From: Pyrobaculum oguniense TE7
GTDB taxonomy: Archaea > Thermoproteota > Thermoprotei > Thermoproteales > Thermoproteaceae
Length of the DNA stretch: 64,000 nt
NCBI GenBank assembly: GCA_000247545.1
Contig: CP003316.1
Location: forward strand, 1,025,233-1,089,232
Direction: 5' to 3'
Shown here: positions 1 to 64,000 of the stretch, one piece after another
Position numbering within the stretch: the stretch's first letter is position 1
Layout of the letters: every line of letters begins with the position of its first letter
Program-made: the position numbers and the translations under genes
Notes under the pieces: generated by a model
Databases searched by the model: none
What the model was told of the DNA's origin: nothing
The model's input: the letters and a program-made list of their open reading frames with translations, nothing else

Positions 1-2
1 AG

Positions 3-812
3 AGGATATACTTCGAACTAGGGGCGGAGATAGACACTGGATACCTAACCATCCCCGGACCTGGATTTACCGTCCAAGCAGATAGAAGCGATTGGACAAT
101 ATTCAAGTACAGTTGCCGATACATAAATGCTAATTTCACCACCACCCCGGGGGAGTGTTCGCAGTATGTGCCAAAAGACGGCTCAACCCGCAGATGGGAG
201 GTGCCCAGCTTCGACAAGGACGTCATTTTAGCCACGGGCACTTATGGGAGGTACAAAGTCGGCGTGTACGAGTACAAGTACTGCGAGTGCCCCACCTCTG
301 ACGGCTACACGTGTACATACGGTGTTTGGCGGTGCATCACCAAGTCGACGCATAGAATCCACTGGATTGCGCCGGAGCTCAACCCGGATACACAAGCGTG
401 GTACCCCTATTCGATAATCGACGACAGCAGAAGCAGATACTGGGACGCGTGGGTGAGAATATTACAACAGAAATACGACGTCATCTTCGACAGCAAACTC
501 TCAAAGGATCAGTATTACACAAACAGCCTTGCCGCCTTGTCGTACACCGCCGGTAATGTGCTTTATTTCGCCTTTGGACTCCCCCTCAGAGTCTTCGGGC
601 TAGGAGTATCGGCAGGCACATCCTACGACAGAACTGCCTACGTATCAGTAGACCACGTAGCAAGGGCCGGGAAATGCGCATATGTGAAGCTCAGAAGGTA
701 CTATACGCCACAGCTCTATTTAGAACCCGGCGTCACGCACACTTGGCAAAAAAGCGAGTTGGTGCAGCCTATAGCGCCTGCATATTGGCCATATTCCCTT
801 CCATGTGGATAG
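3..812 (+). CDS. 5'-truncated CDS, aromatic-rich probable extracellular protein
   Basis: The frame is open from the left edge of the window to a TAG, giving 269 visible codons; the true start lies outside. The product is unusually rich in Tyr and Trp and has scattered Cys (for example CECP and SDGYTC), which resembles secreted or virus-encoded archaeal proteins more than cytosolic enzymes. A GTG inside the frame at 168 would give 214 residues, but the coding look continues upstream of it without a break, so I treat the gene as truncated. A T6 run follows the stop directly. I recognise no family and give no function. Confidence 0.75.
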   Translation, partial: RIYFELGAEIDTGYLTIPGPGFTVQADRSDWTIFKYSCRYINANFTTTPGECSQYVPKDGSTRRWEVPSFDKDVILATGTYGRYKVGVYEYKYCECPTSDGYTCTYGVWRCITKSTHRIHWIAPELNPDTQAWYPYSIIDDSRSRYWDAWVRILQQKYDVIFDSKLSKDQYYTNSLAALSYTAGNVLYFAFGLPLRVFGLGVSAGTSYDRTAYVSVDHVARAGKCAYVKLRRYYTPQLYLEPGVTHTWQKSELVQPIAPAYWPYSLPCG

Positions 813-814
813 CG

Positions 815-820
815 TTTTTT
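815..820 (+). terminator. T6 run after the stop codon
   Basis: Six consecutive T lie three bases after the preceding stop, the usual oligo-T form of archaeal intrinsic terminators. A second T/A stretch (GTTTTAAC) follows at once and could instead be the TATA element of the next small frame. Confidence 0.45.
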
Positions 821-841
821 CGTTTTAACCCCACCTAAAGC

Positions 842-955
842 ATGCCAAAACTCTTTTCTAATTACAAGCACGAGGTAAAGGAGTTTGATCCTCTTGCCTC
901 GCGCATTGCCGATGTTGCATCAACAAACGCTGTACAGCCCCCCGCATTTGGCTGA
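842..955 (+). CDS. Possible 37-aa small protein
   Basis: ATG to TGA frame of 37 residues starting MPKLFSNYKHEVKEFDP, placed 17 bases after the centre of GTTTTAAC, a weak TATA element. Composition is protein-like (mixed charge, no low complexity), but there is no family match I know and it sits in a relic-rich stretch, so it may be the head of a lost gene. Confidence 0.3.
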   Translation: MPKLFSNYKHEVKEFDPLASRIADVASTNAVQPPAFG

Positions 956-976
956 GCCGAGGCAAATAGGCAGGTT

Positions 977-1145
977 ATGCGTATACACTACGTTCTAATT
1001 CCCCGATACATAGATGTCGCTCCTTCTGGGGGGCAATGATGTCTGCGATTCAATATTGATGCGTGAAAACGGAGTAAACCAAGTAATTGCGGCGGAGTGC
1101 TCCACGGGGAACTACGGCGGAAACGCAGAAGTCCTCAGTAGGTGA
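977..1145 (+). pseudogene. Short frameshifted gene, G6 run
   Basis: An ATG frame (MRIHYVLIPRYIDVAPSGG) stops at TGA just after a G6 run at 1028-1033. Reading one base fewer in that run continues as NDVCDSILMRENGVNQ and so on to AEVLSR and a TGA at 1143-1145, giving one plausible protein of about 55 residues. Both halves look like real protein, so a one-base change in the homopolymer is the simplest account; a sequencing error is equally possible. Function unknown. Confidence 0.35.
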
Positions 1146-1209
1146 ATCGCCGCGGCCCTCGGGCGCCGCTAAACGTTATGGAGAGCTAAAGATGAGAAAT
1201 ACCTCAACG

Positions 1210-1944
1210 CTAAAGCATCACTAGCTTCTTCAAGATGTCGCCTCTGTCTATCCTCGCGCCGCCGAATTTAGAGGCTATTAGGAAAATCCTCCCCCCGACC
1301 TCCACGCCTGTGAGGTCTAGCCTCTCGCCTGTGGACTCGACTATGTGGATATCCCCCTCGGTATTCGCGCCGGGGAGCTCCACGTCTCCCTTGGAGTTGC
1401 TTATGGCGATGGAGTAGGCGCGGGCCCCAGCCGAGATGCGCCCCGCGATTTTGTACAAAACAGCCTCGCCGGCCAGCTGGGCCGCCGCGAGGGACACGCC
1501 GCCTTTTACCTCACCTACGTATAAGTGGCCGCCCAGCTTCGCCCCGTCGGCCACCACCCGGCCCACGACGCCTTCTACCACAACGCTCTCCGCCTTCACC
1601 CCCGCCATATAGACGTCGCCTAGCACCGTGTCTATGTATATGTGCCGAAACCTGGAGCCGCCGAGCCTAACAGCCCCCCTCACGTTGTATATGTAGACGT
1701 CTACCCCCCTCGCCTCGGAGAGGTCTACGTCCCCCACCACGGTCTCCACTATTAGGGGGCCGTGTATTTTGGCCCCCCTCAGCCTCGGCGCCACGCCCGA
1801 GGCCTCGCCCCCCGGCAGGTTGCAGCCCTCACAGACCGGGTCGAAAGAGAGCCGTGCCCTGCACTTCTTGTCTCTTATGCACTGGGGGTCGTGGTATGGG
1901 CACAGCCCACTATCCAGCGCCGGCCTCCCGCAGAAACACTTCAC
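1210..1944 (-). CDS. Zinc-finger plus beta-helix-like repeat protein
   Basis: 244 residues. The N-terminus holds a Cys/His cluster (CFCG, LCPYHDPQC, KKC, PVCEGC; residues 3-45) that probably binds zinc. The rest is a run of roughly 18-22-residue units alternating Val/Ile-rich strands with Gly and Asp (such as VVGDVDLSEARGVDVYI, VLGDVYMAGVKAESVVV), as in right-handed beta-helix or pentapeptide-like folds. The start is placed at the GTG 22 bases after the centre of TTTTATTTA; a longer frame with a TTG start would run through this TATA element. It stands alone between intergenic stretches. Function unknown; a binding scaffold is an inference. Confidence 0.75.
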   Translation of the reverse strand: MKCFCGRPALDSGLCPYHDPQCIRDKKCRARLSFDPVCEGCNLPGGEASGVAPRLRGAKIHGPLIVETVVGDVDLSEARGVDVYIYNVRGAVRLGGSRFRHIYIDTVLGDVYMAGVKAESVVVEGVVGRVVADGAKLGGHLYVGEVKGGVSLAAAQLAGEAVLYKIAGRISAGARAYSIAISNSKGDVELPGANTEGDIHIVESTGERLDLTGVEVGGRIFLIASKFGGARIDRGDILKKLVML

Positions 1945-2066
1945 GTCTGGGCGAAAAGAGATAAATAAAAGCAAGTATCTACGAGTAGCAGAGCTGTGAC
2001 GAGCCGGAGTACCACCGACGGTGAGGAGAACCCGCCCCTTTTATTAAAACCCTTCCCCATCTATAC

Positions 2067-2483
2067 GTGGCTATCTACCTAATGTCGATAAAGCCGAGAT
2101 TCGGCGACGAGATCCTATCCGGCTCTAAGAGGTACGAGTTGAGGAGGCTGGTGGGCCCCCTCGTCGAGCCTGGGGACGTGGTTTACCTCTACTTCACCAG
2201 GCCTGTGTCGGCAGTGGCGGGGAGGTTCACGGCGGGGTTGGTATTCATCGTCCCGCCCGAGAACTTGGGCAGGCTCCTCGCAGAGCTGGGCGACGTGGGC
2301 ATCGGCGAGGACGACTTGAAGTACGTGGAGGGGGCGAGATACGCCATGTTGATACAAGTGAGGAATCCGGCTAGGTGCCGCGCGGCGGTAAGGCTGTCAG
2401 AAATAGGCGAGCCGCCGCCCCCCAGCTATAGAAAAGTCGCTAAAAAGACGGCAGATCTGTTGTCTGCGCTGTGCGGCGTCTAG
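2067..2483 (+). CDS. ASCH/PUA-like domain protein
   Basis: 138 residues with the ASCH hallmark at the N-terminus: MSIKPRFGDEILSGSKRYELRR, in which the K-P...I..G.K..E.R pattern forms the presumed nucleic-acid or ligand-binding face. Archaeal ASCH proteins of this size are predicted RNA-binding or regulatory proteins related to PUA domains. GTG start 23 bases after the centre of TTTATTAAAAC, so the mRNA is probably leaderless. Monocistronic. The specific ligand cannot be read from the sequence. Confidence 0.8.
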   Translation: MAIYLMSIKPRFGDEILSGSKRYELRRLVGPLVEPGDVVYLYFTRPVSAVAGRFTAGLVFIVPPENLGRLLAELGDVGIGEDDLKYVEGARYAMLIQVRNPARCRAAVRLSEIGEPPPPSYRKVAKKTADLLSALCGV

Positions 2484-2567
2484 GCCTTAAGGCTTCTGCC
2501 GCACGAGGGGACGAAGTTTCAATGATGGTATACCGCAAATTTTTTTAATTCTAGAACATTCCGAGCC

Positions 2568-3320
2568 ATGCGCCGGGCTATAGCGTTGTCGCTTGCCGTA
2601 GCCGTTGCGATAATTGCGCTGGGGCTGACCGCATTGGGCCAAATGCGACCTGCCGCGACGATCTCCACGCCGCAGGCATCTGCGCCTAACGCGACGGCCC
2701 AAACACAGCCTCCTGTTATATCGAGTATAACCCCGACCAGCACGCCGACGGCTTCGGGAATCGCCCTTGAGAAGCTCGGCGCTGGGAACTACGAGGTGAA
2801 CTACACCGTGTACCTCAAGCTGTGTGCCGGAAGTGTTTGCTTCCAGATGAGGAGCTGGGCTATATACGGCGAGGGGCCGCCGGGGAACTACACATATGGT
2901 ATTTTTGCCGGAAAGTGGCCATCTCTTGGCGAAGTTACATGGGAGATGTGGGGGGCTACAGAGGGCAACAAGTCGTATGGCATTACGAAGATGTGCATCG
3001 CAGATCTCTGCGCCAATGAGACTTTCCTCCCCGTCATCACACGGGTGACGCTCGACAAGCCCCTCGGCGAGTGCGAAGTGGTGGTGAACGGCACTAAGCT
3101 GAAGGGGGTCCTCTCTGTGAGGGCACACGAGGCGGAGTTTCTAGACATCCGGAACGGCCATATGAACGAGACGACGTGCTTCTTCAACGGCATACCGCTG
3201 AGGAGCGAAGCCAAGATAACAGGTGTAGAGGACAGGACTGCTTATGTTATAATCGAGGCTGTTTGGCTTAGGGCTTTCGACGAGGCGAGATTCCGCGAAA
3301 TTCTACAAATCGTCAAGTAG
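2568..3320 (+). CDS. Secreted protein, paralogue of the 43.9-kb gene
   Basis: 250 residues: a signal peptide or anchor (MRRAIALSLAVAVAIIALGL), a Thr/Pro/Ala-rich linker to about residue 65, then a globular domain with several N-glycosylation-type sites (NYT, NKS, NET) and Cys. The domain aligns by eye with the protein encoded from 43892 (GNYEVNYT against GSYEINYS; NYTYGIF against NYSFGKF; CEVVVNG region; ILQIVK against ILAEVK), so the two are paralogues. ATG start about 23 bases after TTTTTTAATTC. Probably membrane-tethered on the outside; function unknown. Confidence 0.75.
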   Translation: MRRAIALSLAVAVAIIALGLTALGQMRPAATISTPQASAPNATAQTQPPVISSITPTSTPTASGIALEKLGAGNYEVNYTVYLKLCAGSVCFQMRSWAIYGEGPPGNYTYGIFAGKWPSLGEVTWEMWGATEGNKSYGITKMCIADLCANETFLPVITRVTLDKPLGECEVVVNGTKLKGVLSVRAHEAEFLDIRNGHMNETTCFFNGIPLRSEAKITGVEDRTAYVIIEAVWLRAFDEARFREILQIVK

Positions 3321-3426
3321 CCTCCTCTACAGCCAAGCTAACACCCCCCTTTCCCCCGCTGTAGTTTAGGCCCGTATTACTTGCCATGTCATCAAAAAAG
3401 ATTTATGGTAGTGGGGGGGTTGGTCG

Positions 3427-3850
3427 GTGTCCACCTCTGAGAAGGCGGTATATACCCAGACGGGAGGCCCGTGCATCGGCGACTTGAAGGGCCTTGAGCC
3501 CGTGTTCGAGAAGCACGGCGTGGAGTACGCTGTGGTCTTCGGCTCCTTGGCGAAGAAGGGCTGCGGCCGGGATGTCGACCTTGCAGTGAAGTTTAGGGAG
3601 GAGAAGGGGCTTTGGGGCTTGGCGGCGCTAGTGGCGGACGTGGCCGATGCCCCTAGACTACGGCCAGGTAGACGTGGTGGACGTCGACGTAGCGCCGCCG
3701 GCATTGCTACTCTCAGTGCTGGAGGGAGTGCCGATATACAACGCAGAGCGGGCCCGGGAGGACCTCGCGTGGAGGTACATCGAGCTCCTCGACGTCGGCG
3801 AGACTTGGGAATACGCCAACCGGCGGATTAGCCCTCGGCCCCGCTCGTAG
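3427..3850 (+). pseudogene. Frameshifted MNT-type nucleotidyltransferase
   Basis: From a GTG 23 bases after a TATA-like GATTTATGG, the frame encodes the nucleotidyltransferase signature GSLAKKGCGRDVDLAV (GS then DxD-type Asp pair). After LVADVAD the frame is lost; the continuation DYGQVDVVDVDVAPPALLLS...GVPIYN, typical of the second half of this family, lies in the next frame to a TAG at 3848-3850. One extra C in the CCCC at 3650-3653 explains the break. The intact protein would be about 140 residues, an antitoxin-like MNT protein without a visible HEPN partner. Real decay or sequencing error cannot be told apart here. Confidence 0.7.
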
Positions 3851-4485
3851 CGCCCCGGCGGCGTGCAACAAGCTCATAAAGCTACAGGAACGACCTCGTG
3901 TGGACTTTCACACAGCCGCTGTCTTATTCGGCGTGGGGTTGTTGACTTGCGTGGGCCTTAACTGCCATGTTCGACGCGGGCGGCGTGTGGCTGGTGGATA
4001 TTTCTTTTATGCTGGCAGGTGCTTTTGGGTTAACCCGGAGCTACGGCAGTGGTGACATCTACAAGAACATGGTAAGGGCGTGTGCAATCGCGGACGTGGG
4101 GATGGAGCTTACACTGGGGGTTTGGTGCGGCTGGGCTGGTGGGCAGATGGGGAGGCGTAGCTTGAGAGGCTCCCCGGAGCGGAGGCCCTTCTGCCTGCCC
4201 GTGGGCTGGCCCTTCGCCTCCGCCTACTTCGACAGGTAGGCGTATCTTGCCTTCTACCAAGCCTCGGGGCTGGGGCGTTTCAAATACGCTACTCAGCTCG
4301 TCTGGTGGGAGGCCTCCTATACGCCGCGGAGATCCCCCCTACTTCGCCGGGGGTATCCTCGCGGTAATTGGCGTATTCGAGCTTAGGCCTCCTCCGGGCA
4401 ATAGGCCGCTGGGGGCAGGCCATGCAAGTCTGCAACTGCCTCAAAGCCCGGCGCCAAGCATTCTGCGGCCAGCGGCAGTGGAGGA
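3851..4485. other. Gap without a supported gene; possible decayed frame
   Basis: A 90-codon plus-strand frame (3967-4239) begins with a hydrophobic stretch (VWLVDISFMLAGAFGL) and, after its TAG, stays open with protein-like residues (AYLAFYQASGLGRFKY, then QLVWWEASYTPR) to about 4384. This looks like a relic with an in-frame stop rather than an active gene. Nothing else is convincing here. Confidence 0.25.
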
Positions 4486-5199
4486 CTAGAGCAACCGCCT
4501 GCCTCCGTCTACGGGGATCACGGCCCCGGTGACCCACCTCGCCTCGTCTGTGAGGAGCCATATCACGACATTTGCCACCTCCTCAGGCGGTACTTGCGGC
4601 GCCCCCAGCTTGACCTCGTAGCGTCGCCCGGGCTGGAAGTCCTTCGTCATGCCGCCCGGCGCCACCGCGTTTACCCTCACCCCCCTTTCGAGGAGCTCCG
4701 CGGCGAGGGCCTCAGCCGCCTTGGCGACGGCGGCTTTAGACGCCACGTAGGCCACATGCCTCGGCCATGCCTTATACGCCCCGCCCACAGAAGATACCAG
4801 CACAACGGAGGAGCCGGGGGCGAGGAGGGGGGCAAAGGCCCTCACGGCGTATATATGTGCTTTTAAGTTCTTGGAGAGCATGTCATCCAGCTCCGCCTCG
4901 CCCACCTCCTCCACGGGTTGCGACGTGTAGCCGCCGGCTGTCACCACGAGGCCGTGGACCGCGGGGAATACCTTCCTCGCCTCATCGGCGGCGGCGAGGG
5001 CTTGATCAAGCTTGGCGAAGTCCCTGGCCGATAGGTACACCTTGCCGTGTTGGGCAAGCCACTGCAACCCCGCCAGCGCCTCGGGCCTTCTGGCGAAGGC
5101 GTACACCGAGGCCCCCTCCCTAAGCGCCATGTAAGCCACGGCCGACCCCAGTCCGGGGCCGACCCCGACCACAACAACGTTTTTCTGAACAAGTCTCAT
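4486..5199 (-). CDS. Short-chain dehydrogenase/reductase (SDR)
   Basis: 237 residues of classical SDR layout: NAD(P)-binding VGVGPGLGSA (11-20), NAG-equivalent TAGG (87-90), catalytic Ser in VLVSSVGG (133-140), Tyr151 and Lys155 in the YxxxK motif, and a C-terminal PVDGG. The first Gly-rich motif has Val instead of the usual Thr. The ATG chosen is exactly 22 bases from the centre of ATTTAAAT; a longer upstream frame would cross this promoter. Divergent from the FAU-1 gene. Substrate unknown; 3-oxoacyl-ACP reductase-like enzymes are the nearest relatives by length. Confidence 0.88.
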   Translation of the reverse strand: MRLVQKNVVVVGVGPGLGSAVAYMALREGASVYAFARRPEALAGLQWLAQHGKVYLSARDFAKLDQALAAADEARKVFPAVHGLVVTAGGYTSQPVEEVGEAELDDMLSKNLKAHIYAVRAFAPLLAPGSSVVLVSSVGGAYKAWPRHVAYVASKAAVAKAAEALAAELLERGVRVNAVAPGGMTKDFQPGRRYEVKLGAPQVPPEEVANVVIWLLTDEARWVTGAVIPVDGGRRLL

Positions 5200-5307
5200 G
5201 AATATTTCGATTAGCGTATTTAAATCACCTCTCATAAGCGGAAGGAGTCGCCACCTCTCAGCCGTCTCGGTGGGTGGTTGGCTTAAAAAATTTTTCAAAA
5301 CTGGTAC

Positions 5308-6642
5308 GTGTACAAGGTAAGGATTAGGGGGATCTACGCCACGGCCTTGACTAAGCTGGCGCTGGACTGGGGCTTCAAGGTGGTGCAACCGACAGAGAAG
5401 ATTGCCCGCCGCTTCGGCCTAGAGCCCGACTTCTCGCCGCCCAACATCACCGTGAAGGACCACGAGTCTAAGACGGGGGTTGTGACGATGGGCCTATGCG
5501 AGGCGGTTGAGGCCTTTCTGTCAAAGCTTACGGAGTACGCCGACCCCATCGTGGCTAGGGCCAGGGCCCGGCTTAAGGAGGTTTTCGTGGGCAAGGCAGT
5601 GGGGGAGGCGGCTGTGGAGGGGCCAGGCGGGGAGGTCTTTGACGTGCCCCGCCGGTATGTTTTGACCCCCGGCGCAACGGGCATCTACACAGTGGTGAGG
5701 CCGCCTATCGGCCCCCTCAAGGGCGTGGCGGCCCCCGAGATCGTGGTTGAGGGGCAATACGTCGAGCTCAACACCACGGGCCGCGTCTCCTACAGCGAGC
5801 ACATACCCCCCGAGGAGGCGGTCCGGCTTAGGATCCTCGCCGAGACGAGGCTCAGGCAGTACGCCTCGATAGGCCTTAGGTTTAAGTCCTCCGCCCGCTA
5901 CGCCCCGGACGACGCCATCGCAGCGGAGGCCGAAGCGCTTTATAAGGAGATGCTTGAAATCTCAAAGGGCGGCCCCCCGGGTCAGGTGCTTAGGCGGGGG
6001 AAGTGCTTTGCGGTAGTCCTCTTCGACTCTGAGTCGAAGGCCAGGCTCGACGAGGCAAGGGCCGCCGCTGCGCCCACCGTGGGGGGCCACCACGCACTTA
6101 GGGCGCAGGGCCTTGGGAAGTGCCTAGACCTCCTCGACCACGTCGGCGGCGACGTCTACGAGAAAGCTGCCGAGTTTTTGGCGGGAGAGGCGTCGGCGGT
6201 GTACCACGTAAAGCCGTGGGGCGAGGTGGTGAAGATGCGGGCTGAGCCCGTCGGGGTGAGGGGCGGCGCCTTGGTGCTGAGGAGGCGGCTTAGGCCAGGC
6301 GGCATGCTTGACGGCATCGGCGTTAAAATAGAGAGGGGGTTCTACGCCTTGACGTGCGTCCCACGGGAGGAGGGCTACGTCGTACACACCTACTACACAG
6401 CAGAGGGGAAAGCCGTGGGGACGTACGTAAACGCCAACACGGTGCCCGAGTGGGGCCGCCGTGTTATCTACATCGACCTATTGGTGGACAAGGCCTTCGA
6501 CGGGGGAGGGGAGAGGGTGCTTGACCTGGATGAGTATGAAAAATACGCCGAGATGTTCCCACAGAGGCTGAGGGACCCCCTTAGCAGACTGCCCAAGACG
6601 CCCATATGGTGCACCGAGGAGGGCATAAAGACGATCGCCTAG
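5308..6642 (+). CDS. FAU-1 type ribonuclease/RNA-binding protein
   Basis: 444 residues matching the archaeal FAU-1 family in length and layout: an RNase E/G-like N-terminal half (opening MYKVRIRGIYATALTKLAL, with VYKxx-VRPPIGPLKG further on) and a C-terminal DUF402 domain containing YALTCVPREEGYVVHTYY and VIYIDLLVDKAFDGG. Known members bind AU-rich RNA and process rRNA precursors. GTG start 22 bases after the centre of CTTAAAAAAT, consistent with a leaderless mRNA. Divergent from the SDR gene, sharing about 100 bases of promoter region. Confidence 0.88.
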   Translation: MYKVRIRGIYATALTKLALDWGFKVVQPTEKIARRFGLEPDFSPPNITVKDHESKTGVVTMGLCEAVEAFLSKLTEYADPIVARARARLKEVFVGKAVGEAAVEGPGGEVFDVPRRYVLTPGATGIYTVVRPPIGPLKGVAAPEIVVEGQYVELNTTGRVSYSEHIPPEEAVRLRILAETRLRQYASIGLRFKSSARYAPDDAIAAEAEALYKEMLEISKGGPPGQVLRRGKCFAVVLFDSESKARLDEARAAAAPTVGGHHALRAQGLGKCLDLLDHVGGDVYEKAAEFLAGEASAVYHVKPWGEVVKMRAEPVGVRGGALVLRRRLRPGGMLDGIGVKIERGFYALTCVPREEGYVVHTYYTAEGKAVGTYVNANTVPEWGRRVIYIDLLVDKAFDGGGERVLDLDEYEKYAEMFPQRLRDPLSRLPKTPIWCTEEGIKTIA

Positions 6643-6760
6643 TGACTCGGCCTCGGCATCGTAAAGTGACGCGGGATTTGCCCATCCTCAGCGTTGTTCT
6701 CGCAACGTAAAGGCTGGTTTCATATCAACAAGATTTAAAAAAACTTTCACAGAATATAAT

Positions 6761-7117
6761 ATGTCCCAGAGAAGTGAGTTGAAAAGCGTCAAGACGTATA
6801 TGCTGGTGGCGTTGGTCTTCGCAATATTGTCACTAATCGTTTACATAATACTCGTTGCCCTCTACCTCATCGTCTCAATAGTTGCCCCGCCTGCGGCTAT
6901 TATCGGCGTTGTATTCATAGCCCTCCTCGTGGTTGACGCAATCGTGTTGATGCGCATTTACAAGATGTACACGGCCGCCAAAAACGGCGACATCTCTACC
7001 CTTAAGTCGCTCAACTCCATTGGCTGGGCGATAGTGGCGCTCCTCTTCAGCGGCTTGATACCCGGCATAATGATGCTCTTAGCCCACAGCCCCATTGAAA
7101 GACTTCAACAAGAATAA
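6761..7117 (+). CDS. Small three-helix membrane protein
   Basis: 118 residues with three hydrophobic segments (about 14-35, 40-62, 86-106) and a short basic N-terminus. No enzyme motif. The ATG lies 24 bases after the centre of the TTTAAAAAAA element, with an A/T-rich leader. Resembles DUF973-like small archaeal membrane proteins in general shape only; function unknown. Confidence 0.7.
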   Translation: MSQRSELKSVKTYMLVALVFAILSLIVYIILVALYLIVSIVAPPAAIIGVVFIALLVVDAIVLMRIYKMYTAAKNGDISTLKSLNSIGWAIVALLFSGLIPGIMMLLAHSPIERLQQE

Positions 7118-7151
7118 ACCCCTTTTCCCCCTCTTAAAACGCTGTCTTCCC

Positions 7152-8042
7152 TCAAGTCTCTAGCGCCCCCTCGGCGATTTGAGCCACCTTGGCCTCTGCT
7201 TTTATCCCCTCCTCTGCGTATGCCCTAAGCACGGCGCTTCTCACGGCGTCTGCCTCCTTTTCGTTAACAAGCGCCACCACCGCCGGGCCTGCACCAGATA
7301 TTGCCACAGCCAGCGCCCCGGCCTCCATGACGTATTTCCTCACTCTTGAGTACCCAGGTACGTGGGGCGCCCTTGCCGGTTCCACCACCTCGTCGGCCAT
7401 GCCCCTGGCCACTAGGGCAGGATCGGAGCGGGCGAAGCCGGCAACCAGCGCCGCGACGCGGGAGATTTGCTTAACGTACGTCTTGAAATCCACAGACTTG
7501 GGGAGAACCTCCCTCATTAACTTCGTCTTGTTCGGCGTCGGCGGTACGTCTGGGACCCCCACCACGAAGGTGAGGCGGGGAGAGAACTTGACAAAGTCCA
7601 GCGGGTTTAAAGACGTAATCACCACGGCGCCGCCGAGAGCTGCGCCGGCCACGTTGTCGAAGTGGGGGCTCCCAGCCGCGGCGGCCTCCCCGTGTCCTGC
7701 CGCCTCCACCACGATGCGGGGATCTACCTTCATCCCTGCCTCTCTGAGGAAGGCCGCAAGCGCCGCCACAGCAGAGGCGCCGCTACTGCCCAGCCCCCTG
7801 GCCACGGGTATGTTGTTCACCACTTCCACCTCGACGCCCCGGCAGATGCCGAGTATGTCAAAAAGCCTTACAAACGCCCTAGTCACGGTGTTGTCGCTCC
7901 CGGGGTCGAAGCCCTTGAACTTCACGTGTACGCCGCAACCGGAACCGACCGATGCGTAGGCCTCGGCGAAGTAGGCGTCGTGGGCCACTGCGACGACGTC
8001 GAAGCCCGAGCCCAAATTGGCGCTGGTGGAGGGCGCTTTCAT
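7152..8042 (-). CDS. thrB: Homoserine kinase
   Basis: 296 residues of the GHMP kinase fold. It opens with [17 protein letters not shown], the homoserine-binding start typical of ThrB, has the ATP loop [12 protein letters not shown] (residues 79-90), and the third GHMP motif [12 protein letters not shown] near the C-terminus. It phosphorylates L-homoserine for threonine synthesis. Its ATG overlaps the stop of the upstream cyclase-family gene by four bases (ATGA), so the pair is one transcript. No threonine synthase is in the window. Confidence 0.92.
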
Positions 8043-8671
8043 ATCTCGGCGACAGCCCTCACGGGGCCACCGCTCCCGCCCTCAACCTTGAGAGGTAGGC
8101 CGTAGAACTTGCCGATTTTCCCCACTAACTGGTCGAGGTTTGTGAGGTTCTCGTAGATCAACACCTCCCGTCCCAGGAGTATTTTGTGTATTTCAAAGGG
8201 GGCCCTGTCGGGGCTAGGCGAGTCTATGCCAACTGCGTTTATGCCCAACTTGGCGAGGTGCTCCGCGAGCTCCGGCGACAGCTCCGGGTACTCCATCCAC
8301 TTCTCAGTACCTGCGTACTGGTCGTAGCCTGTCCTAATCAGAACCACCCAGCCTGGGCCGAGATCTGCGCCTCTCGGCAAGGCGTTTTCAAATTCCCTCA
8401 GCCTTATTACCCCCCTGGGCGGTAGGTGTGAGAAGTCCACAGCTATGAAATTTCCAAAATACTTAGACACGTCTAGTTGGTCCAGCGTCTTGGCGCCTGG
8501 GATGAAGTGTGCCGGCGCGTCTACGTGAGTAGAGGTGTGTTCGTGAAGGAAGAGCACGTTGCTGTAGTAGCTGTGCACGTCGTATTTAGTCCACTGTATA
8601 ACAGCAGGCTTGGGGCTTCCGGGGAATACGGGCATTCCAGGCCGTAGAACCATCGTGAGATCTATATACAT
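8039..8671 (-). CDS. Cyclase-family metal hydrolase (KynB-like)
   Basis: 210 residues with the family motif [12 protein letters not shown] (residues 43-54), the metal-binding HxxxHxDxxxH pattern of kynurenine formamidase and related cyclases, followed by VVLIRTGYD and [15 protein letters not shown]. The family hydrolyses amides or lactones with a divalent metal. First gene of a two-gene minus-strand unit with thrB. TATA (CTTATATACC) about 25 bases before the ATG. A real kynurenine pathway is not indicated by neighbours, so the substrate stays open. Confidence 0.85.
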
Positions 8672-8781
8672 GTAGAGGTCAACTAGATTTGGTATATAAG
8701 CTTGAAAACGCTCTGAAAATTTTTAAACCACTCTTTACACGGTGTTGAGGAAAAGTTATATTCTTGTATTATGAAATCACT

Positions 8782-8792
8782 GTTATAAAAAT
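8782..8792 (+). promoter_or_regulatory. TATA element of the structured RNA
   Basis: GTTATAAAAAT centred at 8787, about 22-25 bases before the first paired base of the GC-rich RNA. No start codon with a good frame follows at this distance. Confidence 0.55.
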
Positions 8793-8808
8793 AGGTAAGT
8801 CTTATTAC

Positions 8809-8954
8809 AACCCGCGTCGTCTAGCCGCCCCCGGGCCTAACCCGGCCGGGCCCCGACCCGGCTGGGAACAGGGGGATAAGCCGACGGCGCTGGACGGGTC
8901 AGCCCGCCTGGCGTTGCCGGCGAAATCGGCGCCGACGGCTGGGCGGCGCGGGTT
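8809..8954 (+). ncRNA. Predicted structured non-coding RNA, class unknown
   Basis: This 146-base block is far more GC-rich than its AT-rich flanks. Its ends pair: 8809-8815 with 8948-8954 (AACCCGC/GCGGGTT), then 8824-8830 with 8941-8947 (GCCGCCC/GGGCGGC), leaving an eight-base bulge on the 5' side. Inside are a hairpin 8845-8850/8857-8862 (GCCGGG/CCCGGC), a CGGG-UCAG-CCCG hairpin at 8895-8906 and GGCG/CGCC at 8910-8913/8930-8933. A TATA box lies at the right distance before it and a T-rich run follows directly. It lacks the conserved RNase P core and the SRP helix-8 sequence I would expect. Could be a Thermoproteales-specific RNA. Confidence 0.6.
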
Positions 8955-8964
8955 CTCTTTTCTA
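8953..8964 (+). terminator. T-rich terminator of the structured RNA
   Basis: TTCTCTTTTCT begins where the closing stem ends, the arrangement expected for archaeal oligo-T termination. Confidence 0.5.
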
Positions 8965-9034
8965 ATCTCCCAATATAGAGACTTGCCCTAGATGTGGCAA
9001 GCTCCGTGTTTTATTTAAACTCCTTGGATGCTAC

Positions 9035-10075
9035 ATGGGCTTCGACTACTTGCTGTTTTTCATAATTCCCAACCTCGCCGGGGGCTTGTACATACTCCTA
9101 GCCGCGTTGGGGCTGTCAAGTGGCCGTGTGAGGCACAGCGCGAGGCCCGTTGACAACTACTTGGTGGTGGTTGTTACTGTGGGCAACGAGAGGGTCCTCC
9201 CGGCGCTTCGGGAGACCGTGGCCCAGCTTGAGAGGCTTGGCCTCCGCTACGTGGTTGTGTCGTCGAGGCCGCTACCCTTAGGCAATGTGCTGGTGGTGCC
9301 GAGGGAGGCCGATGGGACTAAGTACAGAGCTATTAAGTGGTTTGTCGAGAACTACGCACGAGCAGATATGTGGTACATATTTCTCGACGACGACAGCTAC
9401 CCGCTGGACAGCGGCTTCCTCCGCGACATCGCCTACTACGGAGGACGGGGGTATGTGGCTGGGAACGGCATAATTGTGCCGAGGCCGGGAAGATCTGCGC
9501 TGGCGTATGCCCTTGACTGGGTGCGGTACTTCCACGACTTGACGCTATACCGGTTCGCCCTGGAGGTTTTGAGGAGGCCTATCTTCGGGATGCACGGCGA
9601 GCTTTTGATAGTCCGCGGCGATGTTTTGAAAGAGGTGTGGCCTGCCATGGGCGACACGGTTGCTGAGGACTTCCGCTTCGCCATGGAGCTGGCCAAGAGG
9701 GGGTATAAGACCTTCCAAACGGCGACGCCCGTCTCTATAAAAAGCCCCAACAGCCTCGCCGACTTCGTGAGGCAGAGGGCCAGGTGGGCGGCTGCCGTGG
9801 CGGAGGCTTTTAGGTACCGCAACCCCTACTACCTTGTTCTAATTCTTGTAGTGCCAGCTGTTCTCTGGCTGGGGGCACTCGGAGGCTCCTCCTACGGTTA
9901 CCTCGGCACACCACAAGCTGTCGCCGCGATGTATTTGGCAGTGTACACATACGGAAGTATAAAAGCCAGGAGGTATATAATCGACGTCTTTGTGGCTTCC
10001 CTCCTAGAACTTGTCGGCCTCGCCGTAGGGATAGTCAGAAAAGCCGCCAGCTTCTACATAATCGACAAACGCTAG
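9035..10075 (+). CDS. Membrane glycosyltransferase, GT2-like
   Basis: 346 residues: one N-terminal membrane helix (5-27), a GT-A catalytic domain with the metal/nucleotide-binding DDD at 118-120 (FLDDDSYPLD), the catalytic-base region GDTVAEDF (206-213) and a (Q/R)xxRW acceptor motif as RQRARW (246-251), then two or three C-terminal membrane helices. This is the layout of processive GT2 enzymes. It probably builds a surface polysaccharide or glycolipid from a nucleotide sugar at the inner face of the membrane. ATG about 20 bases after TTATTTAAAC. No other polysaccharide gene is adjacent. Confidence 0.85.
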   Translation: MGFDYLLFFIIPNLAGGLYILLAALGLSSGRVRHSARPVDNYLVVVVTVGNERVLPALRETVAQLERLGLRYVVVSSRPLPLGNVLVVPREADGTKYRAIKWFVENYARADMWYIFLDDDSYPLDSGFLRDIAYYGGRGYVAGNGIIVPRPGRSALAYALDWVRYFHDLTLYRFALEVLRRPIFGMHGELLIVRGDVLKEVWPAMGDTVAEDFRFAMELAKRGYKTFQTATPVSIKSPNSLADFVRQRARWAAAVAEAFRYRNPYYLVLILVVPAVLWLGALGGSSYGYLGTPQAVAAMYLAVYTYGSIKARRYIIDVFVASLLELVGLAVGIVRKAASFYIIDKR

Positions 10076-10253
10076 AGTAGGCGCCTCGGAGCCGTATCAA
10101 AACGACGCTTGGAGTAAGGATTTTGACGGCTAGGGCGTCTCGTGTGTAAAAGTACAAGCTAGCCTACTTAGCCGTAGTCACCGCGCTTGCACTGCAAAGG
10201 CGCTAGCTGGAGTAAAGCGCCACGCGGAAGGCGGGTCGTGCCATTGGTGGCCG

Positions 10254-12320
10254 CTACCGCTTCCTAAGCGCGAAGTAGAACATAACGGCCAGCACAGCGA
10301 CAGCTAGGACAGCGGCTACGATCCATCCGCCGCTCTGTGTAGGCGCCGTGCCTCCAGTCGCTGGTGCCAGGATTAGGGGCGCAGTGGTGTTTGCCACTTC
10401 TACTGTGACTGTGTACGGCACGGTGTAGGGGTTGCCGAAGCGGTCTATGTACGTCAGGGTCAGCTCTATGTCGTAGCGGCCCGGCGCCGTGGCGTTGAAG
10501 CTGAGGGGGATAGCTGTGCTAGCCTGGGGGTCTAGCCGCCCGGCGAAGTAGTATGGGTTTGCCACAGGCTTGACGCCTTCTGGGGCGCGTGCCCTCAGCT
10601 GGAGGTTTATGGCGGGGACAAAGCCCTCGTTCAGCACAGTGACGGTGATATAGAATGGCTTCCCTACCTCGGCCCTGGGCGGCGTCACTACAACAGACGA
10701 TATATTCACCGCCGGGACTTGGTATACTTGGACGTAGAATGCGCCTTGTGCAGTCCCAGAGGCGCCGAGGTCTGTTACGTAGACGATGTTGTAGGTGAAG
10801 GCTACGGCGCCGCCTTGGGTGACTGGGACTAAGAAGGATATGGGCAACTCTGCGCTTTCTAGAGGGGCGAGGCGGCCGATTTGGAAGGTGTAGCTGGGCG
10901 CCGCCACGTCGCCGGTGGCGGGGGTGATGGTGACCACGGCCCTTTGTATTGCCACGTCGCCGTTGTTCACCAGCTTGACTACCACGGTGCGGTTGCCGCC
11001 TGCCTTGACAAGAGAGGGCACGGGGGTTGCGGTGAATATGCTCGCCGAAGTAGCGGGTAGCGTGACCGTGTACTGGTCTACTCCTCCGCTGTGGCGTACA
11101 GTTACCGTGAAGACCACGGGCTGGGCTGCAAACGGCGTCACGACCAGCCTCGCCTCTGCCTCGCCTATCCCGCCGAAGCGGAATGGCATTGGCTTGTCGA
11201 CGGCGGCGTTGGATACAGTAACGGAGACGTTGAAGGGCCCTGACGCCCGCACCAGCAGGGTCACGTTGTTAGCCACACCTGCCACAAGTCTATTAGGCTT
11301 GACCTCGACGGCCGACGCCCCCTCCGCCTCTTGCTGAACGGCGGCTGTGGCAGAGACTTGGTCAACTCTGGACACTCCCCCCACGCTGTAGGCCACCTGC
11401 GCCGTGAAGGTGACTGCCCCGCCGATGGGGTACACATCTACAACTGCGGAGCCCTTGCCGGCCTTTATGGGCACCGAGATGGCGGAGCGGGGGGCCGCGG
11501 CGCCGGCCACCGATATGGTTGCAACCCCGTCAGCCACAACTGGCAGAATCACTGTGATGTTTACAGAATTGAACTTGTTCTGCGAAAGTACGGCGGGGCT
11601 GATTGCGAGGATTGGCGGGGGAGGCGGCGTGGCGAAAATCGGTACCGAATACGTCAGAGAGACAGGTTCCCCCAGCCAGTCCTTTGTCTGTATAGTCACG
11701 AGTAGCGAGGCTGTGGTGGCTTCTGCGACAACTACTACGGGGACCTCGGCCCTGGTGCCGCCGATTTTCACAGGGCCAATCGGCGAGGCTACCCGCGCCC
11801 CTTGGCCCTGGAGGGAGAGGGAAGAGGTGAAAGCGTATGGGTTTTCAACCACCAGCGTGATGTTGCTGGGGATGCCTAGAATGACGGCGCCCCGCGTCGA
11901 GAGGTTGTATGCGGGGTAGGGCGGGATGAAAACACCTGCGTACTCCACCTTCGTGACGCCGTCTTCGAGGCCGCTTGTGGTGCGCTTGTACCTTGCGTTG
12001 ATCACCACGTTGGCTGGGCACGTGCGGTTCAGCTCCTTGGCCACCACCTTCACCGATGCGGTCACCACGCCGGGGCCTGCGGAGGCCATCTCCGCCGGGT
12101 CCAAGGCGATGAGGTGTGGGCACTTCGGATCGATAGAAACCGCCACGTCGACTAACTCGGCAGAAGTGTAGAAGGAAAGCGCCAACACCCCCACGTCGCC
12201 TGGGAACTTTGGGAGCTGCGCCCACTTAGCCCCCAGCCAGAGGTAGTCAACAGAGGGCGTAAATATGGATACTTGGGCAAGCACAAACCACGTAGCCACA
12301 ATAATCACTACCGCTCTCAT
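10254..12320 (-). CDS. CARDB-type surface protein, cassette A
   Basis: 688 residues: N-terminal signal helix, near-N-terminal DYLWLGAKW and KFPGDVGV blocks, a long all-beta series of Ig/CARDB-like repeats (for example NVTLLVRASGPFNVSVTV, and NGDVAIQRAVVTITPATG), and a C-terminal membrane helix followed by ALRKR. It is closely similar along its whole length to the protein encoded at 27347-29455. COG1361-type proteins of this form are exported and membrane-anchored, often beside FtsX/MacB-type ABC genes, as here. TATA centre 22 bases from the ATG. A role as extracytoplasmic partner of the permease is inferred from context. Confidence 0.8.
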   Translation of the reverse strand: MRAVVIIVATWFVLAQVSIFTPSVDYLWLGAKWAQLPKFPGDVGVLALSFYTSAELVDVAVSIDPKCPHLIALDPAEMASAGPGVVTASVKVVAKELNRTCPANVVINARYKRTTSGLEDGVTKVEYAGVFIPPYPAYNLSTRGAVILGIPSNITLVVENPYAFTSSLSLQGQGARVASPIGPVKIGGTRAEVPVVVVAEATTASLLVTIQTKDWLGEPVSLTYSVPIFATPPPPPILAISPAVLSQNKFNSVNITVILPVVADGVATISVAGAAAPRSAISVPIKAGKGSAVVDVYPIGGAVTFTAQVAYSVGGVSRVDQVSATAAVQQEAEGASAVEVKPNRLVAGVANNVTLLVRASGPFNVSVTVSNAAVDKPMPFRFGGIGEAEARLVVTPFAAQPVVFTVTVRHSGGVDQYTVTLPATSASIFTATPVPSLVKAGGNRTVVVKLVNNGDVAIQRAVVTITPATGDVAAPSYTFQIGRLAPLESAELPISFLVPVTQGGAVAFTYNIVYVTDLGASGTAQGAFYVQVYQVPAVNISSVVVTPPRAEVGKPFYITVTVLNEGFVPAINLQLRARAPEGVKPVANPYYFAGRLDPQASTAIPLSFNATAPGRYDIELTLTYIDRFGNPYTVPYTVTVEVANTTAPLILAPATGGTAPTQSGGWIVAAVLAVAVLAVMFYFALRKR

Positions 12321-12365
12321 ATTCCACGCATCAACCTTACAATTAAAGTTATCTGTGGAGCACCC

Positions 12366-12383
12366 CCACTGAACACACAGTGG
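12366..12383. promoter_or_regulatory. Inverted repeat upstream of cassette A surface gene
   Basis: CCACTG-AACACA-CAGTGG is a perfect 6-6-6 inverted repeat lying just upstream of the TATA element (centre about 12342) of the minus-strand surface-protein gene, where an archaeal activator would bind. It resembles, but does not equal, the palindrome in cassette B. Confidence 0.35.
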
Positions 12384-12617
12384 TTTGCATTGCCACTAAA
12401 TTCACCCAAGCTACTAGGCTTTTTCCTCCTAACAACACACGTTTTGGAGTGCGCCTCTTCGCCACAAGCGTTAGAATTTCCAGTAGGGGCACTCTACACA
12501 TTATGAGATAGAGCTCCAACCGCTTTCCTATTTGCCATAGATGTCGCGCTTACGTCCAGCGTTTATAGCCTGTACTTTTTCAACAAAAAATTTAGATATG
12601 CGTTGTATATTCTAACT

Positions 12618-13109
12618 ATGAGGGTAACCACAGGATTGAAGTGGGGCTTGGTCGTAGGCGCCGTAGTGGGGGTTCTCCAAGGCATAGTGAGCTACTTAGA
12701 ATACCTAGAGACAGGTGAGGCCCTACTAAGGTTTATTTACCAGGAAATGATAAGGCAAGGCACTCCTCCAGAAGTTGCTACGCGGGCATTAGAAATTTCA
12801 AGATTTTTCATAGGACCGGGGGCTGTTATAAGTTCTATAATCGGCAACGTAATAACCTACTTAATAATCGGCATTATCATGGCCGCCGTCTGGGAGAAGT
12901 TGAGGACTAGCTGGTTGGTGAAGGGCCTAATCTTTTCTGTAGCCTTGTTGGCAATAACGGTTATCCCGGCATTGGTGTCGCCGCCGCCACCGGGCTATCC
13001 GCGATCTCCTATTCAATACACCGCTCTTCATATCGCCATTTCCTTTGCGGGTCCACTCCTGCTGGCGGCGTTTCTTAACAAAACAGCGCAGAAAGAAGTG
13101 ACAAGTTGA
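12618..13109 (+). CDS. Four-helix membrane protein of cassette A
   Basis: 163 residues with about four hydrophobic segments and Pro-rich loop PPPPGYPRSP. The ATG at 12618 (MRVTTGLKWG) is preferred over a TTG fifteen bases upstream because the TATA-like AAAAAATTTAGATAT lies just ahead. It sits between the surface-protein gene and the FtsX permease, on the permease strand, so it may be part of the same transporter. Base composition is AT-richer than its neighbours. Family not recognised. Confidence 0.65.
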   Translation: MRVTTGLKWGLVVGAVVGVLQGIVSYLEYLETGEALLRFIYQEMIRQGTPPEVATRALEISRFFIGPGAVISSIIGNVITYLIIGIIMAAVWEKLRTSWLVKGLIFSVALLAITVIPALVSPPPPGYPRSPIQYTALHIAISFAGPLLLAAFLNKTAQKEVTS

Positions 13110-13197
13110 GGAGGCCTCTCGGTGTGTGCAACAGTTTTTAACTCGCAGAGTAGTGTTGCGGCTTTATAGTTTTTAACTAAACGCAGTGGGGGGTTAG

Positions 13198-14352
13198 ATG
13201 TTTTTTGAGATACTTAGCCTGGCGTGGAGGGCGCTGTGGGAGCGGCGGGGAAGGACAGTTGGGGCCATAATCGGCGTCGTTATTGCGTTCACAGCCCTGA
13301 GCTTTGCCTTGCTTCTGGGACATACTTTTAGGTACTACGTCACCCAGTTCTTCACCTCGACCTTTCAGCTCAACGCCCTGTACGTCGTGGGCGTAGAGTT
13401 CACCGACACCGACGTCTTTGCCATATCTACCATCAGCGGCGTTGATCTCGTGGTGCCGCTGGCCGCGACGCAGGCCAGTGTTGTACTGCCGGGTGCTCCC
13501 CAGCGCACGGTAGTAACACTGTACGGCGTCCCCTCCTACGTCTTGCACAAGGTTTTCCCGCAGTCCGCCCTGAGGGAGGGGGCTTCCGTACTGGGGCCCA
13601 ACCTCGCCTTGGTTGGGTACTACATTGCCTACGATTCGTCAACCGGTCTACAGAGGCTCGGCGTGGGGTCGCCGGTGGTGGTTACGCTAGGCGATAAGTC
13701 TGCCTCTTTCGTCGTCATGGGGGTGTTGGCTTTAGGCAATATGGGAGTTTTAGACACGGCAACGGGGGTGTATGTAGATATTGAGACTTTCAGAGCTTTA
13801 ACAGGGGCTAGGCACTACGCGATGCTGGTAGTCTACGCCAAGGATACCTCCCTAGTTAGGCAGATAGAGGGGGGAATAAGGGCCCGCTACCCCAACGCGC
13901 AGATTTTCTCGCCGCAGACATTAATAGAATCAGTAAACACGTTTTTTGTGCAGTTTCAGCTATTTCTCGGATTAATAAGCGGCGTCAGCACCTTGATCAC
14001 GGCGCTTTGGCTGTACGACACTATGACCATAAGCACGATGCAGAGGACTAAAGAGATCGGCGTGCTTAGGGCGGTGGGCTTCAAGAAGAGACAAGTTACG
14101 GTTATGTTCTTGATGGAGGCGCTTATAATTGCCGTCATAGGCGTAGCGGTGGGCGTCCCCATACTCTTAGCTGTGGGCTACGTGGCACAGCTAGTTGCCA
14201 GCGCTTTTCTGGGCCCCAGCGGACTTATAATCGACCCCCTAGTGTTGGCCGGCGCGGCGGCGTTGGTGGTATTGGTAAACTTGACAGGCGCCCTCCTCCC
14301 AGCGTACAGGGCAGGCCGCATTGAGATCGTAAACGCCTTGAGATACGAATAA
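13198..14352 (+). CDS. FtsX/MacB-type ABC permease, cassette A
   Basis: 384 residues with the MacB/LolCE layout: N-terminal helix (GRTVGAIIGVVIAFTALS), a large extracytoplasmic domain (about 45-240), three C-terminal helices and the closing LLPAYRAGRIEIVNALRYE signature that contacts the ATPase. Close paralogue of the permease at 29536-30741 (shared FLGLISGVSTLITALWLYD block). No ATPase gene adjoins this copy, so it may use the ATPase of cassette B. Substrate unknown; this family often moves lipids, peptides or antibiotics or transmits force across the membrane. Confidence 0.85.
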   Translation: MFFEILSLAWRALWERRGRTVGAIIGVVIAFTALSFALLLGHTFRYYVTQFFTSTFQLNALYVVGVEFTDTDVFAISTISGVDLVVPLAATQASVVLPGAPQRTVVTLYGVPSYVLHKVFPQSALREGASVLGPNLALVGYYIAYDSSTGLQRLGVGSPVVVTLGDKSASFVVMGVLALGNMGVLDTATGVYVDIETFRALTGARHYAMLVVYAKDTSLVRQIEGGIRARYPNAQIFSPQTLIESVNTFFVQFQLFLGLISGVSTLITALWLYDTMTISTMQRTKEIGVLRAVGFKKRQVTVMFLMEALIIAVIGVAVGVPILLAVGYVAQLVASAFLGPSGLIIDPLVLAGAAALVVLVNLTGALLPAYRAGRIEIVNALRYE

Positions 14353-14662
14353 GACACCTCTCTTGAGACAACCCATGTCCTCCTATATTAGGCGAGGAAT
14401 AGTCCCCACCTCCGTCCAGACATCGCAACGGCATAGACGGTGCATGCGGAAGCGCAAGCTCTGACAGTGCTCGCACCGCGGTTAGTCGCCTACACGCCGG
14501 CCCCGGGAAAATGTATCAGATCCTAGACGCCACGTTTGACCGTGACAATTGTGAGAGAACTGGGGAGTGCATCCCCCACGGACAACGCCGCAACGATTCC
14601 AAATCTGAAGGGGCAGGTCTGTAGGTTAATCTCGGCGATGCGCACTAAGCGATCTTCTAGTG

Positions 14663-14815
14663 ATGAATCTCACCGTCCTCGTCCACTACCTCTTTGGCCT
14701 TGTCGGCACGTCGACCGTGGGGTATGGCCTATGGACGGTGCTCAGCGCGTCGGATGTGCCTCCTCAGTCGAGCCGCGGTGTTTGTGGAAAATCTGCATAT
14801 GGCGACGTGATGTAG
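14663..14815 (+). CDS. Possible 50-aa membrane fragment
   Basis: ATG to TAG frame whose first 30 residues (MNLTVLVHYLFGLVGTSTVG and on) look like a membrane helix; the rest degenerates. No TATA element is obvious. It may be the head of a decayed gene in this 760-base gene-poor gap. Confidence 0.2.
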   Translation: MNLTVLVHYLFGLVGTSTVGYGLWTVLSASDVPPQSSRGVCGKSAYGDVM

Positions 14816-14847
14816 GCCTACTGAAATTCCCGGAGTTGCCATTGGCA

Positions 14848-15080
14848 CTACCTCAACAATACGAGCAACAGCATAACCACGAGGAATGTAGCCAAGAACA
14901 CGGCGACTGCCCTGTGGACCCGCCAAGGATTCGCCTCCTGTAGCTCCCTCAGCCTTCTGAAAGTCTCCCTAATTTGTCTCCACGCCTCCTCGTGGCCTCT
15001 AGCGCACGGTAGACCTGGCGAAGTCCTCCCTAAGGCTTTTTGAAAACTCGCACGAGGGCGAATAGGAACAGGAACCAGAG
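14848..15080 (-). pseudogene. Decayed membrane/coiled-coil gene
   Basis: Reading the minus strand, three frames carry successive protein-like pieces: a hydrophobic ILWFLFLFALVRVF, then KSLREDFARSTVR, then WRQIRETFRRLRELQEANP followed by a membrane helix (AVAVFLATFLVVMLLLVLLR) and a TAG. The two amphipathic pieces resemble each other (LREDFARS, IRETFRRL). At least two frameshifts separate them, so this is a relic. Parent family not recognised. Confidence 0.4.
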
Positions 15081-15111
15081 GATTTGGAGAACAATTGAAA
15101 GACGTTAAAAA

Positions 15112-16266
15112 TTACGCCCACCAGTACTTCTCTCTTAGCATCTTGGCGGCTTTTACCATGGCTTTTAGCTTCTCGACGGCAACGGCGCGAGGGAAGGCGC
15201 GGTACATGCCCGGCGCGAAGCCGCAGTCTGGGTTAAGCCAAATCCTGACGGGGTCGACGTACTTCACAATCTTCTCCACGTGCGCCGCCACCTCCTCTGG
15301 GGTCTCCACCCGCTTGGGGTCCCTCACGTCGATTGAGCCTAGGCCGATCTCCTTGTCGCTGGGCAGTATCTTGGCGAACTCCACCGGGTCTCCCATTCTG
15401 GGGTGCTTGTATTCCACGACGTACTGCTTGACCTTGACGTCGAAGACTTGTGGGGCCAGCCTCTCGTAGCCCACCACTGGGGACTCCTCGGTGGGCCACC
15501 GGTCGAGGTGCATGCCGATGCGGACCGAGGTGCCGAAGCCCTGGACCGTCTCGTTTACGAGGTCGACGGCTAGCTGGATCTCGTCTTTGAGCCCCCTGTA
15601 CTTCTGGCCGTAGAGCTCAGAGGCCACCTGCTTGTATCGGTCGGGCCTGTCCGGCTCCGCCTCTATGAGGTCTCCCAGCATGGGCTCATCCAGCTGGATG
15701 AAGGCCACGCCGGCGTCTATGAGCCTCGCTATCTCCCTTCTCAACACCTTGACGTAGGCCTCGGCGGCGTCTTCTGGGCGGGGGTAGTAGGGGGCCGAAA
15801 TCTTGGCGTGCCACGCCTCCCACATAATTAGGTAGGGCGACGGGAGAGTCACCTTGAGGGGCTTCTGGGTCACCTTCTTGGCGTACTGCACCTCGTCCAC
15901 AGCTATGATGCTGTCCTCTATGTAGCCGGCGATGACAGGCCGCCAGAGGGTGAGGGGGGCCTTGTACTTCTTCATTATCTCCTTGGCGTTGGGGTGGAGC
16001 TCCTCCACCCGGACGATTTTGAAGCCCTCCAGCTTCTGGCCGACGAAGGCGACGAAGGAGGTCCTCCTCTGCTCTCCGTCGGTAATGACGTCTAGGCCCG
16101 CCTCCTCCTGGTCCTTTATGGCGAGCTTCACCGCGTCGTCTAGGTACTGGGAGAAGGTCTGCTGGTCTAGTTGGCCTTTTTCGAACTTCTCAAAGGCATC
16201 TATCAGCCAACCCGGCCTTGGCCACGAGCCGACTACCGACGTTACGAATGCCCTTGGGAGAGACAT
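15112..16266 (-). CDS. metE: Cobalamin-independent methionine synthase, core (C-terminal) form
   Basis: 384 residues, the size of archaeal core MetE proteins, which hold only the C-terminal catalytic half of bacterial MetE. Visible motifs are VVGSWPRP at the start, DGEQRR, FIQLDEPML (zinc-site region), GMHLDRWP and LNPDCGFAPG, the last carrying the Cys that with His/Glu binds zinc and homocysteine. It methylates homocysteine to methionine; archaeal forms probably take the methyl group from a donor other than folyl-triglutamate. TATA (GATAAAAAG) about 24 bases upstream of the ATG; divergent from the thiolase gene. Confidence 0.88.
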   Translation of the reverse strand: MSLPRAFVTSVVGSWPRPGWLIDAFEKFEKGQLDQQTFSQYLDDAVKLAIKDQEEAGLDVITDGEQRRTSFVAFVGQKLEGFKIVRVEELHPNAKEIMKKYKAPLTLWRPVIAGYIEDSIIAVDEVQYAKKVTQKPLKVTLPSPYLIMWEAWHAKISAPYYPRPEDAAEAYVKVLRREIARLIDAGVAFIQLDEPMLGDLIEAEPDRPDRYKQVASELYGQKYRGLKDEIQLAVDLVNETVQGFGTSVRIGMHLDRWPTEESPVVGYERLAPQVFDVKVKQYVVEYKHPRMGDPVEFAKILPSDKEIGLGSIDVRDPKRVETPEEVAAHVEKIVKYVDPVRIWLNPDCGFAPGMYRAFPRAVAVEKLKAMVKAAKMLREKYWWA

Positions 16267-16386
16267 TGGGGCGTTGCAAACAAGTCTTTTTATCTTTATC
16301 CGCCTGGATCAAGGCGCGTTTTGCGCAGTGCGCCTTTTTAGAACCTGTCGATAAGAAAATAAAAAAAGATTAAACAGCATAAAGCC

Positions 16387-17595
16387 ATGCAACAGGTCGG
16401 CAAAAGGTTGGAAAACGTGTACCTAGTCGCCTTTGCCCGCACGGCCTTCACGAGGTTTTCCCGGAAAGACCCCCAGAAAGACGACTTCTGGGATTTGAGG
16501 CCTGAGGACCTAGCGGCGGTGGCTGTGAAGGCCCTTTTTGAGAAAACCGGCGTCAAACCGGAGGACGTGGAGGATGTGCTGACAGGGACGGCGCTCCCGG
16601 TGGGGGAGCAGTGGCTATACGGAGGCCGCCACGTGATTTTCGCGGCGAAGCTCCCCTACACAATACCGGCGGCGCACATCGACAGGCAGTGCGCCTCCTC
16701 TATCACCACAGTAGGCTTCGGCGCCATGGAGGTGGCCACCGGCATGGCAGACGTGGTTATAGCCGGCGGGGTTGAGAAGATGTCTAAAACTCCCATGTAC
16801 GAAAACCCCCACATCGAGATAAACCCCAAGTTCCTCGCCGATGAGGAATACGTCAGGCTGTACAACCTCCCCATTGGCTACGTCATGGGTCTGACGGCTG
16901 AGAGGCTTGCAGAGGTATCGGGCATCAAGAGGGAGGAGATGGACGCCTGGTCTCTCCGAAGCCACAGGAAAGCTACAGAGGCCCAGGAAAAGGGCTACTT
17001 CAGAGATGAGATTATTCCGATAATAGTGGAGAGGGAGGGGCAGAAGAAGGTGGTTGACCGGGACCAGTCGGTGAGGCCTGACACTACGCTTGAGGCGCTG
17101 GCCAAGCTCCCGCCGGCGTTTAAGCCAGACGGCGTGATAACGGCGGGCAACTCGTCACCTCTCAACTCCGGCGCGGCCTACGTGATGCTGGCGTCGGGGG
17201 AAGCTGTGAAAAAATACGGCCTCCAGCCGCTGGCCAAGGTGAGGGCGGTGGCCTTCGCCGGTGTGCCGCCGGAGGTCATGGGCATGGGGCCCGTGCCGGC
17301 GTCTAGGAAGGCGCTTGAGAAGGCTGGGCTGTCGGCGAAGCAGATCGGGAGGTGGGAGATAAACGAGGCCTTCGCCGTCGTCACCCTATACGCCATCAGA
17401 GAGCTGGGCATAGATCCCGACACCGTCAACACCAGGGGTGGGGCGATAGCCATAGGGCACCCACTGGGCGCCACGGGGGCTAGGATTATCGGAACTTTGG
17501 CTAGGCAGATGCAGATAGACGGCGTCGACTACGGCGTGGCCACTCTCTGCGTGGGCGGAGGGCAGGGGGCAGCCGTCGTCTTAGAAAGAGTATAA
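16387..17595 (+). CDS. Acetyl-CoA acetyltransferase (thiolase)
   Basis: 402 residues, full thiolase length. The acyl-accepting Cys102 is in DRQCASSITTVG, the second motif has His358 in GHPLGATGAR, and Cys388 is in LCVGGGQG, so all three catalytic residues are present. It makes or cleaves acetoacetyl-CoA. In archaea such thiolases often work with an HMG-CoA synthase and a DUF35 protein, but neither is adjacent here, which leaves a fatty-acid or carbon-fixation role possible. A/T-rich promoter AAAAAAAGATT lies about 25 bases upstream. Confidence 0.93.
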   Translation: MQQVGKRLENVYLVAFARTAFTRFSRKDPQKDDFWDLRPEDLAAVAVKALFEKTGVKPEDVEDVLTGTALPVGEQWLYGGRHVIFAAKLPYTIPAAHIDRQCASSITTVGFGAMEVATGMADVVIAGGVEKMSKTPMYENPHIEINPKFLADEEYVRLYNLPIGYVMGLTAERLAEVSGIKREEMDAWSLRSHRKATEAQEKGYFRDEIIPIIVEREGQKKVVDRDQSVRPDTTLEALAKLPPAFKPDGVITAGNSSPLNSGAAYVMLASGEAVKKYGLQPLAKVRAVAFAGVPPEVMGMGPVPASRKALEKAGLSAKQIGRWEINEAFAVVTLYAIRELGIDPDTVNTRGGAIAIGHPLGATGARIIGTLARQMQIDGVDYGVATLCVGGGQGAAVVLERV

Positions 17596-17630
17596 ACAAC
17601 CTTTAAAAACTACACAATTTTCTTATCGCC

Positions 17631-19058
17631 ATGCGAGCCCTGGCCTTAGTCATACTTCTGTCGGCTTTAGCTTTGTCCGCCACGATTTTGACTAGGGCTG
17701 ACCAAGCCTCAATTGATGCAGCTCTGCCGGTGCTCCAGAAGTATATCCCCGACGTGAAGATCATCCCGGCGGATCCTACCCAATGGCGGACTTTAATAAG
17801 CAGGGGAGAGGTTGACTTCTTGTGGGCCGGCGCGCCGGTGCTCTATGAAGCCCTTCTAAAAGAGGGCTACCTGTCGCCTATGCCCGACGTGCCGGAGCTT
17901 GGACAGGTGCCGGACAAGATAGGCAATATCCAACTGAAGAGAGTGGGGCCGGACGGGAAGACGTATTATGTTGTATACGCGCTCCTGGGCTACGTAATCG
18001 GCTACAGCCCTGAGTCCCTCCGCAGAGCCGGGGTAGCCCCTGTCTGTACCTGGCGCGACTTAGCCTCGCTCAACTTAACCAAGTACTACCTCCAGACGGG
18101 GAGCAAGCCTCTGGCCATCGCTAAGCCTACAAAGTCTACGTCAACCGCGGCGATGATGCAACTGGTGACGGAGATCTACGGCTGGGAGGAGGGGTGGAGG
18201 TACTTGGCGGCGATGGCGGCGATGGCCAGGTTTGTGGACTCCAGCGGCGCGGTTAGGGACGCTGTGAAGAGAGGAGAGGCGCTATTCGGTCCAATGGTCG
18301 ACTACTACGTCTTCCTAGCTGGACTAGACTACTGCATCCCCACTGACGGGACTGACGTCTTGTTCGACCCCATTGCTGTGCCCCGCGGCGCCAACACAAC
18401 CGTGGCTGCTATTCTGACTAGGGTGTTCCTCACAGAAATGGAGAAGAGGCTTGTGGACAGGTACCTCCTCCCCGGCAACCCGGCCGTGCTGGACTCCCCA
18501 GACGTGAACCAGACTAAGGCTGCCTTGCTCAAGCAACATCTCCAAAAATTGATGAGCTCCAAGATCATGTATGTGCCGCCGGAGAGGAGCGCCTCGTATT
18601 ACTACTCCTTCATCTACTACTACGAGGCGACGCTGGTAGACCTACAAGACGTGCTCACAGACGTCTGGGCCAGGTTGGTAGACGCCTACTTCTCTGGCAA
18701 AATCACAGCTCGGCAGTTCGAGGAGCTGTGGAGGAGACTGGGGGCGCCTGTGAACTTCACAGACCCCGAAACCGGGAAGACTACTGCCTTCACCTTCCAG
18801 ACGGCGGTGGAGATGAACGGCAAGGTGGGAAGCGATCCAGTGTACAGAGACAAGGTGTACAAGGCATGGCGCGAGGCGGCCAGGGCGAAGTACGAGAGCG
18901 TGGCCCAGGAGCTCCAGCGCTACATCCAAGAAAACGCGGCTAAGCCTCAAGAGAGCTCTACACCCCCAGCAACGTCTCAAGACTACACCTCTCTAATCGT
19001 GGCCGCCTTGCTGGTTGCGTTGGTGGCAATATCGCTAGTGCTACTGAGACGCAGATAG
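17631..19058 (+). CDS. Membrane-anchored solute-binding-like protein
   Basis: 475 residues: signal helix (1-18), a two-lobed periplasmic-binding-protein-like domain (features such as GEVDFLWAGAPVLYEALLKEG, YVIGYSPESL, GEALFGPMVDYY and AVPRGANT), a C-terminal stretch rich in Pro/Ser/Thr and a final membrane helix with LLRRR. It therefore sits on the outer face of the membrane. Type-2 extracellular binding proteins for iron, sulfate or sugars are the nearest general likeness. No ABC permease or ATPase adjoins, so the partner is elsewhere. TATA CTTTAAAAAC lies 25 bases before the ATG. Confidence 0.75.
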   Translation: MRALALVILLSALALSATILTRADQASIDAALPVLQKYIPDVKIIPADPTQWRTLISRGEVDFLWAGAPVLYEALLKEGYLSPMPDVPELGQVPDKIGNIQLKRVGPDGKTYYVVYALLGYVIGYSPESLRRAGVAPVCTWRDLASLNLTKYYLQTGSKPLAIAKPTKSTSTAAMMQLVTEIYGWEEGWRYLAAMAAMARFVDSSGAVRDAVKRGEALFGPMVDYYVFLAGLDYCIPTDGTDVLFDPIAVPRGANTTVAAILTRVFLTEMEKRLVDRYLLPGNPAVLDSPDVNQTKAALLKQHLQKLMSSKIMYVPPERSASYYYSFIYYYEATLVDLQDVLTDVWARLVDAYFSGKITARQFEELWRRLGAPVNFTDPETGKTTAFTFQTAVEMNGKVGSDPVYRDKVYKAWREAARAKYESVAQELQRYIQENAAKPQESSTPPATSQDYTSLIVAALLVALVAISLVLLRRR

Positions 19059-19313
19059 AGCCTTCTCCTCGCGGCAAGAACAATACTCCCTAACGACGTC
19101 TAAAATCTCCTCCGCCCCCCACTTGAGGAAATACAACCCACCCAGCACCATCAAAGACGTGGAGGCAATCACGGCCACCGCCAGCGCCGGAGGCTGAGTA
19201 GCAAAACCAGCGAGGCCCATGAAGAACATCATCACGCCCGCGTGGAGTATCGACAAGCCAAAAAGAACCATGCCAATACCAATTACGACCCCCCACCCGC
19301 TCACATCTTCCAC
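19041..19313 (-). CDS. Small two-to-three-helix membrane protein
   Basis: 90 residues with hydrophobic segments at about 8-37 and 43-62 and a Cys pair (CSC) near the basic C-terminus. GTG start with TTTTTAATATT just upstream. Its end overlaps the end of the binding-protein gene by 18 bases in convergent orientation. Function unknown. Confidence 0.6.
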   Translation of the reverse strand: MEDVSGWGVVIGIGMVLFGLSILHAGVMMFFMGLAGFATQPPALAVAVIASTSLMVLGGLYFLKWGAEEILDVVREYCSCREEKALSASQ

Positions 19314-19374
19314 TATTCACAATATTAAAAAGTTTTTGGCCAATTTATTGGGTTTTTTCGCCTCAGCTTTACAA

Positions 19375-19394
19375 GCCCCGCCCTTCAGGGCAGG
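19375..19394. repeat. Hairpin like IS200/IS605 (TnpB) element ends
   Basis: GCCC-TTCA-GGGC forms a tight stem-loop, extended by CC/GG past one mismatch. On the minus strand it reads CCTGCCCTGAAGGGCGGGGC, much like the conserved hairpin found near the ends of archaeal IS200/IS605 and TnpB elements. No transposase or tnpB frame remains nearby, so this would be a solo end or relic. From memory of the motif only. Confidence 0.4.
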
Positions 19395-19564
19395 TACGAG
19401 CCAGTGTAGGCAATGGCCAGAGAACTGCGACAAGGTCAATTTGAGCACCTCCGATGGTGTGTGATCGATCCTCAGTGTTATCCTTTTTGCCGGCGTGTCT
19501 TCCGCTGTAGAGAGAGTGGAGCCTCTAATGCGCCGGCTCCTCTCAACCTCGCCGCGTCGCTGAC

Positions 19565-19747
19565 CTATGCGTCTGTTGCGTGGAGAAACCTCACTGGCCA
19601 AGCCCGTCGGAGGAACCCCTCCTTATCGACATAGGCTTTGAAGACGTGATCCCCATGCATTACAATAAATTCTTCGAAATCACCTCTATCCTGTGGCCAC
19701 TCAACGCGTATCTGCCTCTTGCACACGGGGCACGTGATGGTGACCAT
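19565..19747 (-). CDS. 60-aa zinc-finger-like protein
   Basis: The frame encodes a CPVC knuckle at residues 6-9 and a downstream His pair (MHGDH), together a possible C2H2-type zinc site. Unlike most genes here the start has a strong Shine-Dalgarno (AGGAGGT) immediately before the ATG and a TATA (TTTAAATA) some 33 bases upstream, implying a short leader. Function unknown; size suits a regulator or adaptor. Confidence 0.65.
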   Translation of the reverse strand: MVTITCPVCKRQIRVEWPQDRGDFEEFIVMHGDHVFKAYVDKEGFLRRAWPVRFLHATDA

Positions 19748-20036
19748 AACCTCCTTATATTATAATTATTTAAACGAAACGGGGTAATACTTTGCTACAT
19801 GTGAAAGTTCTAGCAACCAGACTCTTGACGAAGGGGGGTTGCGCATATCGGAAATAGGCCGTCCAACTGGCATACATCTTTGATAGAATATGTTATGACT
19901 CGAAACTGTCGGTTTCTAGCCCTCTCTCAGCGGTTTTATTGCTCTTATGTAGCCTCATACGCGACATGCGCCGTCGCTCTTCAGTTTTGTGGTTTTTGCT
20001 GAGAAGTGTAGCGGCGGGGGAGAATATGCTGGCTTC

Positions 20037-21173
20037 TTAGAGAAACTCGTCTAATCTCTTAATGTTTTTTATGAGAGAGATCGGGTCTTTCCCCACCAGC
20101 GCGGTGTATGTCTTGTAGTTTTCGTCAAGCGGCGTCAGCTGGAGTCTGCGTAGGGTTTCTCTTATCTGCCAGTTGCCCACCGAGACGTAGTACCTCTCGC
20201 CTATCCACCTCACCATTGCCACCGTCCCCCGCCTGCCCATTGAAGCCAGTTTCTCCAGGATCGCCAGCCTGGCGGCTTCGTAGCCGCCGTCCATGGTGCT
20301 TCGCACTCCCCGGGGGTCTTCCGCCACCTCTATCTCGGCGACTCTTCCTGCATATGTCCACTTCTCCAGGTAGTAGAACCTAAGCGGGCCGGGGACCACG
20401 GCGACTAGGTAGCGGTTGTCTAGATACTCGGCGTATCCGTATAGGGGTTGAGAAACCTCCGGCATATGCCTAACCTGTTGCGCCAAGGCGTCGCCGATAG
20501 CCACGTCAACTGCGGTTATGCTCCACCGCGTCGGGACGAGCCTCCGCCTGTGCCTCGCCCCGAGTAGGCCTAGGGCGAAGGCCCTCTGTATAGTGTAGAG
20601 GTCGACACCCCTTCTGTACAGCTCCACGGCAGCCGCCCCGGCGCCCAGGTCGTCGGACATCAGCTTATCCAACGCCCGCGGCACCGCCGGGTTGCCGTCT
20701 ATCCTCAAGGCCTCGATGGGCGCCCTGGGGCCCATGGGCTTTTCCCTTAGGTCGAACCTAAGGCTCTCTACAGGGGTTTTGGCTAGGCGCATCTCCACGT
20801 CCACCGGCCTCTCGGAGACGGCGAGGAGGGGCAACTCGCCGAGTTTCCGCGGGCTTGTCTGTGCCGCGTAGCCGAAGACCATGTAGCTCCTGAGCCTTAT
20901 AATGTCCTCCAGCTCCCTCCCCCAGAGCAGCCGCGGGTCGTCGTATGCTCTGGCCTCTTCGCCCGTGACATCGGGGGGCTCTCCGATGTAGACCCTCACC
21001 CGAGGCCACCCAGCCTCGCCGACAACTGCGCTGGGGGGCGTGGCGCCGAAGACCTCCCGGCCCCGGATCTTGAGGAGGGAGGACTTCACAGCCCTAATCC
21101 TCTCCTCGATGGGGCACCTCGGCAGACCGCACAGCATCTTCCGCCCCTGGCACTTGGCGCATATCGAATACAT
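20037..21173 (-). CDS. nreA: DNA repair protein NreA
   Basis: 378 residues. N-terminal zinc finger with Cys5, Cys8, Cys15 and Cys20 (CAKC, CGLPRC), then the Nre family core (FGATPPSAVVGEAGWPRV, VYIGEPPD, DPRLLWG) and a C-terminal domain ending KRLDEFL. Archaeal NreA works in repair of DNA damage and many members end in a PCNA-binding peptide; the QxxLxxFF form is only partly kept here. ATG start with TTTTATCTATA about 24-28 bases upstream; monocistronic. Confidence 0.85.
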   Translation of the reverse strand: MYSICAKCQGRKMLCGLPRCPIEERIRAVKSSLLKIRGREVFGATPPSAVVGEAGWPRVRVYIGEPPDVTGEEARAYDDPRLLWGRELEDIIRLRSYMVFGYAAQTSPRKLGELPLLAVSERPVDVEMRLAKTPVESLRFDLREKPMGPRAPIEALRIDGNPAVPRALDKLMSDDLGAGAAAVELYRRGVDLYTIQRAFALGLLGARHRRRLVPTRWSITAVDVAIGDALAQQVRHMPEVSQPLYGYAEYLDNRYLVAVVPGPLRFYYLEKWTYAGRVAEIEVAEDPRGVRSTMDGGYEAARLAILEKLASMGRRGTVAMVRWIGERYYVSVGNWQIRETLRRLQLTPLDENYKTYTALVGKDPISLIKNIKRLDEFL

Positions 21174-21729
21174 CTAACCCCACTTGGGAATATAGATAAA
21201 AACCTCACGTTTTACTACGACACGCGCGGAAAGGGGTTAAGAATTCGGGGGCTCATCGGCGGCGCCGCTTAAAACGAGAGCGGCGCTGTGCGCCGTATAC
21301 GCCTGAACTCTTTCGAAAACACGGGTTGAACCTCAGCGGACAGGTTATTGACGCCATTAGGCACTACGCCGATTTGATAAAGTAGGAGAAGTGACATGTG
21401 GAAGGTGTGGCCTAGCGTGCCTTGAAGAGAAGGCATAAAGGTAGGCGAGGCCCTAGTGCGATTTCGCCATTAATTTCCTATTATGCTGTACAACAACGCA
21501 ATGGGGCGTTCTTCACAGGCAACGCGGTGATCAGGAAGGCGAGGCGTTGCTAACAATGTTTCTCCTGAGCCGCGTCTGGGAGCTATCCGCCGCTCCACGG
21601 AGGTATCTCCTGCGTTCTTTGTGGCATTTCGCCACGGTACATACATCCAATGCCAGATGGGCTGGGGGAGTTTATTGGCGACCAGCCGGCGCTTTATTGC
21701 TTAAATACTTACGTGGAGGGGGTGGTGAA
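21174..21729. other. Intergenic stretch with gene relics
   Basis: About 550 bases without an intact gene. A plus-strand piece around 21280-21384 reads RRCAPYTPELFRKHGL then SGQVIDAIRHYADLIK and a TAG, which looks like a real protein C-terminus with no head. A short frame after it begins TCGRCGLACLEEK, a Cys-rich knuckle. The promoter of the following HEPN gene (TTAAATAC, about 21698-21705) is at the right end. Confidence 0.3.
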
Positions 21730-22149
21730 ATGACAGGTTTAAGGGAGGAGGGCGTAGTGTGGCTGGAGGAGGCGGTGAGGGAGTGCGCTGCGGCGAAGTT
21801 GCTATTGCAACACTCTATTTACAACCTAGCTGCTTTCCACTCCCACCGGGCGGCCGAGAAGGCGTTGAAATCCCTCTTCTACCTCTTTTTAAGGAGGGAG
21901 CCCCCCAAGTGGCATAACCTCTTGGAGCTTTATAGAGAGTTGAGGGGGGCAGGCGTAGAGCTGTCGCCGGAACTTGTAGACGGGCTGGCGGTGTTGACTA
22001 AGTACTACGCCACATCTAGATATCCAGACGCCGCCGGCGGCCCGCCCTCTGAGCTGTTCACCAGACGCGAGGCTGAGTACGCCGTGGGCGTAGCCGCAGA
22101 GGTGGTGAGGCTGGCCGCCCTTGCCTATGGACGAGAGGCGAGCTGTTGA
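21730..22149 (+). CDS. HEPN domain protein (module 1)
   Basis: 139 residues of the four-helix HEPN fold: WLEEAVRECAAAKLLL, HRAAEKALKSLFYLF (the AAEKALK hallmark), then WHNLLELYREL and a C-terminal TRREAEYAV helix near KYYATSRYPDA. It precedes and overlaps an MNT nucleotidyltransferase by 23 bases, the usual toxin/antitoxin pair. The ATG at 21730 is used because TTAAATAC lies 28 bases ahead; the frame stays open upstream but without protein-like content. In such pairs HEPN is often an RNase, but the catalytic RxxxxH motif is not obvious here. Confidence 0.8.
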   Translation: MTGLREEGVVWLEEAVRECAAAKLLLQHSIYNLAAFHSHRAAEKALKSLFYLFLRREPPKWHNLLELYRELRGAGVELSPELVDGLAVLTKYYATSRYPDAAGGPPSELFTRREAEYAVGVAAEVVRLAALAYGREASC

Positions 22150-22453
22150 AACGGCCCGCCGCTTTATCTCAGAGCTGGAGAGGCGCGGCATCAAGGTGGC
22201 CGAGGCGTATCTCTTCGGGTCTTGGGCCAGGGGGGATTGGCTAGTTGACAGCGATGTGGACATCGTAATAATCTCCCCAGACTTCCGGGGGGTGCCGTGG
22301 CTTCAGAGGCTTGAGCTACTCGCCAAGGTGGAGGCGTCGCTTAACCTGCCGTTGCCAATAGACGCCCTCCCGTACACCCCCGAGGAGGTGGAGGCGTCCT
22401 CATCAGCCGTGTTGAGAGATGCGAAGAGGTACTGGAAGAAGATCTGGCCATAG
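22127..22453 (+). CDS. MNT nucleotidyltransferase (module 1)
   Basis: 108 residues with the minimal nucleotidyltransferase motif GSWARGDWLVDSDVDIVI, both Asp of the DxD pair present, and the usual LPIDALPYTPEE end region. The ATG inside the HEPN gene is preferred; a TTG two codons earlier is possible. Such proteins neutralise the HEPN partner, in studied cases by adding AMP groups to it. Confidence 0.85.
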   Translation: MDERRAVETARRFISELERRGIKVAEAYLFGSWARGDWLVDSDVDIVIISPDFRGVPWLQRLELLAKVEASLNLPLPIDALPYTPEEVEASSSAVLRDAKRYWKKIWP

Positions 22454-22795
22454 ACACCCCTCTCTCCCCATGGATGCCACCCGGTTGACGGGCCCCGCGT
22501 AGAGGAGCCGCTCTGTTGTATAGGACGGCGCCAGTTATCCAGAGACGTAAAGTCAGCGGCGCCGATTGCCGCACCGCCCGGTGAGCTGGGGGTGATTAAG
22601 TATACGCCAGGTCACTTAATCTGGGAGGGGGCACGCGGCGCTTTTCTCCCCCCAAACCCCCGGCGACATCCCATGAGTCCCTTGTGACGGCAAGACTTCG
22701 CTCATGAAGATTATGCAAGTGCGAGATCTCCAGGTCATGTCTGCGGCTAGTGTACATCATGCGTAAACTTTATATGTATACTAATATGTCTACAC
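22454..22795. other. Gap without a supported gene
   Basis: About 340 bases. I see GC-rich inverted segments and a G5/C6 pair (GGGAGGGGG, TCTCCCCCC near 22622-22655) but no convincing coding frame or RNA. At the right end, CTTTATAT centred at 22772 is the TATA element of vapB, 24 bases before its GTG. Confidence 0.4.
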
Positions 22796-23029
22796 GTGAG
22801 CGAGGTGATCTCGGTTAGGGTGAGGAAGGGGCTTAAGGAGGAGCTTGAGGAGCTCGGCATAGACTACGCAGAAGCTATCAGGAGGTTTCTGGAAGAGCTG
22901 GTGGCTGTGGAGAGGAGGAGGCGTGCCTTGGATAGGGCCAGGGCGTTGAGGGAAAGGCTTAGCGTGAGGGGGCTTTTCCCTACCAGCGTTGACCTCATAA
23001 GAGAGGATAGAGATGCGGCTAGTCGTTGA
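22796..23029 (+). CDS. vapB: VapB-type antitoxin
   Basis: 77 residues: a ribbon-helix-helix-like N-terminus (VISVRVRKGLKEELEELGI, DYAEAIRRFLEELV) and a charged C-terminal tail ending near VDLIREDRD, the part that caps the PIN toxin. GTG start, leaderless. Overlaps vapC by 17 bases. It should also repress its own promoter. Confidence 0.85.
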   Translation: MSEVISVRVRKGLKEELEELGIDYAEAIRRFLEELVAVERRRRALDRARALRERLSVRGLFPTSVDLIREDRDAASR

Positions 23030-23420
23030 CGCTTCTGCTATAGCCGCATTGTATCTACCTGAGGAGGGGAGCGAGCAGGTGGAAAAAGCGCTGAGCCAAG
23101 CCAGATCTCTACATACCCTCGACCTAGCCGCCAACGAGGTCGCCAACGTCGTGTGGAAGCATACTAGGCGCGGGCTCCTCCGGCAAGAAGAGGCGGCTGA
23201 ACTGGTGGAGGAGGCGTTGCGGCTTCTCAAGACCTTGGAGGTGCACACCTACGCAGAGGTGCTGGAGGACGCCCTCCGCCTAGCGCTTAGACACGGCATC
23301 ACGGTCTACGACGCCGCCTACGCGGCCCTAGCCGAAAAGATAGGAGGGAAGTTGCTCACCCTAGATAAGCAATTAGCTGAAAAACTCCCAATAGCACTAA
23401 CCCCGGATCGTCTGCGATAG
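23013..23420 (+). CDS. vapC: VapC-type PIN-domain ribonuclease toxin
   Basis: 135 residues with a complete PIN fold: Asp5 in VVDASAIAALYL, Glu in AANEVANVVWKH, Asp in ITVYDAAYAALAE and Asp in LLTLDKQLAE, the four acidic residues that hold the metal. VapC toxins cut tRNA or rRNA. This is the only VapC in the window that is intact. Confidence 0.9.
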   Translation: MRLVVDASAIAALYLPEEGSEQVEKALSQARSLHTLDLAANEVANVVWKHTRRGLLRQEEAAELVEEALRLLKTLEVHTYAEVLEDALRLALRHGITVYDAAYAALAEKIGGKLLTLDKQLAEKLPIALTPDRLR

Positions 23421-23620
23421 ATGTCGAGATGCGCTGTGTGCTGAAGGGCTCAGCGTAAGAGGCGGGGAGGCCCTGCCTCGGCTATGGCCGAGGATAGGTG
23501 TGTACTGGTCTTTTCAAGACGTCGAAATGTTGAGGAGCTAGGCGGCGAGGAGGTGAATAGGCGAGAGCGGCTGATTCTGTGGCCCTCCATCCCGTTATGG
23601 TCCATCTACGCGGCGATGCC

Positions 23621-24715
23621 CTAGAGGAAAGAGCGGTAGAGCCTCCCATACCTCCCCGGGCGGCCTCTTACGGGGATCTCGTAGCCGCATTTGGGGCATC
23701 TCCCATCCCTAAGCTCGATCTTGACCGCTCTGTCCCCGCTCCTCCTTATCACCGGATAGCCGCATCTGGGGCAGTAGGTGTGTTGGCCGGGGTGGCCGGG
23801 GACGTTGCCCACGTATACGTAGTCCAGCTCCCTACGCGCCTTGCGCCAAAGCTCCTCTAGGAGCTCCGGCGGCGTCGGCGGGTTCGCCAGCTTGTGGGCT
23901 GGGAAATACGCCGTGATGTGGAGCGGCGTCTCCCGGCCGAGGGAGGCAACGGCGTTGAGCACCTCCTCAGCGTCGCCGTCGTTTACGCCGGGGATTACAA
24001 GGTATGTGAACTCCAAGTGAACCCCAAGGCTTTTGGCGTACCGCGCGGTTGAGAGTAGCTTGTCCAAATCCGCGGCTAGCCACCTCCTGTACGTCTCCCT
24101 CCCCCCTTTTATGTCCACGTTCATCCCCTCCATCCCGGCCTCGGCAAGCCGCCTCACCGCCTCCTCTGTGAGGTACCCGTTGGTGTTTATCGAGGCGTGC
24201 AACCCCCTCGCCCGCGCCAGCTTAAACACGTCCTCGGCGTACTCCGCCAACAGAGTTGGCTCGTTGAAGCTGACGTTGACCCCCGAGTCGCCGTTCTCCA
24301 AAGCCCACTCCACTACCCTCTCAGGCGGCACAAACGCGCCCACCGGCGAGGCCACCTTGCTTAGGTGCCAGTTCTGGCACCAGGCACAGGGGAAGTTGCA
24401 TCCCCACGTGCTGATGGTGAGGGCCGAGGTGCCGGGGTAGAAGTGGTACAGAGGCTTAATCTCCATCGGCCTCGACTCGGCCGCCGTGAGGAGGCCGTAC
24501 CCTGCCGTGTAGAGCCTGCCCTCCAGGTTGAACCTCATGCCGCAGGCGCCTAAAGAGCCGGGGCCTAGCACGCATCTCCTGTGGCATAAGGTGCACTGGA
24601 CACGGCCGTCCCCGATCCGCGTGTAATACGGCGACTCCCTTACGTTGGGAAGTCTAAGCAGAGAGACGCTCGGCCTATACGCCGGCTGAGGCCATGAATA
24701 AACAGGCCTACTCAT
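23621..24715 (-). CDS. Radical SAM enzyme, AmmeMemoRadiSam/PFL-activase-like
   Basis: 364 residues. Radical SAM cluster Cys106, Cys110, Cys113 in WGCNFPCAWCQNW; N-terminal Cys set at 41, 44, 48 and 58 (CTLCHRRC, ACG) typical of the AmmeMemoRadiSam family; and a C-terminal zinc ribbon (YCPRCGYP, RCPKCGYE). The family is genetically linked to AMMECR1 and MEMO proteins, neither of which is in this window. Start overlaps the end of the upstream permease gene by eight bases, implying one transcript. Substrate unknown. Confidence 0.88.
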   Translation of the reverse strand: MSRPVYSWPQPAYRPSVSLLRLPNVRESPYYTRIGDGRVQCTLCHRRCVLGPGSLGACGMRFNLEGRLYTAGYGLLTAAESRPMEIKPLYHFYPGTSALTISTWGCNFPCAWCQNWHLSKVASPVGAFVPPERVVEWALENGDSGVNVSFNEPTLLAEYAEDVFKLARARGLHASINTNGYLTEEAVRRLAEAGMEGMNVDIKGGRETYRRWLAADLDKLLSTARYAKSLGVHLEFTYLVIPGVNDGDAEEVLNAVASLGRETPLHITAYFPAHKLANPPTPPELLEELWRKARRELDYVYVGNVPGHPGQHTYCPRCGYPVIRRSGDRAVKIELRDGRCPKCGYEIPVRGRPGRYGRLYRSFL

Positions 24716-25724
24716 ACCTTAGCGCCTCCACCGGCCGGAGGGCGTAGAGCTTCCGAAACGCCGGGATTTGCGGCAGGGCTGAGAACACCGCCACAATGAC
24801 CGCCGCCTTAGCCACGCCGGCCCCCACGTCGATGTTTAGGCCCTCGATGTGGACGCCCGACGCCAGAAACGCCGCGGCCGCCACGCCCATCAGCGCCGGG
24901 GCGTAGAAGAGCATGGCGGCTAGGGTCAGCAACTGGCGCCTCTTCATCCCCACAACCCTCATCACGGCGAAGTCCTTCCAGTGGGCGTGCAGTGTGGACA
25001 TGGCCAAGGTGTAGTTCAGCGCCGCCACAGCCGCCGCCGAGGAGGCCGCCACGGCGGAGACCCCGGCGAGGTATAGGAGGAGCTGGCCCCAAAACGCCGA
25101 CAACAACAAGTCGGTGTCCAAAACAGCGGCCCCGGGGAACAATGCTCTTATGTCCTCCGCGCCTCCGCAGGCCCCCTTTTCCACTACCAATACGTCGAAG
25201 CGGGAGGCGCCTAGAAGCTCCGCGTCTAGGTACAAGTCGGCGGATAGCCCGGGGACGTAGATGACGCCCTCTAAGGCCCTTGCCACGGTCACCAAGAACG
25301 GCCGGTTGTTGACGTAGACGTAGAGCGCCTCACCCTCCGACGCCACATGCCGCGTCGCCGCCACCTCCAGAAGCCTCACCCCCTCCACAGCCCCTCGAGG
25401 GACAAACGCGGCTGTGACCCAGCGCTCCGTGCCGTTGACATACACCACCTTAATGGGCATGTAAACTACGCCGTAGGCACGTTCGGAACAGACAGCCGCC
25501 GCGGCCCTCACCACGTCGCCGCCGGCGAACTTCGCGTCTTGAGTTGGAAAAACCACGTACCTCCCCACGCCGAGAATCCCCCTAAGCTCGCCAGAGAGAA
25601 AGTTGCCAAGATCCCAGAAGGCGAAGACAGCGGCGAGGGCCAGAGTGGATAGGAACGCTGCTAGAAATATGCCAACTACAACCCCCCTCCTCTCCTCGGC
25701 GTAGATCGAATAAAGAGACAACAC
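24708..25724 (-). CDS. Orphan FtsX-type ABC permease
   Basis: 338 residues: N-terminal helix (VVVGIFLAAFLSTLALAAVFAFW), extracytoplasmic domain to about residue 210, three further helices and the closing LYALRPVEALRYE signature shared with the two cassette permeases. Within-family similarity to those two is low outside the ends. GTG start; an A/T-rich promoter lies before it. No ATPase adjoins, so it too may share the ATPase at 26631. Cotranscribed with the radical SAM gene. Confidence 0.8.
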   Translation of the reverse strand: MLSLYSIYAEERRGVVVGIFLAAFLSTLALAAVFAFWDLGNFLSGELRGILGVGRYVVFPTQDAKFAGGDVVRAAAAVCSERAYGVVYMPIKVVYVNGTERWVTAAFVPRGAVEGVRLLEVAATRHVASEGEALYVYVNNRPFLVTVARALEGVIYVPGLSADLYLDAELLGASRFDVLVVEKGACGGAEDIRALFPGAAVLDTDLLLSAFWGQLLLYLAGVSAVAASSAAAVAALNYTLAMSTLHAHWKDFAVMRVVGMKRRQLLTLAAMLFYAPALMGVAAAAFLASGVHIEGLNIDVGAGVAKAAVIVAVFSALPQIPAFRKLYALRPVEALRYE

Positions 25725-25767
25725 GGAAAAAAGTTTGACTTTTAGAAATATATACCTCGTCCTAACG

Positions 25768-25911
25768 CTATAAACAGATGACGTGGCCCGCCCACTTGAA
25801 ACAGAAGCAGAAGCACATACCGTCTATGCATATAATGTTCGGATTAGGCGTAGCCGCCGAGACGAAGCCGGCTACCGCGATGGTTCCCAGCAACGCAACT
25901 GCAGGCGCCAT
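25768..25911 (-). CDS. 47-aa exported Cys-rich microprotein
   Basis: The ATG frame encodes a signal-like helix (MAPAVALLGTIAVAGFVSA) and a short mature part containing IICIDGMCFCFCF, with five Cys in about 25 residues. GGAGAGG lies nine bases before the ATG as a ribosome-binding site; alternatively a TTG six codons upstream gives a more basic N-terminus. It lies between the permease promoter and a gene-poor stretch. Function unknown; metal or disulfide chemistry outside the membrane is a guess. Confidence 0.45.
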   Translation of the reverse strand: MAPAVALLGTIAVAGFVSAATPNPNIICIDGMCFCFCFKWAGHVICL

Positions 25912-26113
25912 CTTTATTATCCTCTCCAAACCTGCTATCTTTTGGAGTCATGAAACTTTCCAATTATCTACATTTTAATGAATGAGGTAATAAGCCATGT
26001 CAAATTAGTATGATGTACATTTCTTTGCCTTAGATAATGTACTTGTTCCTAGAGAAGTGCGATCTCTGCTATATAGTTGCAGGGTTTTTATTTAGTTCTC
26101 TGTTCTTTGTCAC

Positions 26114-26443
26114 ATGATACGACCCTTCCTTGCGGCTCTTGTGCCTTCGTTGGTTGCATATGCGCTTACTAAAATAGACGTTGCTCCCCTAGTGGTTTTT
26201 ATAATGATTGCAACAATTGTCGGCACTGTGTTTAAGAAGGGCCCACTGGCACAGGCGTTGCTGATCTTTGCCATAAACGCCGGCATGTGGCTCGCATTCA
26301 TCGGCGCGGCCCTTGCAGGTGCGGGCAGCGTCGTCGTGGTAGGCGGCGATTTCTACACGGCGTTGCTAGTTATTGCATTAACATATGTGGCGCTGTCTCT
26401 TGGATACGCCGCGGTGTACAAGTTGCTGGAAAAATGGTTTTAA
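26114..26443 (+). CDS. Small membrane protein
   Basis: 109 residues, three or four hydrophobic segments (about 4-34, 42-70, 76-100) rich in Ala and Ile. ATG 24 bases after TTTTATTTA. Composition is more AT-rich than neighbouring genes. It stands alone before the ABC ATPase. No family recognised. Confidence 0.65.
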   Translation: MIRPFLAALVPSLVAYALTKIDVAPLVVFIMIATIVGTVFKKGPLAQALLIFAINAGMWLAFIGAALAGAGSVVVVGGDFYTALLVIALTYVALSLGYAAVYKLLEKWF

Positions 26444-26630
26444 ATCGAGGGTTTTAACTACGCGAGGATTTGTGACTGCCGAGGGCGAGCCCGAACGGTG
26501 TGGACGCCGGGCCGGCAAGCAACATTTTCAAAACCGGTGAACTATCATCCTCATTGTAGATGAATTAGCCTGTGTTTCACTATTAGTAAACGCAAAGAAG
26601 CTAGTAGTTGTTAAGTCGGGGGAAGGGCCT

Positions 26631-27350
26631 CTATGGTGTAGCGTTGAGGATTTTTTCCTCGATGATCTGCCCGTCTCTCATCCTGGCGTAGCGGTCGCAG
26701 TATGTCAACAGCTCCATGTTGTGGGTTACCATTACTATGGTGATGCCCAGCTCTTTTTTCAGCTTGACGAAGGTGTCCATGACCACCTTCGCAGTGGCGC
26801 TGTCTAGGTTGCCGGTGGGCTCGTCTGCAAGGAGGATCCTAGGCCGGGCCACGATAGCCCGGGCGATGGCCACCCTCTGTTGCTCGCCGCCGGAGAGCTG
26901 GGTGGGCTTCTTCTTCGGGTCGATGTGGCCTAGGCCTACCATCCTGAGCGCCTCCAGCGCCATTTCCCTCCTCTTGTCGCGTGGCACGCCCCGGAGGATG
27001 AGGGGAAGCTCCACGTTTTCCAGCACCGTCATCCTCGGGATGAGGTAGAAGAACTGGAAGACGAAGCCGACGTTCTTGTTGCGGAACTCAGCCAGCTGGT
27101 CGTCTGACATGTCGTTTAGCCGAACCCCAGCCACGTATACCTCGCCGCTTGTCGGCTTGTCGACGCCGCCGATTATGTGTAGGAGCGTCGACTTGCCTGA
27201 ACCCGAGGGGCCGATTAGGCACTGGAAAGCCCCCCTCGGCACCTCCAGCGAGACGCCGCGCAGGGCATGGTACTGGCCGTAGAACTTAACCACGTCTTTA
27301 ACCACTATCTCTGGTCCCCCGCCCTTCTCCTCGGCCCCCAGCGCCGTCAT
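26631..27350 (-). CDS. ABC transporter ATPase, LolD/MacB type
   Basis: 239 residues with every ABC motif: Walker A GPSGSGKST (47-55), Q-loop in VFQF, signature LSGGEQQRV (152-160), Walker B ILLADEP (172-178) and the H-loop VTHN. Sequence style (NKNVGFVFQFFYLIP, ADEPTGNLD) is that of LolD/MacB ATPases, which pair with FtsX permeases. Its start overlaps the end of the surface-protein gene by four bases, so both come from one mRNA. It is the only ABC ATPase in the window, against three FtsX permeases. Confidence 0.92.
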   Translation of the reverse strand: MTALGAEEKGGGPEIVVKDVVKFYGQYHALRGVSLEVPRGAFQCLIGPSGSGKSTLLHIIGGVDKPTSGEVYVAGVRLNDMSDDQLAEFRNKNVGFVFQFFYLIPRMTVLENVELPLILRGVPRDKRREMALEALRMVGLGHIDPKKKPTQLSGGEQQRVAIARAIVARPRILLADEPTGNLDSATAKVVMDTFVKLKKELGITIVMVTHNMELLTYCDRYARMRDGQIIEEKILNATP

Positions 27351-29455
27351 GCCCTCTTGGCTCTCCGCCTCATGTACAAAACGGCGACAACAGCCGCCGC
27401 AACTGCTATCGCAACCCCCGCCACGACTGGAGTGCCGCCCAGCCCCAGCTGGCCGGTTCCGCCCTGAATCGGCGTTCCCTGACGGGTAGGACCGAAGAGA
27501 CGCGTCCCGTTGGAGACTGTCACGGTGACCGTGTACGGGATTGTGTAGAAGTTACCGTACTGATCCGTGTAGGATATGACGAGGGGTATTTGGTACTGGC
27601 CCGGCGCAGTGGCGTTGAAGCTCAGTGGTATGTTGGCCGTCTGCTGGGGGTCGAGCTGGCCGGCGAAGTATATAGGCGCCGTGACCGGCCTAATGCCCCG
27701 CGGCGGGCTGGCCTCAACCTGGAGGTTGGTCACTGGGGCGAAGCCCTTGTTCACCACCGTCACGGAGATGTAGAAAGTCCTGCGGGCCTCCGGGAACTGC
27801 GGCACGACGGTTACGGAGGTGACGTTGACCGCTGGGCTTTGTAAGGCTTGTAGGTAGAAGGTGCCCTGGGACGAGCCGGTGGTGCCGAGCTCTGTGGTGT
27901 AGATTATGTTGTAGGTAAAGGCCACGGCGCCGCTGTATGTGGCGGGGACTATGAAGGATATGGGGAGCAGGACGCTTTCAAGCGGCGCCACCCTCCCCAG
28001 CTGGAAGGTGTAGGTGGAGGCCACCACGTTCGACGTGGCAGGGGAGATGGTGACCACCGCCTTCTGCACAGCCACGTCGCCGCTGTTTATCACGGTAACG
28101 ACAACGGTGCGGTTCCCGCCAGACTTAACCAAAGACGGCGTTGGTATTACTGTGAATATGCTTGCCGAAGTGACCGGAAGGGTGATGGTGTACTGATCTG
28201 TCCCGGCGCTGTGATACACCGTCACTGTGAAGGTGACAGGTTGGCTCGACAAAGGCGTCACCAAGAGGCCGGCAGTCGCCTTGTCCACCCCGCCGAAGTA
28301 GTAGGGCTGTGGCTTGTCGACGGCGGCGTTCGCCACGGCGACTGAGACGTTGAAGGCGCCCGGCGCCGAGACGGAAAGCGTTACGTTGTTGGCCACGCCG
28401 GCCATCAGCCTCGGGGGCCTTACCTCCACCTTGGCCAAGCCGCCTATGGTCTGCTGGGTAGCCGCCGACGCCGAGATCTGCTCCGTCCTAGACACGCCGG
28501 CGACCTGGTATGTCACTTGTGCGGTGAAGGTCACAACTGAGGAGACGGGGTAGACCTCCAGCACGGCGTAGCCCCTCCCCCGGCTTATGGGTATAGTTAT
28601 GCTTGACTGCGGCATGACTGCGCCTGCCGCCGTGATTACCGCCGTGCCGTCAGCCTCAACGGGGAGTTGCACGGTGACGTTCACCTTGTTGTACTTGTTA
28701 AGCGACAAGGCTGTGGGCGACACGTACACAACCGAAGGCGGGGCGGGGGCCGCCGCGATGGGGACGGTGTACGTCAACAAGACGGGGTTGCCCAGCCAGT
28801 CCCGGGACTGCACCGACACCACCAGCGAGGCGGAGGGCGAGTCGGCGATGACGACCAGCGGCACTTCTGCATAGGTCCCGTTTACGGAGAACTGGCCGGA
28901 GGGGGAGAGAACCCTAACCCCCTGTCCTTGCACCGTGGCGGTGGAGGCCGTGGAGTAGGGGCTTTTGAAAACTAGCGTTACCCTGCTGGGCATGCCCAGG
29001 TATGCCGTGCCTCTTGCTGAGACGTCGTATGTCGGGTACGGCGGGACGTAGAGCAAGACGTACTCGGCCTTGGTCACGCCGTCTGTCAGAGAGCCGCCCA
29101 CTGCCTTATACCTGGCGTTGAATATGGCGTTTGCGGGGCACGTGACGTTCAGCGCGTAGGCTAGTACCTTGAGGTTTGCCGTCACCACGCCTGGGCCGGC
29201 GGAGGGGAGCCTAACGTCCTCAAGAGGGGCCACGTAGCCGCACTTCGGGTCAAGGGATATCGTTACGTCGACGTATTGGCTAGACACGTAGAAGGAGAGG
29301 GTCACAACCCCAACGTCTCCGGGGAACTTAGGTACTTGGCTCCACTTGGCGCCAAGCCAGAGGTAGTCCACAGAAGGAGCAAGTCCGACCACCGCCTGGG
29401 CGTAGGCGAGTGCCGCCGCAAAGACGATGACCGCCAGTGTTATGTTCCGAATCAT
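27347..29455 (-). CDS. CARDB-type surface protein, cassette B
   Basis: 702 residues, close full-length paralogue of the 10254-12320 product: signal helix, DYLWLGAKW and KFPGDVGV blocks, serial Ig/CARDB-like beta domains, and a C-terminal membrane helix followed by YMRRRAKRA. A Gly/Thr-rich linker precedes the helix. First gene of a two-gene minus-strand unit with the ATPase; TATA (TTATTTAAAT) centred about 22 bases before the ATG. Likely the extracytoplasmic partner of the FtsX permease encoded divergently. Confidence 0.85.
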   Translation of the reverse strand: MIRNITLAVIVFAAALAYAQAVVGLAPSVDYLWLGAKWSQVPKFPGDVGVVTLSFYVSSQYVDVTISLDPKCGYVAPLEDVRLPSAGPGVVTANLKVLAYALNVTCPANAIFNARYKAVGGSLTDGVTKAEYVLLYVPPYPTYDVSARGTAYLGMPSRVTLVFKSPYSTASTATVQGQGVRVLSPSGQFSVNGTYAEVPLVVIADSPSASLVVSVQSRDWLGNPVLLTYTVPIAAAPAPPSVVYVSPTALSLNKYNKVNVTVQLPVEADGTAVITAAGAVMPQSSITIPISRGRGYAVLEVYPVSSVVTFTAQVTYQVAGVSRTEQISASAATQQTIGGLAKVEVRPPRLMAGVANNVTLSVSAPGAFNVSVAVANAAVDKPQPYYFGGVDKATAGLLVTPLSSQPVTFTVTVYHSAGTDQYTITLPVTSASIFTVIPTPSLVKSGGNRTVVVTVINSGDVAVQKAVVTISPATSNVVASTYTFQLGRVAPLESVLLPISFIVPATYSGAVAFTYNIIYTTELGTTGSSQGTFYLQALQSPAVNVTSVTVVPQFPEARRTFYISVTVVNKGFAPVTNLQVEASPPRGIRPVTAPIYFAGQLDPQQTANIPLSFNATAPGQYQIPLVISYTDQYGNFYTIPYTVTVTVSNGTRLFGPTRQGTPIQGGTGQLGLGGTPVVAGVAIAVAAAVVAVLYMRRRAKRA

Positions 29456-29488
29456 AGGCCTCGTGGATTGGTTATTTAAATGCTGTAC

Positions 29489-29501
29489 TCACTTGAAGTG
29501 A
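29489..29501. promoter_or_regulatory. Perfect 13-bp palindrome between divergent promoters
   Basis: TCACTT-G-AAGTGA lies between the minus-strand TATA (about 29471-29480) and the plus-strand TATA (TTTATAAC, about 29508-29515) of cassette B. A dimeric regulator bound here would touch both promoters. The winged-helix protein at the end of the plus-strand operon is the obvious candidate. Confidence 0.5.
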
Positions 29502-29535
29502 AGATTGTTTATAACCTAGAGCAGTTGTGGGCTTT

Positions 29536-30741
29536 ATGCTTTCTGAAATTCTGCGGCTGGCGTGGCAGGCTTTGTGGGAGAGGAAGGGCCGCACCATTGG
29601 GGCCGTGGTGGGGGTGGTCATCGCCTTCACAGCCCTGAGCTACGCCCTCCTGCTGGGGCAGACGTTTAAAGATAGCGTAACCCAATACTTCACTTCCAAC
29701 TTCCAGATGAATGTGCTCTACGTGACGGGGGCCCAGTTCACAGATGCCGACGTCGGCACCATGTCTACAATAAGCGGCGTGGAGCTGGCTGTCCCCATCG
29801 CCTCGGCACGTGGGACAGTGCGGGTGCCGGGCTCCTCGGCGCAGATCCCCGTGACCGTGTACGGGGTGCCCCCCTCTCTGCTCCCCCAAGTGCTCCCCCC
29901 CACTGCGTTGTACGACGGGGAGCTGGCTGTGGGGTCAAACCTTGCGCTTGTGGGGTACTACGTGGCTTTTGACCGCTCCACTGGTGCTCAGAGGGTTGCG
30001 GTGGGGTCTCCCCTTTCTCTTAATGTAGGCAGGAGGGCAGCCACCGTGGTGGCTTCGGGCATAATGGCCACTGGTGCCTTGGGCTTTGTAGACACTACGC
30101 GGGGGGTTGTGATGGACATAAACACCTTCCGCCAGCTCACCGGAATCACCAGCTACAGCCTTGTAATGCTGTACTTGAGGGACGTCTCCCAATTAGACGC
30201 TGTGTCTAACGAGGTGAAGGCCAACTTCCCAAACGTCGATGTGATTTCGCCGCAGGCAATCCTCCAGACAATAAACAGCTTCCTCACGTCCTTCCAGCTC
30301 TTCCTCGGCCTCATAGCCGGGGTGAGCACCGTCATAACAGCTCTCTGGCTCTACGACACCATGTCCATAAGCGTAGTGCAACGGACGAAGGAAATAGGGA
30401 TATTGAGAGCTGTGGGGTTCAGGAGGAGGGACGTGATGGCCGTTTTCCTCGCCGAGGCGTTTATAATAGCGATAATCGGCGTCTTGATAGGCCTCCTCGC
30501 CATAATACCCCTGTCCCAAATTGGGTTGCCCATGGCGGGAGGGGGGCAACAACAGCCCGCGTCTGCCGGCGGCCTCTTCAGGCCTCCCCACGGAGCTTTC
30601 AACATCTCTTCCATCACGCTTGACCCCTTGATCTTGGCCGCAACGGGGGCGCTGGTGGTTGCAATAAACATCGTGGGGGCTCTCCTCCCCGCGTATAGGG
30701 CGGGGAGACTCGACGTTGTATCCGCCTTGAGGTACGAGTAG
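29536..30741 (+). CDS. FtsX/MacB-type ABC permease, cassette B
   Basis: 401 residues. N-terminal helix (GRTIGAVVGVVIAFTALS), extracytoplasmic domain, three C-terminal helices and the ending LLPAYRAGRLDVVSALRYE. Compared with its cassette A paralogue it carries a Gly/Gln/Pro-rich insertion (about 335-360) in the last periplasmic loop. The ATG at 29536 matches the paralogue's start and is 24 bases after the TATA centre; a GTG three codons earlier is less likely. Works presumably with the ATPase and surface protein encoded on the other strand. Confidence 0.88.
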   Translation: MLSEILRLAWQALWERKGRTIGAVVGVVIAFTALSYALLLGQTFKDSVTQYFTSNFQMNVLYVTGAQFTDADVGTMSTISGVELAVPIASARGTVRVPGSSAQIPVTVYGVPPSLLPQVLPPTALYDGELAVGSNLALVGYYVAFDRSTGAQRVAVGSPLSLNVGRRAATVVASGIMATGALGFVDTTRGVVMDINTFRQLTGITSYSLVMLYLRDVSQLDAVSNEVKANFPNVDVISPQAILQTINSFLTSFQLFLGLIAGVSTVITALWLYDTMSISVVQRTKEIGILRAVGFRRRDVMAVFLAEAFIIAIIGVLIGLLAIIPLSQIGLPMAGGGQQQPASAGGLFRPPHGAFNISSITLDPLILAATGALVVAINIVGALLPAYRAGRLDVVSALRYE

Positions 30742-30742
30742 T

Positions 30743-31291
30743 GTGTTGTCGCGGATAGTCCTTGACGTCGTAATTTCCGCCCTGGCGCTGTACGCGGCGT
30801 ACAAGTTGTTCAAGGCTTGGAAGACGCTGTCTGACATAAGGCTGTCCCTCTACTCCTTCGGCATGGCTATGTTCGCCGCTTCGCTTATCGCCGAGGCTGT
30901 TGTGGATATGTATTTGAGCAACTTGCTGGGTGAGGCGCCTATGCGGGCTGTGCGGAGGATGGAAGCGGCGTTGAGAATAGCGATACAACTTTTGAGCCTA
31001 GTAGCCTTGATACCCGTGGCAATAGCGGTTACGCCCACTGCGGCGTATGCGGTTGTCCCATTAGGTCTGATTATAGCCCCGCTAAACGCCGTGTTGTCAT
31101 TCTACATCGCAGCCGTCACCTTTGTCAAGTCGCTAGATAGGGGGTCGCCGCCTTATATCTCGCTTGCCTTCTTTTTCTACGGCTTGTCCACTACGGCCCC
31201 TATACTCTCGTTGTTTGATCTCCTAGCTAGGTTGCTCACAGCTGTTTTCCTCGCGCTGAGCGTGTATCATGCCCAAGCCGCGGCGAAGTAA
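30743..31291 (+). CDS. Membrane protein of cassette B
   Basis: 182 residues with five or so hydrophobic segments, the last one ending VYHAQAAAK. The GTG start follows the permease stop by one base, so the two are co-translated. No motif recognised. Its place between permease and regulator suggests a sensor or accessory subunit, which is inference only. Confidence 0.7.
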   Translation: MLSRIVLDVVISALALYAAYKLFKAWKTLSDIRLSLYSFGMAMFAASLIAEAVVDMYLSNLLGEAPMRAVRRMEAALRIAIQLLSLVALIPVAIAVTPTAAYAVVPLGLIIAPLNAVLSFYIAAVTFVKSLDRGSPPYISLAFFFYGLSTTAPILSLFDLLARLLTAVFLALSVYHAQAAAK

Positions 31292-31526
31292 GCTCGAAAT
31301 AGTGGCGGACATACTCGCTGTTTTAGAAAGAGGTTGCAAAAAGCCGACGCACATCGCAACCGAGGCCAACCTGGCCTATGACCGGATGGCTAAGATCTTG
31401 GAAGCGCTGAAAGCGCGAGGCCTCGTCATGGAGAAGAGCGCCGAGCTCTGCATCACTCACGATGGATTGAAGTTCCTCGAGGAGTACAAGAAATGGAGGA
31501 GACTCCTCGACGCCTTGGGTATATAA
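31269..31526 (+). CDS. Winged-helix transcription regulator of cassette B
   Basis: 85 residues forming one winged helix: KLEIVADILAVLERGCKKPT, recognition helix region NLAYDRMAKILEALKARGLV, wing with LCITHDGLKFL and a short C-terminal helix. Small archaeal regulators of this kind bind as dimers to palindromes. It overlaps the preceding gene by 23 bases, so it is the last gene of the permease operon and may control the divergent promoter carrying the 13-bp palindrome. Confidence 0.8.
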   Translation: MPKPRRSKLEIVADILAVLERGCKKPTHIATEANLAYDRMAKILEALKARGLVMEKSAELCITHDGLKFLEEYKKWRRLLDALGI

Positions 31527-31711
31527 CAGGCCAGGGAGCTGATCAGCAAAGCTTGCTCTCCCCTTCGACGTCCCGGCGTCGTCTTCTTATTTGTCAAGGC
31601 TTGTCAAAGCTCAGCGCAAGGCTCTATTAACTAGTGCCGGACAGAGTCAGCGTGCAGATTAATGCATAGCAAGGAGGTCTCTGTGGAGGTAGCCGCCGGA
31701 GCAGTGGTTGA

Positions 31712-32632
31712 CTAATCCCCCTCGTCGATCCCCTCCTCTGCAAGTTGAGCCGGCGCAGGCTCGGCGGCGTATAGATCTCGCCGCATAGCCTCGAGGAGCT
31801 CATCTCCCCTGCCCAGTAACCCGGCGTAGGTTGCTACTCGGACACCCCTCTTCTCAGCACGCTGAAGCACAGCCTCTATCTTCTCGCGCCAGGCGAGATC
31901 TCTCAGCAAGTGGTGAGCGAGAACCAGGGTATGGGGGCCGAGGTCTATGATCTCAGCGAGGTGCTGCAAAGCTTTTTCCAGCTCCCAGCCGAGGTACGTC
32001 GGGGGTCCCCCTACTACGACAACCGTGGGCTTGACCTCTTTCAAGAAGACCACAGGCTCCGGCTCTACCGGCCCCTCCACGTCTGGGACAAAGACCAGCC
32101 TCTCCTCGCCGTCAGACACCGCGAAGGCGATTACCCTACCCGTCTTCGACCCGGCGGGGCCGTGCCACAGCGGCGGAGATGCCCTTATGACAGTGCCCCC
32201 TATCCGCCACTCCCCGCCGTCGGCGTACACCGCCTCGGCGCCGGCTTCTTGAAGCGCCTTTGCGAGGCCGTAGTGCCTCCTTCGCTGGGACCAGTTCAAG
32301 TCGGCTGGACTCTTCATCAATACCTTCTTCCCGCCGTAGACCTTTTTGTAGGTCTCCCCGTCAGTGGCCATGTAGACGCTGGGGTACCACGGGGTGAAGT
32401 GGTCCCGGTGGTAGTGGCTCACGGTGATTATGTCCGCCTGCTGGGCCAGCCGAACGATCTCGCCCCTGACGGATCGCGCCCTCTCCAGCTCCCGCGGGTG
32501 GGGCGGCAGGCCGAAGCGCCTGGGGGCGAGGGAGACCCCCGCGTCGAAGAGGATGCGCACGTCGCGGGTCTCGACGTAGAGACACATCGACCTCACGCCC
32601 AGCGACTCCTCGCCTACTGGGAGGATCTCCAC
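31712..32632 (-). CDS. Metallo-beta-lactamase fold hydrolase, UPF0282 family
   Basis: 306 residues with the metal-binding HYHRDH at 73-78 and a UPF0282-type opening (ILPVGEESLGVRSMCLYVE, ILFDAGVSLAPRRFGLPPHP). Later His motifs include LWHGPAG and LAHHLLRD. These archaeal proteins are presumed zinc hydrolases; the substrate is not known. A TATA-like CTTAAATAT lies only about 15 bases before the ATG, so cotranscription with the upstream membrane-protein gene (15-base gap) is also likely. Confidence 0.85.
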   Translation of the reverse strand: MEILPVGEESLGVRSMCLYVETRDVRILFDAGVSLAPRRFGLPPHPRELERARSVRGEIVRLAQQADIITVSHYHRDHFTPWYPSVYMATDGETYKKVYGGKKVLMKSPADLNWSQRRRHYGLAKALQEAGAEAVYADGGEWRIGGTVIRASPPLWHGPAGSKTGRVIAFAVSDGEERLVFVPDVEGPVEPEPVVFLKEVKPTVVVVGGPPTYLGWELEKALQHLAEIIDLGPHTLVLAHHLLRDLAWREKIEAVLQRAEKRGVRVATYAGLLGRGDELLEAMRRDLYAAEPAPAQLAEEGIDEGD

Positions 32633-32647
32633 ATATTTTAGTGATAT

Positions 32648-33532
32648 TTAAGAAAAGCTGGTTGCGAGCACGAACAACAGGGCGATGGCGGGTACGGCTG
32701 TGCTGTACATCACGGCAGCTGTGTAGGCGGTGAGCTTTCCGGCGACAGCCGGCGGGTAGATGGAGGCGTAGAACTGGACAGCGGAGCGGGGGAACTCATA
32801 CACCGTCATGTAAACCACCCTCCCGAGCAGGAGGGCGAGGAGGGCCTCGAGGGGGCTTAGCCTCCCGCCGTGGTAAAGGGGAGCCGCAGCCATTACACCG
32901 TAGGTGGGCCTAACAGCAGATATAGACGCCACGGCGATGGCTTCTGGCGAGAGGGGGAGCCAATCGAGCGTTAACCGCAGGCCGAGGAGGTCAAGCGCAA
33001 TGAACAACGCCTCAAAGGTTAGGTAGCTCGCGGCCACGGCGGCGGCGCGCCTCAGCGGGTTTATAGAGGAGACGCGCCTTATCTCGGCGGCCATGTCCGG
33101 CCACGTATTCCTCATCTTGAGGGCTATGGCAAGGCCAAGGAGTGAGGAGAGGTAGACCAGCGCCAGGTACGCCGCGCCTAGGAGCCCCAAGGCCCCCAGC
33201 GCAATGGGTATCACTCCGATGCGGAGGTGGAGGAGCACTACCCGTATGGGCCACGTGGCGAAGGTGAACTGGATCAAGTGGCCGAATCCGAGGTCGCCCC
33301 TCTTGTAAGCCTCCGCCAAGATCACGTGTGGGGTCCTCGCCTCAACAGCCGCCAACGCCACAAGCGAAGCCGGAACGCCGGTCTTCTTCGAGATGGGGGC
33401 CGCCAGCTTTTCTATCCGCCAGAGAAGCCGCGACGCGACGTAGAGGCCTACCAATACCGAGAAGAAAACCGTAGCGGCCCTCAATGCGGCATCAGCCGCG
33501 AGGCGACACGCCGCTTCGGAGAAAGGCAACAC
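32648..33532 (-). CDS. Polytopic membrane protein, nucleoside-recognition (Gate)-like
   Basis: 294 residues with about seven membrane helices. The pattern of helices with KKTGVPASLVALAAVEARTPH and SAVRPTYGVMAAAPLYHGG resembles archaeal proteins carrying the nucleoside-recognition (Gate) domain. Transport of a small molecule is plausible but unproven. Upstream of and close to the UPF0282 gene, probably one transcript. Confidence 0.6.
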   Translation of the reverse strand: MLPFSEAACRLAADAALRAATVFFSVLVGLYVASRLLWRIEKLAAPISKKTGVPASLVALAAVEARTPHVILAEAYKRGDLGFGHLIQFTFATWPIRVVLLHLRIGVIPIALGALGLLGAAYLALVYLSSLLGLAIALKMRNTWPDMAAEIRRVSSINPLRRAAAVAASYLTFEALFIALDLLGLRLTLDWLPLSPEAIAVASISAVRPTYGVMAAAPLYHGGRLSPLEALLALLLGRVVYMTVYEFPRSAVQFYASIYPPAVAGKLTAYTAAVMYSTAVPAIALLFVLATSFS

Positions 33533-33672
33533 GGAGACTCATCCGCGCGGGCTAAATAAACATAGCGACGGCGAGCTCCCGGAGCGTCCCTATGACAACG
33601 GCACACGGCGACAGCGCGGCGTCACGCACCTACGAGCGTAAGGCGCCTCTCGGCTACCTAAGCCACTGCCCT

Positions 33673-33837
33673 CTACACGCCACGTAGTACGCAACTGGGC
33701 GTGGTGTAGTACACACCGTCCCCTATCACGCGGTGGCTTGTCTTCATGTCGTATGGGGGTAGTTCCAGCCTCTGCCGGACACGCCTCAGATCGCCGTATT
33801 CAGCTCCCTGAGGGCTTGATAAGTGGTGGAGCCACAA
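33673..33837 (-). CDS. Possible 54-aa fragment in a gene-poor gap
   Basis: A minus-strand frame with TTG start reads HHLSSPQGAEYGDLRRVRQR, then ELPPYDMKTSHRVIGDGVYY and ends TTPSCVLRGV. The composition is that of a folded protein, but no TATA element stands before it and an in-frame stop lies just upstream, so it may be the surviving C-terminus of a larger gene. The rest of the gap 33560-33925 shows nothing else. Confidence 0.3.
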   Translation of the reverse strand: MWLHHLSSPQGAEYGDLRRVRQRLELPPYDMKTSHRVIGDGVYYTTPSCVLRGV

Positions 33838-33925
33838 GACCTAACCAAGGCGGGGCGAGGAAGAGGCAGAGGCCCATCCGGGAGGCACAACTGATGTGCT
33901 ACGCTATGCATGTGGGACGGACTCC

Positions 33926-34630
33926 TCATTTTCCGCTGGGGGCTGGGATTTTTATGAATATTCCGGTTGTGTTTTCTATAGGCGTGGGTGGGGTGGGCGT
34001 GTGGGCGGCGATGTTTGCCTTGGCTGTTCTGAACTCTCTGCGTATCACGAGGACGTATGGGCCCGTGGCGTTTCTCAGATAGACCCCGTCTTTTCCGAAC
34101 ACCACGAATTGGCTAAGCACAGCTGGGTTTTCCCAAGGGCTCGCAAAGGCGCCGCTTGGGCTCGCCCAGTAGGGCTCTAGAGTGGTGGCGTTTAGCAACA
34201 AGAAGTTGGTCCAAGCAGCCTCACCCGTCCGCATATCCACCACGACGAGTATGTCTATACTCGTCAACATCAGCGGCCTGAAGCCGCAGGTGCGCGTGTC
34301 GAGCGCGACTAGGGCTAGGAATACTGCGTATCTCCCATCACTCGCCACGCAGACGCTCTCCACGACGTTTCCCAGCTTAGTGACGCGGTCAACCACGCAG
34401 CTAATCTGAAGCTCGTATCGACACGGCCCGTAGACGGAGCCCGCGTCGTTAACCACAGTTGCGACACCCGCATACCCGCACTTCGGCGAAAGGGCGTAGT
34501 CCACAGGCTCCCACAACTGGCAGAGGGCTTCGGATACTTGGATCAACAGCCAGATGTACGGCCACGGGTAGAAGAAGATGAGAACCACCGCGATTAGGCC
34601 GAGAATCTCTAAGAGATCCCTATGCGCCAC
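33926..34630 (-). CDS. Membrane-anchored extracytoplasmic protein
   Basis: 234 residues: an N-terminal helix (ILGLIAVVLIFFYPWPYIWLL) followed by an outer domain with several Cys (LCQLW, KCGYAG, GPCRYEL, SCVVD, CGFRP) and N-glycosylation-type sites (NAT, NTT). GTG start with CCTTTTAAGG centred about 24 bases before it. Isolated gene, function unknown. Confidence 0.65.
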   Translation of the reverse strand: MAHRDLLEILGLIAVVLIFFYPWPYIWLLIQVSEALCQLWEPVDYALSPKCGYAGVATVVNDAGSVYGPCRYELQISCVVDRVTKLGNVVESVCVASDGRYAVFLALVALDTRTCGFRPLMLTSIDILVVVDMRTGEAAWTNFLLLNATTLEPYWASPSGAFASPWENPAVLSQFVVFGKDGVYLRNATGPYVLVIRREFRTAKANIAAHTPTPPTPIENTTGIFIKIPAPSGK

Positions 34631-34804
34631 TTAGAAATAGTAAGGACTCCTTTTAAGGATTACGCGGAGAGCCGCCTAACTCTTACAGCGCCGGCAAGTA
34701 CAAGAGATAAGGGCGCCGGCTCATTCTGCAATGCTTGGTCTGCGGCGTCTGGCAACGGGCTGTGGGGGCCTTAAACTGTTTTAACTGCGGTTTTCCCGCA
34801 TCGT

Positions 34805-35923
34805 GTGTGCACATGGATTGAGGACTGCGGAGGTGTGGACATGGCGCCTAGTGGCGACCTGGAGAAATTCGTGGCTCTGCTAATGTTGGCGGGGAAAAAC
34901 GTCTTGTTTGTGGGGGCGCCGGGGGTGGGGAAAACCCTCCTGGCGCGAAGGTCGGCGTGCTTCTTCACGGAGTGCCCCCCAATGGTTGAGGCGGGGCGGG
35001 AGGACTTGGCCTACGAGGACTTGGCAATCCGCTACGCGGTGGGGCCCGACGGCAGAGTGGAGAAGCGGCCCGGCTCCCTTGCAAAAGCCGTTGCCGAGAG
35101 CTGGGCGTCGCTAAGGAGAGGCGGGGGGCCGTGTCATTTCATAATAGACGAAATAAACCGCGCCAACATAGACGTGGTGTTGGGCCGCTTCTTCACCGTC
35201 TTGGACATAGAGCATAGATCTGTGAAGATTCAGGAGCTGGAGGAAGCCGGTGTCGACCCACCGCGGGTGCCGCTGTCTTTTAGGGTATTCGCCACGATGA
35301 ACGTCGTCGATAGGGGCCAGCTGTTTAAGATGAGCTTCGCCCTTCTGCGGAGGTTTGCCTACGTATACGTACTGCCGCCTCACAAGAAGATAGAGCCGAA
35401 GAGGTTGCCGCGGGAGACGGCGAAGGAGCTAGGCTTATACCGTCCATATGCGGAGGCGGCTTACATGGCCCTCACATTGAAAAGCGACTTAGAAAACGAC
35501 GTGGCGACTCTTATCAGACTCCCAATCCCCCAGCCAGAGAAGATAGCGGAAGAGGCTGATAGGCTCGGGATACTGCACCTCGTTGACCAGTTGTTAGAGA
35601 GCGCGGACAAAATCGGCTTGGAGGTAGGCCCCTCTATGATCGTCGACGTGTTGAAGGCTGTGGCCGTCTACACCTCTGCCCCGCCGAGCCTAAAGCCCAG
35701 AGAGGAAGTCTTTGTAGACTACGTCGTCTCCTCGCTGGCCCTTCCATACTTCGCCGCGGCAATTCCGAGAATAAGGCAGAAGGCGCTGTATACGTCAAAG
35801 GCCTTTGAAGAGGCCAGGGAGCTGAACGAGGTGGCGTCTAAAATTAGGGAGTGGCTCGGGGAGAGGTCGGCGTCTTATCACGTGGCGAGAGGGCTCCTCT
35901 ATGAGCTACCGGCTGAGGTGTGA
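34805..35923 (+). CDS. mcrB: McrB-like AAA+ restriction motor
   Basis: 372 residues of MoxR/McrB-type AAA+: Walker A GAPGVGKT (37-44), Walker B FIIDEINRAN (112-121), sensor ATMNVVDRG (163-171; McrB proteins usually have MNTADRS) and an arginine-bearing LLRRF. There is no N-terminal DNA-recognition domain, so target choice must come from elsewhere. It overlaps mcrC by 23 bases. GTG start about 26-33 bases after CTTAAACTGTTTTAAC; ATG at 34841 is an alternative. McrBC cleaves modified foreign DNA in bacteria. Confidence 0.82.
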   Translation: MCTWIEDCGGVDMAPSGDLEKFVALLMLAGKNVLFVGAPGVGKTLLARRSACFFTECPPMVEAGREDLAYEDLAIRYAVGPDGRVEKRPGSLAKAVAESWASLRRGGGPCHFIIDEINRANIDVVLGRFFTVLDIEHRSVKIQELEEAGVDPPRVPLSFRVFATMNVVDRGQLFKMSFALLRRFAYVYVLPPHKKIEPKRLPRETAKELGLYRPYAEAAYMALTLKSDLENDVATLIRLPIPQPEKIAEEADRLGILHLVDQLLESADKIGLEVGPSMIVDVLKAVAVYTSAPPSLKPREEVFVDYVVSSLALPYFAAAIPRIRQKALYTSKAFEEARELNEVASKIREWLGERSASYHVARGLLYELPAEV

Positions 35924-37178
35924 GTGGAGGGAGGGCGAGGTCTTCAGCCTGGGGGAAAGGGCCCGGGAGTGCGGCGTCGCCGAGGAGACGTTAAGGAGCG
36001 TCATTCTCCATCTTAGGGCGGCGCTTGGGGAGTACAGGCGGCTACCGGGGGGCCTGCGGGTGGACACGCCCCGGCCCGACGTGAGGGGTGAGAAGGCCTT
36101 TGGGGGCTTCTGGGTAGGGGTGTACGAGTGGGGCGGGATCACCGTAGTTGTGAAGCCGCGGGTTGAGAAATACGGCGAAATGCTGGAGCGGGTGCGGAGG
36201 CTCTTCGGCGACGTTTCGTGGCTCTACCTGGCGACTTCTGGGATGTATGCGGCGGATGCCCGCTTGGCAATCTGGGGCGAGGCCGCGCTTCTCCTCGGCG
36301 AGCTGTGGCACCTCGCCAGCCGGGAGCCGAGGTTTTTGGCCGTGCGGGTGACGGGGAGGGGAGGGCGTATCGGCGTCGGCCCACGGGGGGTGTACCTATA
36401 CGGCAGGAGGCGGGTTAGAAACACGGCGCTTGCAAACGCCGTAGTGCTTGGCCTAAGGCGCGTCGCCGAGGCTGTTCAAAACGCGGAGGGGCTCGTGGAT
36501 GAGCTCCCACAAGGCGTGAGAGGGGTTGTGCGCGAGTACCTCGCCTCAGTTGCCCGCGGCGTGGAGGCAGTAGCCGGCGAGGCTGAGTTCGCCGCGTCTT
36601 GGGCAGACGGCGAGGGTGTAGGCCCCTACTGGCACGTGGCGGCTAAGGCGGTGAGGGGCCACGCGGCAACCCGCGGAGGGGCGCCGGGCCGCTTCGTCAT
36701 GATGCCAAGCACCAAGCTCTACGAGCTTTATGTGTATTCCCTATTCGCAGAGACGCTCGGCGCCTTGCACAGAGAATGCGGTAGGTTCTGCCTCGAGGCG
36801 GGCGGGGTTAGGCTGTACTTCAACGCGGCCCCTCTTTCAAGACTCGTGAAGAAAATGTCGCGGCGGAGGCCGAGGCCGGACGTAGCCGTTGAGTCTGGTA
36901 AGTCGGTGGCAGTGGTCGAGGCCAAGTACAGAGAACTCTCTAGGCTGGACCTACCCGACGCCCTTAGGCTGGCCGGCTACCTCGCCGACGTGGCGCAGAA
37001 CGGGGCGTTGAAGGCTGTGGTGGCCGCCCTAGCCTTGTCCGACAAGGCCAAGAGGTCCATAAGGGCGAGGATCGGCAACGGCGTAGAAGCCGCCGTGTAC
37101 TACGCCGTGGTCAACCCAGATGGAGATCCTGCCGACGAGGTGAGAAGAGCAATAGCTTTTTTAAAGTCGGAGCCGTAG
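35901..37178 (+). CDS. mcrC: McrC-like PD-(D/E)XK nuclease subunit
   Basis: 425 residues. N-terminal McrC domain (GGFWVGVYEWGGITVVVKPR), the STKLYELYVYSLFAETL helix that matches the conserved McrC block, and a C-terminal nuclease core with Asp in RRPRPDVAVE and the E-x-K pair in VAVVEAKYRE. So catalytic residues are intact. Overlaps mcrB in a translationally coupled pair. Its last 79 bases are overlapped by the opposing gene ending at 37100. Confidence 0.8.
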   Translation: MSYRLRCEWREGEVFSLGERARECGVAEETLRSVILHLRAALGEYRRLPGGLRVDTPRPDVRGEKAFGGFWVGVYEWGGITVVVKPRVEKYGEMLERVRRLFGDVSWLYLATSGMYAADARLAIWGEAALLLGELWHLASREPRFLAVRVTGRGGRIGVGPRGVYLYGRRRVRNTALANAVVLGLRRVAEAVQNAEGLVDELPQGVRGVVREYLASVARGVEAVAGEAEFAASWADGEGVGPYWHVAAKAVRGHAATRGGAPGRFVMMPSTKLYELYVYSLFAETLGALHRECGRFCLEAGGVRLYFNAAPLSRLVKKMSRRRPRPDVAVESGKSVAVVEAKYRELSRLDLPDALRLAGYLADVAQNGALKAVVAALALSDKAKRSIRARIGNGVEAAVYYAVVNPDGDPADEVRRAIAFLKSEP

Positions 37179-37747
37179 GGGATGCACCACGGCGGCGCCT
37201 CGTTGTAGAAGATCTCCACCGCCCTCCTCACCAGCTCTTTGTAGCCTTCCAGCTTGCCCTCGTAAGCCCGCCGACAGAAGCCCGCCTCTTCTGGGTCGAC
37301 TTCCCACCGCCTTAAATAACAGCTGGCTACGGCGACGGCGCCTAGGACCCCGGCGTTCAGTCCCGCACACCGGGTTAGCCAGGCGCCGAGCGATGTGAGC
37401 CTCGCCTTTTCCCTCCCCTCCCAAGACTCGCCGTGGCCAACCGTCAAGACTCCGAGGCGCCTCAAGTCGTTGTAGAGCAACGCGATTAAGTTTCCGAAGA
37501 ACCTTTTCTCGACGCCTTGGCCGCTTAGAACTTCTTTGATGACTTTCTCGACCTCCTCCTTCCCAACATCCCCCATCTGTAACACCCTTTCCACAACCGA
37601 GCCGTAGACCGAAAGCGCTTCGTCTGCGCTTCCTAGCTTTTCCACGGCTTTCAAATTGCTGGGATCGTATCTCACAGACTCTACTTGCTCACCTGTTAAA
37701 AATACGTGTCGCGCCACTGCCTTCAGCAATCCGGACAGGCAAAGCAC
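37100..37747 (-). CDS. Unknown helical protein antisense to the mcrC end
   Basis: 215 residues, largely helical and charged (DVGKEEVEKVIKEVLSGQGV, FFGNLIALLYNDLRRLGVL) with Cys near the C-terminus. GTG start 18 bases from the centre of TATTAATACT. The gene faces mcrBC and shares 79 bases with mcrC at the 3' ends. No family recognised. Because most of it lies outside the overlap and looks coding, I accept it as a gene; an accessory or immunity-type role is guesswork from position. Confidence 0.65.
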   Translation of the reverse strand: MLCLSGLLKAVARHVFLTGEQVESVRYDPSNLKAVEKLGSADEALSVYGSVVERVLQMGDVGKEEVEKVIKEVLSGQGVEKRFFGNLIALLYNDLRRLGVLTVGHGESWEGREKARLTSLGAWLTRCAGLNAGVLGAVAVASCYLRRWEVDPEEAGFCRRAYEGKLEGYKELVRRAVEIFYNEAPPWCIPYGSDFKKAIALLTSSAGSPSGLTTA

Positions 37748-37833
37748 ATTATTTGCCGCCTATTAATACTACTACGCGGCCCCACGTTTAGATGTAGATC
37801 GTTAGGTTTATTATTCAGTATACTCGCGGTTAC

Positions 37834-37974
37834 ATGGCTGTTAAGGAGAAGATCAGAGAGCTGGAGACGCAGGAGAATATGGAAAGGGTAATTAAGGAGC
37901 TGGAGGCGTTACCCATGGGAGCGCCTAGGGGCTTCGCCTCGGCCTCGGTCAGGGAGGATCGTGATAGTGGTTGA
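37834..37974 (+). CDS. vapB: Short VapB-type antitoxin (toxin broken)
   Basis: 46 residues, MAVKEKIRELETQENMER then VIKELEALPMGAPRGFASAS and ending SVREDRDSG, the typical toxin-capping tail of VapB; the DNA-binding half is short. ATG 24 bases after GTTTATTATTC. The stop overlaps the start of vapC, as in intact operons. Confidence 0.7.
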   Translation: MAVKEKIRELETQENMERVIKELEALPMGAPRGFASASVREDRDSG

Positions 37975-38357
37975 CGCCTCCGCGCTGGCGGCGTTTATAC
38001 TAGGAGCCGGGTTGAGAGAGACTAGCGCAGTATATCAAGCGCTCAGTCTCTGTAGACGTGGTCGCTAAGGAGGTGGCGAACACGATTTGGAAAGCCCACA
38101 TCAGGGGATTAGTGACTGCGGACGTGGCGGAAAGGCTTTTCCACATCCTCTCTTCGCTACTGGAGAAAAACGTGAGACTCGAGCCAGAGAGCGCATACTT
38201 GCCTGATGCGTTCCACATAGCTGTTGCCCACAGAATTACTGTGTACGACGCTTTATACGTCGCCGTTGCTCAGAAAAAGGGGGCCGCCCTTCTGACGCTA
38301 GACGCCCAGCAAAGAGAAGTGGCCAAAAAGCTAGGAGTAGATGTCGCCACCCCTTGA
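37961..38357 (+). pseudogene. vapC: Frameshifted VapC toxin gene
   Basis: The GTG frame gives MIVVDASALAAFILG, the first acidic site of a PIN domain, then fails. The rest (ERLAQYIKRSVSVDVVAKEV, ITVYDALYVAVAQ, ALLTLDAQQREVAKKLG) follows in another frame to a TGA at 38355-38357. One missing base between about 38000 and 38020 accounts for it. All four acidic residues survive in the composite, so loss is recent or the break is a sequencing error. The partner antitoxin is intact. Confidence 0.8.
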
Positions 38358-38363
38358 GGGATA

Positions 38364-39212
38364 TCAACACTTTCTTAGAAGCTCTACTCTCTGCCTCCCG
38401 CCCTCCTGTACCAACCTGACGTAGCCGTATTTGGCTAATTTGTGGAGGTGCCGGTGCAGCGTCGTCTTCGGCACGCCTAGGGCGTTCTGTAGTTGCGTCC
38501 TCTCGGCAGAGCCTCCCATGTTTGCCAGAGCTTGCAACACGGCGCGGTCCACGTCGGTGAGCTCTCCGCAGTCTCTACCGCTCGGCCTCCTCTTGAAGAG
38601 GAAGTAGACGCCGGCCGCCACGGCGGCCGCCACGGCCAACCCCACCACGGGCCACATATCAACACCCGCCGCCGGCGCGGGGGTGGTCGTGGTGGTTGTG
38701 CCAGGTGGCGATGTGCCGGTGGGAGTGGGTGTGGGGGGTCGCGTATATGTGGGGGACGGCGGGGCTGTCGTGGGGGTCGTCGTTTGTGTAGCGGTCGGCG
38801 TGGGCGGGGGCTTGATAGCTATGGAAAAGAAATAGTACTTTACTCGGACTTCGCCGGTGAAGTAGAGGTAGAGGCCGGTTTTATTGACAACCACGTTTGC
38901 GGGAAGTGGGGCGAAGTCCTCAATCATAACGCCGGGGGGCGCCTGGACGACCACCTTGTCGGCCTTGACTGTGACTGTGTAGACGCCGCTGCTGTTCTCG
39001 TAACGGGGGACGTAAACGGCCACTGCGGGGGCGCCGTTTTGTAAGACGTAGAGAGTGTTGTTAAGCACCCAGGTGGGAAGGGGCTCCCCGGCAGTGGTGA
39101 AGGCCGCCACGTCTGAAAGCGGGGGTGCCGGTAGCGTGTAGTTGCCCACCAGCGCCGCGGGGAGTAATAGTAGGAGGAGTGGGGGAGCGGTTAAGTTGAG
39201 GAAGACCAGCAT
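38364..39212 (-). CDS. Membrane-spanning winged-helix regulator
   Basis: 282 residues in three parts: an N-terminal signal helix and outer domain to about 140, a Thr/Pro-rich stalk (TPTATQTTTPTTAPPSPTY and on), a membrane helix (about 190-212, GLAVAAAVAAGVYFLF) and a cytoplasmic winged helix (DVDRAVLQALANMGG, LGVPKTTLHRHLHKLAKYGY). This is a one-component sensor whose DNA-binding part stays tethered to the membrane. The start chosen lies 22 bases from the centre of TTTTAAAA; an ATG six codons upstream abuts the TATA itself. Confidence 0.8.
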   Translation of the reverse strand: MLVFLNLTAPPLLLLLLPAALVGNYTLPAPPLSDVAAFTTAGEPLPTWVLNNTLYVLQNGAPAVAVYVPRYENSSGVYTVTVKADKVVVQAPPGVMIEDFAPLPANVVVNKTGLYLYFTGEVRVKYYFFSIAIKPPPTPTATQTTTPTTAPPSPTYTRPPTPTPTGTSPPGTTTTTTPAPAAGVDMWPVVGLAVAAAVAAGVYFLFKRRPSGRDCGELTDVDRAVLQALANMGGSAERTQLQNALGVPKTTLHRHLHKLAKYGYVRLVQEGGRQRVELLRKC

Positions 39213-39308
39213 AAGGACAGAGACGAGCATTTTTAAAAAGTTGGAACCTCGTAAAGACCCCGGCGCCTAGGCGACGTAAAAGATTTATGTCAAAGGACGT
39301 GCCGTTCT

Positions 39309-39440
39309 GTGTCTGTGGAAGAGGTAATGGAGAGGGTTAGGGAGCTTTGGGAGAGATTCGAAAGGCGCAAATTAGCGGTCGTGCCCAGGGGGTGGCCCAG
39401 GGGCGTGTGGGCTAGGAGGTTTTTAGAAGAGGGGCCTTAG
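39309..39440 (+). CDS. Orphan 43-aa antitoxin-like protein
   Basis: GTG frame MSVEEVMERVRELWERFERR followed by a Pro/Arg/Trp-rich tail (VVPRGWPRGVWARRFLEEG). Size and layout (amphipathic helix, then flexible Pro-rich tail) recall the short VapB at 37834. GATTTATG lies about 22 bases ahead of the start. No toxin gene follows. Confidence 0.4.
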   Translation: MSVEEVMERVRELWERFERRKLAVVPRGWPRGVWARRFLEEGP

Positions 39441-39502
39441 AGTTGCGGCACAGGGCTTTTCGGCGCAGTGGGCCCGACGCATCTGGAGGGTAGAGCCACA
39501 CC

Positions 39503-40138
39503 TCATAGGCATTGGAAAACTCTTTTTATGCAACTCTGCGGCACGTACTTTGCCAACCTAATTTTGCGGCTTCCGATATATATCACGACGCCGCTACTTC
39601 TTAGACATTCCGCGTCTACTTCAATTACGATTGGGCTCGGCCTCCGCGCGGCGTTTACACACGCTGTGTCCACGTCAGCTGCTAGGTGGACGAACTTCCT
39701 TTTCATGGAAAGTATCCCTAGCGCTTTTATGGAGGGCAGATTATCAGCGGTGGTGCCGTGGTAGAGAGTTGTGGAAGTTTCGTCTATCTCGTACTCTATA
39801 TCGACGTCGATAGAGTGGCCATAGCGAGCCCTTATTTTTCCACCAGCTATCTCAAACCGGCCCTTATCATCGGCAACTACTAGGGCACGGAGGGGCTCTT
39901 CGCTCACCGGTAAGCCGAATTTCTCCAACCCCCTCAACACTGCGCCTATTTCTGCCCAACCATGGCTGTCTAGCGTAATGCCGAGGACAGAGGGATTGTG
40001 CCTAAGGGCTAAGGACAGGAGTTTGGAGATCCTTAATCTGGTAGCCCCGTCGAGCAACAGCAGGGAGGCCTCCCCGCAATGTACCGCCTCTTCCGTATAG
40101 GCGCCGCATACGGCACATTTGTACAGCCCCGCAGGCAC
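39503..40138 (-). CDS. kptA: RNA 2'-phosphotransferase (Tpt1/KptA)
   Basis: 211 residues. A short N-terminal CxxC piece (KCAVCGAYTEEAVHCG) precedes the catalytic domain: KLLSLALRHNPSVLGI with the key Arg-His, HGWAEIGAV, KGRFEI, LYHGTTADNLPSI and the C-terminal VIEVDAECL. The enzyme removes an internal 2'-phosphate from RNA using NAD+. GTG start placed 22.5 bases from the centre of the TATA element shared with ttuA. Confidence 0.9.
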   Translation of the reverse strand: MPAGLYKCAVCGAYTEEAVHCGEASLLLLDGATRLRISKLLSLALRHNPSVLGITLDSHGWAEIGAVLRGLEKFGLPVSEEPLRALVVADDKGRFEIAGGKIRARYGHSIDVDIEYEIDETSTTLYHGTTADNLPSIKALGILSMKRKFVHLAADVDTACVNAARRPSPIVIEVDAECLRSSGVVIYIGSRKIRLAKYVPQSCIKRVFQCL

Positions 40139-40156
40139 GGCCCAAGGGAGCGATGT

Positions 40157-40164
40157 ATTTAAAT
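40157..40164. promoter_or_regulatory. Symmetric TATA element shared by kptA and ttuA
   Basis: ATTTAAAT is its own reverse complement, and its centre (40160.5) is 22.5 bases from the kptA GTG on one side and from the ttuA GTG on the other. It can thus serve both leaderless genes. Confidence 0.6.
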
Positions 40165-40182
40165 TTTTGTCAAAGAACGAGC

Positions 40183-41076
40183 GTGGGCGTAGTTGTCAAG
40201 ATTAAAAGGCCATACCCCGTAGACTTGGAGGGGTACAAGAAGAGGGTCTTTTCCACTATTAGGCGTTATAGGCTTGTCGAGATGGGCGATGTCGTATACG
40301 TCGCCGTTTCTGGGGGGAAGGACAGCTGCGCCTCCTTGGCCTTGTTAAAGGAATACGTAGAGCAGTACAGAATCGACGCGCAAATCAAGGCGATTCACAT
40401 AAACCTCGGCTTTAAGACCTCAGACGCCGTTGAGAAAATCGTGAGGGATCTCGCGGAAAAGCTCGGCGTTGAGCTACACGTGGTGAGGGCAAGGGACTAC
40501 TTGGACATAGAGGCCGCGGCCAAGGCGACTGGCCGGCCGATATGTTCCATTTGCGGCGCCGTGAAGCGCTACCTCCTCAACAAAGTGCCGAGAGAGCTCG
40601 GCGCTACTAAAGTGGCGACGGGGCACCACGCCTACGACTTCTTAGCCAACTACTTCAAAAACTTGGCGGGGGGCCACCACGAGTGGAATTTCAAGATCCT
40701 ACCCCGCGTCGACGGCGTGGGTAAGTTCCTTACGCGAATTAGGCCGCTCATCTTCGCGAGGCCGGAGGAAAACGAGGAGTTCTGCCGCTCAGCGGGGTTG
40801 CCCTTCAGCGAGGTGTGTTGTGAATACGGCCTATGCGGCGCGGCGAACGGCGCTGTTCACGAGATGGTACAAGCGGCGAGGAAGAGGGACCCCGACTTCG
40901 ACATAAAGCTACTCCGCGGCGTGGTGGACTTCAACTTGAAACATGGAGCCGCCGTTGAGAATCTCCGCTATTGTAAAATCTGCGGCGAGCCCACCAGCGG
41001 CGAAGTATGCGCCGTATGCAAGCTACGCGCCAAGCTCAGCACCAGCTCTCTACTAATATCCTCAAGGCCTCTCTAA
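40183..41076 (+). CDS. ttuA: tRNA thiolation PP-loop enzyme, TtuA/TIGR00269 family
   Basis: 297 residues. PP-loop SGGKDS at 43-48, central Cys pair in PICSICGAVKR, and a C-terminal zinc knuckle (YCKICGEPTSGEVCAVCK). The usual N-terminal zinc finger of TtuA is absent, so the protein starts almost directly with the ATPase domain. It should thiolate a tRNA uridine or a related base using ATP. The GTG chosen lies 22.5 bases from the TATA centre; a frame opening with ATG at 40153 would include the promoter. Convergent with the aminotransferase, 41-base overlap. Confidence 0.85.
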   Translation: MGVVVKIKRPYPVDLEGYKKRVFSTIRRYRLVEMGDVVYVAVSGGKDSCASLALLKEYVEQYRIDAQIKAIHINLGFKTSDAVEKIVRDLAEKLGVELHVVRARDYLDIEAAAKATGRPICSICGAVKRYLLNKVPRELGATKVATGHHAYDFLANYFKNLAGGHHEWNFKILPRVDGVGKFLTRIRPLIFARPEENEEFCRSAGLPFSEVCCEYGLCGAANGAVHEMVQAARKRDPDFDIKLLRGVVDFNLKHGAAVENLRYCKICGEPTSGEVCAVCKLRAKLSTSSLLISSRPL

Positions 41077-41971
41077 ACCTCACAGGCTCCTCCACGCCGA
41101 GGCCGACCCGAATCGAATAGGGGGCTTGGAAGAAGCGGCCTGGCACCGTCTTCACCCCCCTAGCCAGTAGCCTCTCTGCTAGCTCCACGTCGTCGCACTT
41201 CGTCGGCACCAACACGATGGGCATGTCAGGCCTATATACGGCGTTTGGGAAGGCCGCAAGGAGGGCCTCCGCGTTAGGCCTTATAATTGAGAGATTCCTC
41301 CTCTTCACCTCGCCCCTCCTAGATACGAGCCACGCCGCGGCCCTCTTCTCGAATTCCCGGGGACCGGGATTCGCCAAGTCTTTGAGGTAGCGGATTTTCT
41401 CCACTATCCTTCTATCGCCGAAGGCCCACCCAACCCGTATGTCCGATGTGAAGAATTTGTCAGTGCTGTGGGCGTACACGACGCCCTCCAGTGGGAGCTC
41501 CTTAACGTCGTCTGTAACGAAGTCTGAGAATATAATGTCGACGACGAGATAGGCCTCCCTCCTCCACGCCTCGTCCGCAAGCTCCGCAAGCTCCCTTTTG
41601 TCGAGAAAGCGGCCTGTGGGGTTATTTGGGTTTGAGAGGAGGATGAGGCCACCCTGCCCCAACGGGGCGTCCCAGACGTTCCCAACTTGCACTTGCCTCA
41701 CGCCGAGGGTCTGGGGGAGTTTTGTAATCGGCTCGTACTCCGGCACCACGGTTACTACGTAGCTTGGCCTGATCGCAAGAAATGCCAAGAAAACCCCCTC
41801 TTGGGCCCCAGCGGTGAGGACGAGCTCTTGTTTTGAAACGCCGTAAAGATCAGAAAGCACATCTTCGAGAGGCGGCGCATCGCCATGGGCGAAGGCGTTT
41901 AGCTTCGCCACCCCACTGTTGGCGAGATCATAATCTGCGATTTTCTCCCTGATCCACTTAAATGTCTCCAC
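41036..41971 (-). CDS. Class I/II PLP aminotransferase, short form
   Basis: 311 residues, about 60-80 shorter than usual because the N-terminal arm is reduced. PLP-binding features: SNPNNPTG (113-120), Asp145 in LVVDIIFSD, Lys172 in HSTDKFFTSDIRVGW and a C-terminal Arg in SIRVGLG. Fold type I aminotransferase or decarboxylase; substrate not predictable from this. Its 3' end overlaps that of ttuA. Confidence 0.82.
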   Translation of the reverse strand: METFKWIREKIADYDLANSGVAKLNAFAHGDAPPLEDVLSDLYGVSKQELVLTAGAQEGVFLAFLAIRPSYVVTVVPEYEPITKLPQTLGVRQVQVGNVWDAPLGQGGLILLSNPNNPTGRFLDKRELAELADEAWRREAYLVVDIIFSDFVTDDVKELPLEGVVYAHSTDKFFTSDIRVGWAFGDRRIVEKIRYLKDLANPGPREFEKRAAAWLVSRRGEVKRRNLSIIRPNAEALLAAFPNAVYRPDMPIVLVPTKCDDVELAERLLARGVKTVPGRFFQAPYSIRVGLGVEEPVRFREALRILVESWC

Positions 41972-42023
41972 CGCTCAGCCCCTCCACGTGTTTATATTTA
42001 TTAACACCGCCTCCTACACGTGC

Positions 42024-43022
42024 GTGAGGTGCTCCTACTGCGGCGCGCCGCTCGACGTCACTCCTGAGTCTGTGGTTGTGGTCTGCAAATACTGCGGCAC
42101 CCCGAATTTCCTCACAGGCAACCCGTCGAAAATACTGGCAGTGCCCACCCTCACGTCAAGCGAAATACTTCGCCGGGCAGTGGAGCGGACGAAGAGGGAT
42201 TTCAACCTCGGGAGGAGGATGTCTGACATAAACTTCTCAAGCCCCGAACTGCTCTACGTCCCCTTCTACTTCGTAGACGTCGCAATCCGCGCCGTCTACG
42301 ACGCGGTGGTCACTGTGACCTACACAAAGACTGTGCGCGTAGCGGGTAGGACTGAGATGCGTACTGTGAGCAGGACAGTACGGGTCTCCGGCTCCGTGAG
42401 GCTTCAAGACGTCGTCGCGGTGCTGGCGAGGAGGGCGGCTTGGGGCATCTCAGTGGACAAACTAACAGAGCACTTTTTCAAAACAGCGCCTGAGCCCAAG
42501 ACCTTGTCGGAGGTTGTCTCCTCCGCCTCCGTCTCATCGTCTTTCCTCGCCGGCGAGATGACGCCCGAGAGGGCCAAGGCCAAGGCGGTGAGGGCGGTGA
42601 TGCCGAGGTTGCTGGCGCTTGTAGACGAGGACGCGTCGGAAAAGGCCAAACTCGCCGTGGGGGTGCTAGTCGCCTCCACCTTCGTACGAGACAAGGCAGT
42701 GGACTACACAGTGGAGAGACTGGAGGCCTCCCCCCTCACCTACCTCCCCATGTGGGTAGTGCCTTATCTCTTCAAAGGGTCTTACTACAGCTACTACGTC
42801 GCCGGCTGGGACGGGGCAGTGATTGTCGCCGAGGAGCCCACCTTCGCCGAGCATAAGGCCCTTTATTTGGCAGGCACCTCGCTATTAGGCGGCGTCCTCG
42901 GAGGGATCGGCGCCACGTTGCTTATAGATCCAGTGGTCGCGTCCGCGTTTGTAATAGGCGCCGGCGTCTTGACCTATCTGGCGTCCAGCCCCATGCTGAG
43001 GCCTAGGAGGGTGGAAAAATGA
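42024..43022 (+). CDS. Zinc-ribbon membrane protein 1
   Basis: 332 residues. N-terminal ribbon with Cys3, Cys6 (CSYCG) and CKYCG, a large middle domain, and one or two C-terminal membrane helices (about 285-325, GGVLGGIGATLLIDPVV). A GTG 24-30 bases after TTTATATTTA is used as start; the longer frame would begin inside the TATA element. Its end overlaps the next, related gene by four bases. Arrangement resembles YdjG-like zinc-ribbon proteins of bacteria, which travel with SPFH proteins; an SPFH gene lies 4 kb away. Confidence 0.75.
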   Translation: MRCSYCGAPLDVTPESVVVVCKYCGTPNFLTGNPSKILAVPTLTSSEILRRAVERTKRDFNLGRRMSDINFSSPELLYVPFYFVDVAIRAVYDAVVTVTYTKTVRVAGRTEMRTVSRTVRVSGSVRLQDVVAVLARRAAWGISVDKLTEHFFKTAPEPKTLSEVVSSASVSSSFLAGEMTPERAKAKAVRAVMPRLLALVDEDASEKAKLAVGVLVASTFVRDKAVDYTVERLEASPLTYLPMWVVPYLFKGSYYSYYVAGWDGAVIVAEEPTFAEHKALYLAGTSLLGGVLGGIGATLLIDPVVASAFVIGAGVLTYLASSPMLRPRRVEK

Positions 43023-43861
43023 TAATACAGTGCCCGTTCTGCGGGGCGAAATACGAGGCGCCGCCTGGGCGTAAATTCTACGTCTGCCCCTACTGCGGTA
43101 CAGTGTTGTCGGAGGGGAAGACCTTCGAAAACGTCTACGTCTTCAAGCCCACTGTGGACAAGACAGAGGCCTTTCGCAAAGCCCTCAACTTCAGGCCCTT
43201 CGGCGCCCCAGACGACCTCCCATCAGCCAGCCCCGAGGCCGCCGAGCTCCACTTCCTCCCCCTGTTCCTCTACCACATCATATTTTCCCCCCTCGACGAG
43301 CTGGAGACCTACGCCACCGCCCTCGCCGTGTCCACGTCTCCGTTCAAACTCCCGAAGAGGTACGTCTTCCCCGCCAGGTGGAGGACGCCATTCAAGCCCT
43401 CCCTGGAGAAAATCGGCGTCTTCCACTCGCCTGACCTCTCGCCGGAGGAGGCCTTCAGCTCGCTGAGAGACGTGGTGGAGGAGGCCCGGGACTACGCTTC
43501 TGTGTTCAAGGTCAGGGTGAGGGTGGAGTGGAGCTTCGAAGGCATTGTCTACTACCCATTCTGGCAGTTAAGATACCGCTACCGTAATAGGCCGTACGGG
43601 GCGCTGGTAGACGCCGCCGAGGGTTCTGTGCTGTATTTGGAATATCCCATATCCCGACGCGGCAGGGCAGGGGGGCTCGGCCTAGCCGCAACGGCGATTC
43701 TATCCTCGTCGGCCGTAGGGGCGCTGGTGGGCGCGTACCTCTCCCTCGCCCCGGCGCTTGGGGCGCTTGGCGGCGCCTTGGCCAGTCTCGGAGCAGCCGC
43801 GAGGCTCGTCACCTTCGCCGCGTCGCGCACAGGCAAATACGAGGCGGCTTATAGGCTTTGA
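43019..43861 (+). CDS. Zinc-ribbon membrane protein 2
   Basis: 280 residues with a four-Cys ribbon (CPFCGAKYEAPPG, VCPYCGTVLS), a middle domain ending YYPFWQLRYRYRNRPYGALV and C-terminal membrane helices rich in Ala/Gly/Leu, then a basic tail. Same plan as the preceding gene, to which it is coupled by an ATGA overlap; probably partner subunits. The PFW-like segment is shared in kind with archaeal zinc-ribbon membrane proteins. Function unknown. Confidence 0.75.
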   Translation: MIIQCPFCGAKYEAPPGRKFYVCPYCGTVLSEGKTFENVYVFKPTVDKTEAFRKALNFRPFGAPDDLPSASPEAAELHFLPLFLYHIIFSPLDELETYATALAVSTSPFKLPKRYVFPARWRTPFKPSLEKIGVFHSPDLSPEEAFSSLRDVVEEARDYASVFKVRVRVEWSFEGIVYYPFWQLRYRYRNRPYGALVDAAEGSVLYLEYPISRRGRAGGLGLAATAILSSSAVGALVGAYLSLAPALGALGGALASLGAAARLVTFAASRTGKYEAAYRL

Positions 43862-43891
43862 AACTTTTTATAGCCACAGACCCCAGATCCC

Positions 43892-44758
43892 ATGAGCAAA
43901 ATAGCGCTGGCTCTTCTGCTAGTGCTCATAGCCGGCGCCGCTGTGTACTTCATCTATATCTCCTCCACAGCGGCGGGTCAAAACACCCAGACCACGTCGC
44001 CCACAGCGACGCCTCCCACCACGACGTCCTCGCCAACTGCGACAACCACGAACGCACATGCGGCGAGTACTACAGTCACATCGCCCACCGCAACCACTTC
44101 GCAAGCGACGGCCCCCACGACGGCTACGCCGAGCTCGCCCCTTGCCCGGGGGAGTTACGAAATCAACTACAGCCACGTCGTGACGGTCCACGTGGGCGAC
44201 TTGGCGGTGAGGATGACCGGCTGGACAGTGGAGGGGGTAAGCAGTGGCGGGAACTACAGCTTTGGCAAGTTCCTCATAAATATCCCACCGCAACGGACGG
44301 AGGTGGTGTACAAAGCCGCCACTGAGGGGCTCAGAATGTACGTGATGAGTTGCTCCGCCGGCCAGTGCCAGGCGGAGGTACTCCCCATAAACTACACCGC
44401 GTTAGGCTTTCTACGAGGCATCGTCACCTCAAGACAGGTAAAGGGCCAGTGTACATACATGGGCCACAGCGGCATCGCGGTGGAGGAACGAGGCGTCTTA
44501 ACCGAGGATATCCTCAAGGTAGTTCTAGGCGACCTACCTGGAAATGGGACGGGCCTCTACATGTCCAACCTCTGCGAAGTGTCGGGAGTCCCCCTAACCA
44601 CGTCAGGTCAGGTATATCTCAACGTCACTGTCTACGGCCAGTTGCTCACCCTTAAGCTCGAAGTGGATTCTAAGGCAGTGTCCATAGGCGAGTACAACGC
44701 CACGCGATACGCCCAGATACTGGCAGAGGTGAAGGGGGCACAAAAAGGCGGCGCCTAG
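43892..44758 (+). CDS. Secreted Thr-rich protein, paralogue of the 2.6-kb gene
   Basis: 288 residues: signal helix (MSKIALALLLVLIAGAAVYFI), a long Thr/Pro/Ala stalk (to about 90), then the domain shared with the protein at 2568-3320 (GSYEINYS, NYSFGKF, TSRQVKGQC, LCEVSGVPL). The C-terminus carries seven residues (GAQKGGA) beyond the end of the paralogue, just before a PaRep2b gene in the same frame. TATA (CTTTTTATAG) about 24 bases before the ATG. Confidence 0.75.
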   Translation: MSKIALALLLVLIAGAAVYFIYISSTAAGQNTQTTSPTATPPTTTSSPTATTTNAHAASTTVTSPTATTSQATAPTTATPSSPLARGSYEINYSHVVTVHVGDLAVRMTGWTVEGVSSGGNYSFGKFLINIPPQRTEVVYKAATEGLRMYVMSCSAGQCQAEVLPINYTALGFLRGIVTSRQVKGQCTYMGHSGIAVEERGVLTEDILKVVLGDLPGNGTGLYMSNLCEVSGVPLTTSGQVYLNVTVYGQLLTLKLEVDSKAVSIGEYNATRYAQILAEVKGAQKGGA

Positions 44759-44773
44759 GAGGGTGCTGAGAGG

Positions 44774-45715
44774 TTGGCCTCAATCCTAAACGCATTAGGC
44801 GCAGTGGCCGAGGCGAGGCTGCACGGCAAGGAGTGGCACGTGGTGCTGTACACCGACTCCATCACGGCACTCCGCCGCGCCGAGTGGATAGAGGCTGTGA
44901 AGACCCTCGTCGAGGCGCTACACAAAAACGAGATAATAAGCGGCGTGAAGAAAGACGAGTTGCTGGAGGAGTTGGCCGCTGGGCCTAATGTAGTTAAGAT
45001 AGCCGGCGTGAAAATGAACGTGACAGCGGCGAAAGACGGCAAATCAGAGCGACTGGTGATCCGCTACTTGCCGAGATCGGTAGAGGCCTTCGAAGCCCCT
45101 GTGAAGGCGCTTAAAGAGGCAGGCTTCGAGGAGGGGATACACTTCACCACCAGGAGACCGGAGGAGGGAGAGAAGGGCGACAAAAAGCCGGGCATCATCC
45201 GCCTGAAGGTGCGGGCTGGCCTCTGGAAGCTTGAAGAGCTTAGGCGGCAAGGCGTCGGCTGGGCCGCCGAGGCGGTCGACAAGCTGGAGGAGATAGCAAG
45301 GGCAAGGGGCTTCTACGATCTCCTTGAGGAGTATCTGAGGCCGGCGAGGGAGGCCGAGACCTTCGACCCGAGGGGGATGGTTGCAGAAGATCCGGAAAGG
45401 GGGATAAAAGCCGTGGTTAAAGATGTGTGGGTACAGTGGGAAGGCGGCCGGCCTAGAGTTGTAGTGGAGTACGAGGCAAATGGGAAGGCCAAGAAGTACA
45501 CCTTCATCTGGGGCGTGGTGACAGGAGGAAGGGTCAGCGTCAAGGTGAGACTAGACGAGGAGAAAGCCGCCGTCCATGCGGCGCTGACGGGAGACGGGTC
45601 GCTGAGGGGGAAGAAACATGTGACGCTCACCGCTAAACACCTACTCGCTATGGCAAAGATAAAAGGCGTCGGGTGGCAGTTGCTGAGATGGTACGCCGAG
45701 GTGAGGGGTGAGTGA
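44774..45715 (+). CDS. PaRep2b-family protein
   Basis: 313 residues resembling the Pyrobaculum repeat family PaRep2b: LHGKEWHVVLYTDSITALRR, EWIEAVKTLVEAL, AGPNVVKIAGVKMNV, GFEEGIHFTTRRPEEGEKG. TTG is the first start; the frame is the same as that of the preceding gene and open right from its stop, so the N-terminus may have been lost and expression may depend on the upstream mRNA. Function of the family is unknown; it is multicopy in Pyrobaculum genomes and spreads in accessory regions. Confidence 0.7.
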   Translation: MASILNALGAVAEARLHGKEWHVVLYTDSITALRRAEWIEAVKTLVEALHKNEIISGVKKDELLEELAAGPNVVKIAGVKMNVTAAKDGKSERLVIRYLPRSVEAFEAPVKALKEAGFEEGIHFTTRRPEEGEKGDKKPGIIRLKVRAGLWKLEELRRQGVGWAAEAVDKLEEIARARGFYDLLEEYLRPAREAETFDPRGMVAEDPERGIKAVVKDVWVQWEGGRPRVVVEYEANGKAKKYTFIWGVVTGGRVSVKVRLDEEKAAVHAALTGDGSLRGKKHVTLTAKHLLAMAKIKGVGWQLLRWYAEVRGE

Positions 45716-45787
45716 GGTGTATCCAGCCGAGAGCCTAACTACATCATACGGCGCCATAAGCAACTACATGAACCACACAGAGTGGGC

Positions 45788-45841
45788 CCCATGAGCAAAA
45801 TTGCGCTGGCTCTTCTGCTAGTTCTCATAGCCAGCGCCTAG
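45788..45841 (+). pseudogene. Duplicated signal-peptide fragment
   Basis: Bases 45788-45838 repeat 43889-43939 with three mismatches in 51. They encode MSKIALALLLVLIASA and then a TAG, so only the start of the secreted-protein gene is present. The two copies flank the body of that gene plus the PaRep2b gene. Confidence 0.75.
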
Positions 45842-46758
45842 CAACGCTTCATCCTCTTCAACTCCTCCACCGCCTCCCCTAAGGTCATGCCCTTTGCCAA
45901 AAGCCGCTCTAGGTGGAGCTCTGTCGGCATCCCGTGCGCTAAGAGGATCTCAGCCGCCTCGTCGATAGGAGCGTCGTACTGGTAAATTAGCCTAGCCGCC
46001 TTGTTAAGGGCCAAAAGCGCCGATGGGTCAAAGCGGAATCCCACCAAGGCGCAGGCATCTACCACGATCTCTCTAGTCCCGCCGCGCATCGCCGCCGGCC
46101 CGTGCTCCCCGCGGAATGCCCTCACGGCCACCGCCGACGCCTCCGTAACGCACCTCCCCACAAGCGACTCTAGGACATCAATCTGGGCCCTGCCTATGCC
46201 CACAGACCCAAGCAGTGCGCCTGCCCGGGCCGCCTCGGCCAACCTGTTCATGAGATACTCCCTGCTCAACTCGCCGTCGGCCCCCGGCGACATGACCCAG
46301 ACCTCGGCCTCGATGCCCAGCTCCTTTGCCTGTGCCAAAACTGCTAGGCCGTAGGCGTCGGAGAGGGGGCTCCTCAGAGAGTCCTCACATCCGATGCCCA
46401 ACACGTCGCCCCCCACGTCAACCCCGATGATTTTGTTAAAACGCGACAAAGTTTTTGACAGCTCACTCGGCCTTTTATATGGGTCTGCCAGATATACGGA
46501 CTTTTTCAAAACCTCAGCGACGCACATGCCTTGAGTCTTGAAAATCCTCCCACCCCTCTCCGCGTAGCTCCTCGGCGTAGCGAGGTATAGCCCTCCTCCG
46601 AGCTCTACTACTTCGCGCAGAGCACCTGGCGGCACGGGCCCGGGCTCGGGGTCCACCACGAAGCGCTCCCAGGGCAACTGCCCCACCGCCTCCTCCCCGG
46701 CTAGAGCCGCGGCGAAGACCACATCTCCACCCCCGCCAATCGCCAAATACAAAGACAC
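45838..46758 (-). CDS. DUF1152 family protein
   Basis: 306 residues. The Gly-rich LAIGGGGDVVFAAAL near the N-terminus and IIGVDVGGDVLGIGCEDSL in the middle are the family's hallmarks and suggest a nucleotide- or phosphate-binding Rossmann-like fold. The start is set at the GTG 25 bases after CTAAAAATT; a longer frame reaching 46917 lies inside the neighbouring gene and lacks protein character. Function of DUF1152 is not known. Confidence 0.8.
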   Translation of the reverse strand: MSLYLAIGGGGDVVFAAALAGEEAVGQLPWERFVVDPEPGPVPPGALREVVELGGGLYLATPRSYAERGGRIFKTQGMCVAEVLKKSVYLADPYKRPSELSKTLSRFNKIIGVDVGGDVLGIGCEDSLRSPLSDAYGLAVLAQAKELGIEAEVWVMSPGADGELSREYLMNRLAEAARAGALLGSVGIGRAQIDVLESLVGRCVTEASAVAVRAFRGEHGPAAMRGGTREIVVDACALVGFRFDPSALLALNKAARLIYQYDAPIDEAAEILLAHGMPTELHLERLLAKGMTLGEAVEELKRMKRC

Positions 46759-46787
46759 GGCGGCTTGTAGATATCCCCCTAAAAATT

Positions 46788-47087
46788 CTACCGCTTCCTC
46801 CCAGCTATCAGCGCGAAGAGGCCCAGAAAGACGAGGACTACGCCTACTACTAGCAACGGCGAGGCGGACGGCCCAGCCCCCAGCGCAACGCCTACAATTG
46901 CCAGCAGGCCGCCCCACAAGGCTGAGGGCCTAGTCCTATCCAGCGCCATCAGCGAAATGCCAAAGGCGACAAGGCCAACCGCCGCCAGTAAATTCACTGC
47001 GAAGCCCACTAGGCCCAGAGACGACGCGACTAAGTAAACCCCTACTGCTATCGCCGCGACTGCTACCGAAGTTTCTGCGGGCGTCAC
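46788..47087 (-). CDS. Membrane protein paired with the SPFH gene
   Basis: 99 residues, four hydrophobic segments, ending AGRKR. The GTG at 47087 overlaps the stop of the SPFH gene by four bases (GTGA), so it is translationally coupled; a longer frame would only read antisense-free but non-homologous sequence inside that gene. Likely a membrane partner of the SPFH protein. Confidence 0.7.
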   Translation of the reverse strand: MTPAETSVAVAAIAVGVYLVASSLGLVGFAVNLLAAVGLVAFGISLMALDRTRPSALWGGLLAIVGVALGAGPSASPLLVVGVVLVFLGLFALIAGRKR

Positions 47088-48094
47088 GGGAGCTTGGCGC
47101 CGCAGTTCATGCAGAACTTGGCGTCTGGCGGGTTGACATAGCCGCACTGGGGGCACTTCTTACCAAGCATATACCCGCAGTTTATACAGAATTTGGCTCC
47201 CGGCGGATTTACGTAGCCGCACTGGGGGCATACAATTCCCTGTTGTTGCTGGTGGGCTGCCGGCTGTTGCGAGATGCCAGCGGCCGGTTGCTGTGGTTGT
47301 TGGGGCGGCGTCTGTGCCTGTTGCTGGGGCCAGAGGAGGGGCGGTATGAGTACTATTCCTGTCCCCGCGGCGGCGCCGGGGCTTTTGCCGAGCTCGGCGG
47401 CGGCCTTTTGCACCGTCTCCATGCGGAGGTACTCTGAGGGGTTCACCCCCGTGGCTCTTATGAAGAAGAGCCTGTCGCGCCAGATCTGGTCGGTGACGTC
47501 AAGCCCCTCGAATCTAACATCGATTAGCTCAAGGCCTAGGCGGGCGAACTGGGGCTGAATCGCGTTTTTCGCTATGAAGCTGACCTGGTCCAAGTTGCCG
47601 TACATGGTGAAGATGGACTGCCTCGACAGCTCGGCCATGAGGAGCTCGTTGAAGTAGCCCCGCAAAAACTTCTGGAGATCCTCCGTCGTGTATATGTTCT
47701 GCCCGCCCACCACCTGCGTCACGAAGAGGGCTGGGTCGGCCACCCGGAACCACGCAGTGCCGTAGAACTGTATGGGAGCCAGCTCCACGGTCTGCCCCCT
47801 CCCGCCGAAGGGGAGCTGGTGCTGCTTCAGCGACACATATATCACAGTGGCGACGAAAGGCGACTTCTCGAAGCCGGCCACCCTGCTCAGCACCTGGGTA
47901 AGGAGGGGTAGGTTCAACGTGGTGAGGGTGTGCCTCCCCGCGCGGAATACGTCGTACACCTTCCCGTCCCGCATAAACACTGCGGCTTGCCACTCCTCCA
48001 CGATTAGCTGTGCCCCCCACTCAATTCTATCTACCGGAAAGCGCCAGATAATCTCGCCCTCTTTTGGGTTTACCCATTGAATAACTTGAGGCAC
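47084..48094 (-). CDS. SPFH/Band-7 protein with double zinc ribbon (YdjI-like)
   Basis: 336 residues: SPFH domain (IIWRFPVDRIEWGAQLIVEE, FRAGRHTLTTLNLPLLTQVL, FVATVIYVSL), a Gln/Pro-rich linker (about 265-300), and two tandem C-terminal zinc ribbons (CPQCGYVNPPGAKFCINCGY; CPQCGYVNPPDAKFCMNCGA). This plan is that of the YdjI/virion-core-like SPFH proteins. GTG start 22 bases from the centre of ATTTAAAT. SPFH proteins form membrane-associated rings or rafts; here with a coupled membrane protein. Confidence 0.85.
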   Translation of the reverse strand: MPQVIQWVNPKEGEIIWRFPVDRIEWGAQLIVEEWQAAVFMRDGKVYDVFRAGRHTLTTLNLPLLTQVLSRVAGFEKSPFVATVIYVSLKQHQLPFGGRGQTVELAPIQFYGTAWFRVADPALFVTQVVGGQNIYTTEDLQKFLRGYFNELLMAELSRQSIFTMYGNLDQVSFIAKNAIQPQFARLGLELIDVRFEGLDVTDQIWRDRLFFIRATGVNPSEYLRMETVQKAAAELGKSPGAAAGTGIVLIPPLLWPQQQAQTPPQQPQQPAAGISQQPAAHQQQQGIVCPQCGYVNPPGAKFCINCGYMLGKKCPQCGYVNPPDAKFCMNCGAKLP

Positions 48095-48206
48095 ATATGG
48101 CCAAGTTGAGCAATTTAAATCTCTTAGCCCCAAGTCTATTCAAAACGTGGCATCGCCGCCCGGGGCGCACGGGCAAGTGGCTATATATATGCCAATTGGA
48201 GTGGCC

Positions 48207-48941
48207 GTGGAGCCCCTATTGTATAACTTAACACTAGTCACAGCGGGGACTCTACTAGGGGTTGTAATGGGGCTATTTGGGAGAATTGGTGATAAGGCAG
48301 TTGAATTTGGGTTAGGGTTTACGGGTGGCGTTATGCTTGTGGCCAGCTTTACCAGCCTCATTATTCCCGGCGTGGAGGGTTGGGGGTTTTGGCAAGTAGG
48401 GGTGGGGATAGTGGCCGGGGTTGCTCTAATCCACTTACTGAACGCCGCCGTACCGCACGAACACTTGATTAAGGGCTACGAGGGTCCTGCGGCGATGATA
48501 GGGAAATTGAGGAAGAGCTGGCTCATCGCAATGGCAATAACTATCCACAACATTCCCGAGGGCCTCGCGGTCGGAGTCGCCACGGCATACAGCGCTGAGC
48601 TGGGGTTTGCCACGGCCTTGGCGATTGCAATCCAGGACGTGCCCGAGGGAGTCGCGGTGGTTATGCCACTGCTTCGGTTCAGCTTGAGAACCTCCATTGC
48701 GGTCGGCGTCCTAAGCGCAGTGGCTGAAGGCGCCTCCGTCCTTGCCGCTTGGCTAGGCGCCTCTGCACTGCCGGCGTTTTTGGGCGTAGCCATGGGCCTA
48801 GCGGGCGGCGCCATGATATACGTAACAGTGGCCGAGCTATTCCCTGAAATATACGCAGAGGGCAAAGACAAGAAACAGCCAACCTTCGGCTTCGTGACTG
48901 GCACACTAGCCATGCTTTACCTCGATACCTTCTACAGCTGA
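48207..48941 (+). CDS. ZIP-family metal transporter
   Basis: 244 residues, about eight helices. The transport-site motifs are in helices 4 and 5: HNIPEGLAVGV and QDVPEGVAVV, the first with the classic His-Asn-x-Pro-Glu-Gly. Imports zinc, iron or similar divalent ions. The GTG at 48207 is 22 bases after the centre of TATATATA; a GTG at 48147 would put the TATA box inside the gene, though an ATG at 48189 cannot be ruled out. Confidence 0.87.
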   Translation: MEPLLYNLTLVTAGTLLGVVMGLFGRIGDKAVEFGLGFTGGVMLVASFTSLIIPGVEGWGFWQVGVGIVAGVALIHLLNAAVPHEHLIKGYEGPAAMIGKLRKSWLIAMAITIHNIPEGLAVGVATAYSAELGFATALAIAIQDVPEGVAVVMPLLRFSLRTSIAVGVLSAVAEGASVLAAWLGASALPAFLGVAMGLAGGAMIYVTVAELFPEIYAEGKDKKQPTFGFVTGTLAMLYLDTFYS

Positions 48942-49006
48942 GGCCGTGTCCACCGGAACTCACTTAAGATGAGCAAAATACTTAAATTTACGTGATGGCG
49001 CGCGGC

Positions 49007-49189
49007 ATGAGCTGGAAGTACCTGATAATTGCGGTAGATGTACTGGCGGCGTATGTCCTAGTGCCGGTGTCACTGGCGTGGTACACCACCGACGGGGGTT
49101 GGCACAGAGAAGAGCACGATGCAGATGAATACCCCCCAAGACGTGGCGAGGGCATTATCACAATCACAACAGGTAGGCAATGGAGATGA
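49007..49189 (+). CDS. Small single-helix membrane protein
   Basis: 60 residues with one N-terminal helix (YLIIAVDVLAAYVLVPVSLAW) and a charged tail. ATG 22 bases after the centre of CTTAAATTTA. It overlaps the next gene by ten bases, so the two form a unit. The tail after residue 35 could be out of frame relative to an ancestral longer protein. Function unknown. Confidence 0.5.
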   Translation: MSWKYLIIAVDVLAAYVLVPVSLAWYTTDGGWHREEHDADEYPPRRGEGIITITTGRQWR

Positions 49190-49503
49190 GCGCGACAACG
49201 AGCGGCTGGTTCAGCAAGGCAATTGTAATACTACTACTAGCAACCTTAGGCGCCATCCAGGCGTTCACAGGTCTGGCGATGCTCTTTGGAGAGCCAGAGT
49301 TGCGCCCGCTGTCGGGTCCACAGAGCGGCCAAACACCACCTCCTGAGCTCTCCGGATACTTCTTCTTGAGGATCTTACACACATTCGTGGGGCTTTCAAT
49401 AATCGGCATCGCCGCACTTCACATATGGCAAAACAGAAGGTCGCTGAAGCTTTACCTAAAAAAGATTTTCCTACCAGCTAAGACTGGCTCCTCCACCTCT
49501 TGA
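49180..49503 (+). CDS. Two-helix membrane protein with paired His (cytochrome-b-like)
   Basis: 107 residues. Two helices: 10-35 and 62-85. The second carries LHTFVGLSIIGIAALHIWQN, with His spaced 13 apart on one helix as in small b-type heme proteins of the DUF4405 or formate-dehydrogenase-gamma kind. Heme binding would need a second helix ligand and is therefore tentative. Ends convergently with a 26-base overlap with the next gene. Confidence 0.55.
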   Translation: MEMSATTSGWFSKAIVILLLATLGAIQAFTGLAMLFGEPELRPLSGPQSGQTPPPELSGYFFLRILHTFVGLSIIGIAALHIWQNRRSLKLYLKKIFLPAKTGSSTS

Positions 49504-50089
49504 ACAGCTTGTCGAATATCCCCTCTTTTTTTACCTCAGTTTGTTGCGCGGCGGCATGGCCTTGCTCCCAGACAGGAGGGGGCGGCTCCGCTATGGCCTT
49601 GAGGATTTTAGTCCTCTCGTCTATCTTCGCGTCTAGGCTCTGCAACTGGGCGAGCAAGTTCCTAAGCGCGTCTATCCACTCAGGGGAGCCCGGCTTAAGG
49701 GACTGGAGGGCCGCGGCGAGGTCGGTAGCCTTTTTCGCCTCCTCCACTAGGGAGAGGTCGTGGCGGTAAACCTCTTCAAGCACGCCCTCGTCTACCTTGG
49801 CCAAGTCGAAGAAGCCTGCGTAGCCGTGGGGAGCCTTGTCTATCTTCTGCGCCACCTTGTCCAGCTCCCCCCTAACTGCGTCCCAGAGGAAGCGGGCGTC
49901 CGGATTAGCTGCCACGGCGCGGGCGTCGCTGGGTGTGAGGACGAGGCGCGACGCGGCGGATGAGAGGATGGATGCGATGTGCCGCCGGAGGAGGGCATCT
50001 GTCTCCCTCCTGACCTCCTTCTGTTTGTACCCGGCATAGCCGGGTATGTACGAGGCGATCCTCTCAAGGATGTTCTTCTCGAAACTCAC
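49478..50089 (-). CDS. IPGYxGY-motif helical protein
   Basis: 203 residues, mainly helical, opening ERIASYIPGYAGYKQKEVRR, a pattern that recurs in a little-studied bacterial and archaeal family whose genes often lie near SPFH/Band-7 genes; one is 1.4 kb away here. Middle helices are Ala/Leu-rich, the tail ends KKEGIFDKLFKRWRSQS, possibly a membrane-binding amphipathic helix. GTG start 24 bases from TTTATTAAAG. Confidence 0.7.
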   Translation of the reverse strand: MSFEKNILERIASYIPGYAGYKQKEVRRETDALLRRHIASILSSAASRLVLTPSDARAVAANPDARFLWDAVRGELDKVAQKIDKAPHGYAGFFDLAKVDEGVLEEVYRHDLSLVEEAKKATDLAAALQSLKPGSPEWIDALRNLLAQLQSLDAKIDERTKILKAIAEPPPPVWEQGHAAAQQTEVKKEGIFDKLFKRWRSQS

Positions 50090-50118
50090 GTAGCTGGCGA
50101 TGCGCAGTTTATTAAAGT

Positions 50119-50406
50119 TTACTGGAGATAGGGCATATACGCAGGGCTCACCTCCCTGTCTAGATAGCGTAGGAAGTCTTCCACCTCTTGGTAAGAGGCG
50201 TAGGCGACGCCTAGCCTCTGGGCTAGCTCCTTCTCACCGACCACCACGGCGATTTTGCCCCTAATAACCTCTCGAAGGCGGTATTTAAAAACTCGCTGAA
50301 CCCCTGGGCACTCGGCCAAAGCCACCACTTCTATCCCCCACTGCCTAAGCTTCGCCACGGCTTGAGGCGGCGGGCAGTCTTTGAATATGAAAACCTGTGA
50401 AAACAT
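50119..50406 (-). CDS. Small conserved-looking cytosolic protein
   Basis: 95 residues: VFIFKDCPPPQAVAKLRQWGI then VVALAECPGVQRVFKYR and a helical C-terminus. Alternating strands and helices suggest a small alpha/beta domain, faintly like a thioredoxin or NifX-like fold, but no catalytic Cys pair. ATG about 22 bases from the centre of CTAAATAAA. Not assigned to a family. Confidence 0.6.
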   Translation of the reverse strand: MFSQVFIFKDCPPPQAVAKLRQWGIEVVALAECPGVQRVFKYRLREVIRGKIAVVVGEKELAQRLGVAYASYQEVEDFLRYLDREVSPAYMPYLQ

Positions 50407-50463
50407 GGCCTGTATCGATTACTAAATAAAATTTTCTTTGCCTTTAGAAAGTACTTCTTGGTG

Positions 50464-51591
50464 CTAGCCTCTAGCATCAATGGGCGTATACCTCAAGCCG
50501 AGGGGGCCTACGTATTTCTCCGTCGGCCTTATGAGGCGATTCGCCTGGCGGTATTCCAAGACGTGGGCGACCCATCCAGCCACGCGGGAGATGGCGAAGG
50601 TCGGCAGGTTTACGTCCACGGGGAGGCCGAGGTAGCGGAAGATCACCGCGGCGTATAGGTCAGTGTTGGGGTAGATGCCCTTCGCCGCCAGCTTCGCCGT
50701 CACGTAATCCTCTAGCCGCTCGGCGATTTCCACCCAGCGGAAGTCCCCCCTCTCCGCCGCCAGCCCCTTAGCCAGCTCCCTCAGAACCCTCAGCCTCGGG
50801 TCGGGGCCCTTCTTGTACAGCCGGTGGCCGAAGCCCGGTATCCTCCGCCCCTTGGCCAGTTGCTCATCGACCCAGCCCTCCACTTTCTTCACGTCTCCTA
50901 TCTCCTCGATCATCTTCGCGGCGTCTACATTGGCCCCGCCGTGGAGAGGCCCCTTGAGGCTAGCCACGGCCGCGGTGACGGCAGCGTACATGTCGGCAAG
51001 GGTTGAGGCCACGGTAACTGCGGTAAAGGCGCTGTTGTTCATGGAGTGCTCGGCGTATATTATCAACATGACGTCCATCGCCCTGGCCTCCCGCGGGCTG
51101 GGCCTCTCCCCCCTAAGCGCCCAGAGGAAGTACTCTGCGTGGCTCCCCGCCTCCGCCGGGTGGACAGGCTCTTGCCCCCTTCTAGCCCTGTCAAAAGCCG
51201 CCACGACGTAGGGCATCGCCGCGGTTATCTTCAACCCCCGCTGTAGCTCCGCCTCCGGCGACTTATCTGAAAGATCCTCCCCCCAAGCCATTGCCGAAAC
51301 CGCCGTCCTCAACACGTCGATAGGCTCAGCCGAAGGCGGCGCCGATTTCGCCAATGTAGCGATGTGCGGCGGGGGAAGCCGATGCGCCGCGAGCCTAGCC
51401 TTAAACTCCTCCAGCTCCCGCCTGCCCGGGAGCCGGCCGAGCCAAAGGAGGTATGTCACCTCCTCAAAAGTGGACAGCCGGGCAAGCTCTTCGAGGTCGT
51501 AGCCGCGGTAGTATATTTTGGAATTTTCCAGGTCGATGTAGCATATCTTCGTTTCTTTTACCACAACTCCTTCTAGGCCAGGGAAGTACAT
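50464..51591 (-). CDS. gltA: Citrate synthase
   Basis: 375 residues, usual for archaeal citrate synthase. Catalytic His217 in PLHGGAN, His182 in EHSMNNS, His256 in GFGHRLYKK and Asp311 in YPNTDLYAAV are all present, as is the N-terminal YRGYDLEELA. Condenses acetyl-CoA with oxaloacetate at the entry of the citric-acid cycle. ATG 22 bases from the centre of AAAAATAAAAC. Monocistronic. Confidence 0.94.
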   Translation of the reverse strand: MYFPGLEGVVVKETKICYIDLENSKIYYRGYDLEELARLSTFEEVTYLLWLGRLPGRRELEEFKARLAAHRLPPPHIATLAKSAPPSAEPIDVLRTAVSAMAWGEDLSDKSPEAELQRGLKITAAMPYVVAAFDRARRGQEPVHPAEAGSHAEYFLWALRGERPSPREARAMDVMLIIYAEHSMNNSAFTAVTVASTLADMYAAVTAAVASLKGPLHGGANVDAAKMIEEIGDVKKVEGWVDEQLAKGRRIPGFGHRLYKKGPDPRLRVLRELAKGLAAERGDFRWVEIAERLEDYVTAKLAAKGIYPNTDLYAAVIFRYLGLPVDVNLPTFAISRVAGWVAHVLEYRQANRLIRPTEKYVGPLGLRYTPIDARG

Positions 51592-51930
51592 AGCGCCGTA
51601 TAAGTGTTTTATTTTTTATATCACTTCGCCACGGATATAAACCTCTTAATTTCCTACTCTTAAATTATAATTAAAGTTAAGTGATATATAAAGAATATAC
51701 CTACGTCGCTTTTTCGGCTTGGTGTAAAGAGGTGCTGAAAACGCGCCGGAGGCTACGCACACCGCCCATAGGCGGTTTCCTCAAGACGGAGAAGCCGATG
51801 TGGATCGCGCCGTAGCCGCTCTCTTGCTCCGTTGTCTGAGAGGTAGAGCTTTTTCTGCGCGCGGGGCGAGAGGTGTCGCTACCTGTACGATTTTTAGCAA
51901 ACCGTTATAAGTCAGGGCGTTCAGCGCCTT
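51592..51930. promoter_or_regulatory. Intergenic region with gltA and ACT-gene promoters
   Basis: The gltA TATA (minus) is centred near 51613; TCACTT at 51621-51626 and AAGTGA at 51679-51684 form widely spaced inverted half-sites, extended to TATATCACTT and AAGTGATATA. The same hexamer pair makes up the 13-bp palindrome of cassette B. The region 51695-51890 is GC-rich with no frame I accept. TTATAA at 51905-51910 is the ACT-gene TATA. Confidence 0.4.
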
Positions 51931-52203
51931 ATGGAGCTTGTCGTCGTTTCGGTACTCGGCGCCGACCGGGTGGGGATTGTGGCAGGGATAGCCTCGGTAT
52001 TGGCGAGACACAACGCGAATATTGTCGACATCTCGCAGACTGTTGTTCGGGATATCTTCTCGATGATCATGGTAGTGGACATCTCTAAGGCCGACGTCGA
52101 TATTTCGCAACTTCGGAGGGAGTTGGAGGAAGAGGGGAAAAGGCTGGGGGTGATGGTGGGGGTTTTCCACATCGACGTCTTTAAGTACATGCAAAGGATA
52201 TGA
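51931..52203 (+). CDS. ACT-domain protein, UPF0237 family
   Basis: 90 residues forming one ACT domain: VVVSVLGADRVGIVAGIASVL, NANIVDISQTVVRDIFSMIM, with the ligand-binding D-R-x-G-I loop. Such proteins sense amino acids or related ligands. ATG 23 bases after the TATA centre. It overlaps the UPF0210 gene by four bases, the arrangement known from many bacteria and archaea. Confidence 0.9.
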   Translation: MELVVVSVLGADRVGIVAGIASVLARHNANIVDISQTVVRDIFSMIMVVDISKADVDISQLRRELEEEGKRLGVMVGVFHIDVFKYMQRI

Positions 52204-53546
52204 GGTTCGACCCGCGGGAGATTGGGGAGGTTCTCGAAATGCTTGTTTTTAGGGAGCTGGACATAAGGGCCGTCACGCTGAGCGTCAACACGCTCCCCGC
52301 CATCAGGCCGAATTTAAAGGACGCGCTTGACGCCCTCAGCCATTTGCTGGAGCCCTACGCGAGGCGGCTGAGGCCGGCGGCTGAGAAGGTGGCCTCTAAG
52401 CTGGGGGTTAGGATCGTGACGGTGCGCCTCGCCGTTTCGCCTACATCAATAATGCTGGAGCCGCTGGGGGACGCCAAGGCGGCTGTGGAGATCGCCGCTT
52501 TTCTGGACGAGCTGGCGGGGCGCCACGGGGTGGACATGGTGGGCGGCTTCTCGGCGTTTGTACACGGCGGGGTTTCGCGGGGGGCCGCCGCCCTTATTGA
52601 GGGGCTGGCGGAGGCGCTTAACAGCACTGAGAGGGTTGCGGGCTTTCTGAACGCGGCGTCTACCATGACTGGCATAAACTTAGAGGCTGTGAGGAGGGCG
52701 GCTCGGATTGTGCTGAGCCTCAAACCCCACGCCGCGGCGCGTTTCGCCGTTACCGCCAACCTGCCGGAGGACGTGCCTTTTATGCCCGGGGCCTACCACG
52801 GCCTCGGCCAGCCAGACGCCGTTGTGAACATAGCGGTGAGCGGCCCCGGCGTGATCGAGGCTGTGGTGAGGAGCCTTCCCGACGCGGACGTTAGGACTCT
52901 TCACGACGCTATTAAGAGGGCGGCGTTTAAGATCACCAGGCTGGGGGAGCTGGTGGGCCGCGAAGTGGCGAAGGAGCTCGGCGTGGCGTTCGGCGCCGTG
53001 GACTTGAGCGTGGCGCCTTCGCCTAAGGTGGGGGACTCGGTGGCTGCTGTGCTAGAGGCGATGGGCCTACCGAGGGTGGGCGCGCCTGGGTCCGTCTTCG
53101 CCCTCGCCCTCTTTACAGACGCCGTGAAGAAGGGCGGCGCCATGGCGGCTTCCACCATAGGTGGGCTGAGCGGCGCGTTTATACCGGTAAGCGAAGACGC
53201 GGTGATGTCCCAAGCCGCGGCGGAGGGGGCGATCACTCTGGACGGCCTCAAGGCCATGGCCGCGGTGTGCAACACTGGGCTGGACATGGTGGGCATACCC
53301 GCCGACGTGGGGCCCGACGTCGTGGCCGCGATAATTGCGGACGTGATGGCGCTAGCAGTCCACTTGGACAAGCCCCTTGGGGTTAGGCTCATCCCAGTGC
53401 CTGGGGCTAGGCCGGGCGACATCTACGACCTCGGCGGCCTATACGGCAGAGTGGCCGTGGTGGACGCATCGCGCTATTCTAAAATACCGCTGGTGGCGAG
53501 GCCGGGCACGGCGCCGCCGGGGGTGGAAAGGTTGAAAAAGGGGTAG
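52200..53546 (+). CDS. UPF0210 (DUF711) family protein
   Basis: 448 residues, typical UPF0210 length, with LDIRAVTLSVNTLPAIRP, GGFSAFVHGGVSRG, GLDMVGIPADVGPDVVAAII and PLGVRLIPVPGARPGD. Structurally related to glycyl-radical-type barrels but without the radical Gly motif. Coupled by an ATGA overlap to the ACT protein, which probably regulates it. Reaction not known. Confidence 0.9.
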   Translation: MRFDPREIGEVLEMLVFRELDIRAVTLSVNTLPAIRPNLKDALDALSHLLEPYARRLRPAAEKVASKLGVRIVTVRLAVSPTSIMLEPLGDAKAAVEIAAFLDELAGRHGVDMVGGFSAFVHGGVSRGAAALIEGLAEALNSTERVAGFLNAASTMTGINLEAVRRAARIVLSLKPHAAARFAVTANLPEDVPFMPGAYHGLGQPDAVVNIAVSGPGVIEAVVRSLPDADVRTLHDAIKRAAFKITRLGELVGREVAKELGVAFGAVDLSVAPSPKVGDSVAAVLEAMGLPRVGAPGSVFALALFTDAVKKGGAMAASTIGGLSGAFIPVSEDAVMSQAAAEGAITLDGLKAMAAVCNTGLDMVGIPADVGPDVVAAIIADVMALAVHLDKPLGVRLIPVPGARPGDIYDLGGLYGRVAVVDASRYSKIPLVARPGTAPPGVERLKKG

Positions 53547-53558
53547 CCAAAGTGGGAA

Positions 53559-54698
53559 ATGCCAATTGAGGTGGCCGCCGCGCCTAACGTAGACGCCGAG
53601 ACGCGGGAGGAGTACAGATCCCTCTACCGAAAAATCCTGGGCGGCCTTGGGGAGGAGGCGAATTTCATAGTGGTTTTGACCGGGGGCTCAGAGCCCGAGA
53701 TCCTAGCCGCCGCCGGGGACTACAACATCATCCTCGCGTGGCCCCACTACAACTCCCTCCCAGCCGCGCTTGAGGCCTCCGCGGCGCTTAAGGAGGCGGG
53801 GAGGTTCGCCCACGTAGTCCAGCTGGAGGGGCCAGGTGCGGAGCCGCCTAGAGACAAGCTGGAGAGGCTCCTCCGGGTGGTGGACCTCTTGAGGAGGCCG
53901 CCCAGGCTCGGGCTTGTGGGGTCGCCTAATAGGTGGCTTGTGGCCTCGTGGCTGAGGGGCAAGCCGGACGTAGTTATCGACGAGGGGGAGGTCTACGCCC
54001 GCAGCGTGGAGAGGGACGGGGCGGACGTCGCCGAGAGGCTTGTGAAAGGCGCAGAGCGAAGCGACTTCTCGGCCCGGGATCTAGCTCCCATAGCCGCGTA
54101 TGCCAAGGCCCTGGCAGAGCGCGCCTCGGGGCTCGACGGAATCACCCTGGGCTGCTGGTGCTTCGATTTCGAAGAGGTTAGGAAGAGGGGGTGGACGCCC
54201 TGCATCTCCCTGGCCCTCCTCAACGACTGGGGGGTAACGGCCACGTGCGAGGGGGATGTGAGGGCTCTCTACTCCGCCGTGGTGTTGAGGCGCCTCTCCG
54301 GGAGGCCGAGTTGGATTAGCAACGTGAATAAGATATACGACTGGGGCCTCTTGTTGACGCACGACGGGGCGCCGCCAAGCTTTGGCAAATACGCAGTGGT
54401 CCCCCGCATGGCTACCAAAGCCGCCGCGGCGCTTAGGGTAACGGTGGAGCCGGGGAGGCCGGCCACCTTGCTGAGGGTTTCAGGAGACTTGAAAAGGGCG
54501 CTTCTGCTGAGGGGGGTCACGGCGGAGGGGGAGAGGGTAGAGGCGTGTAGCACCCAGATCGCTGTTAGGCTCACCGTGGGGTCTGGGAGGGACGTCTTGA
54601 GGGCTGGGCTCGGCAACCACTTAGCCTTCGTCCTCGACGACGTTTACGAAGAGGCTAGGCTCTACCTGGAGCATCTAGGGGCTCAGGTCATCCCCTAG
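53559..54698 (+). CDS. L-fucose/L-arabinose isomerase-like protein
   Basis: 379 residues. The two-domain plan and GCWCFDFEEVRKRGWTP then CISLALLNDWGVTATCEGDV match the FucI/AraA superfamily, with the presumed metal ligands in the Glu/Asp-rich central part. Unlike true fucose isomerases it is about 150-200 residues shorter. Twelve bases after the UPF0210 stop, so likely the third gene of that operon. Substrate unknown. Confidence 0.72.
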   Translation: MPIEVAAAPNVDAETREEYRSLYRKILGGLGEEANFIVVLTGGSEPEILAAAGDYNIILAWPHYNSLPAALEASAALKEAGRFAHVVQLEGPGAEPPRDKLERLLRVVDLLRRPPRLGLVGSPNRWLVASWLRGKPDVVIDEGEVYARSVERDGADVAERLVKGAERSDFSARDLAPIAAYAKALAERASGLDGITLGCWCFDFEEVRKRGWTPCISLALLNDWGVTATCEGDVRALYSAVVLRRLSGRPSWISNVNKIYDWGLLLTHDGAPPSFGKYAVVPRMATKAAAALRVTVEPGRPATLLRVSGDLKRALLLRGVTAEGERVEACSTQIAVRLTVGSGRDVLRAGLGNHLAFVLDDVYEEARLYLEHLGAQVIP

Positions 54699-55608
54699 CC
54701 TGGGCTCTCCCGGTGATAAACGCCACCATCTCCGCCACCTCGCGGTAGAAGTCGGGGCTGGGGGTGTATTTTAGAAGCTTGCTCATCTTCTCGCAACTAA
54801 ACCGGCGGCCCAGGAAGGGGATGTGTTTTTTCAAGTCGCGCGGCGCCGCGATCTTGAGTAGAGCCGTAGGTATCGGCAGGTGGAGGGCCCTTTTCCCAAG
54901 CGCCTTTTCTATGGCTAGGACGAAGTCAGATAGCCTCCTCGCCTCGCACTCCGTGGCGAAGAAGTACTCCCTGGACAGCGCGGCGGATATCTTGACCACC
55001 TTGGCCAGCTCCCGTGCCGATATTGAGGAGACGGCGGCGTTGATCATCGGCGCTATCCCCCTTTTCACCATGCCGGTGAGGGTTACCCACTCGGGGTGGT
55101 CGTTGAAGCGGCCGTACACCAAGACTGGCCTTACGATGACCCAGTCGGCGAAGCACTGGGCCACGGCCAGCTCCCCCTCCGCCTTCCACTTGTCGAAGTC
55201 CGAGACCGGGGATATCCCCTCAAGGTGGCGGCCCTCCTCCGTGATGACCTCCCCCGCGGGCCCCCTTACCGTCGCTGCCGAGATGTGAACGATCTTCCCG
55301 CTCCACCCCGCCCGCCTCGCCGCGTCGCACAGCTTTTTCGGAAACTCGGCGTTCGCCTCCCTAATAGCCTCCGGCGGCCCGAAGTACTCCCCAACGAGGT
55401 TCACGACCACGTCCGGCTTTACCTTCTCAAGCGGCGAGGCGGGGTCTACGTACTCCACCAGCCTCGCGTACTGCGACACAAACGAGGCGATGCGGGGCCT
55501 TCTCTGCGGCGACCCCGGCCTGTGCGCCACATAGACCTCCTCCCCGGCCAGCTCCTCTACGATGTTCGCACCTATAAACCCGAGCCCACCATACAGCAGA
55601 TACCTCAC
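54688..55608 (-). CDS. Extended SDR epimerase-like protein lacking the catalytic Tyr
   Basis: 306 residues. NAD(P) motif GGLGFIG (7-13), then HISAATVRG, and where YxxxK is expected it has FDKWK (in VSDFDKWKAEGELAV), so Tyr is Phe. ND-UFA9-like and other non-catalytic extended SDRs show such loss. GTG start chosen 18-25 bases from the TATA region shared with the divergent secreted gene; a frame opening upstream would cross it. Convergent with the isomerase-like gene, 11-base overlap. Confidence 0.8.
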   Translation of the reverse strand: MRYLLYGGLGFIGANIVEELAGEEVYVAHRPGSPQRRPRIASFVSQYARLVEYVDPASPLEKVKPDVVVNLVGEYFGPPEAIREANAEFPKKLCDAARRAGWSGKIVHISAATVRGPAGEVITEEGRHLEGISPVSDFDKWKAEGELAVAQCFADWVIVRPVLVYGRFNDHPEWVTLTGMVKRGIAPMINAAVSSISARELAKVVKISAALSREYFFATECEARRLSDFVLAIEKALGKRALHLPIPTALLKIAAPRDLKKHIPFLGRRFSCEKMSKLLKYTPSPDFYREVAEMVAFITGRAQARG

Positions 55609-55622
55609 ACCGGCTGAACCCG

Positions 55623-55637
55623 TTTTAAACTTAAATC
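55623..55637. promoter_or_regulatory. Overlapping divergent TATA elements
   Basis: TTTTAAAC and CTTAAATC overlap. The latter is centred 23.5 bases before the ATG at 55657, and either can serve the GTG at 55608 on the other strand. Confidence 0.5.
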
Positions 55638-55656
55638 TTTGTACTAAGAAGCGCAC

Positions 55657-56283
55657 ATGCGCGTAGCCGCCGTTGCGGCGCTTATCCTCGCAGTCGTCGC
55701 CACCGCCGGCTTGGAGGTTAGGGACTGGAACGACCGGCCCCTTACATACGGAACGGTGGCGGTGTACGACGGGGGGCGCCTCGTCGCGATCACGTATGTA
55801 ATAAACGGCGCCGCGGCCTACGGCCTCCCCTGGAGGCCGTGGTACACGCTGAGGGTGGCCTGGGGCGTGGCCGCTCTAGACGAGCTTGCGTCTGGCCGTG
55901 TGATTTGGATATATGACAGCTCCGTGGCGAGGGACGTAGCCGAGCTGGGGGCTCCAACCTCTGGTAAGGTCAGAACCTGGGCGTTTCCAGTTACCATAAC
56001 GGTTAGGGACCGCTGGGGGAGGCCCCTCGCGGGTTGCTACGCCAAGGTGGTGGACGCCTTGACGGGGGGGAGGTGGCTCAGTGTCTTCGCCACCACCGCC
56101 TCCGACGGGTCAGTATCCCTCTTCCAGGCCCCCGCCACCGACTACTATGTCTACGTCTACTGCGGCCAGATCATGGCGGCCACAGCCAAGTTTTCCATAC
56201 AACGGGGCTCCCCCGCCACGGCGTGGAATTATGAAATCACAGTAGACTACATAGAGACGGTAAAAGTATCCAACGCGCCCTAA
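55657..56283 (+). CDS. Exported beta-domain protein
   Basis: 208 residues: signal peptide (VAAVAALILAVVATAG), then two carboxypeptidase-regulatory-like or Ig-like beta modules (LEVRDWNDRPLTYGTVAVYD and PVTITVRDRWGRPLAGCYAKVV), each opening with a V-x-D-x-x-G/D-x-P-L turn. Probably a surface protein. Leaderless ATG. Function unknown. Confidence 0.75.
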   Translation: MRVAAVAALILAVVATAGLEVRDWNDRPLTYGTVAVYDGGRLVAITYVINGAAAYGLPWRPWYTLRVAWGVAALDELASGRVIWIYDSSVARDVAELGAPTSGKVRTWAFPVTITVRDRWGRPLAGCYAKVVDALTGGRWLSVFATTASDGSVSLFQAPATDYYVYVYCGQIMAATAKFSIQRGSPATAWNYEITVDYIETVKVSNAP

Positions 56284-56289
56284 AAGCCG

Positions 56290-57294
56290 CTATGTCCCCT
56301 CGAGCGCCCTCCTTACCGCTTCCCGGTGAAGGGGGGTCTGCCAAGCGACGCGGCTGCCGATTCCCAACTCTAAGTCCTTCTCCGGAGGCACCTCGCCAGC
56401 CCAGAACCACGGATCTCTCTCCGGCAAGAAGTACATAATAAGGTTTTTAGCCTCAAGCTCCTCTATCAACTGCATAGGCGCTTCGGGGCTCCACAAGACG
56501 TCCGGATCTTCCACCGCCTTCTTGAGCCAAGGCCGCCACTTCTCAATAAAGCCGGGGACGAGCCCCCTCCCCTTGATAAGTCTCCCCACGACCCTGTTAA
56601 CGTCCCACCCAGCCTCGTAGAGCTCGCCCAGTAGCTTGGGGTTGCCGCCGGTGATGCGCCAAACCTCCTCAAAGAGCGGCTTCTCTCCGGGAATTTGGTC
56701 AAAAAGCTGGCGAAACCCCTCCCTCGGCATGTTCCACATGGGGGTGAGATAGGCCCACCTATGCCTCCCGATCTCCCTTTTGGTAACACCCTCACTTGTG
56801 GCAATAACGGCAACCACCCTCTCGTAGCTAGCAGGCGGGTACTCTATTAGGTTCAACAAGGCTTTTACATAGGCAACAGCCTCACCTAGGCCAATAGCTT
56901 GAAACACGTCGTCTGCCAAGACGGCCACCTTCCCCCTCCTCCTCCTTATCAACTCCTTGGCCAAGACAATGGCGAGAGACGCCAGCTTGACCTTAGCCTC
57001 CCCCAACACCTCGGCCGCCGCCTCGGCAAGCCTCTTCGCGACCTCCTTCACGTCCGTATAAGCCTCGAAATACGTGTTAAGAGGATCAACGTAGATGACG
57101 TGGTAACCCAGCTCCTTGAGCAAGACCGCGCTCTGGCGAAGCCAAGCCGTCTTCCCACAGCCCTCAGGACCAAACACCACCTCAACTACGCCCATCCCCC
57201 TATCAGCCCACTCCTCCATCCTCCTAAGAGCCTGCTCCCGGTCAGCAAACTCTACCTGAAGACTCGACGTCAGCCTCAGCCTTATCCTCTCCAC
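56290..57294 (-). CDS. Archaeal STAND-type ATPase
   Basis: 334 residues of the archaeal ATPase (Arch_ATPase/MNS) family: FADREQALRRMEEWADRG, Walker A GPEGCGKT, Walker B VAVLADDVFQ, sensor YERVVAVIATSEG and the ITGGNPKLLGELYE motif. A winged-helix-like tail follows. Family members are expanded in Thermoproteales; roles are unclear but related STAND ATPases act in signalling and defence. The GTG is 22 bases from the centre of TATTTAAG; a start at 57333 would overlap the promoter. Confidence 0.85.
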   Translation of the reverse strand: MERIRLRLTSSLQVEFADREQALRRMEEWADRGMGVVEVVFGPEGCGKTAWLRQSAVLLKELGYHVIYVDPLNTYFEAYTDVKEVAKRLAEAAAEVLGEAKVKLASLAIVLAKELIRRRRGKVAVLADDVFQAIGLGEAVAYVKALLNLIEYPPASYERVVAVIATSEGVTKREIGRHRWAYLTPMWNMPREGFRQLFDQIPGEKPLFEEVWRITGGNPKLLGELYEAGWDVNRVVGRLIKGRGLVPGFIEKWRPWLKKAVEDPDVLWSPEAPMQLIEELEAKNLIMYFLPERDPWFWAGEVPPEKDLELGIGSRVAWQTPLHREAVRRALEGT

Positions 57295-57512
57295 ACGCCT
57301 ATTCAGGGCGATGCTTAAATACTTGTCACCCACATCGGCGACACACGCCGTGCCGCCGGACCCGCGACCCTCAGCACAGCTTAGCCTCTATCAACTTCAA
57401 ACCCACCGACGGCAACTCCCTACGCTAATCCCGGCACCGAGCCGCATAAACCCCGCGGCACGTCGCAACACTTGACAGAGCAGACCGCGGCCAGCCCATG
57501 CCGGCATGCAAA

Positions 57513-57625
57513 GCCCATAAAAAACGCCGGATAGGGCCGGAGCCATATGCACCGCGGAGCTACATCGCCCTAAATCGCCGCCGGTAGCTCTTAACGGCGG
57601 CTTGGCCCGGCGGTGCAATTGCTGA
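57513..57625 (-). ncRNA. Candidate structured RNA, minus strand
   Basis: Around one symmetric centre lie two nested perfect stems, 57549-57555/57610-57616 (GCACCGC/GCGGTGC) and 57557-57563/57584-57590 (GAGCTAC/GTAGCTC), with an alternative GCCGCC/GGCGGC pairing. On the minus strand a TATA-like GATTTTAGG lies about 25 bases before, and a CCGG hairpin followed by T6 (57524-57519) would end the transcript. The T6 complement could instead be a plus-strand TATA. Size and hairpin recall Pyrobaculum guide RNAs, but no guide target or k-turn was identified. Confidence 0.4.
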
Positions 57626-57654
57626 GATCCCGGCGGGTAAACGGCCTAAAATCC

Positions 57655-57670
57655 CAGCGCCGCGGCGCTG
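57655..57670. repeat. Perfect 16-bp GC palindrome
   Basis: CAGCGCCGCGGCGCTG is fully self-complementary and lies just upstream of the candidate minus-strand RNA promoter, in the 390-base gene-free gap 57334-57724. Could be a protein site or a cruciform; also pairs to a hairpin in RNA. Confidence 0.5.
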
Positions 57671-57724
57671 ATACACCGCCCACAGAGCCGAGTCCCGCGC
57701 CAGAAACCTACGCTCCAATGCCAG

Positions 57725-58048
57725 CTACGGCTCAATCTTAATCCAGTACTTCGAGATCTCTTTATAGAAGCTGGAGCCCAGCCGTTCTTCGAACTCTCCC
57801 GGCGTGAGGGCAATAACGTCGAAGCCGATGTCGGGTGGCAGCAAGGCCCTTACTGCCGCCACTCTGTCGAGATAGCCCACCCCCTCAAAGCGCTTTGACA
57901 CCACCACGATGTCGACGTCGCTATCCAGCACGAAGTCGCCACGGGCGTAGCTACCAAAGAGGTAAACAACAGCGCCTAGCTCCTGTGCTAGGCGCCTCAG
58001 CTCTCCCAAAACCCTCTCACGGATCTCCCAAAGCCTTTGCGACCTCAT
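57725..58048 (-). CDS. MNT nucleotidyltransferase (module 2)
   Basis: 107 residues with GSYARGDFVLDSDVDIVVVS (GS plus DxD intact) and IGFDVIALTPGEFEERL, the usual minimal nucleotidyltransferase. It starts three bases after the stop of the HEPN gene, so the two are coupled, with HEPN first. Predicted antitoxin that modifies or binds the HEPN partner. Confidence 0.87.
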   Translation of the reverse strand: MRSQRLWEIRERVLGELRRLAQELGAVVYLFGSYARGDFVLDSDVDIVVVSKRFEGVGYLDRVAAVRALLPPDIGFDVIALTPGEFEERLGSSFYKEISKYWIKIEP

Positions 58049-58051
58049 CCA

Positions 58052-58414
58052 CTACCACCCGCGCGTAGCCAGCGCCTCCTCGGCCTGCTCACTCGCGATC
58101 TCCTCAGAAGGCCTCACAAGCCCCGCATTTGGATACCTCGCCAAGGTATAAAAAGCTGAAAGCCTGGACAAAGCCGCCTCACCCACGCCGAGCTGAAGAT
58201 GTGCCCTAACCCGCCTGTAAAGCACCACCAAGTCCTGGCCTCTGGGATACTCCCCCAATAGGTGTAGGATAAGGGCCTTAAGCGCCTTCTCCGCCGCCTG
58301 TTGCGCAGCGAAGCACGCCCAGTTGTAGTCGCCAAGCCTCATGCTGGCCTCCACGTGGCGTAAGTCAGCCCTCGCCTCAGACAGCCAATACAAAACCTCA
58401 TCCCTCATAGGCAC
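58052..58414 (-). CDS. HEPN domain protein (module 2)
   Basis: 120 residues: WLSEARADLRHVEASMRLGDY, then the hallmark FAAQQAAEKALKALILHL and YTLARYPNAG. Family members usually show GHDL at the next helix; here it is GQDL, so the His of that position is lost and RNase activity is doubtful. GTG start with A/T-rich TTTATTTTG about 22 bases ahead; the ATG two codons later is possible. Partner MNT gene follows directly. Confidence 0.82.
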   Translation of the reverse strand: MPMRDEVLYWLSEARADLRHVEASMRLGDYNWACFAAQQAAEKALKALILHLLGEYPRGQDLVVLYRRVRAHLQLGVGEAALSRLSAFYTLARYPNAGLVRPSEEIASEQAEEALATRGW

Positions 58415-58557
58415 AACACCTCAAATTTTCACAAAATAAAAACAAAACGTCCGCCTCTCACAAGACAGCGCACACCACCTCCAACAAGCCCGGCTAAACG
58501 CCCAGCAGGCTTAGGCCAGCGCCTTCACTGTATATAAATAGGGAAGGTGGCTTGTAC

Positions 58558-58980
58558 GTGACCATGGACAAGGCGTTGTGCCTTGCCTTGCTCCAGAAGG
58601 CGTCGGAGGCCAAAAGCGCCGTCGCGGCGGCGCTTAGAATAACTTCCCGGAGTTACGATAAGCTGACAGACGAGGAGATATGGGCATTGAGATACCAGCT
58701 GATAGTGCTGGTGGAGGCACTGGCCTCCCTCTGCATGAAGCTGGCCAGAGGGGAATGGGGCGTTGTCTACACGACCTATAGGGAGTGCCTACTGGAAGCC
58801 GACAGGAGGGTGGGGGCGGGGTGCGGCGAAACACTAGGCGCCTTAGTAGGCCTGCGCAACCTCCTAGTACACAGATACTTCCAAGTAGACGACAGGAGGG
58901 TATACGACGCCGTAAAGAAGGACTTTAAATGCGTATTAGACTTTCTAGAAAAGGCGCTAAGCCATGCGTCTTGTGTATAG
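58558..58980 (+). CDS. hepT: HepT-type HEPN toxin (DUF86)
   Basis: 140 residues. The C-terminal half has LRNLLVHRYFQVDDRRVYD, in which Arg-x4-His is the RNase active site of HepT toxins, and a final KALSHASCV. GTG start 22 bases after the centre of TATATAAATA; the ATG at 58564 is an alternative. It overlaps mntA by 17 bases. In studied systems HepT cleaves RNA and is silenced by MntA adding AMP to a Tyr near the motif; the Tyr after VHR is present. Confidence 0.87.
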   Translation: MTMDKALCLALLQKASEAKSAVAAALRITSRSYDKLTDEEIWALRYQLIVLVEALASLCMKLARGEWGVVYTTYRECLLEADRRVGAGCGETLGALVGLRNLLVHRYFQVDDRRVYDAVKKDFKCVLDFLEKALSHASCV

Positions 58981-59335
58981 AATCGACGTCGAGACCGCGC
59001 TGGAGAGGATAAGGCCAATACTCTCCAAGAGGAGGCTCGCCGTGCTCTTCGGCTCGGCGCTGTACAGCCAAGAAGTCCACGACATCGACATTTTGATAGA
59101 CGGCAGAGACTTAGAAGAGGCCCTCCGCCTCGCCGCTGAGTTGGAGCTCGCCATAAGAGCGCCGGCCGACGTAGTGCCGCTGGAGCTAGCCCCGCCTTGT
59201 CTCGTGGCGGAGGCGCTCGCCAAGGGGGTAATAATAACGGCAGACCCAGACTACCTAGACGGGGCGGCCTACCTCGCCGTGGGCCAGTGCCAAGACCTCC
59301 TCCTAAAGCTAAGAGAGGTCGGCATTATTCTATAA
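58964..59335 (+). CDS. mntA: MntA-type nucleotidyltransferase antitoxin
   Basis: 123 residues with GSALYSQEVHDIDILI (GS and D-x-D intact) and LAPPCLVAEALAKGV, VAVGQCQDLLLKL-like tail. Pairs with the HepT gene upstream, 17-base overlap. Lies back to back with module 2, which faces the other way. Confidence 0.85.
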   Translation: MRLVYRIDVETALERIRPILSKRRLAVLFGSALYSQEVHDIDILIDGRDLEEALRLAAELELAIRAPADVVPLELAPPCLVAEALAKGVIITADPDYLDGAAYLAVGQCQDLLLKLREVGIIL

Positions 59336-59733
59336 GCCCGTCGCAACGGCGTCAGCGCCCCGCGATGCGCCATTGGCACACGTGTACCTCCCCGAGGCGC
59401 ACAAGGCGAGCCGGGGCCCCGCCCGGAACTGCAAAACTCCGCGCATAGACCCACATAGTCACTACAGCCGGGCAAAGCGCCTATGCCCCTACCCAAGGTG
59501 CTTATCCGGCAGAGGCCCCATGACGCCAGCTCACGACCCGCCGAGCCCAAACGCGCTTCTAACTAGATAACACACTCAGTGCCGATACATATCAACGCCC
59601 CGCGGAAAAAGCCCGCCGCCTCGTCGCCCTCTTCGGGAGGATACGGCGAGAAGGCCTTCGGCTGTTATACGCCACGTGCCTACATGCCCCAGTATAGCCA
59701 AATGGAGTGTTGCAACCCACTGCTGGGCTTGAC
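59336..59733. other. Gap with faint coding relics
   Basis: About 400 bases without an intact gene. On the plus strand around 59570-59700 a 45-codon frame reads SADTYQRPAEKARRLVALFG then RIRREGLRLLYATCLHAP and stops, a likely C-terminal relic. No RNA or promoter stands out. Confidence 0.3.
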
Positions 59734-60524
59734 TTAAGGCTTCTTCTCTTTTTCTTTTTCCGCTTCTTTCTTCCTGGCTAGGCCTACCCAGATGGAGGCG
59801 TATAGGTGTAGTTTCCAGGTCTCGGGCGTTCCGTATTCGGAGCCTGCGGGCAATTTCCCTAAAAGAGCCTCCTCCAACGTGAGCTCCTTTTCGATAAGCT
59901 CCTTAAGCCTCTCCACCTCCTCCCTTGTTAACGGGTTCGCGGCGACAAGCGCCGCTATCCGCCCCCCTTAAGCAGTTCAGCCTTACCCCTCTCGATAAGG
60001 CCCTCCGCCGTTAGGTACTCCATGAAAAACTCCTGGTAGCTAGAATAGCCGGCGAGCAAGCGGTCAAGGCGCCTATCCACATACGCCCTAAGCTCTGCGA
60101 ATTTGCCATCGACATGGCTCTCCATGTCGGCAAAACGCCCGTCGACATACCTCCTCTCCTCTCCTAAACGCCCGTCGACATAGCTCTTCATATCGGCAAA
60201 GAGCTTATCCACATACCTCTTCAAATCCTCAAACCGCCCCTCCACGTACGCCCTCTCCTCCGCCAAGCGCTTGTCCACGTAGGCCCTCTCCTCAGCAAGC
60301 CTCCTATCTACATAAGCCCTCTCTTCTAAAAACTTCCCGTCGATATAGGACTTAAGGCCGGCAACTCAATTCTAGACCTCTCCTCCACCTGTAAACCTCT
60401 CGTCGATTTGTTTAAACCTCTCCTCTACCTCCTTAAACTTGCCGCCGAGCCAATACAACGCCCCGCCCAACATGCCGATAACAGTAAGAGAAGTGCCGAT
60501 AGTCGCCCAGACTATCTCTGACAT
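59734..60524 (-). pseudogene. Broken membrane-anchored coiled-coil protein
   Basis: From the ATG at 60524: a membrane helix (IVWATIGTSLTVIGMLGGAL), a helix EVEERFKQIDERF, then a stop at a frameshift. About 60 bases on, another frame carries a series of about eleven-residue repeats (YVDRRLAEERA, YVDKRLAEERA, YVEGRFEDLKR, YVDGRFADMES), a hendecad coiled coil, and a globular end AGYSSYQEFFMEYLTAEGL. At a G6 run (about 59963-59968, minus) the frame is lost again; with seven G it continues as RIAALVAANPLTREEVERLK to the TAA. So at least two or three lesions. Confidence 0.65.
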
Positions 60525-60573
60525 AGAGTTATGCTGTTTATCGGCATATAAATTTTTGCTAGGCTAGCGCTGC

Positions 60574-60816
60574 TTAGAACACTACTCTGTCTACCACAAC
60601 GGCTGGGTTCGGCTTCGATCCCTCTACACTCGCCGCGGCGTTGCAAATCTCTTCTCTAAGCGTGAATAGCTTGGGTGTAGCCGGAGGCGTGGGACCCGTT
60701 GACCCTGCCCCCACGATATAATCGCCGGGGATCGGCGGCTTAGGCTCAGCCCCCACGGCCATCACTGTGCATACAACGTGGATTCTGTTGATCATGTCCT
60801 TAATAGCCGTTAGCAC
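60574..60816 (-). CDS. 80-aa protein or fragment
   Basis: GTG frame MLTAIKDMINRIHVVCTVMA, then Pro-rich EPKPPIPGDYIVG and helical FTLREEICNAAASVE, ending PAVVVDRVVF. It reads as protein throughout. Upstream residues in the same frame (CGCAK) may belong to it. Faces away from a decayed gene on the plus strand, so it may be a remnant too. Unknown family. Confidence 0.4.
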   Translation of the reverse strand: MLTAIKDMINRIHVVCTVMAVGAEPKPPIPGDYIVGAGSTGPTPPATPKLFTLREEICNAAASVEGSKPNPAVVVDRVVF

Positions 60817-60839
60817 CTTAGCACAGCCGCACTGATCTC

Positions 60840-61467
60840 TACTGCGGCGGGGCCGGCGGAGTGCAGGCTGGAGTGGTCGCGGGAGTTCCGCGTCAAGATC
60901 GACCCCGGAGAGGGGGTCCCTCTTGGGAGGGCTGGCTAGAGGAAGGCTCAGAGATCGTGTACAGAACAGGAGGCGACTACGTGAGGGCCTCCGCCAGCGG
61001 CCTCTTGGTCCCCAGCGTGGTGGAGAGGGGGGACACGCGCCTAGTGGCCAAGGGGTGGAGCTGCGGCGATGTGAGGGTGGTGGTTGATAAGCCGCTGGTG
61101 TGCATGGGGCTGTGGGAAAGGGAATACCGCCTGCGCGTCGTCGTGGTGGTGGGCGGCGCGGTGAGGTCGTATAGGGATATTTGGGCCAAAGGACGAGGTG
61201 GAGCTGAGGGCGGCGGATTTCGCCCCCCAGCCCGGCTTTTTGGAGACGGTGAGCTTTGCCTGGTGGCAAATCGGCGGGCAGCTGGAGAGAAGCGACCCGA
61301 TAAGGGTGAGGCCGCCCGCCGAGGTGAATGCCGTGTATGAGTCCTTTAACTGGGCGCCGGTGGTAGCGGCCGCCGGCGCGGGGGCGGCCGCCGCCGTGGT
61401 CGCGTTTAAGCGGCTTAGGAGGCCGAGGGTTGTGCTAGAGGAGATGGAGTCCACAGTTACTAGATGA
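60840..61467 (+). pseudogene. Frameshifted surface protein
   Basis: Three plus-strand frames carry consecutive parts of one protein: PAECRLEWSREFRVKIDPGE; then EEGSEIVYRTGGDYVRASAS through VEREDT-like beta stretches and VVDKPLVCMGLWEREYRLRV to RSYRDIWAK; then DEVELRAADFAPQPGFLETV to a C-terminal membrane helix (PVVAAAGAGAAAAVVAF) and basic tail. At least two frameshifts. The N-terminus and signal peptide are missing. Likely an anchored extracytoplasmic protein that has decayed. Confidence 0.6.
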
Positions 61468-61676
61468 CGTCGTATGCCCGGCGAGGTTTTCCCTCCTGGC
61501 GCGTAGTCGCCGCGGACTTCGGGACGGTTGGGGTTTGCTGGGAGGGGGGGACCTAGCCGCAGTCCTGATTTTTTGAGGGCCAAGTGTGCGCTTGCGCTCC
61601 GCCGTACTGTCCACGGTAATTGGACTCGGGTCTGTGTATATACTCTCTCATATACCACAAGCTTATATAGGGGTAC

Positions 61677-61910
61677 GTGTATTCTCTTACATCGTCGGCG
61701 ATCAACGTGAGTGTGGGGGAGGAGTTGAGGGGAGGGGCCAAGGAGTTGGGCATGGATATCAGAGAGGTGGTTGAGAGGGCGCTGGAGGAAGAGGTCAAGA
61801 GGCGCGAGGAGGAGCTCGCAAAGTCGCTTGAGGAGCTGAAGAGGGCGCTGTCGGGCATCTCCGAGAGGGAGTGGGTCAAAGCGGTGAGGGAAGCGCGGAA
61901 TGCCCACTGA
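61677..61910 (+). CDS. vapB: VapB-type antitoxin (toxin decayed)
   Basis: 77 residues: SAINVSVGEELRGGAKELGM, DIREVVERALEEEVKRREEE and the tail ISEREWVKAVREARNAH, a VapB with an N-terminal ribbon-helix-helix-like part. GTG start; TATA candidates at 61647-61655 and 61662-61670, the second of which would favour a GTG at 61707. The toxin gene after it is broken. Confidence 0.75.
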   Translation: MYSLTSSAINVSVGEELRGGAKELGMDIREVVERALEEEVKRREEELAKSLEELKRALSGISEREWVKAVREARNAH

Positions 61911-62250
61911 CTACTGGATTCTCCGCGCTTTACGCCTTCGCGGCGCTCTACGATAGGTTGATAAGGCTGGGCTGGCTATCCTGCACTTGACTATGTACGA
62001 GGCAGACATCGCGTTGTGGTAGGAGGAGAGAGTGGGGAGTGTGGACTGGGCAACAGCATCTTCATCGGAAGATGGCGTGATCCAGTCTCGATGTACTGGA
62101 GGACCCGCCGTTGGATAAGGTTTTGGAGGTGGATGTCAGATAGGTTGACCTTCTGCGATGCGAGACTATATGGCGGAGTCTTCGGGTCTCGTCTTTGTGA
62201 CGCGAGACCGCGAGTTATTAGCTAAGACGAGAGACACGGTGGATGTCTAG
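61911..62250 (+). pseudogene. vapC: Decayed VapC toxin gene
   Basis: Pieces of a PIN toxin are spread over several frames: FSALYAFAALYDRL (near the first acidic site), AILHLTMYEADIALW (second), and SGLVFVTRDRELLAKTRDTV ending in a TAG at 62248-62250 (fourth site). The first Asp and the third site (FCDA) are damaged or out of frame and a stop interrupts after ALW. Clearly inactive. Confidence 0.7.
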
Positions 62251-62498
62251 ACCTTCTTAAAGGAGTTCAGGTAGCCGGGTAGTCCCGTTGTAGGCCTCCG
62301 GTTGTTTCGGCACTTGTCACAGGTGGGTTCACGTCGGCGGTTGCCGGGCGGCTTCCTCTCGGTAACGGCGTGGCTGGTGGGGTGGGGTGGCGTTCGGCGG
62401 AGTTCCTGTCGGCGTCGGGTACGGACGTGGATATGGGCATGGGGCGACTTCTTGTGGGCTTGCCTGGGCAAAATATATTAAGCAGTCGTGATGGACAC

Positions 62499-63281
62499 GT
62501 GGGTGGGGGCGCCCTGTCGGCGGTTGCGGCTGTTTCGGATGATGTGGTTTTGGACTACGTGGGACGTGCGGCTTTGTTTAGGCTGGGTGCCTCCGGGCTT
62601 TTTGTAGCGCTGGTGATTCTCTGGACGGCTCCGAGGGCTGACCCGCTGTACGTAGTCCACATGTACTTGGTCATTTTCGTCGGGTTTTTCTACTTGGCGA
62701 TGTTTGGGCTGTACGTCTGGCATATCTGGCGGGTGTATAGATCTCTGGCCGGGGCCGGGGGCTACTTCTACCTGGCTAAGTGGGGCGTCGCGTGCTACCC
62801 CGCGGCGTTTCTCCTATTCGCCGCGGTTGCCATTTGGTGGTCGACGCTGGCGAGGGAGCTTGGCGATCGGATGGTAGTGGTGCCTCGGATGGTGGCGGTG
62901 CCCGATCCGTTGACGGATCTTGGGACTCTCTTGATGATGCTGGCTCTCATGTTAGGTCTCCCCGGGGTGGTCGTGATGTCTCTCCCCAACGCATTGCACA
63001 GCTTGTTGTTTGAACCTCTTAGCCCTTTTCTCCCAACGATTATGGGCCTCGTCTTGCTTCTTCTCGGCTTCGTCTTGTTGGACGTAGTTGGCTACTTTGC
63101 GTTGCACAGCCGCTACAGATCGGGGCACTTTTGGACGGCCGCCTTTTTGAACATATTGGCCCCCCTGGTGGTACCGCCGCTTGTCTCGCCCGTATTTCTG
63201 CTCCTAGGCGCTAAAGATGCCATGCACGCGGCGCGGAGAGGCGAGGCTGGCCCCAGTGGGGGCGCCGCCGGCGGAGGATAG
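62499..63281 (+). CDS. Six-helix membrane protein
   Basis: 260 residues with six membrane helices (for example VVHMYLVIFVGFFYLAMFGL, TIMGLVLLLLGFVLLDVVGY). His in HMYL and VWHIWR lie near helix 2 ends. GTG start 24 bases after the centre of AAATATATTA; a longer frame opening at 62370 would run through this promoter. C-terminus is Gly-rich and probably cytoplasmic. No family recognised. Confidence 0.7.
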   Translation: MGGGALSAVAAVSDDVVLDYVGRAALFRLGASGLFVALVILWTAPRADPLYVVHMYLVIFVGFFYLAMFGLYVWHIWRVYRSLAGAGGYFYLAKWGVACYPAAFLLFAAVAIWWSTLARELGDRMVVVPRMVAVPDPLTDLGTLLMMLALMLGLPGVVVMSLPNALHSLLFEPLSPFLPTIMGLVLLLLGFVLLDVVGYFALHSRYRSGHFWTAAFLNILAPLVVPPLVSPVFLLLGAKDAMHAARRGEAGPSGGAAGGG

Positions 63282-63387
63282 TACGTATTACATCCCTTCC
63301 CATCGGGGACGACGACGACGCCGTCGCGGCGGTGGGCGTGACCCAAGTCGCGGCGGCAGATTTAAAAGTTGGTTGAAGATCAGCGGC

Positions 63388-64000
63388 GTGGTTAGGGATG
63401 TGTTGCGCCTTGACAACGGGGCGGTTGTGGTGGCGGATCGCTTCGAGGCGTCTACGGCGGCTGTGGTGGTGGCGGTTGGGGTGGGCTCCCTGTACGAGGA
63501 GGCGGGGAAGAGGGGGGTTACCCACCTTTTGGAGCATATGTTGTTCAGGTTGCCGGGGTTTGACGTAGATGAGGCTGTGGAGTCGCTTGGGGGGACTAAC
63601 AACGCCTACACCCAAAGAGATGCCCTTTTTGTCGCCTTTGAGGGGATTTCCGAATCGGCCGCCGGGCTGGCGGAGTTGGCGTATAGGCTGTACTCTAACG
63701 ATAAGTACGCAGAGGAGGACTTGGAGAAGGAGAGGGACGCGGTGCTGTCGGAGCTGAGGCAGACGCGGGAGGACCCGTCGGAGAGGGCTGGGGAGCTGGC
63801 GCTGAGGGCTCTCTTCGGCGACAGCGACTGGGGGGCGCCGGTGGGGGGCACGCCGGAGGCGGTGGAGGGGTTGACCCTCGCCGACTTGCTGGAGCACAAG
63901 AGGGCGTGGTTCACGCCGGACAACACCGTGGTGGTGATCTCGGGCGGCTTTGGCAAAGACGCCGTAGAGAGGGCGGCGCATCTTTTCGGTAAGCTGGAGG
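63388..64000 (+). CDS. M16-family zinc peptidase, 3'-truncated
   Basis: 204 visible codons from a GTG 23 bases after the centre of TTTAAAAG; the frame is open to the window edge. The inverted zinc motif HLLEH (46-50) is preceded by GVGSLYEEAGKRGVTH and followed by ESLGGTNNAYTQRDALF and the downstream acidic EEDLEKERDAVLSEL, which supplies the third ligand. Pitrilysin-type peptidases act on short peptides. The remainder, including the second M16 half, lies outside. Confidence 0.9.
   Translation, partial: MVRDVLRLDNGAVVVADRFEASTAAVVVAVGVGSLYEEAGKRGVTHLLEHMLFRLPGFDVDEAVESLGGTNNAYTQRDALFVAFEGISESAAGLAELAYRLYSNDKYAEEDLEKERDAVLSELRQTREDPSERAGELALRALFGDSDWGAPVGGTPEAVEGLTLADLLEHKRAWFTPDNTVVVISGGFGKDAVERAAHLFGKLE

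Follow-up and report, generated by a model that had tools for sequence, protein, structure and literature searches.

A covarying, GC-rich structured RNA gene of Pyrobaculum and Thermoproteus with a conserved putative promoter

The HgcC to HgcG RNAs of Pyrococcus and Methanocaldococcus are stand-alone, structured, GC-rich orphan RNAs with AT-rich flanks, as is the RNA described here. Closer to it in lineage is the type T RNase P RNA (RF02357), which is likewise compact and GC-rich. Comparative genomics has also yielded Pyrobac-1 (RF01722), likewise a stand-alone structured RNA of Pyrobaculum (Weinberg et al. 2010, PMC2864571), and the Pyrobac-HINT motif is a candidate structured RNA of the same genus given as probably cis-acting (PMC2864571). 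Other small noncoding RNAs of the genus are the H/ACA-like sR201-sR210, which are hairpins with a K-turn (PMC4652768). The noncoding RNAs of Pyrobaculum oguniense were said to be the most extensively annotated of any crenarchaeon, and the published list has 145 RNA genes: 3 rRNAs, SRP RNA, RNase P RNA, 48 tRNAs including a pseudogene, 83 C/D and 9 H/ACA RNAs (PMC3558965).

We analysed a 64,000-nt stretch of P. oguniense TE7 DNA (the window), in which positions 8809-8956 on the + strand almost certainly are a gene, about 147 nt long, for a structured, trans-acting noncoding RNA; we infer the exact ends of the transcript. This RNA is not among the 145 published genes, and we found no description of it in the literature; its transcript may have been seen earlier (PMC3388794). 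A GC-rich structured RNA at 8782-8964 had been proposed in an initial annotation, and covariation in 20 copies bears it out. The GC-rich block between AT-rich flanks that was noted then is likewise evident, at 76% GC as against about 26% GC in the upstream flank. The P. oguniense block folds with a z-score of -4.25, none of 200 dinucleotide shuffles being as good, and relatives give z-scores from -5.9 to -9.1. The covariance-model match is 123.7 bits on the + strand versus 35.6 on the - strand. The block is not a coding gene, which the initial annotation had named as a possible refutation: copy lengths differ by non-multiples of three.

Searched at the BLAST level, 10 of 11 Pyrobaculum genomes have the block, some of them twice. 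A covariance model built from 13 copies (R1) reached a second genus, which we take to be Thermoproteus, and a second model (R2) was run against 39 genomes of the order and 398 of the phylum. The RNA occurs in 15 genomes, 10 of the 11 from Pyrobaculum and 5 of the 6 from Thermoproteus, which together have 20 copies; G003, G006, G009, G013 and G016 have two each, and R2 found no convincing copy in the other 383 genomes of the phylum. The earlier suggestion of a new Thermoproteales RNA family therefore stands as to novelty, there being no Rfam match, and falls as to an order-wide range. No clear copy was found in the Pyrobaculum MAG G007 (93% complete) or in the fragmented Thermoproteus assembly G011 (99% complete), so the RNA is not strictly universal in either genus. 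At the syntenic place in G007, between kinase and glycosyltransferase genes, there is other sequence and no RNA. In G011, a GC-rich foldable element follows an AT-rich stretch (L233:5877-5977, G011:C139; 30.8 bits with R2) and is perhaps a decayed relative of the RNA. Phage and plasmid records gave no match to the RNA.

The features of the locus, in window coordinates and all on the + strand, are as follows.

8766..8772, +, GTATTAT, upstream promoter element and candidate transcription-factor site; GTAWTAY in most copies
8778..8789, +, CACTGTTATAAA, BRE-like segment and TATA box; 20-26 bases before the RNA
8809..8956, +, structured RNA gene; covariance-model match, 20-copy alignment A4, paralogue similarity ending at the borders
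8810..8827, +, 5' strand of closing stem P1; 11 of 17 modelled pairs with compensatory changes, 98.5% of cells paired
8828..8875, +, P2 arm; CCCCC/GGGGG base, internal loop, variable apical stem
8876..8879, +, junction linker J2/3, AUAA; AUAA in 12 and ACAA in 3 of 20 copies
8880..8921, +, P3 arm, about 19 bp, central A.C mismatch, variable loop sequence; 8 of 18 pairs covary
8922..8925, +, junction linker J3/4, NAAA; [GCUA]AAA in 17 of 20 copies
8926..8935, +, palindromic hairpin P4, UCGGCGCCGA, 3 bp with a GCGC loop (UCG-GCGC-CGA); identical in 19 of 20 copies
8936..8953, +, 3' strand of closing stem P1; covariation in alignment A4
8954..8967, +, putative pyrimidine-rich termination tract (TCTCTTTTCTAATC); conserved pyrimidine content

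The fold is a four-way junction in which P1 closes and encloses P2, P3 and P4. Where two closing stems of 7 bp with an eight-base bulge had been drawn, P1 instead runs unbroken for about 18 bp (8810-8827 with 8936-8953); the internal hairpins, of which at least three had been counted, are P2, P3 and P4. The P2 internal loop reads GGGCCUAA/AACA in P. oguniense and is UAA/GAC-like in several relatives. Pairs of the P2 apical stem covary (columns 35-100 and 43-92), and the outer arm is variable, with about 30 extra nt in G003 and G009. At the central pair of P3 (columns 129/143), 14 copies have A.C, 5 have G.U and one has G-C. Protonated A.C and G.U have the same geometry, and the wobble shape may be the conserved feature at this position. 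The one deviating P4 is CCGGCGCCGG, a compensatory change, and P. neutrophilum no longer has the AUAA linker. The apical loops L2 and L3 vary freely, whereas the junction linkers and P4 are near invariant.

Compensatory changes, with both sides changed, occur at 25 of the 50 predicted pairs of alignment A4, and 97.1% of cells hold standard pairs, in an alignment of 20 copies that was fitted to R2 and is hence somewhat favourable to the structure. The 96 compensatory cells compare with a mean of 29.8 in column shuffles, none of which reaches the observed values, and with at most 19 when partners are slid by 1-3 columns. Covariation is likewise present in MAFFT alignments fitted to no model, and the column pairs that covary most strongly almost all belong to the proposed structure. 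The covariation test among relatives that had been suggested for this block thus came out strongly in its favour. On the + strand there are 96 G-U pairs versus 16 A-C mismatches, which indicates that this strand is the one transcribed. The same ratio bears on whether the block could be a DNA-level feature, either a small mobile element or a cruciform. Extra copies in five genomes and shifting genomic positions would suit such an element; however, an excess of G-U over A-C of six to one on one strand is not expected from selection at the DNA level, the promoter is conserved along with the RNA, and paralogue similarity stops at the RNA borders. We regard a DNA element as very improbable.

The TATA box (TTATAAA at 8783-8789) had been described as lying at the right distance, and it does so in nearly every copy, in register across two genera and the diverged paralogues. 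When 17 non-redundant copies are aligned ungapped on the 5' end of the RNA, each TATA column from -26 to -21 carries 1.0-1.5 bits. The distance from GTAWTAY to the TATA box is about constant in most copies, diverged paralogues included. The combination GTAWTAY-N5-CACTGTTATAAA is unique in the P. oguniense genome within 2 mismatches, the sole further site having 3, and the combined GTAWTAY/TATA promoter was not seen in the upstream regions of RNase P RNA genes. It seems, therefore, to be specific to this RNA rather than a common promoter of stable RNAs. As a promoter in its own right, window 8766-8789 appears to be a gene-specific archaeal one, with a conserved element just upstream of BRE/TATA. 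At the other end, the closing stem is followed in P. oguniense by TCTCTTTTCT, and the first 14 bases past the model end average 78% pyrimidine in 17 copies, in keeping with the T-rich run reported earlier at the end of the closing stem. Judged by these sequence signals, the RNA would have its own promoter and terminator, conserved along with it.

Against known RNA classes, none of 4227 Rfam families matched anywhere in the window at gathering thresholds, or at the RNA itself in six relatives, and near the block only chance-level matches appeared at E up to 10. ARAGORN found no tRNA in the window, and there was no Rfam match to tRNA, 5S rRNA or SRP RNA in the window or, in relatives, at the RNA itself; the type T RNase P RNA model (at least 60 bits) did not match in the window either. 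The initial annotation had likewise seen none of the conserved sequences of tRNA, 5S, SRP and RNase P in the block and had called for an Infernal search of Rfam. Between 8500 and 9300 the Pyrobac-1 model (at least 40 bits) matched nowhere, even at an E-value of 10; unlike the new RNA, Pyrobac-1 has 60 positions and occupies other places in the same genomes, its best places in P. oguniense being at 1401543 and 1419049. Pyrobac-HINT, like the new RNA, is not in Rfam; it is tied to a HINT gene by its name, whereas the new RNA has no constant neighbour gene in the loci examined, which speaks against identity of the two. HgcG gave a 12-bit, chance-level match to the P. oguniense region, mostly on the AT-rich flank. 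In contrast to the K-turn hairpins of sR201-sR210, the new RNA has four helices closed by an 18-bp end stem. There is no H/ACA ANA box after P1, where the 3' end reads GGGUUCUCUUUU; by inspection, the P2 internal loop is without the tandem G.A pairs of a K-turn, and neither a C box (RUGAUGA) nor a D box (CUGA) occurs in 8809-8956. The RNA thus appears to be a new family of a known general kind, the stand-alone structured noncoding RNA.

One resemblance did emerge from the searches. In many genomes 23S rRNA scores 21-34 bits with the family model, each time over the same stretch, as if the RNA mimicked or derived from a 23S domain and served to decoy a ribosomal protein or a processing enzyme. 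A sequence-only profile search of that stretch, however, gave E-values of only 0.09-0.3, and the antisense strand of the RNA gene itself reaches 35-55 bits, so that structure alone accounts for about 30 bits. Kinship with 23S rRNA was accordingly rejected as a structure-level match unsupported by sequence, and the decoy role is quite improbable. Kinship with 5S rRNA, suspected from constant 124-nt side matches, was dropped as well, the side matches being 23S.

The genomic context argues for an independent transcription unit. In Pyrobaculum the main locus adjoins genes for RNase W/FAU-1 (DUF402), a GHMP kinase and often a cyclase, and the other side varies; in Thermoproteus all neighbour genes differ from these. 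Paralogue pairs are alike in the RNA and the few bases next to it, sharing essentially no flank. Unrelated neighbours, together with similarity limited to the RNA, define the transcription unit and strongly disfavour a role in cis. For example, the RNA might be taken for the leader or riboswitch of the glycosyltransferase gene downstream (9035-10075), since it immediately precedes that gene in P. oguniense, in G002 and at one locus each of G003 and G009. In other species, however, the next gene differs or points the opposite way, the Thermoproteus contexts are unrelated, and the pyrimidine tract ends the RNA. No constant position upstream of homologous genes, as in a riboswitch, was found. Followed as a route to relatives, the glycosyltransferase led to one MAG, without the RNA. 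A leader is therefore scarcely credible; the RNA is a four-helix, independent transcription unit and not a leader or riboswitch.

RNase W/FAU-1 has a reported role in rRNA maturation (PMC11602121, PMC5627344), and its homologue in the window (5308-6642, a DUF402 match) keeps synteny with the GHMP kinase gene across Pyrobaculum. In most Pyrobaculum main loci, 1-3.6 kb separate its gene from the RNA, and a functional link was considered. It was rejected, the RNase W-kinase pair being kept in G007 without the RNA and the enzyme gene not being near the RNA in Thermoproteus. Because this neighbourhood persists in G007 without the RNA, we treat it as passive synteny.

As to function, the variable L2 and L3 and the fixed junction and P4 suggest a protein-binding or tertiary core rather than an antisense seed. 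We consider it probable, on the strength of the sequence comparisons, that the transcript is a stable structural RNA serving as a ribonucleoprotein scaffold. P1 would hold the RNA ends together, with P2 and P3 as rigid arms, and the AUAA and NAAA linkers, P4 stacked on P1, and the A.C/G.U wobble of P3 would form a protein recognition site; we infer the protein binding from the conservation pattern alone. The self-complementary loop of P4 could also join two RNA molecules. A specific transcription factor at GTAWTAY probably sets the RNA level. More tentatively, the RNA could be the core of a novel archaeal ribonucleoprotein, or an RNA dimer formed through the P4 palindrome, specific to Pyrobaculum and Thermoproteus and with a role unlike those of known archaeal RNA classes. 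The P4 motif proved far too unspecific as a probe for viral contigs.

The gene stands alone under its own, possibly regulated promoter, as would also be expected of an antisense RNA acting in trans by pairing with mRNAs or rRNA. Neither L2 nor L3 is conserved, however, and the conserved unpaired stretches are only the 4-nt linkers and the GCGC loop; with no conserved unpaired seed of at least 6 nt, this mode of action becomes less likely. Moreover, the rRNA operon does not contain the P4 palindrome, and antisense matches to rRNA reach at most 12 nt, the longest falling inside the non-conserved P2 arm. An antisense role is thus rather unlikely. The near-invariant junction and P4, the A.C/G.U switch in P3 and the rigid arms could instead belong to a catalytic or ligand-binding RNA, in which the four-way junction would be the active centre of a ribozyme or of a stand-alone sensor. 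Only about 8 unpaired positions are near invariant, though, and there is neither a double pseudoknot or other known ribozyme layout nor an Rfam ribozyme match, which leaves this reading doubtful at best. A strongly covarying GC-rich RNA with a distinctive promoter of its own, present in nearly all Pyrobaculum and Thermoproteus genomes examined, suggests a function that has been overlooked.

Type T RNase P RNA is also present in Caldivirga and Vulcanisaeta. In all 11 Pyrobaculum genomes it has a locus separate from the new RNA (in P. oguniense at G000:C1:2039224-2039431, 215 bits), and cmscan shows no similarity between the two. The overlap of lineages could suggest that the new RNA acts in trans in place of the specificity domain missing from the type T RNA. 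The order of its arms is unlike that of the S-domain, however; G007 has the type T RNA without the new one, and no copy was found elsewhere in the order, whereas the type T RNA extends to Caldivirga and Vulcanisaeta. Such a substitution is highly improbable. Three Pyrobaculum genomes have 133-nt places with sub-threshold type T similarity of 24-28 bits (L247:174-306, L248:150-282 and G009:C5:153146-153278), and the two of these places that were scanned had no other Rfam match. In G003, a second, shorter gene resembling type T RNase P RNA (L043, G003:C1:567368-567547) scores 84.8 bits against a cut-off of 60 and occurs beside the normal one.

What the first reader, a model, noticed from the sequence alone, without database searches (positions are those of the whole stretch)
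43889..45838. 51-bp duplication flanking a secreted-protein gene and PaRep2b
The start of the secreted-protein gene (signal peptide) recurs after the PaRep2b gene with three mismatches and then stops. PaRep2b is in frame with, and open from, the stop of the secreted gene, and the secreted protein has a tail its paralogue lacks. This points to a tandem duplication or to insertion of the PaRep2b unit, and gives a clue to how this multicopy family spreads.
Basis: partly seen in the sequence, partly recalled or inferred. Interest (0 to 1): 0.6.

Follow-up and report, generated by a model that had tools for sequence, protein, structure and literature searches.

The report
Insertion scar beside an archaeal gene
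In one hot-spring archaeon a piece of DNA carrying part of a multicopy gene (PaRep2b) was inserted exactly at the end of a secreted-protein gene, leaving behind a stub made of that gene's first 16 codons and its stop codon; this is a readable rearrangement scar, not evidence of a new jumping element.

Summary
The repeat is real: 43889-43939 recurs at 45788-45838 (48 of 51 bases), nowhere else in this genome. Sizes match Pyrobaculum oguniense TE7. In all 7 of 7 congeneric genomes that hold both genes, the secreted gene (S) and the DUF1152 gene lie tail to tail with at most 25 bp between matches, so about 1,080 bp (44759-45838) were gained in the P. oguniense lineage.

The insert is composite: (i) the last 313 codons of a PaRep2b gene; (ii) a 40-bp scrap of a DHH/RecJ-like phosphoesterase gene; (iii) the first 16 codons of S, joined in frame to S's own stop codon and to the ancestral junction with DUF1152. 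Both outer junctions lie on GGCGCC-type microhomologies. The right-hand repeat is thus a second S start joined to S's stop, not a target-site duplication.

Not supported: the S tail as a clue (orthologues have one), and PaRep2b moving as a unit with flanking repeats (no similar repeat at 10 other copies tested). The closest PaRep2b copies in this genome are only about 75% alike, so the insert probably came from another strain. P. arsenaticum, the decisive comparison, is not held. Modest interest.

The parts
43019..43861 (+). zinc-ribbon gene upstream of S; left member of the conserved block
   Evidence: ORF, PF08271 E 8.4e-08; same order next to S in G002, G004 and G006 (in G008 the script found S, DUF1152 and genes on the far side, but no zinc-ribbon match)
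43892..44758 (+). secreted-protein gene S (intact copy), 288 aa, stop TAG at 44756-44758
   Evidence: ORF; orthologues in 7 of 10 other congeneric genomes at 45-55% identity
43889..43939 (+). left copy of the 51-bp repeat: CCC plus the first 16 codons of S
44747..44761 (+). left junction: GGCGGCGCC-TAG-GAG; PaRep2b paralogue L123 reads GGCGGCGCC-AAG-GAG here
44759..45838 (+). inserted DNA (about 1,080 bp) relative to all comparable relatives
44774..45715 (+). 5'-truncated PaRep2b gene, 313 aa from TTG, open
   Evidence: PF07775 from profile position 109-122 to 510
45747..45786 (+). scrap of a DHH/DHHA1 (RecJ-like) phosphoesterase gene
   Evidence: 36 of 40 identical to the G004 gene, 30 of 40 to the resident gene; E 4.2e-9; family
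45788..45838 (+). right copy of the 51-bp repeat: start of a second S copy, MSKIALALLLVLIASA then stop
45834..45846 (.). right junction: GCGCC-TAG-CAACG, the ancestral S/DUF1152 stop-codon overlap
   Evidence: relatives G002, G004, G006, G008 show GC(C/T)TA(G/A)CAA(C/T) here
45838..46725 (-). DUF1152 gene, conserved neighbour
   Evidence: PF06626 E 6.3e-77; found in 28 of 41 genomes

Best explanation
The S gene became duplicated in the P. oguniense lineage with foreign DNA between the copies, and the second copy then collapsed. Most likely a strain variant in which a PaRep2b fragment and a DHH scrap lay just upstream of S recombined with the ordinary locus: a crossover at GGCGCC joined the end of one S to the inside of PaRep2b, giving S - PaRep2b' - DHH scrap - S. 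A deletion between two GGCGCC copies (codons 15-16 and the last two codons) then removed 272 codons of the right-hand S in frame, leaving 16 codons plus the native stop. PaRep2b' sits directly behind S and can probably be transcribed only by read-through from S or from an unrecognised start. Shown: the insertion, its composite make-up, the motifs at both outer junctions, and the ancestral right junction. Inferred: the order of events, the strain donor, the expression, and microhomology as the cause.
For: S and DUF1152 are adjacent in 7 of 7 congeneric genomes that have both (gaps of 25 bp or less between matches, one overlapping), within a conserved gene block in the genomes checked. The right junction keeps the ancestral overlapping stops. 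PaRep2b paralogues carry the GGCGCC codons at exactly the left junction, in the same frame. Random junctions between S and PaRep2b show 6 or more matching bases in 0.2% of draws and 9 or more in 0.007%. The S start is 94% alike, whereas PaRep2b is at most 75% alike to any resident copy and the DHH scrap is closer to G004 (36/40) than to the resident gene (30/40), which fits an outside donor carrying its own S. Shared genes of P. oguniense and P. arsenaticum average about 96% identity (PMC3558965, passages), near the 94% seen. Microhomology-mediated end joining is documented in a crenarchaeon (PMC12019639, abstract).
Against: No strain with the proposed intermediate (PaRep2b upstream of S) was seen; only one genome of the species is held. 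The junction of the DHH scrap with the S start shows no clear microhomology. GGCGCC is frequent here (92 in 64 kb), so it is weak evidence for any single junction. The left S tail used to score the microhomology could itself have been changed by the event. Two of the three mismatches in the repeat are silent third positions, too few to date anything.
Confidence: 0.48

Rival explanations
1. One-step patchwork repair: a break at the stop codon of S was filled by copying in turn from a PaRep2b gene, a DHH gene and the start of S, then rejoined at GCGCC. No full second S ever existed.
For: Several short unrelated pieces in a row, microhomology at both outer joints; only the first 16 codons of S are present.
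Against: If all pieces were copied from the same cell they should be about equally similar to their sources; PaRep2b (75%) and DHH (30/40) are far more diverged than the S piece (94%).
Confidence: 0.27
2. Simple local tandem duplication of S, later insertion of PaRep2b/DHH DNA between the copies, later deletion in the second copy, all as independent events.
For: Gives the same end product; 3 of 51 mismatches allow time for several steps.
Against: Needs at least three events and an insertion that removed all sequence between the S copies; no trace of an upstream region like that of the first S remains before the second start.
Confidence: 0.16
3. Transposition of a PaRep2b element with a long target-site duplication.
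For: A direct repeat is present; PaREP2b has been called a putative transposon (PMC3558965, passage).
Against: The left repeat is followed by S codon 17 onward and the right repeat by S's stop, so the repeats do not bound a PaRep2b unit; PaRep2b is truncated; no convincing inverted ends, no transposase match, no such direct repeat at the other copies tested.
Confidence: 0.04
4. Assembly error or chance similarity.
For: None found.
Against: E 3.5e-16 in the genome; 59-fold pyrosequencing is reported (PMC3558965, passage), and a 51-bp repeat is easily spanned by such reads (read length recalled, not looked up).
Confidence: 0.03

Closest known systems
PaREP2/PaRep2b multicopy family of Pyrobaculum (Pfam PF07775)
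   Same: The inserted gene is a family member (E 3.2e-80); PaREP genes mark strain-variable regions in P. oguniense versus P. arsenaticum (PMC3558965, passages).
   Different: Here a stand-alone 313-aa C-terminal part starting inside the family profile and placed behind a host gene, whereas several other copies lie in open frames of 1,245 to 4,386 codons.
Gene duplication followed by deletion between short direct repeats
   Same: Right-hand S copy lacks exactly the stretch between two GGCGCC copies and stays in frame.
   Different: Foreign DNA lies between the copies.
Microhomology-mediated end joining in Saccharolobus islandicus (PMC12019639)
   Same: Joints on short identical stretches in a crenarchaeon.
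   Different: No evidence here for the primase or any particular enzyme.
Insertion-sequence transposition with target-site duplication
   Same: A direct repeat brackets inserted DNA.
   Different: Repeat and insert limits do not coincide, and ends and transposase are lacking.

Membership tests
PaRep2b (PF07775) | match above the curated cut-off | tested here: met
   270.5 bits against 20.4
PaRep2b (PF07775) | full-length domain | tested here: not met
   starts at profile position 109-122 of 512; five other copies in this genome start at 2-7. Filed as a fragment of the family only
Transposable element insertion with target-site duplication | direct repeats immediately bounding the mobile unit | tested here: not met
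   left repeat is followed by S codon 17 onward, right repeat by the S stop
Transposable element insertion with target-site duplication | terminal inverted repeats or a transposase gene | tested here: not met
   only inverted repeats of 21-24 nt, 74-82% complementary, none at the insert ends; Pfam finds only PaRep2b
Transposable element insertion with target-site duplication | same kind of repeat at other copies | tested here: not met
   flank-to-flank comparison of 11 oriented copies, window included: the window is the only one with a near-identical direct repeat longer than 22 bp
Tandem gene duplication | a second full copy | tested here: not met
   only 51 bp of a second copy; ancestry as a full duplicate is inferred
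Microhomology-mediated rearrangement | shared bases at the joints | tested here: inconclusive
   GGCGGCGCC at the left joint, GCGCC at the right; the inner DHH/S joint shows none
Microhomology-mediated rearrangement | dependence on an end-joining enzyme | not testable with these tools
   needs experiment

The most novel reading that the evidence does not exclude
PaRep2b genes spread as 5'-truncated copies with a fixed 3' end, primed by short homologies at the landing site and often next to tRNA genes: in this genome homology among copies ends within 26 bp of the stop codon but begins at very different points (about -9, -25, -102, -216, -419, -524 and beyond), and 3 of 12 loci have a tRNA gene within 75 bp of the 3' end. 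That would resemble target-primed copying, a mode not known to me for archaeal genes of this kind.
Probability: 0.06. Interest if true: 0.7.

Novelty: new member of a known kind. Interest (0 to 1): 0.27.

Why it matters
It is a clean, base-level record of how a fragment of an unexplained archaeal multicopy family came to lie behind a host gene, with an empty site in seven relatives. It cautions against reading flanking repeats as transposition footprints. If PaRep2b fragments elsewhere show the same fixed 3' end and variable 5' end, the family's mode of spread becomes testable.

Tried and rejected
Transposition with a 51-bp target-site duplication: rejected from the junctions. Chance repeat: rejected. 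Secreted-protein tail acquired from the insert: rejected, orthologues have a tail. General rule of flanking repeats at PaRep2b copies: not found. The flank comparison did list other repeats: L124, a 126-bp direct repeat of 71%, away from the gene ends, with stops in all three frames checked; L125, four matches (42-bp, 33-bp and 16-bp inverted, 22-bp direct), mostly tRNA sequence; L126, a 46-bp inverted copy of the 5' flank of the adjacent tRNA-Pro gene; L123, a 16-bp direct match. The L126 case was followed: compared with G006, tRNA-Pro is inverted relative to its neighbours, so its inverted duplication looks like an inversion scar rather than the same thing as the window. L131 and L132 (divergent copies) were not included in the flank comparison, and L133 is a 3' fragment whose 5' limit was estimated.

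PaRep2b as a LAGLIDADG-like endonuclease was considered from the LAALTGD motif (recalled resemblance). It was not supported: no PDB sequence match better than E 0.03, only PF07775 convincingly in Pfam, and a single-sequence model of mean pLDDT 55.5 whose fold search gave nothing at E 0.001 or better. That is no evidence either way.

PaRep2b on viruses or plasmids: no match in phages or plasmids, none in viral contigs. The S-start pattern had no match in viral contigs.

Decay of PaRep2b': the reading frame is intact and the window copy has 8 of 99 unique replacements at otherwise invariant columns, within the range of the 9 copies (1 to 20); dN 0.20-0.30 against dS 0.59-1.61. So there is no sign of decay, but most of this history predates the insertion.

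Full report
Observation. The window is contig C1, 1025233-1089232, of a genome of 2,436,033 + 16,887 bp, the sizes given for Pyrobaculum oguniense TE7 (PMC3558965; search listing and passages read). The 51-bp direct repeat is present as described, 94% identical, and has only these two places in the genome. The left copy is CCC plus codons 1-16 of a 288-aa secreted-protein gene, here called S (43892-44758). The right copy begins 72 bp after the stop of a PaRep2b gene (44774-45715; PF07775) and ends where the DUF1152 gene on the other strand ends (45838-46725; PF06626).

What is ancestral. S orthologues and DUF1152 orthologues were sought in 41 genomes each. Of the 10 other genomes of the genus, 7 have both, and in 7 of these 7 the two matches lie tail to tail, 5 to 25 bp apart or overlapping by 2 bp (G010). 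In G002, G004 and G006 the whole block zinc-ribbon genes - S - DUF1152 - SPFH/zinc-ribbon gene is conserved; in G008 the S-DUF1152-SPFH part was found and no zinc-ribbon match was returned (SPFH). The stop codons of S and DUF1152 overlap in the form GC(C/T)TA(G/A)CAA in G002, G004, G006 and G008. In P. oguniense exactly this form, GCGCC-TAG-CAACG, is found at the right end of the right-hand repeat. About 1,080 bp, 44759-45838, are therefore extra.

What the extra DNA is. It has three recognisable pieces. First, a PaRep2b gene that begins inside the family profile (position 109-122 of 512). It is at most 75% identical to other copies in this genome and 68% to the best in G006. Homology with the other copies ends at the stop codon, a few bases past it at most. 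Second, 45747-45786 matches the same DHH/DHHA1 phosphoesterase gene in seven other genomes (best E 4.2e-9): 36 of 40 bases in G004, 35 in G002, but 30 in the resident gene. Third, the first 16 codons of S followed directly by S's stop.

Junctions. On the left, S ends GGCGGCGCC-TAG and continues -GAG; PaRep2b paralogues read GGCGCC-AAG-GAG there (GGCGGCGCC in L123; three copies differ, two reading TAG and others not aligning that far), in the same frame. That is why PaRep2b appears in frame with, and open from, the S stop. On the right, the S start has GCCGGCGCC and the ancestral S end has GCGCC before TAG. In 300,000 random junction pairs between S and PaRep2b, 9 or more shared bases occurred in 0.007% and 6 or more in 0.2%. 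Against this, GGCGCC is common (92 in 64 kb), and the inner joint between the DHH scrap and the S start has no evident microhomology.

Reading. The right-hand repeat is what remains of a second S copy after everything between two GGCGCC copies was lost (272 codons, in frame), or the product of one patchwork repair. I favour a duplication brought about by recombination with a strain variant, because the S piece is 94% alike while the PaRep2b and DHH pieces have no close source in this genome. P. oguniense and P. arsenaticum share about 96% identity in common genes, and PaREP genes mark many of their differences (PMC3558965, passages). This is inference; the decisive strain is not held. Microhomology-mediated end joining has been shown in Saccharolobus islandicus (PMC12019639, abstract and section list only).

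Tail of the secreted protein: orthologues in G002, G004, G006, G008 and G003 end in comparable tails, so it did not come from the insert. Flanking repeats elsewhere: among 11 oriented copies (window included) only the window shows a near-identical direct repeat of this length; other listed repeats are tRNA-related, inverted, weak or short. So the scar does not reveal a general mode of spread.

State of PaRep2b here. The frame is open over 313 codons, unique replacements at conserved columns are within the range of the other copies (8 of 99; range 1-20 among 9 copies), and dN/dS against 8 other copies is about 0.2-0.4. No function could be assigned: no solved relative, a low-confidence model, no fold match at E 0.001. 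It has no match in the phage and plasmid collections.

Literature. Searches for PaREP2 and for Pyrobaculum with PaRep returned two papers each; of these only PMC3558965 was read (passages). It calls PaREP2b a putative transposon in passing. I saw no description of this locus, but most subscription papers are outside the library.

Noticed in passing
L125 (G000:C1:200000-206000), L126 (G000:C1:2252000-2258500), L127 (G000:C1:2426000-2434500): In 3 of 12 PaRep2b loci scanned for tRNAs a tRNA gene (Lys, Pro, Leu) lies 35-75 bp beyond the 3' end of PaRep2b.
   Followed up: partly
L126, about 2285-2335 and 3385-3430: 46-bp inverted duplication of the tRNA-Pro 5' flank brackets tRNA-Pro plus a broken PaRep2b; tRNA-Pro is inverted relative to G006, which suggests an inversion with duplicated breakpoints.
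   Followed up: partly
L123 (G000:C1:528000-546000); also G002, G004: PaRep2b profiles match inside open frames of more than 4,000 codons (4,386 in this genome, 4,436-4,725 in G002 and G004).
   Followed up: no
PaRep2b loci of G000: Copies share a common 3' limit but have widely different 5' limits of homology.
   Followed up: partly
window 44757-44774: AGGAGGGTG lies 8 nt before the TTG start of PaRep2b and resembles a ribosome-binding site; several paralogues read AGGAGAAGG there. Anti-Shine-Dalgarno sequence recalled, not checked.
   Followed up: no
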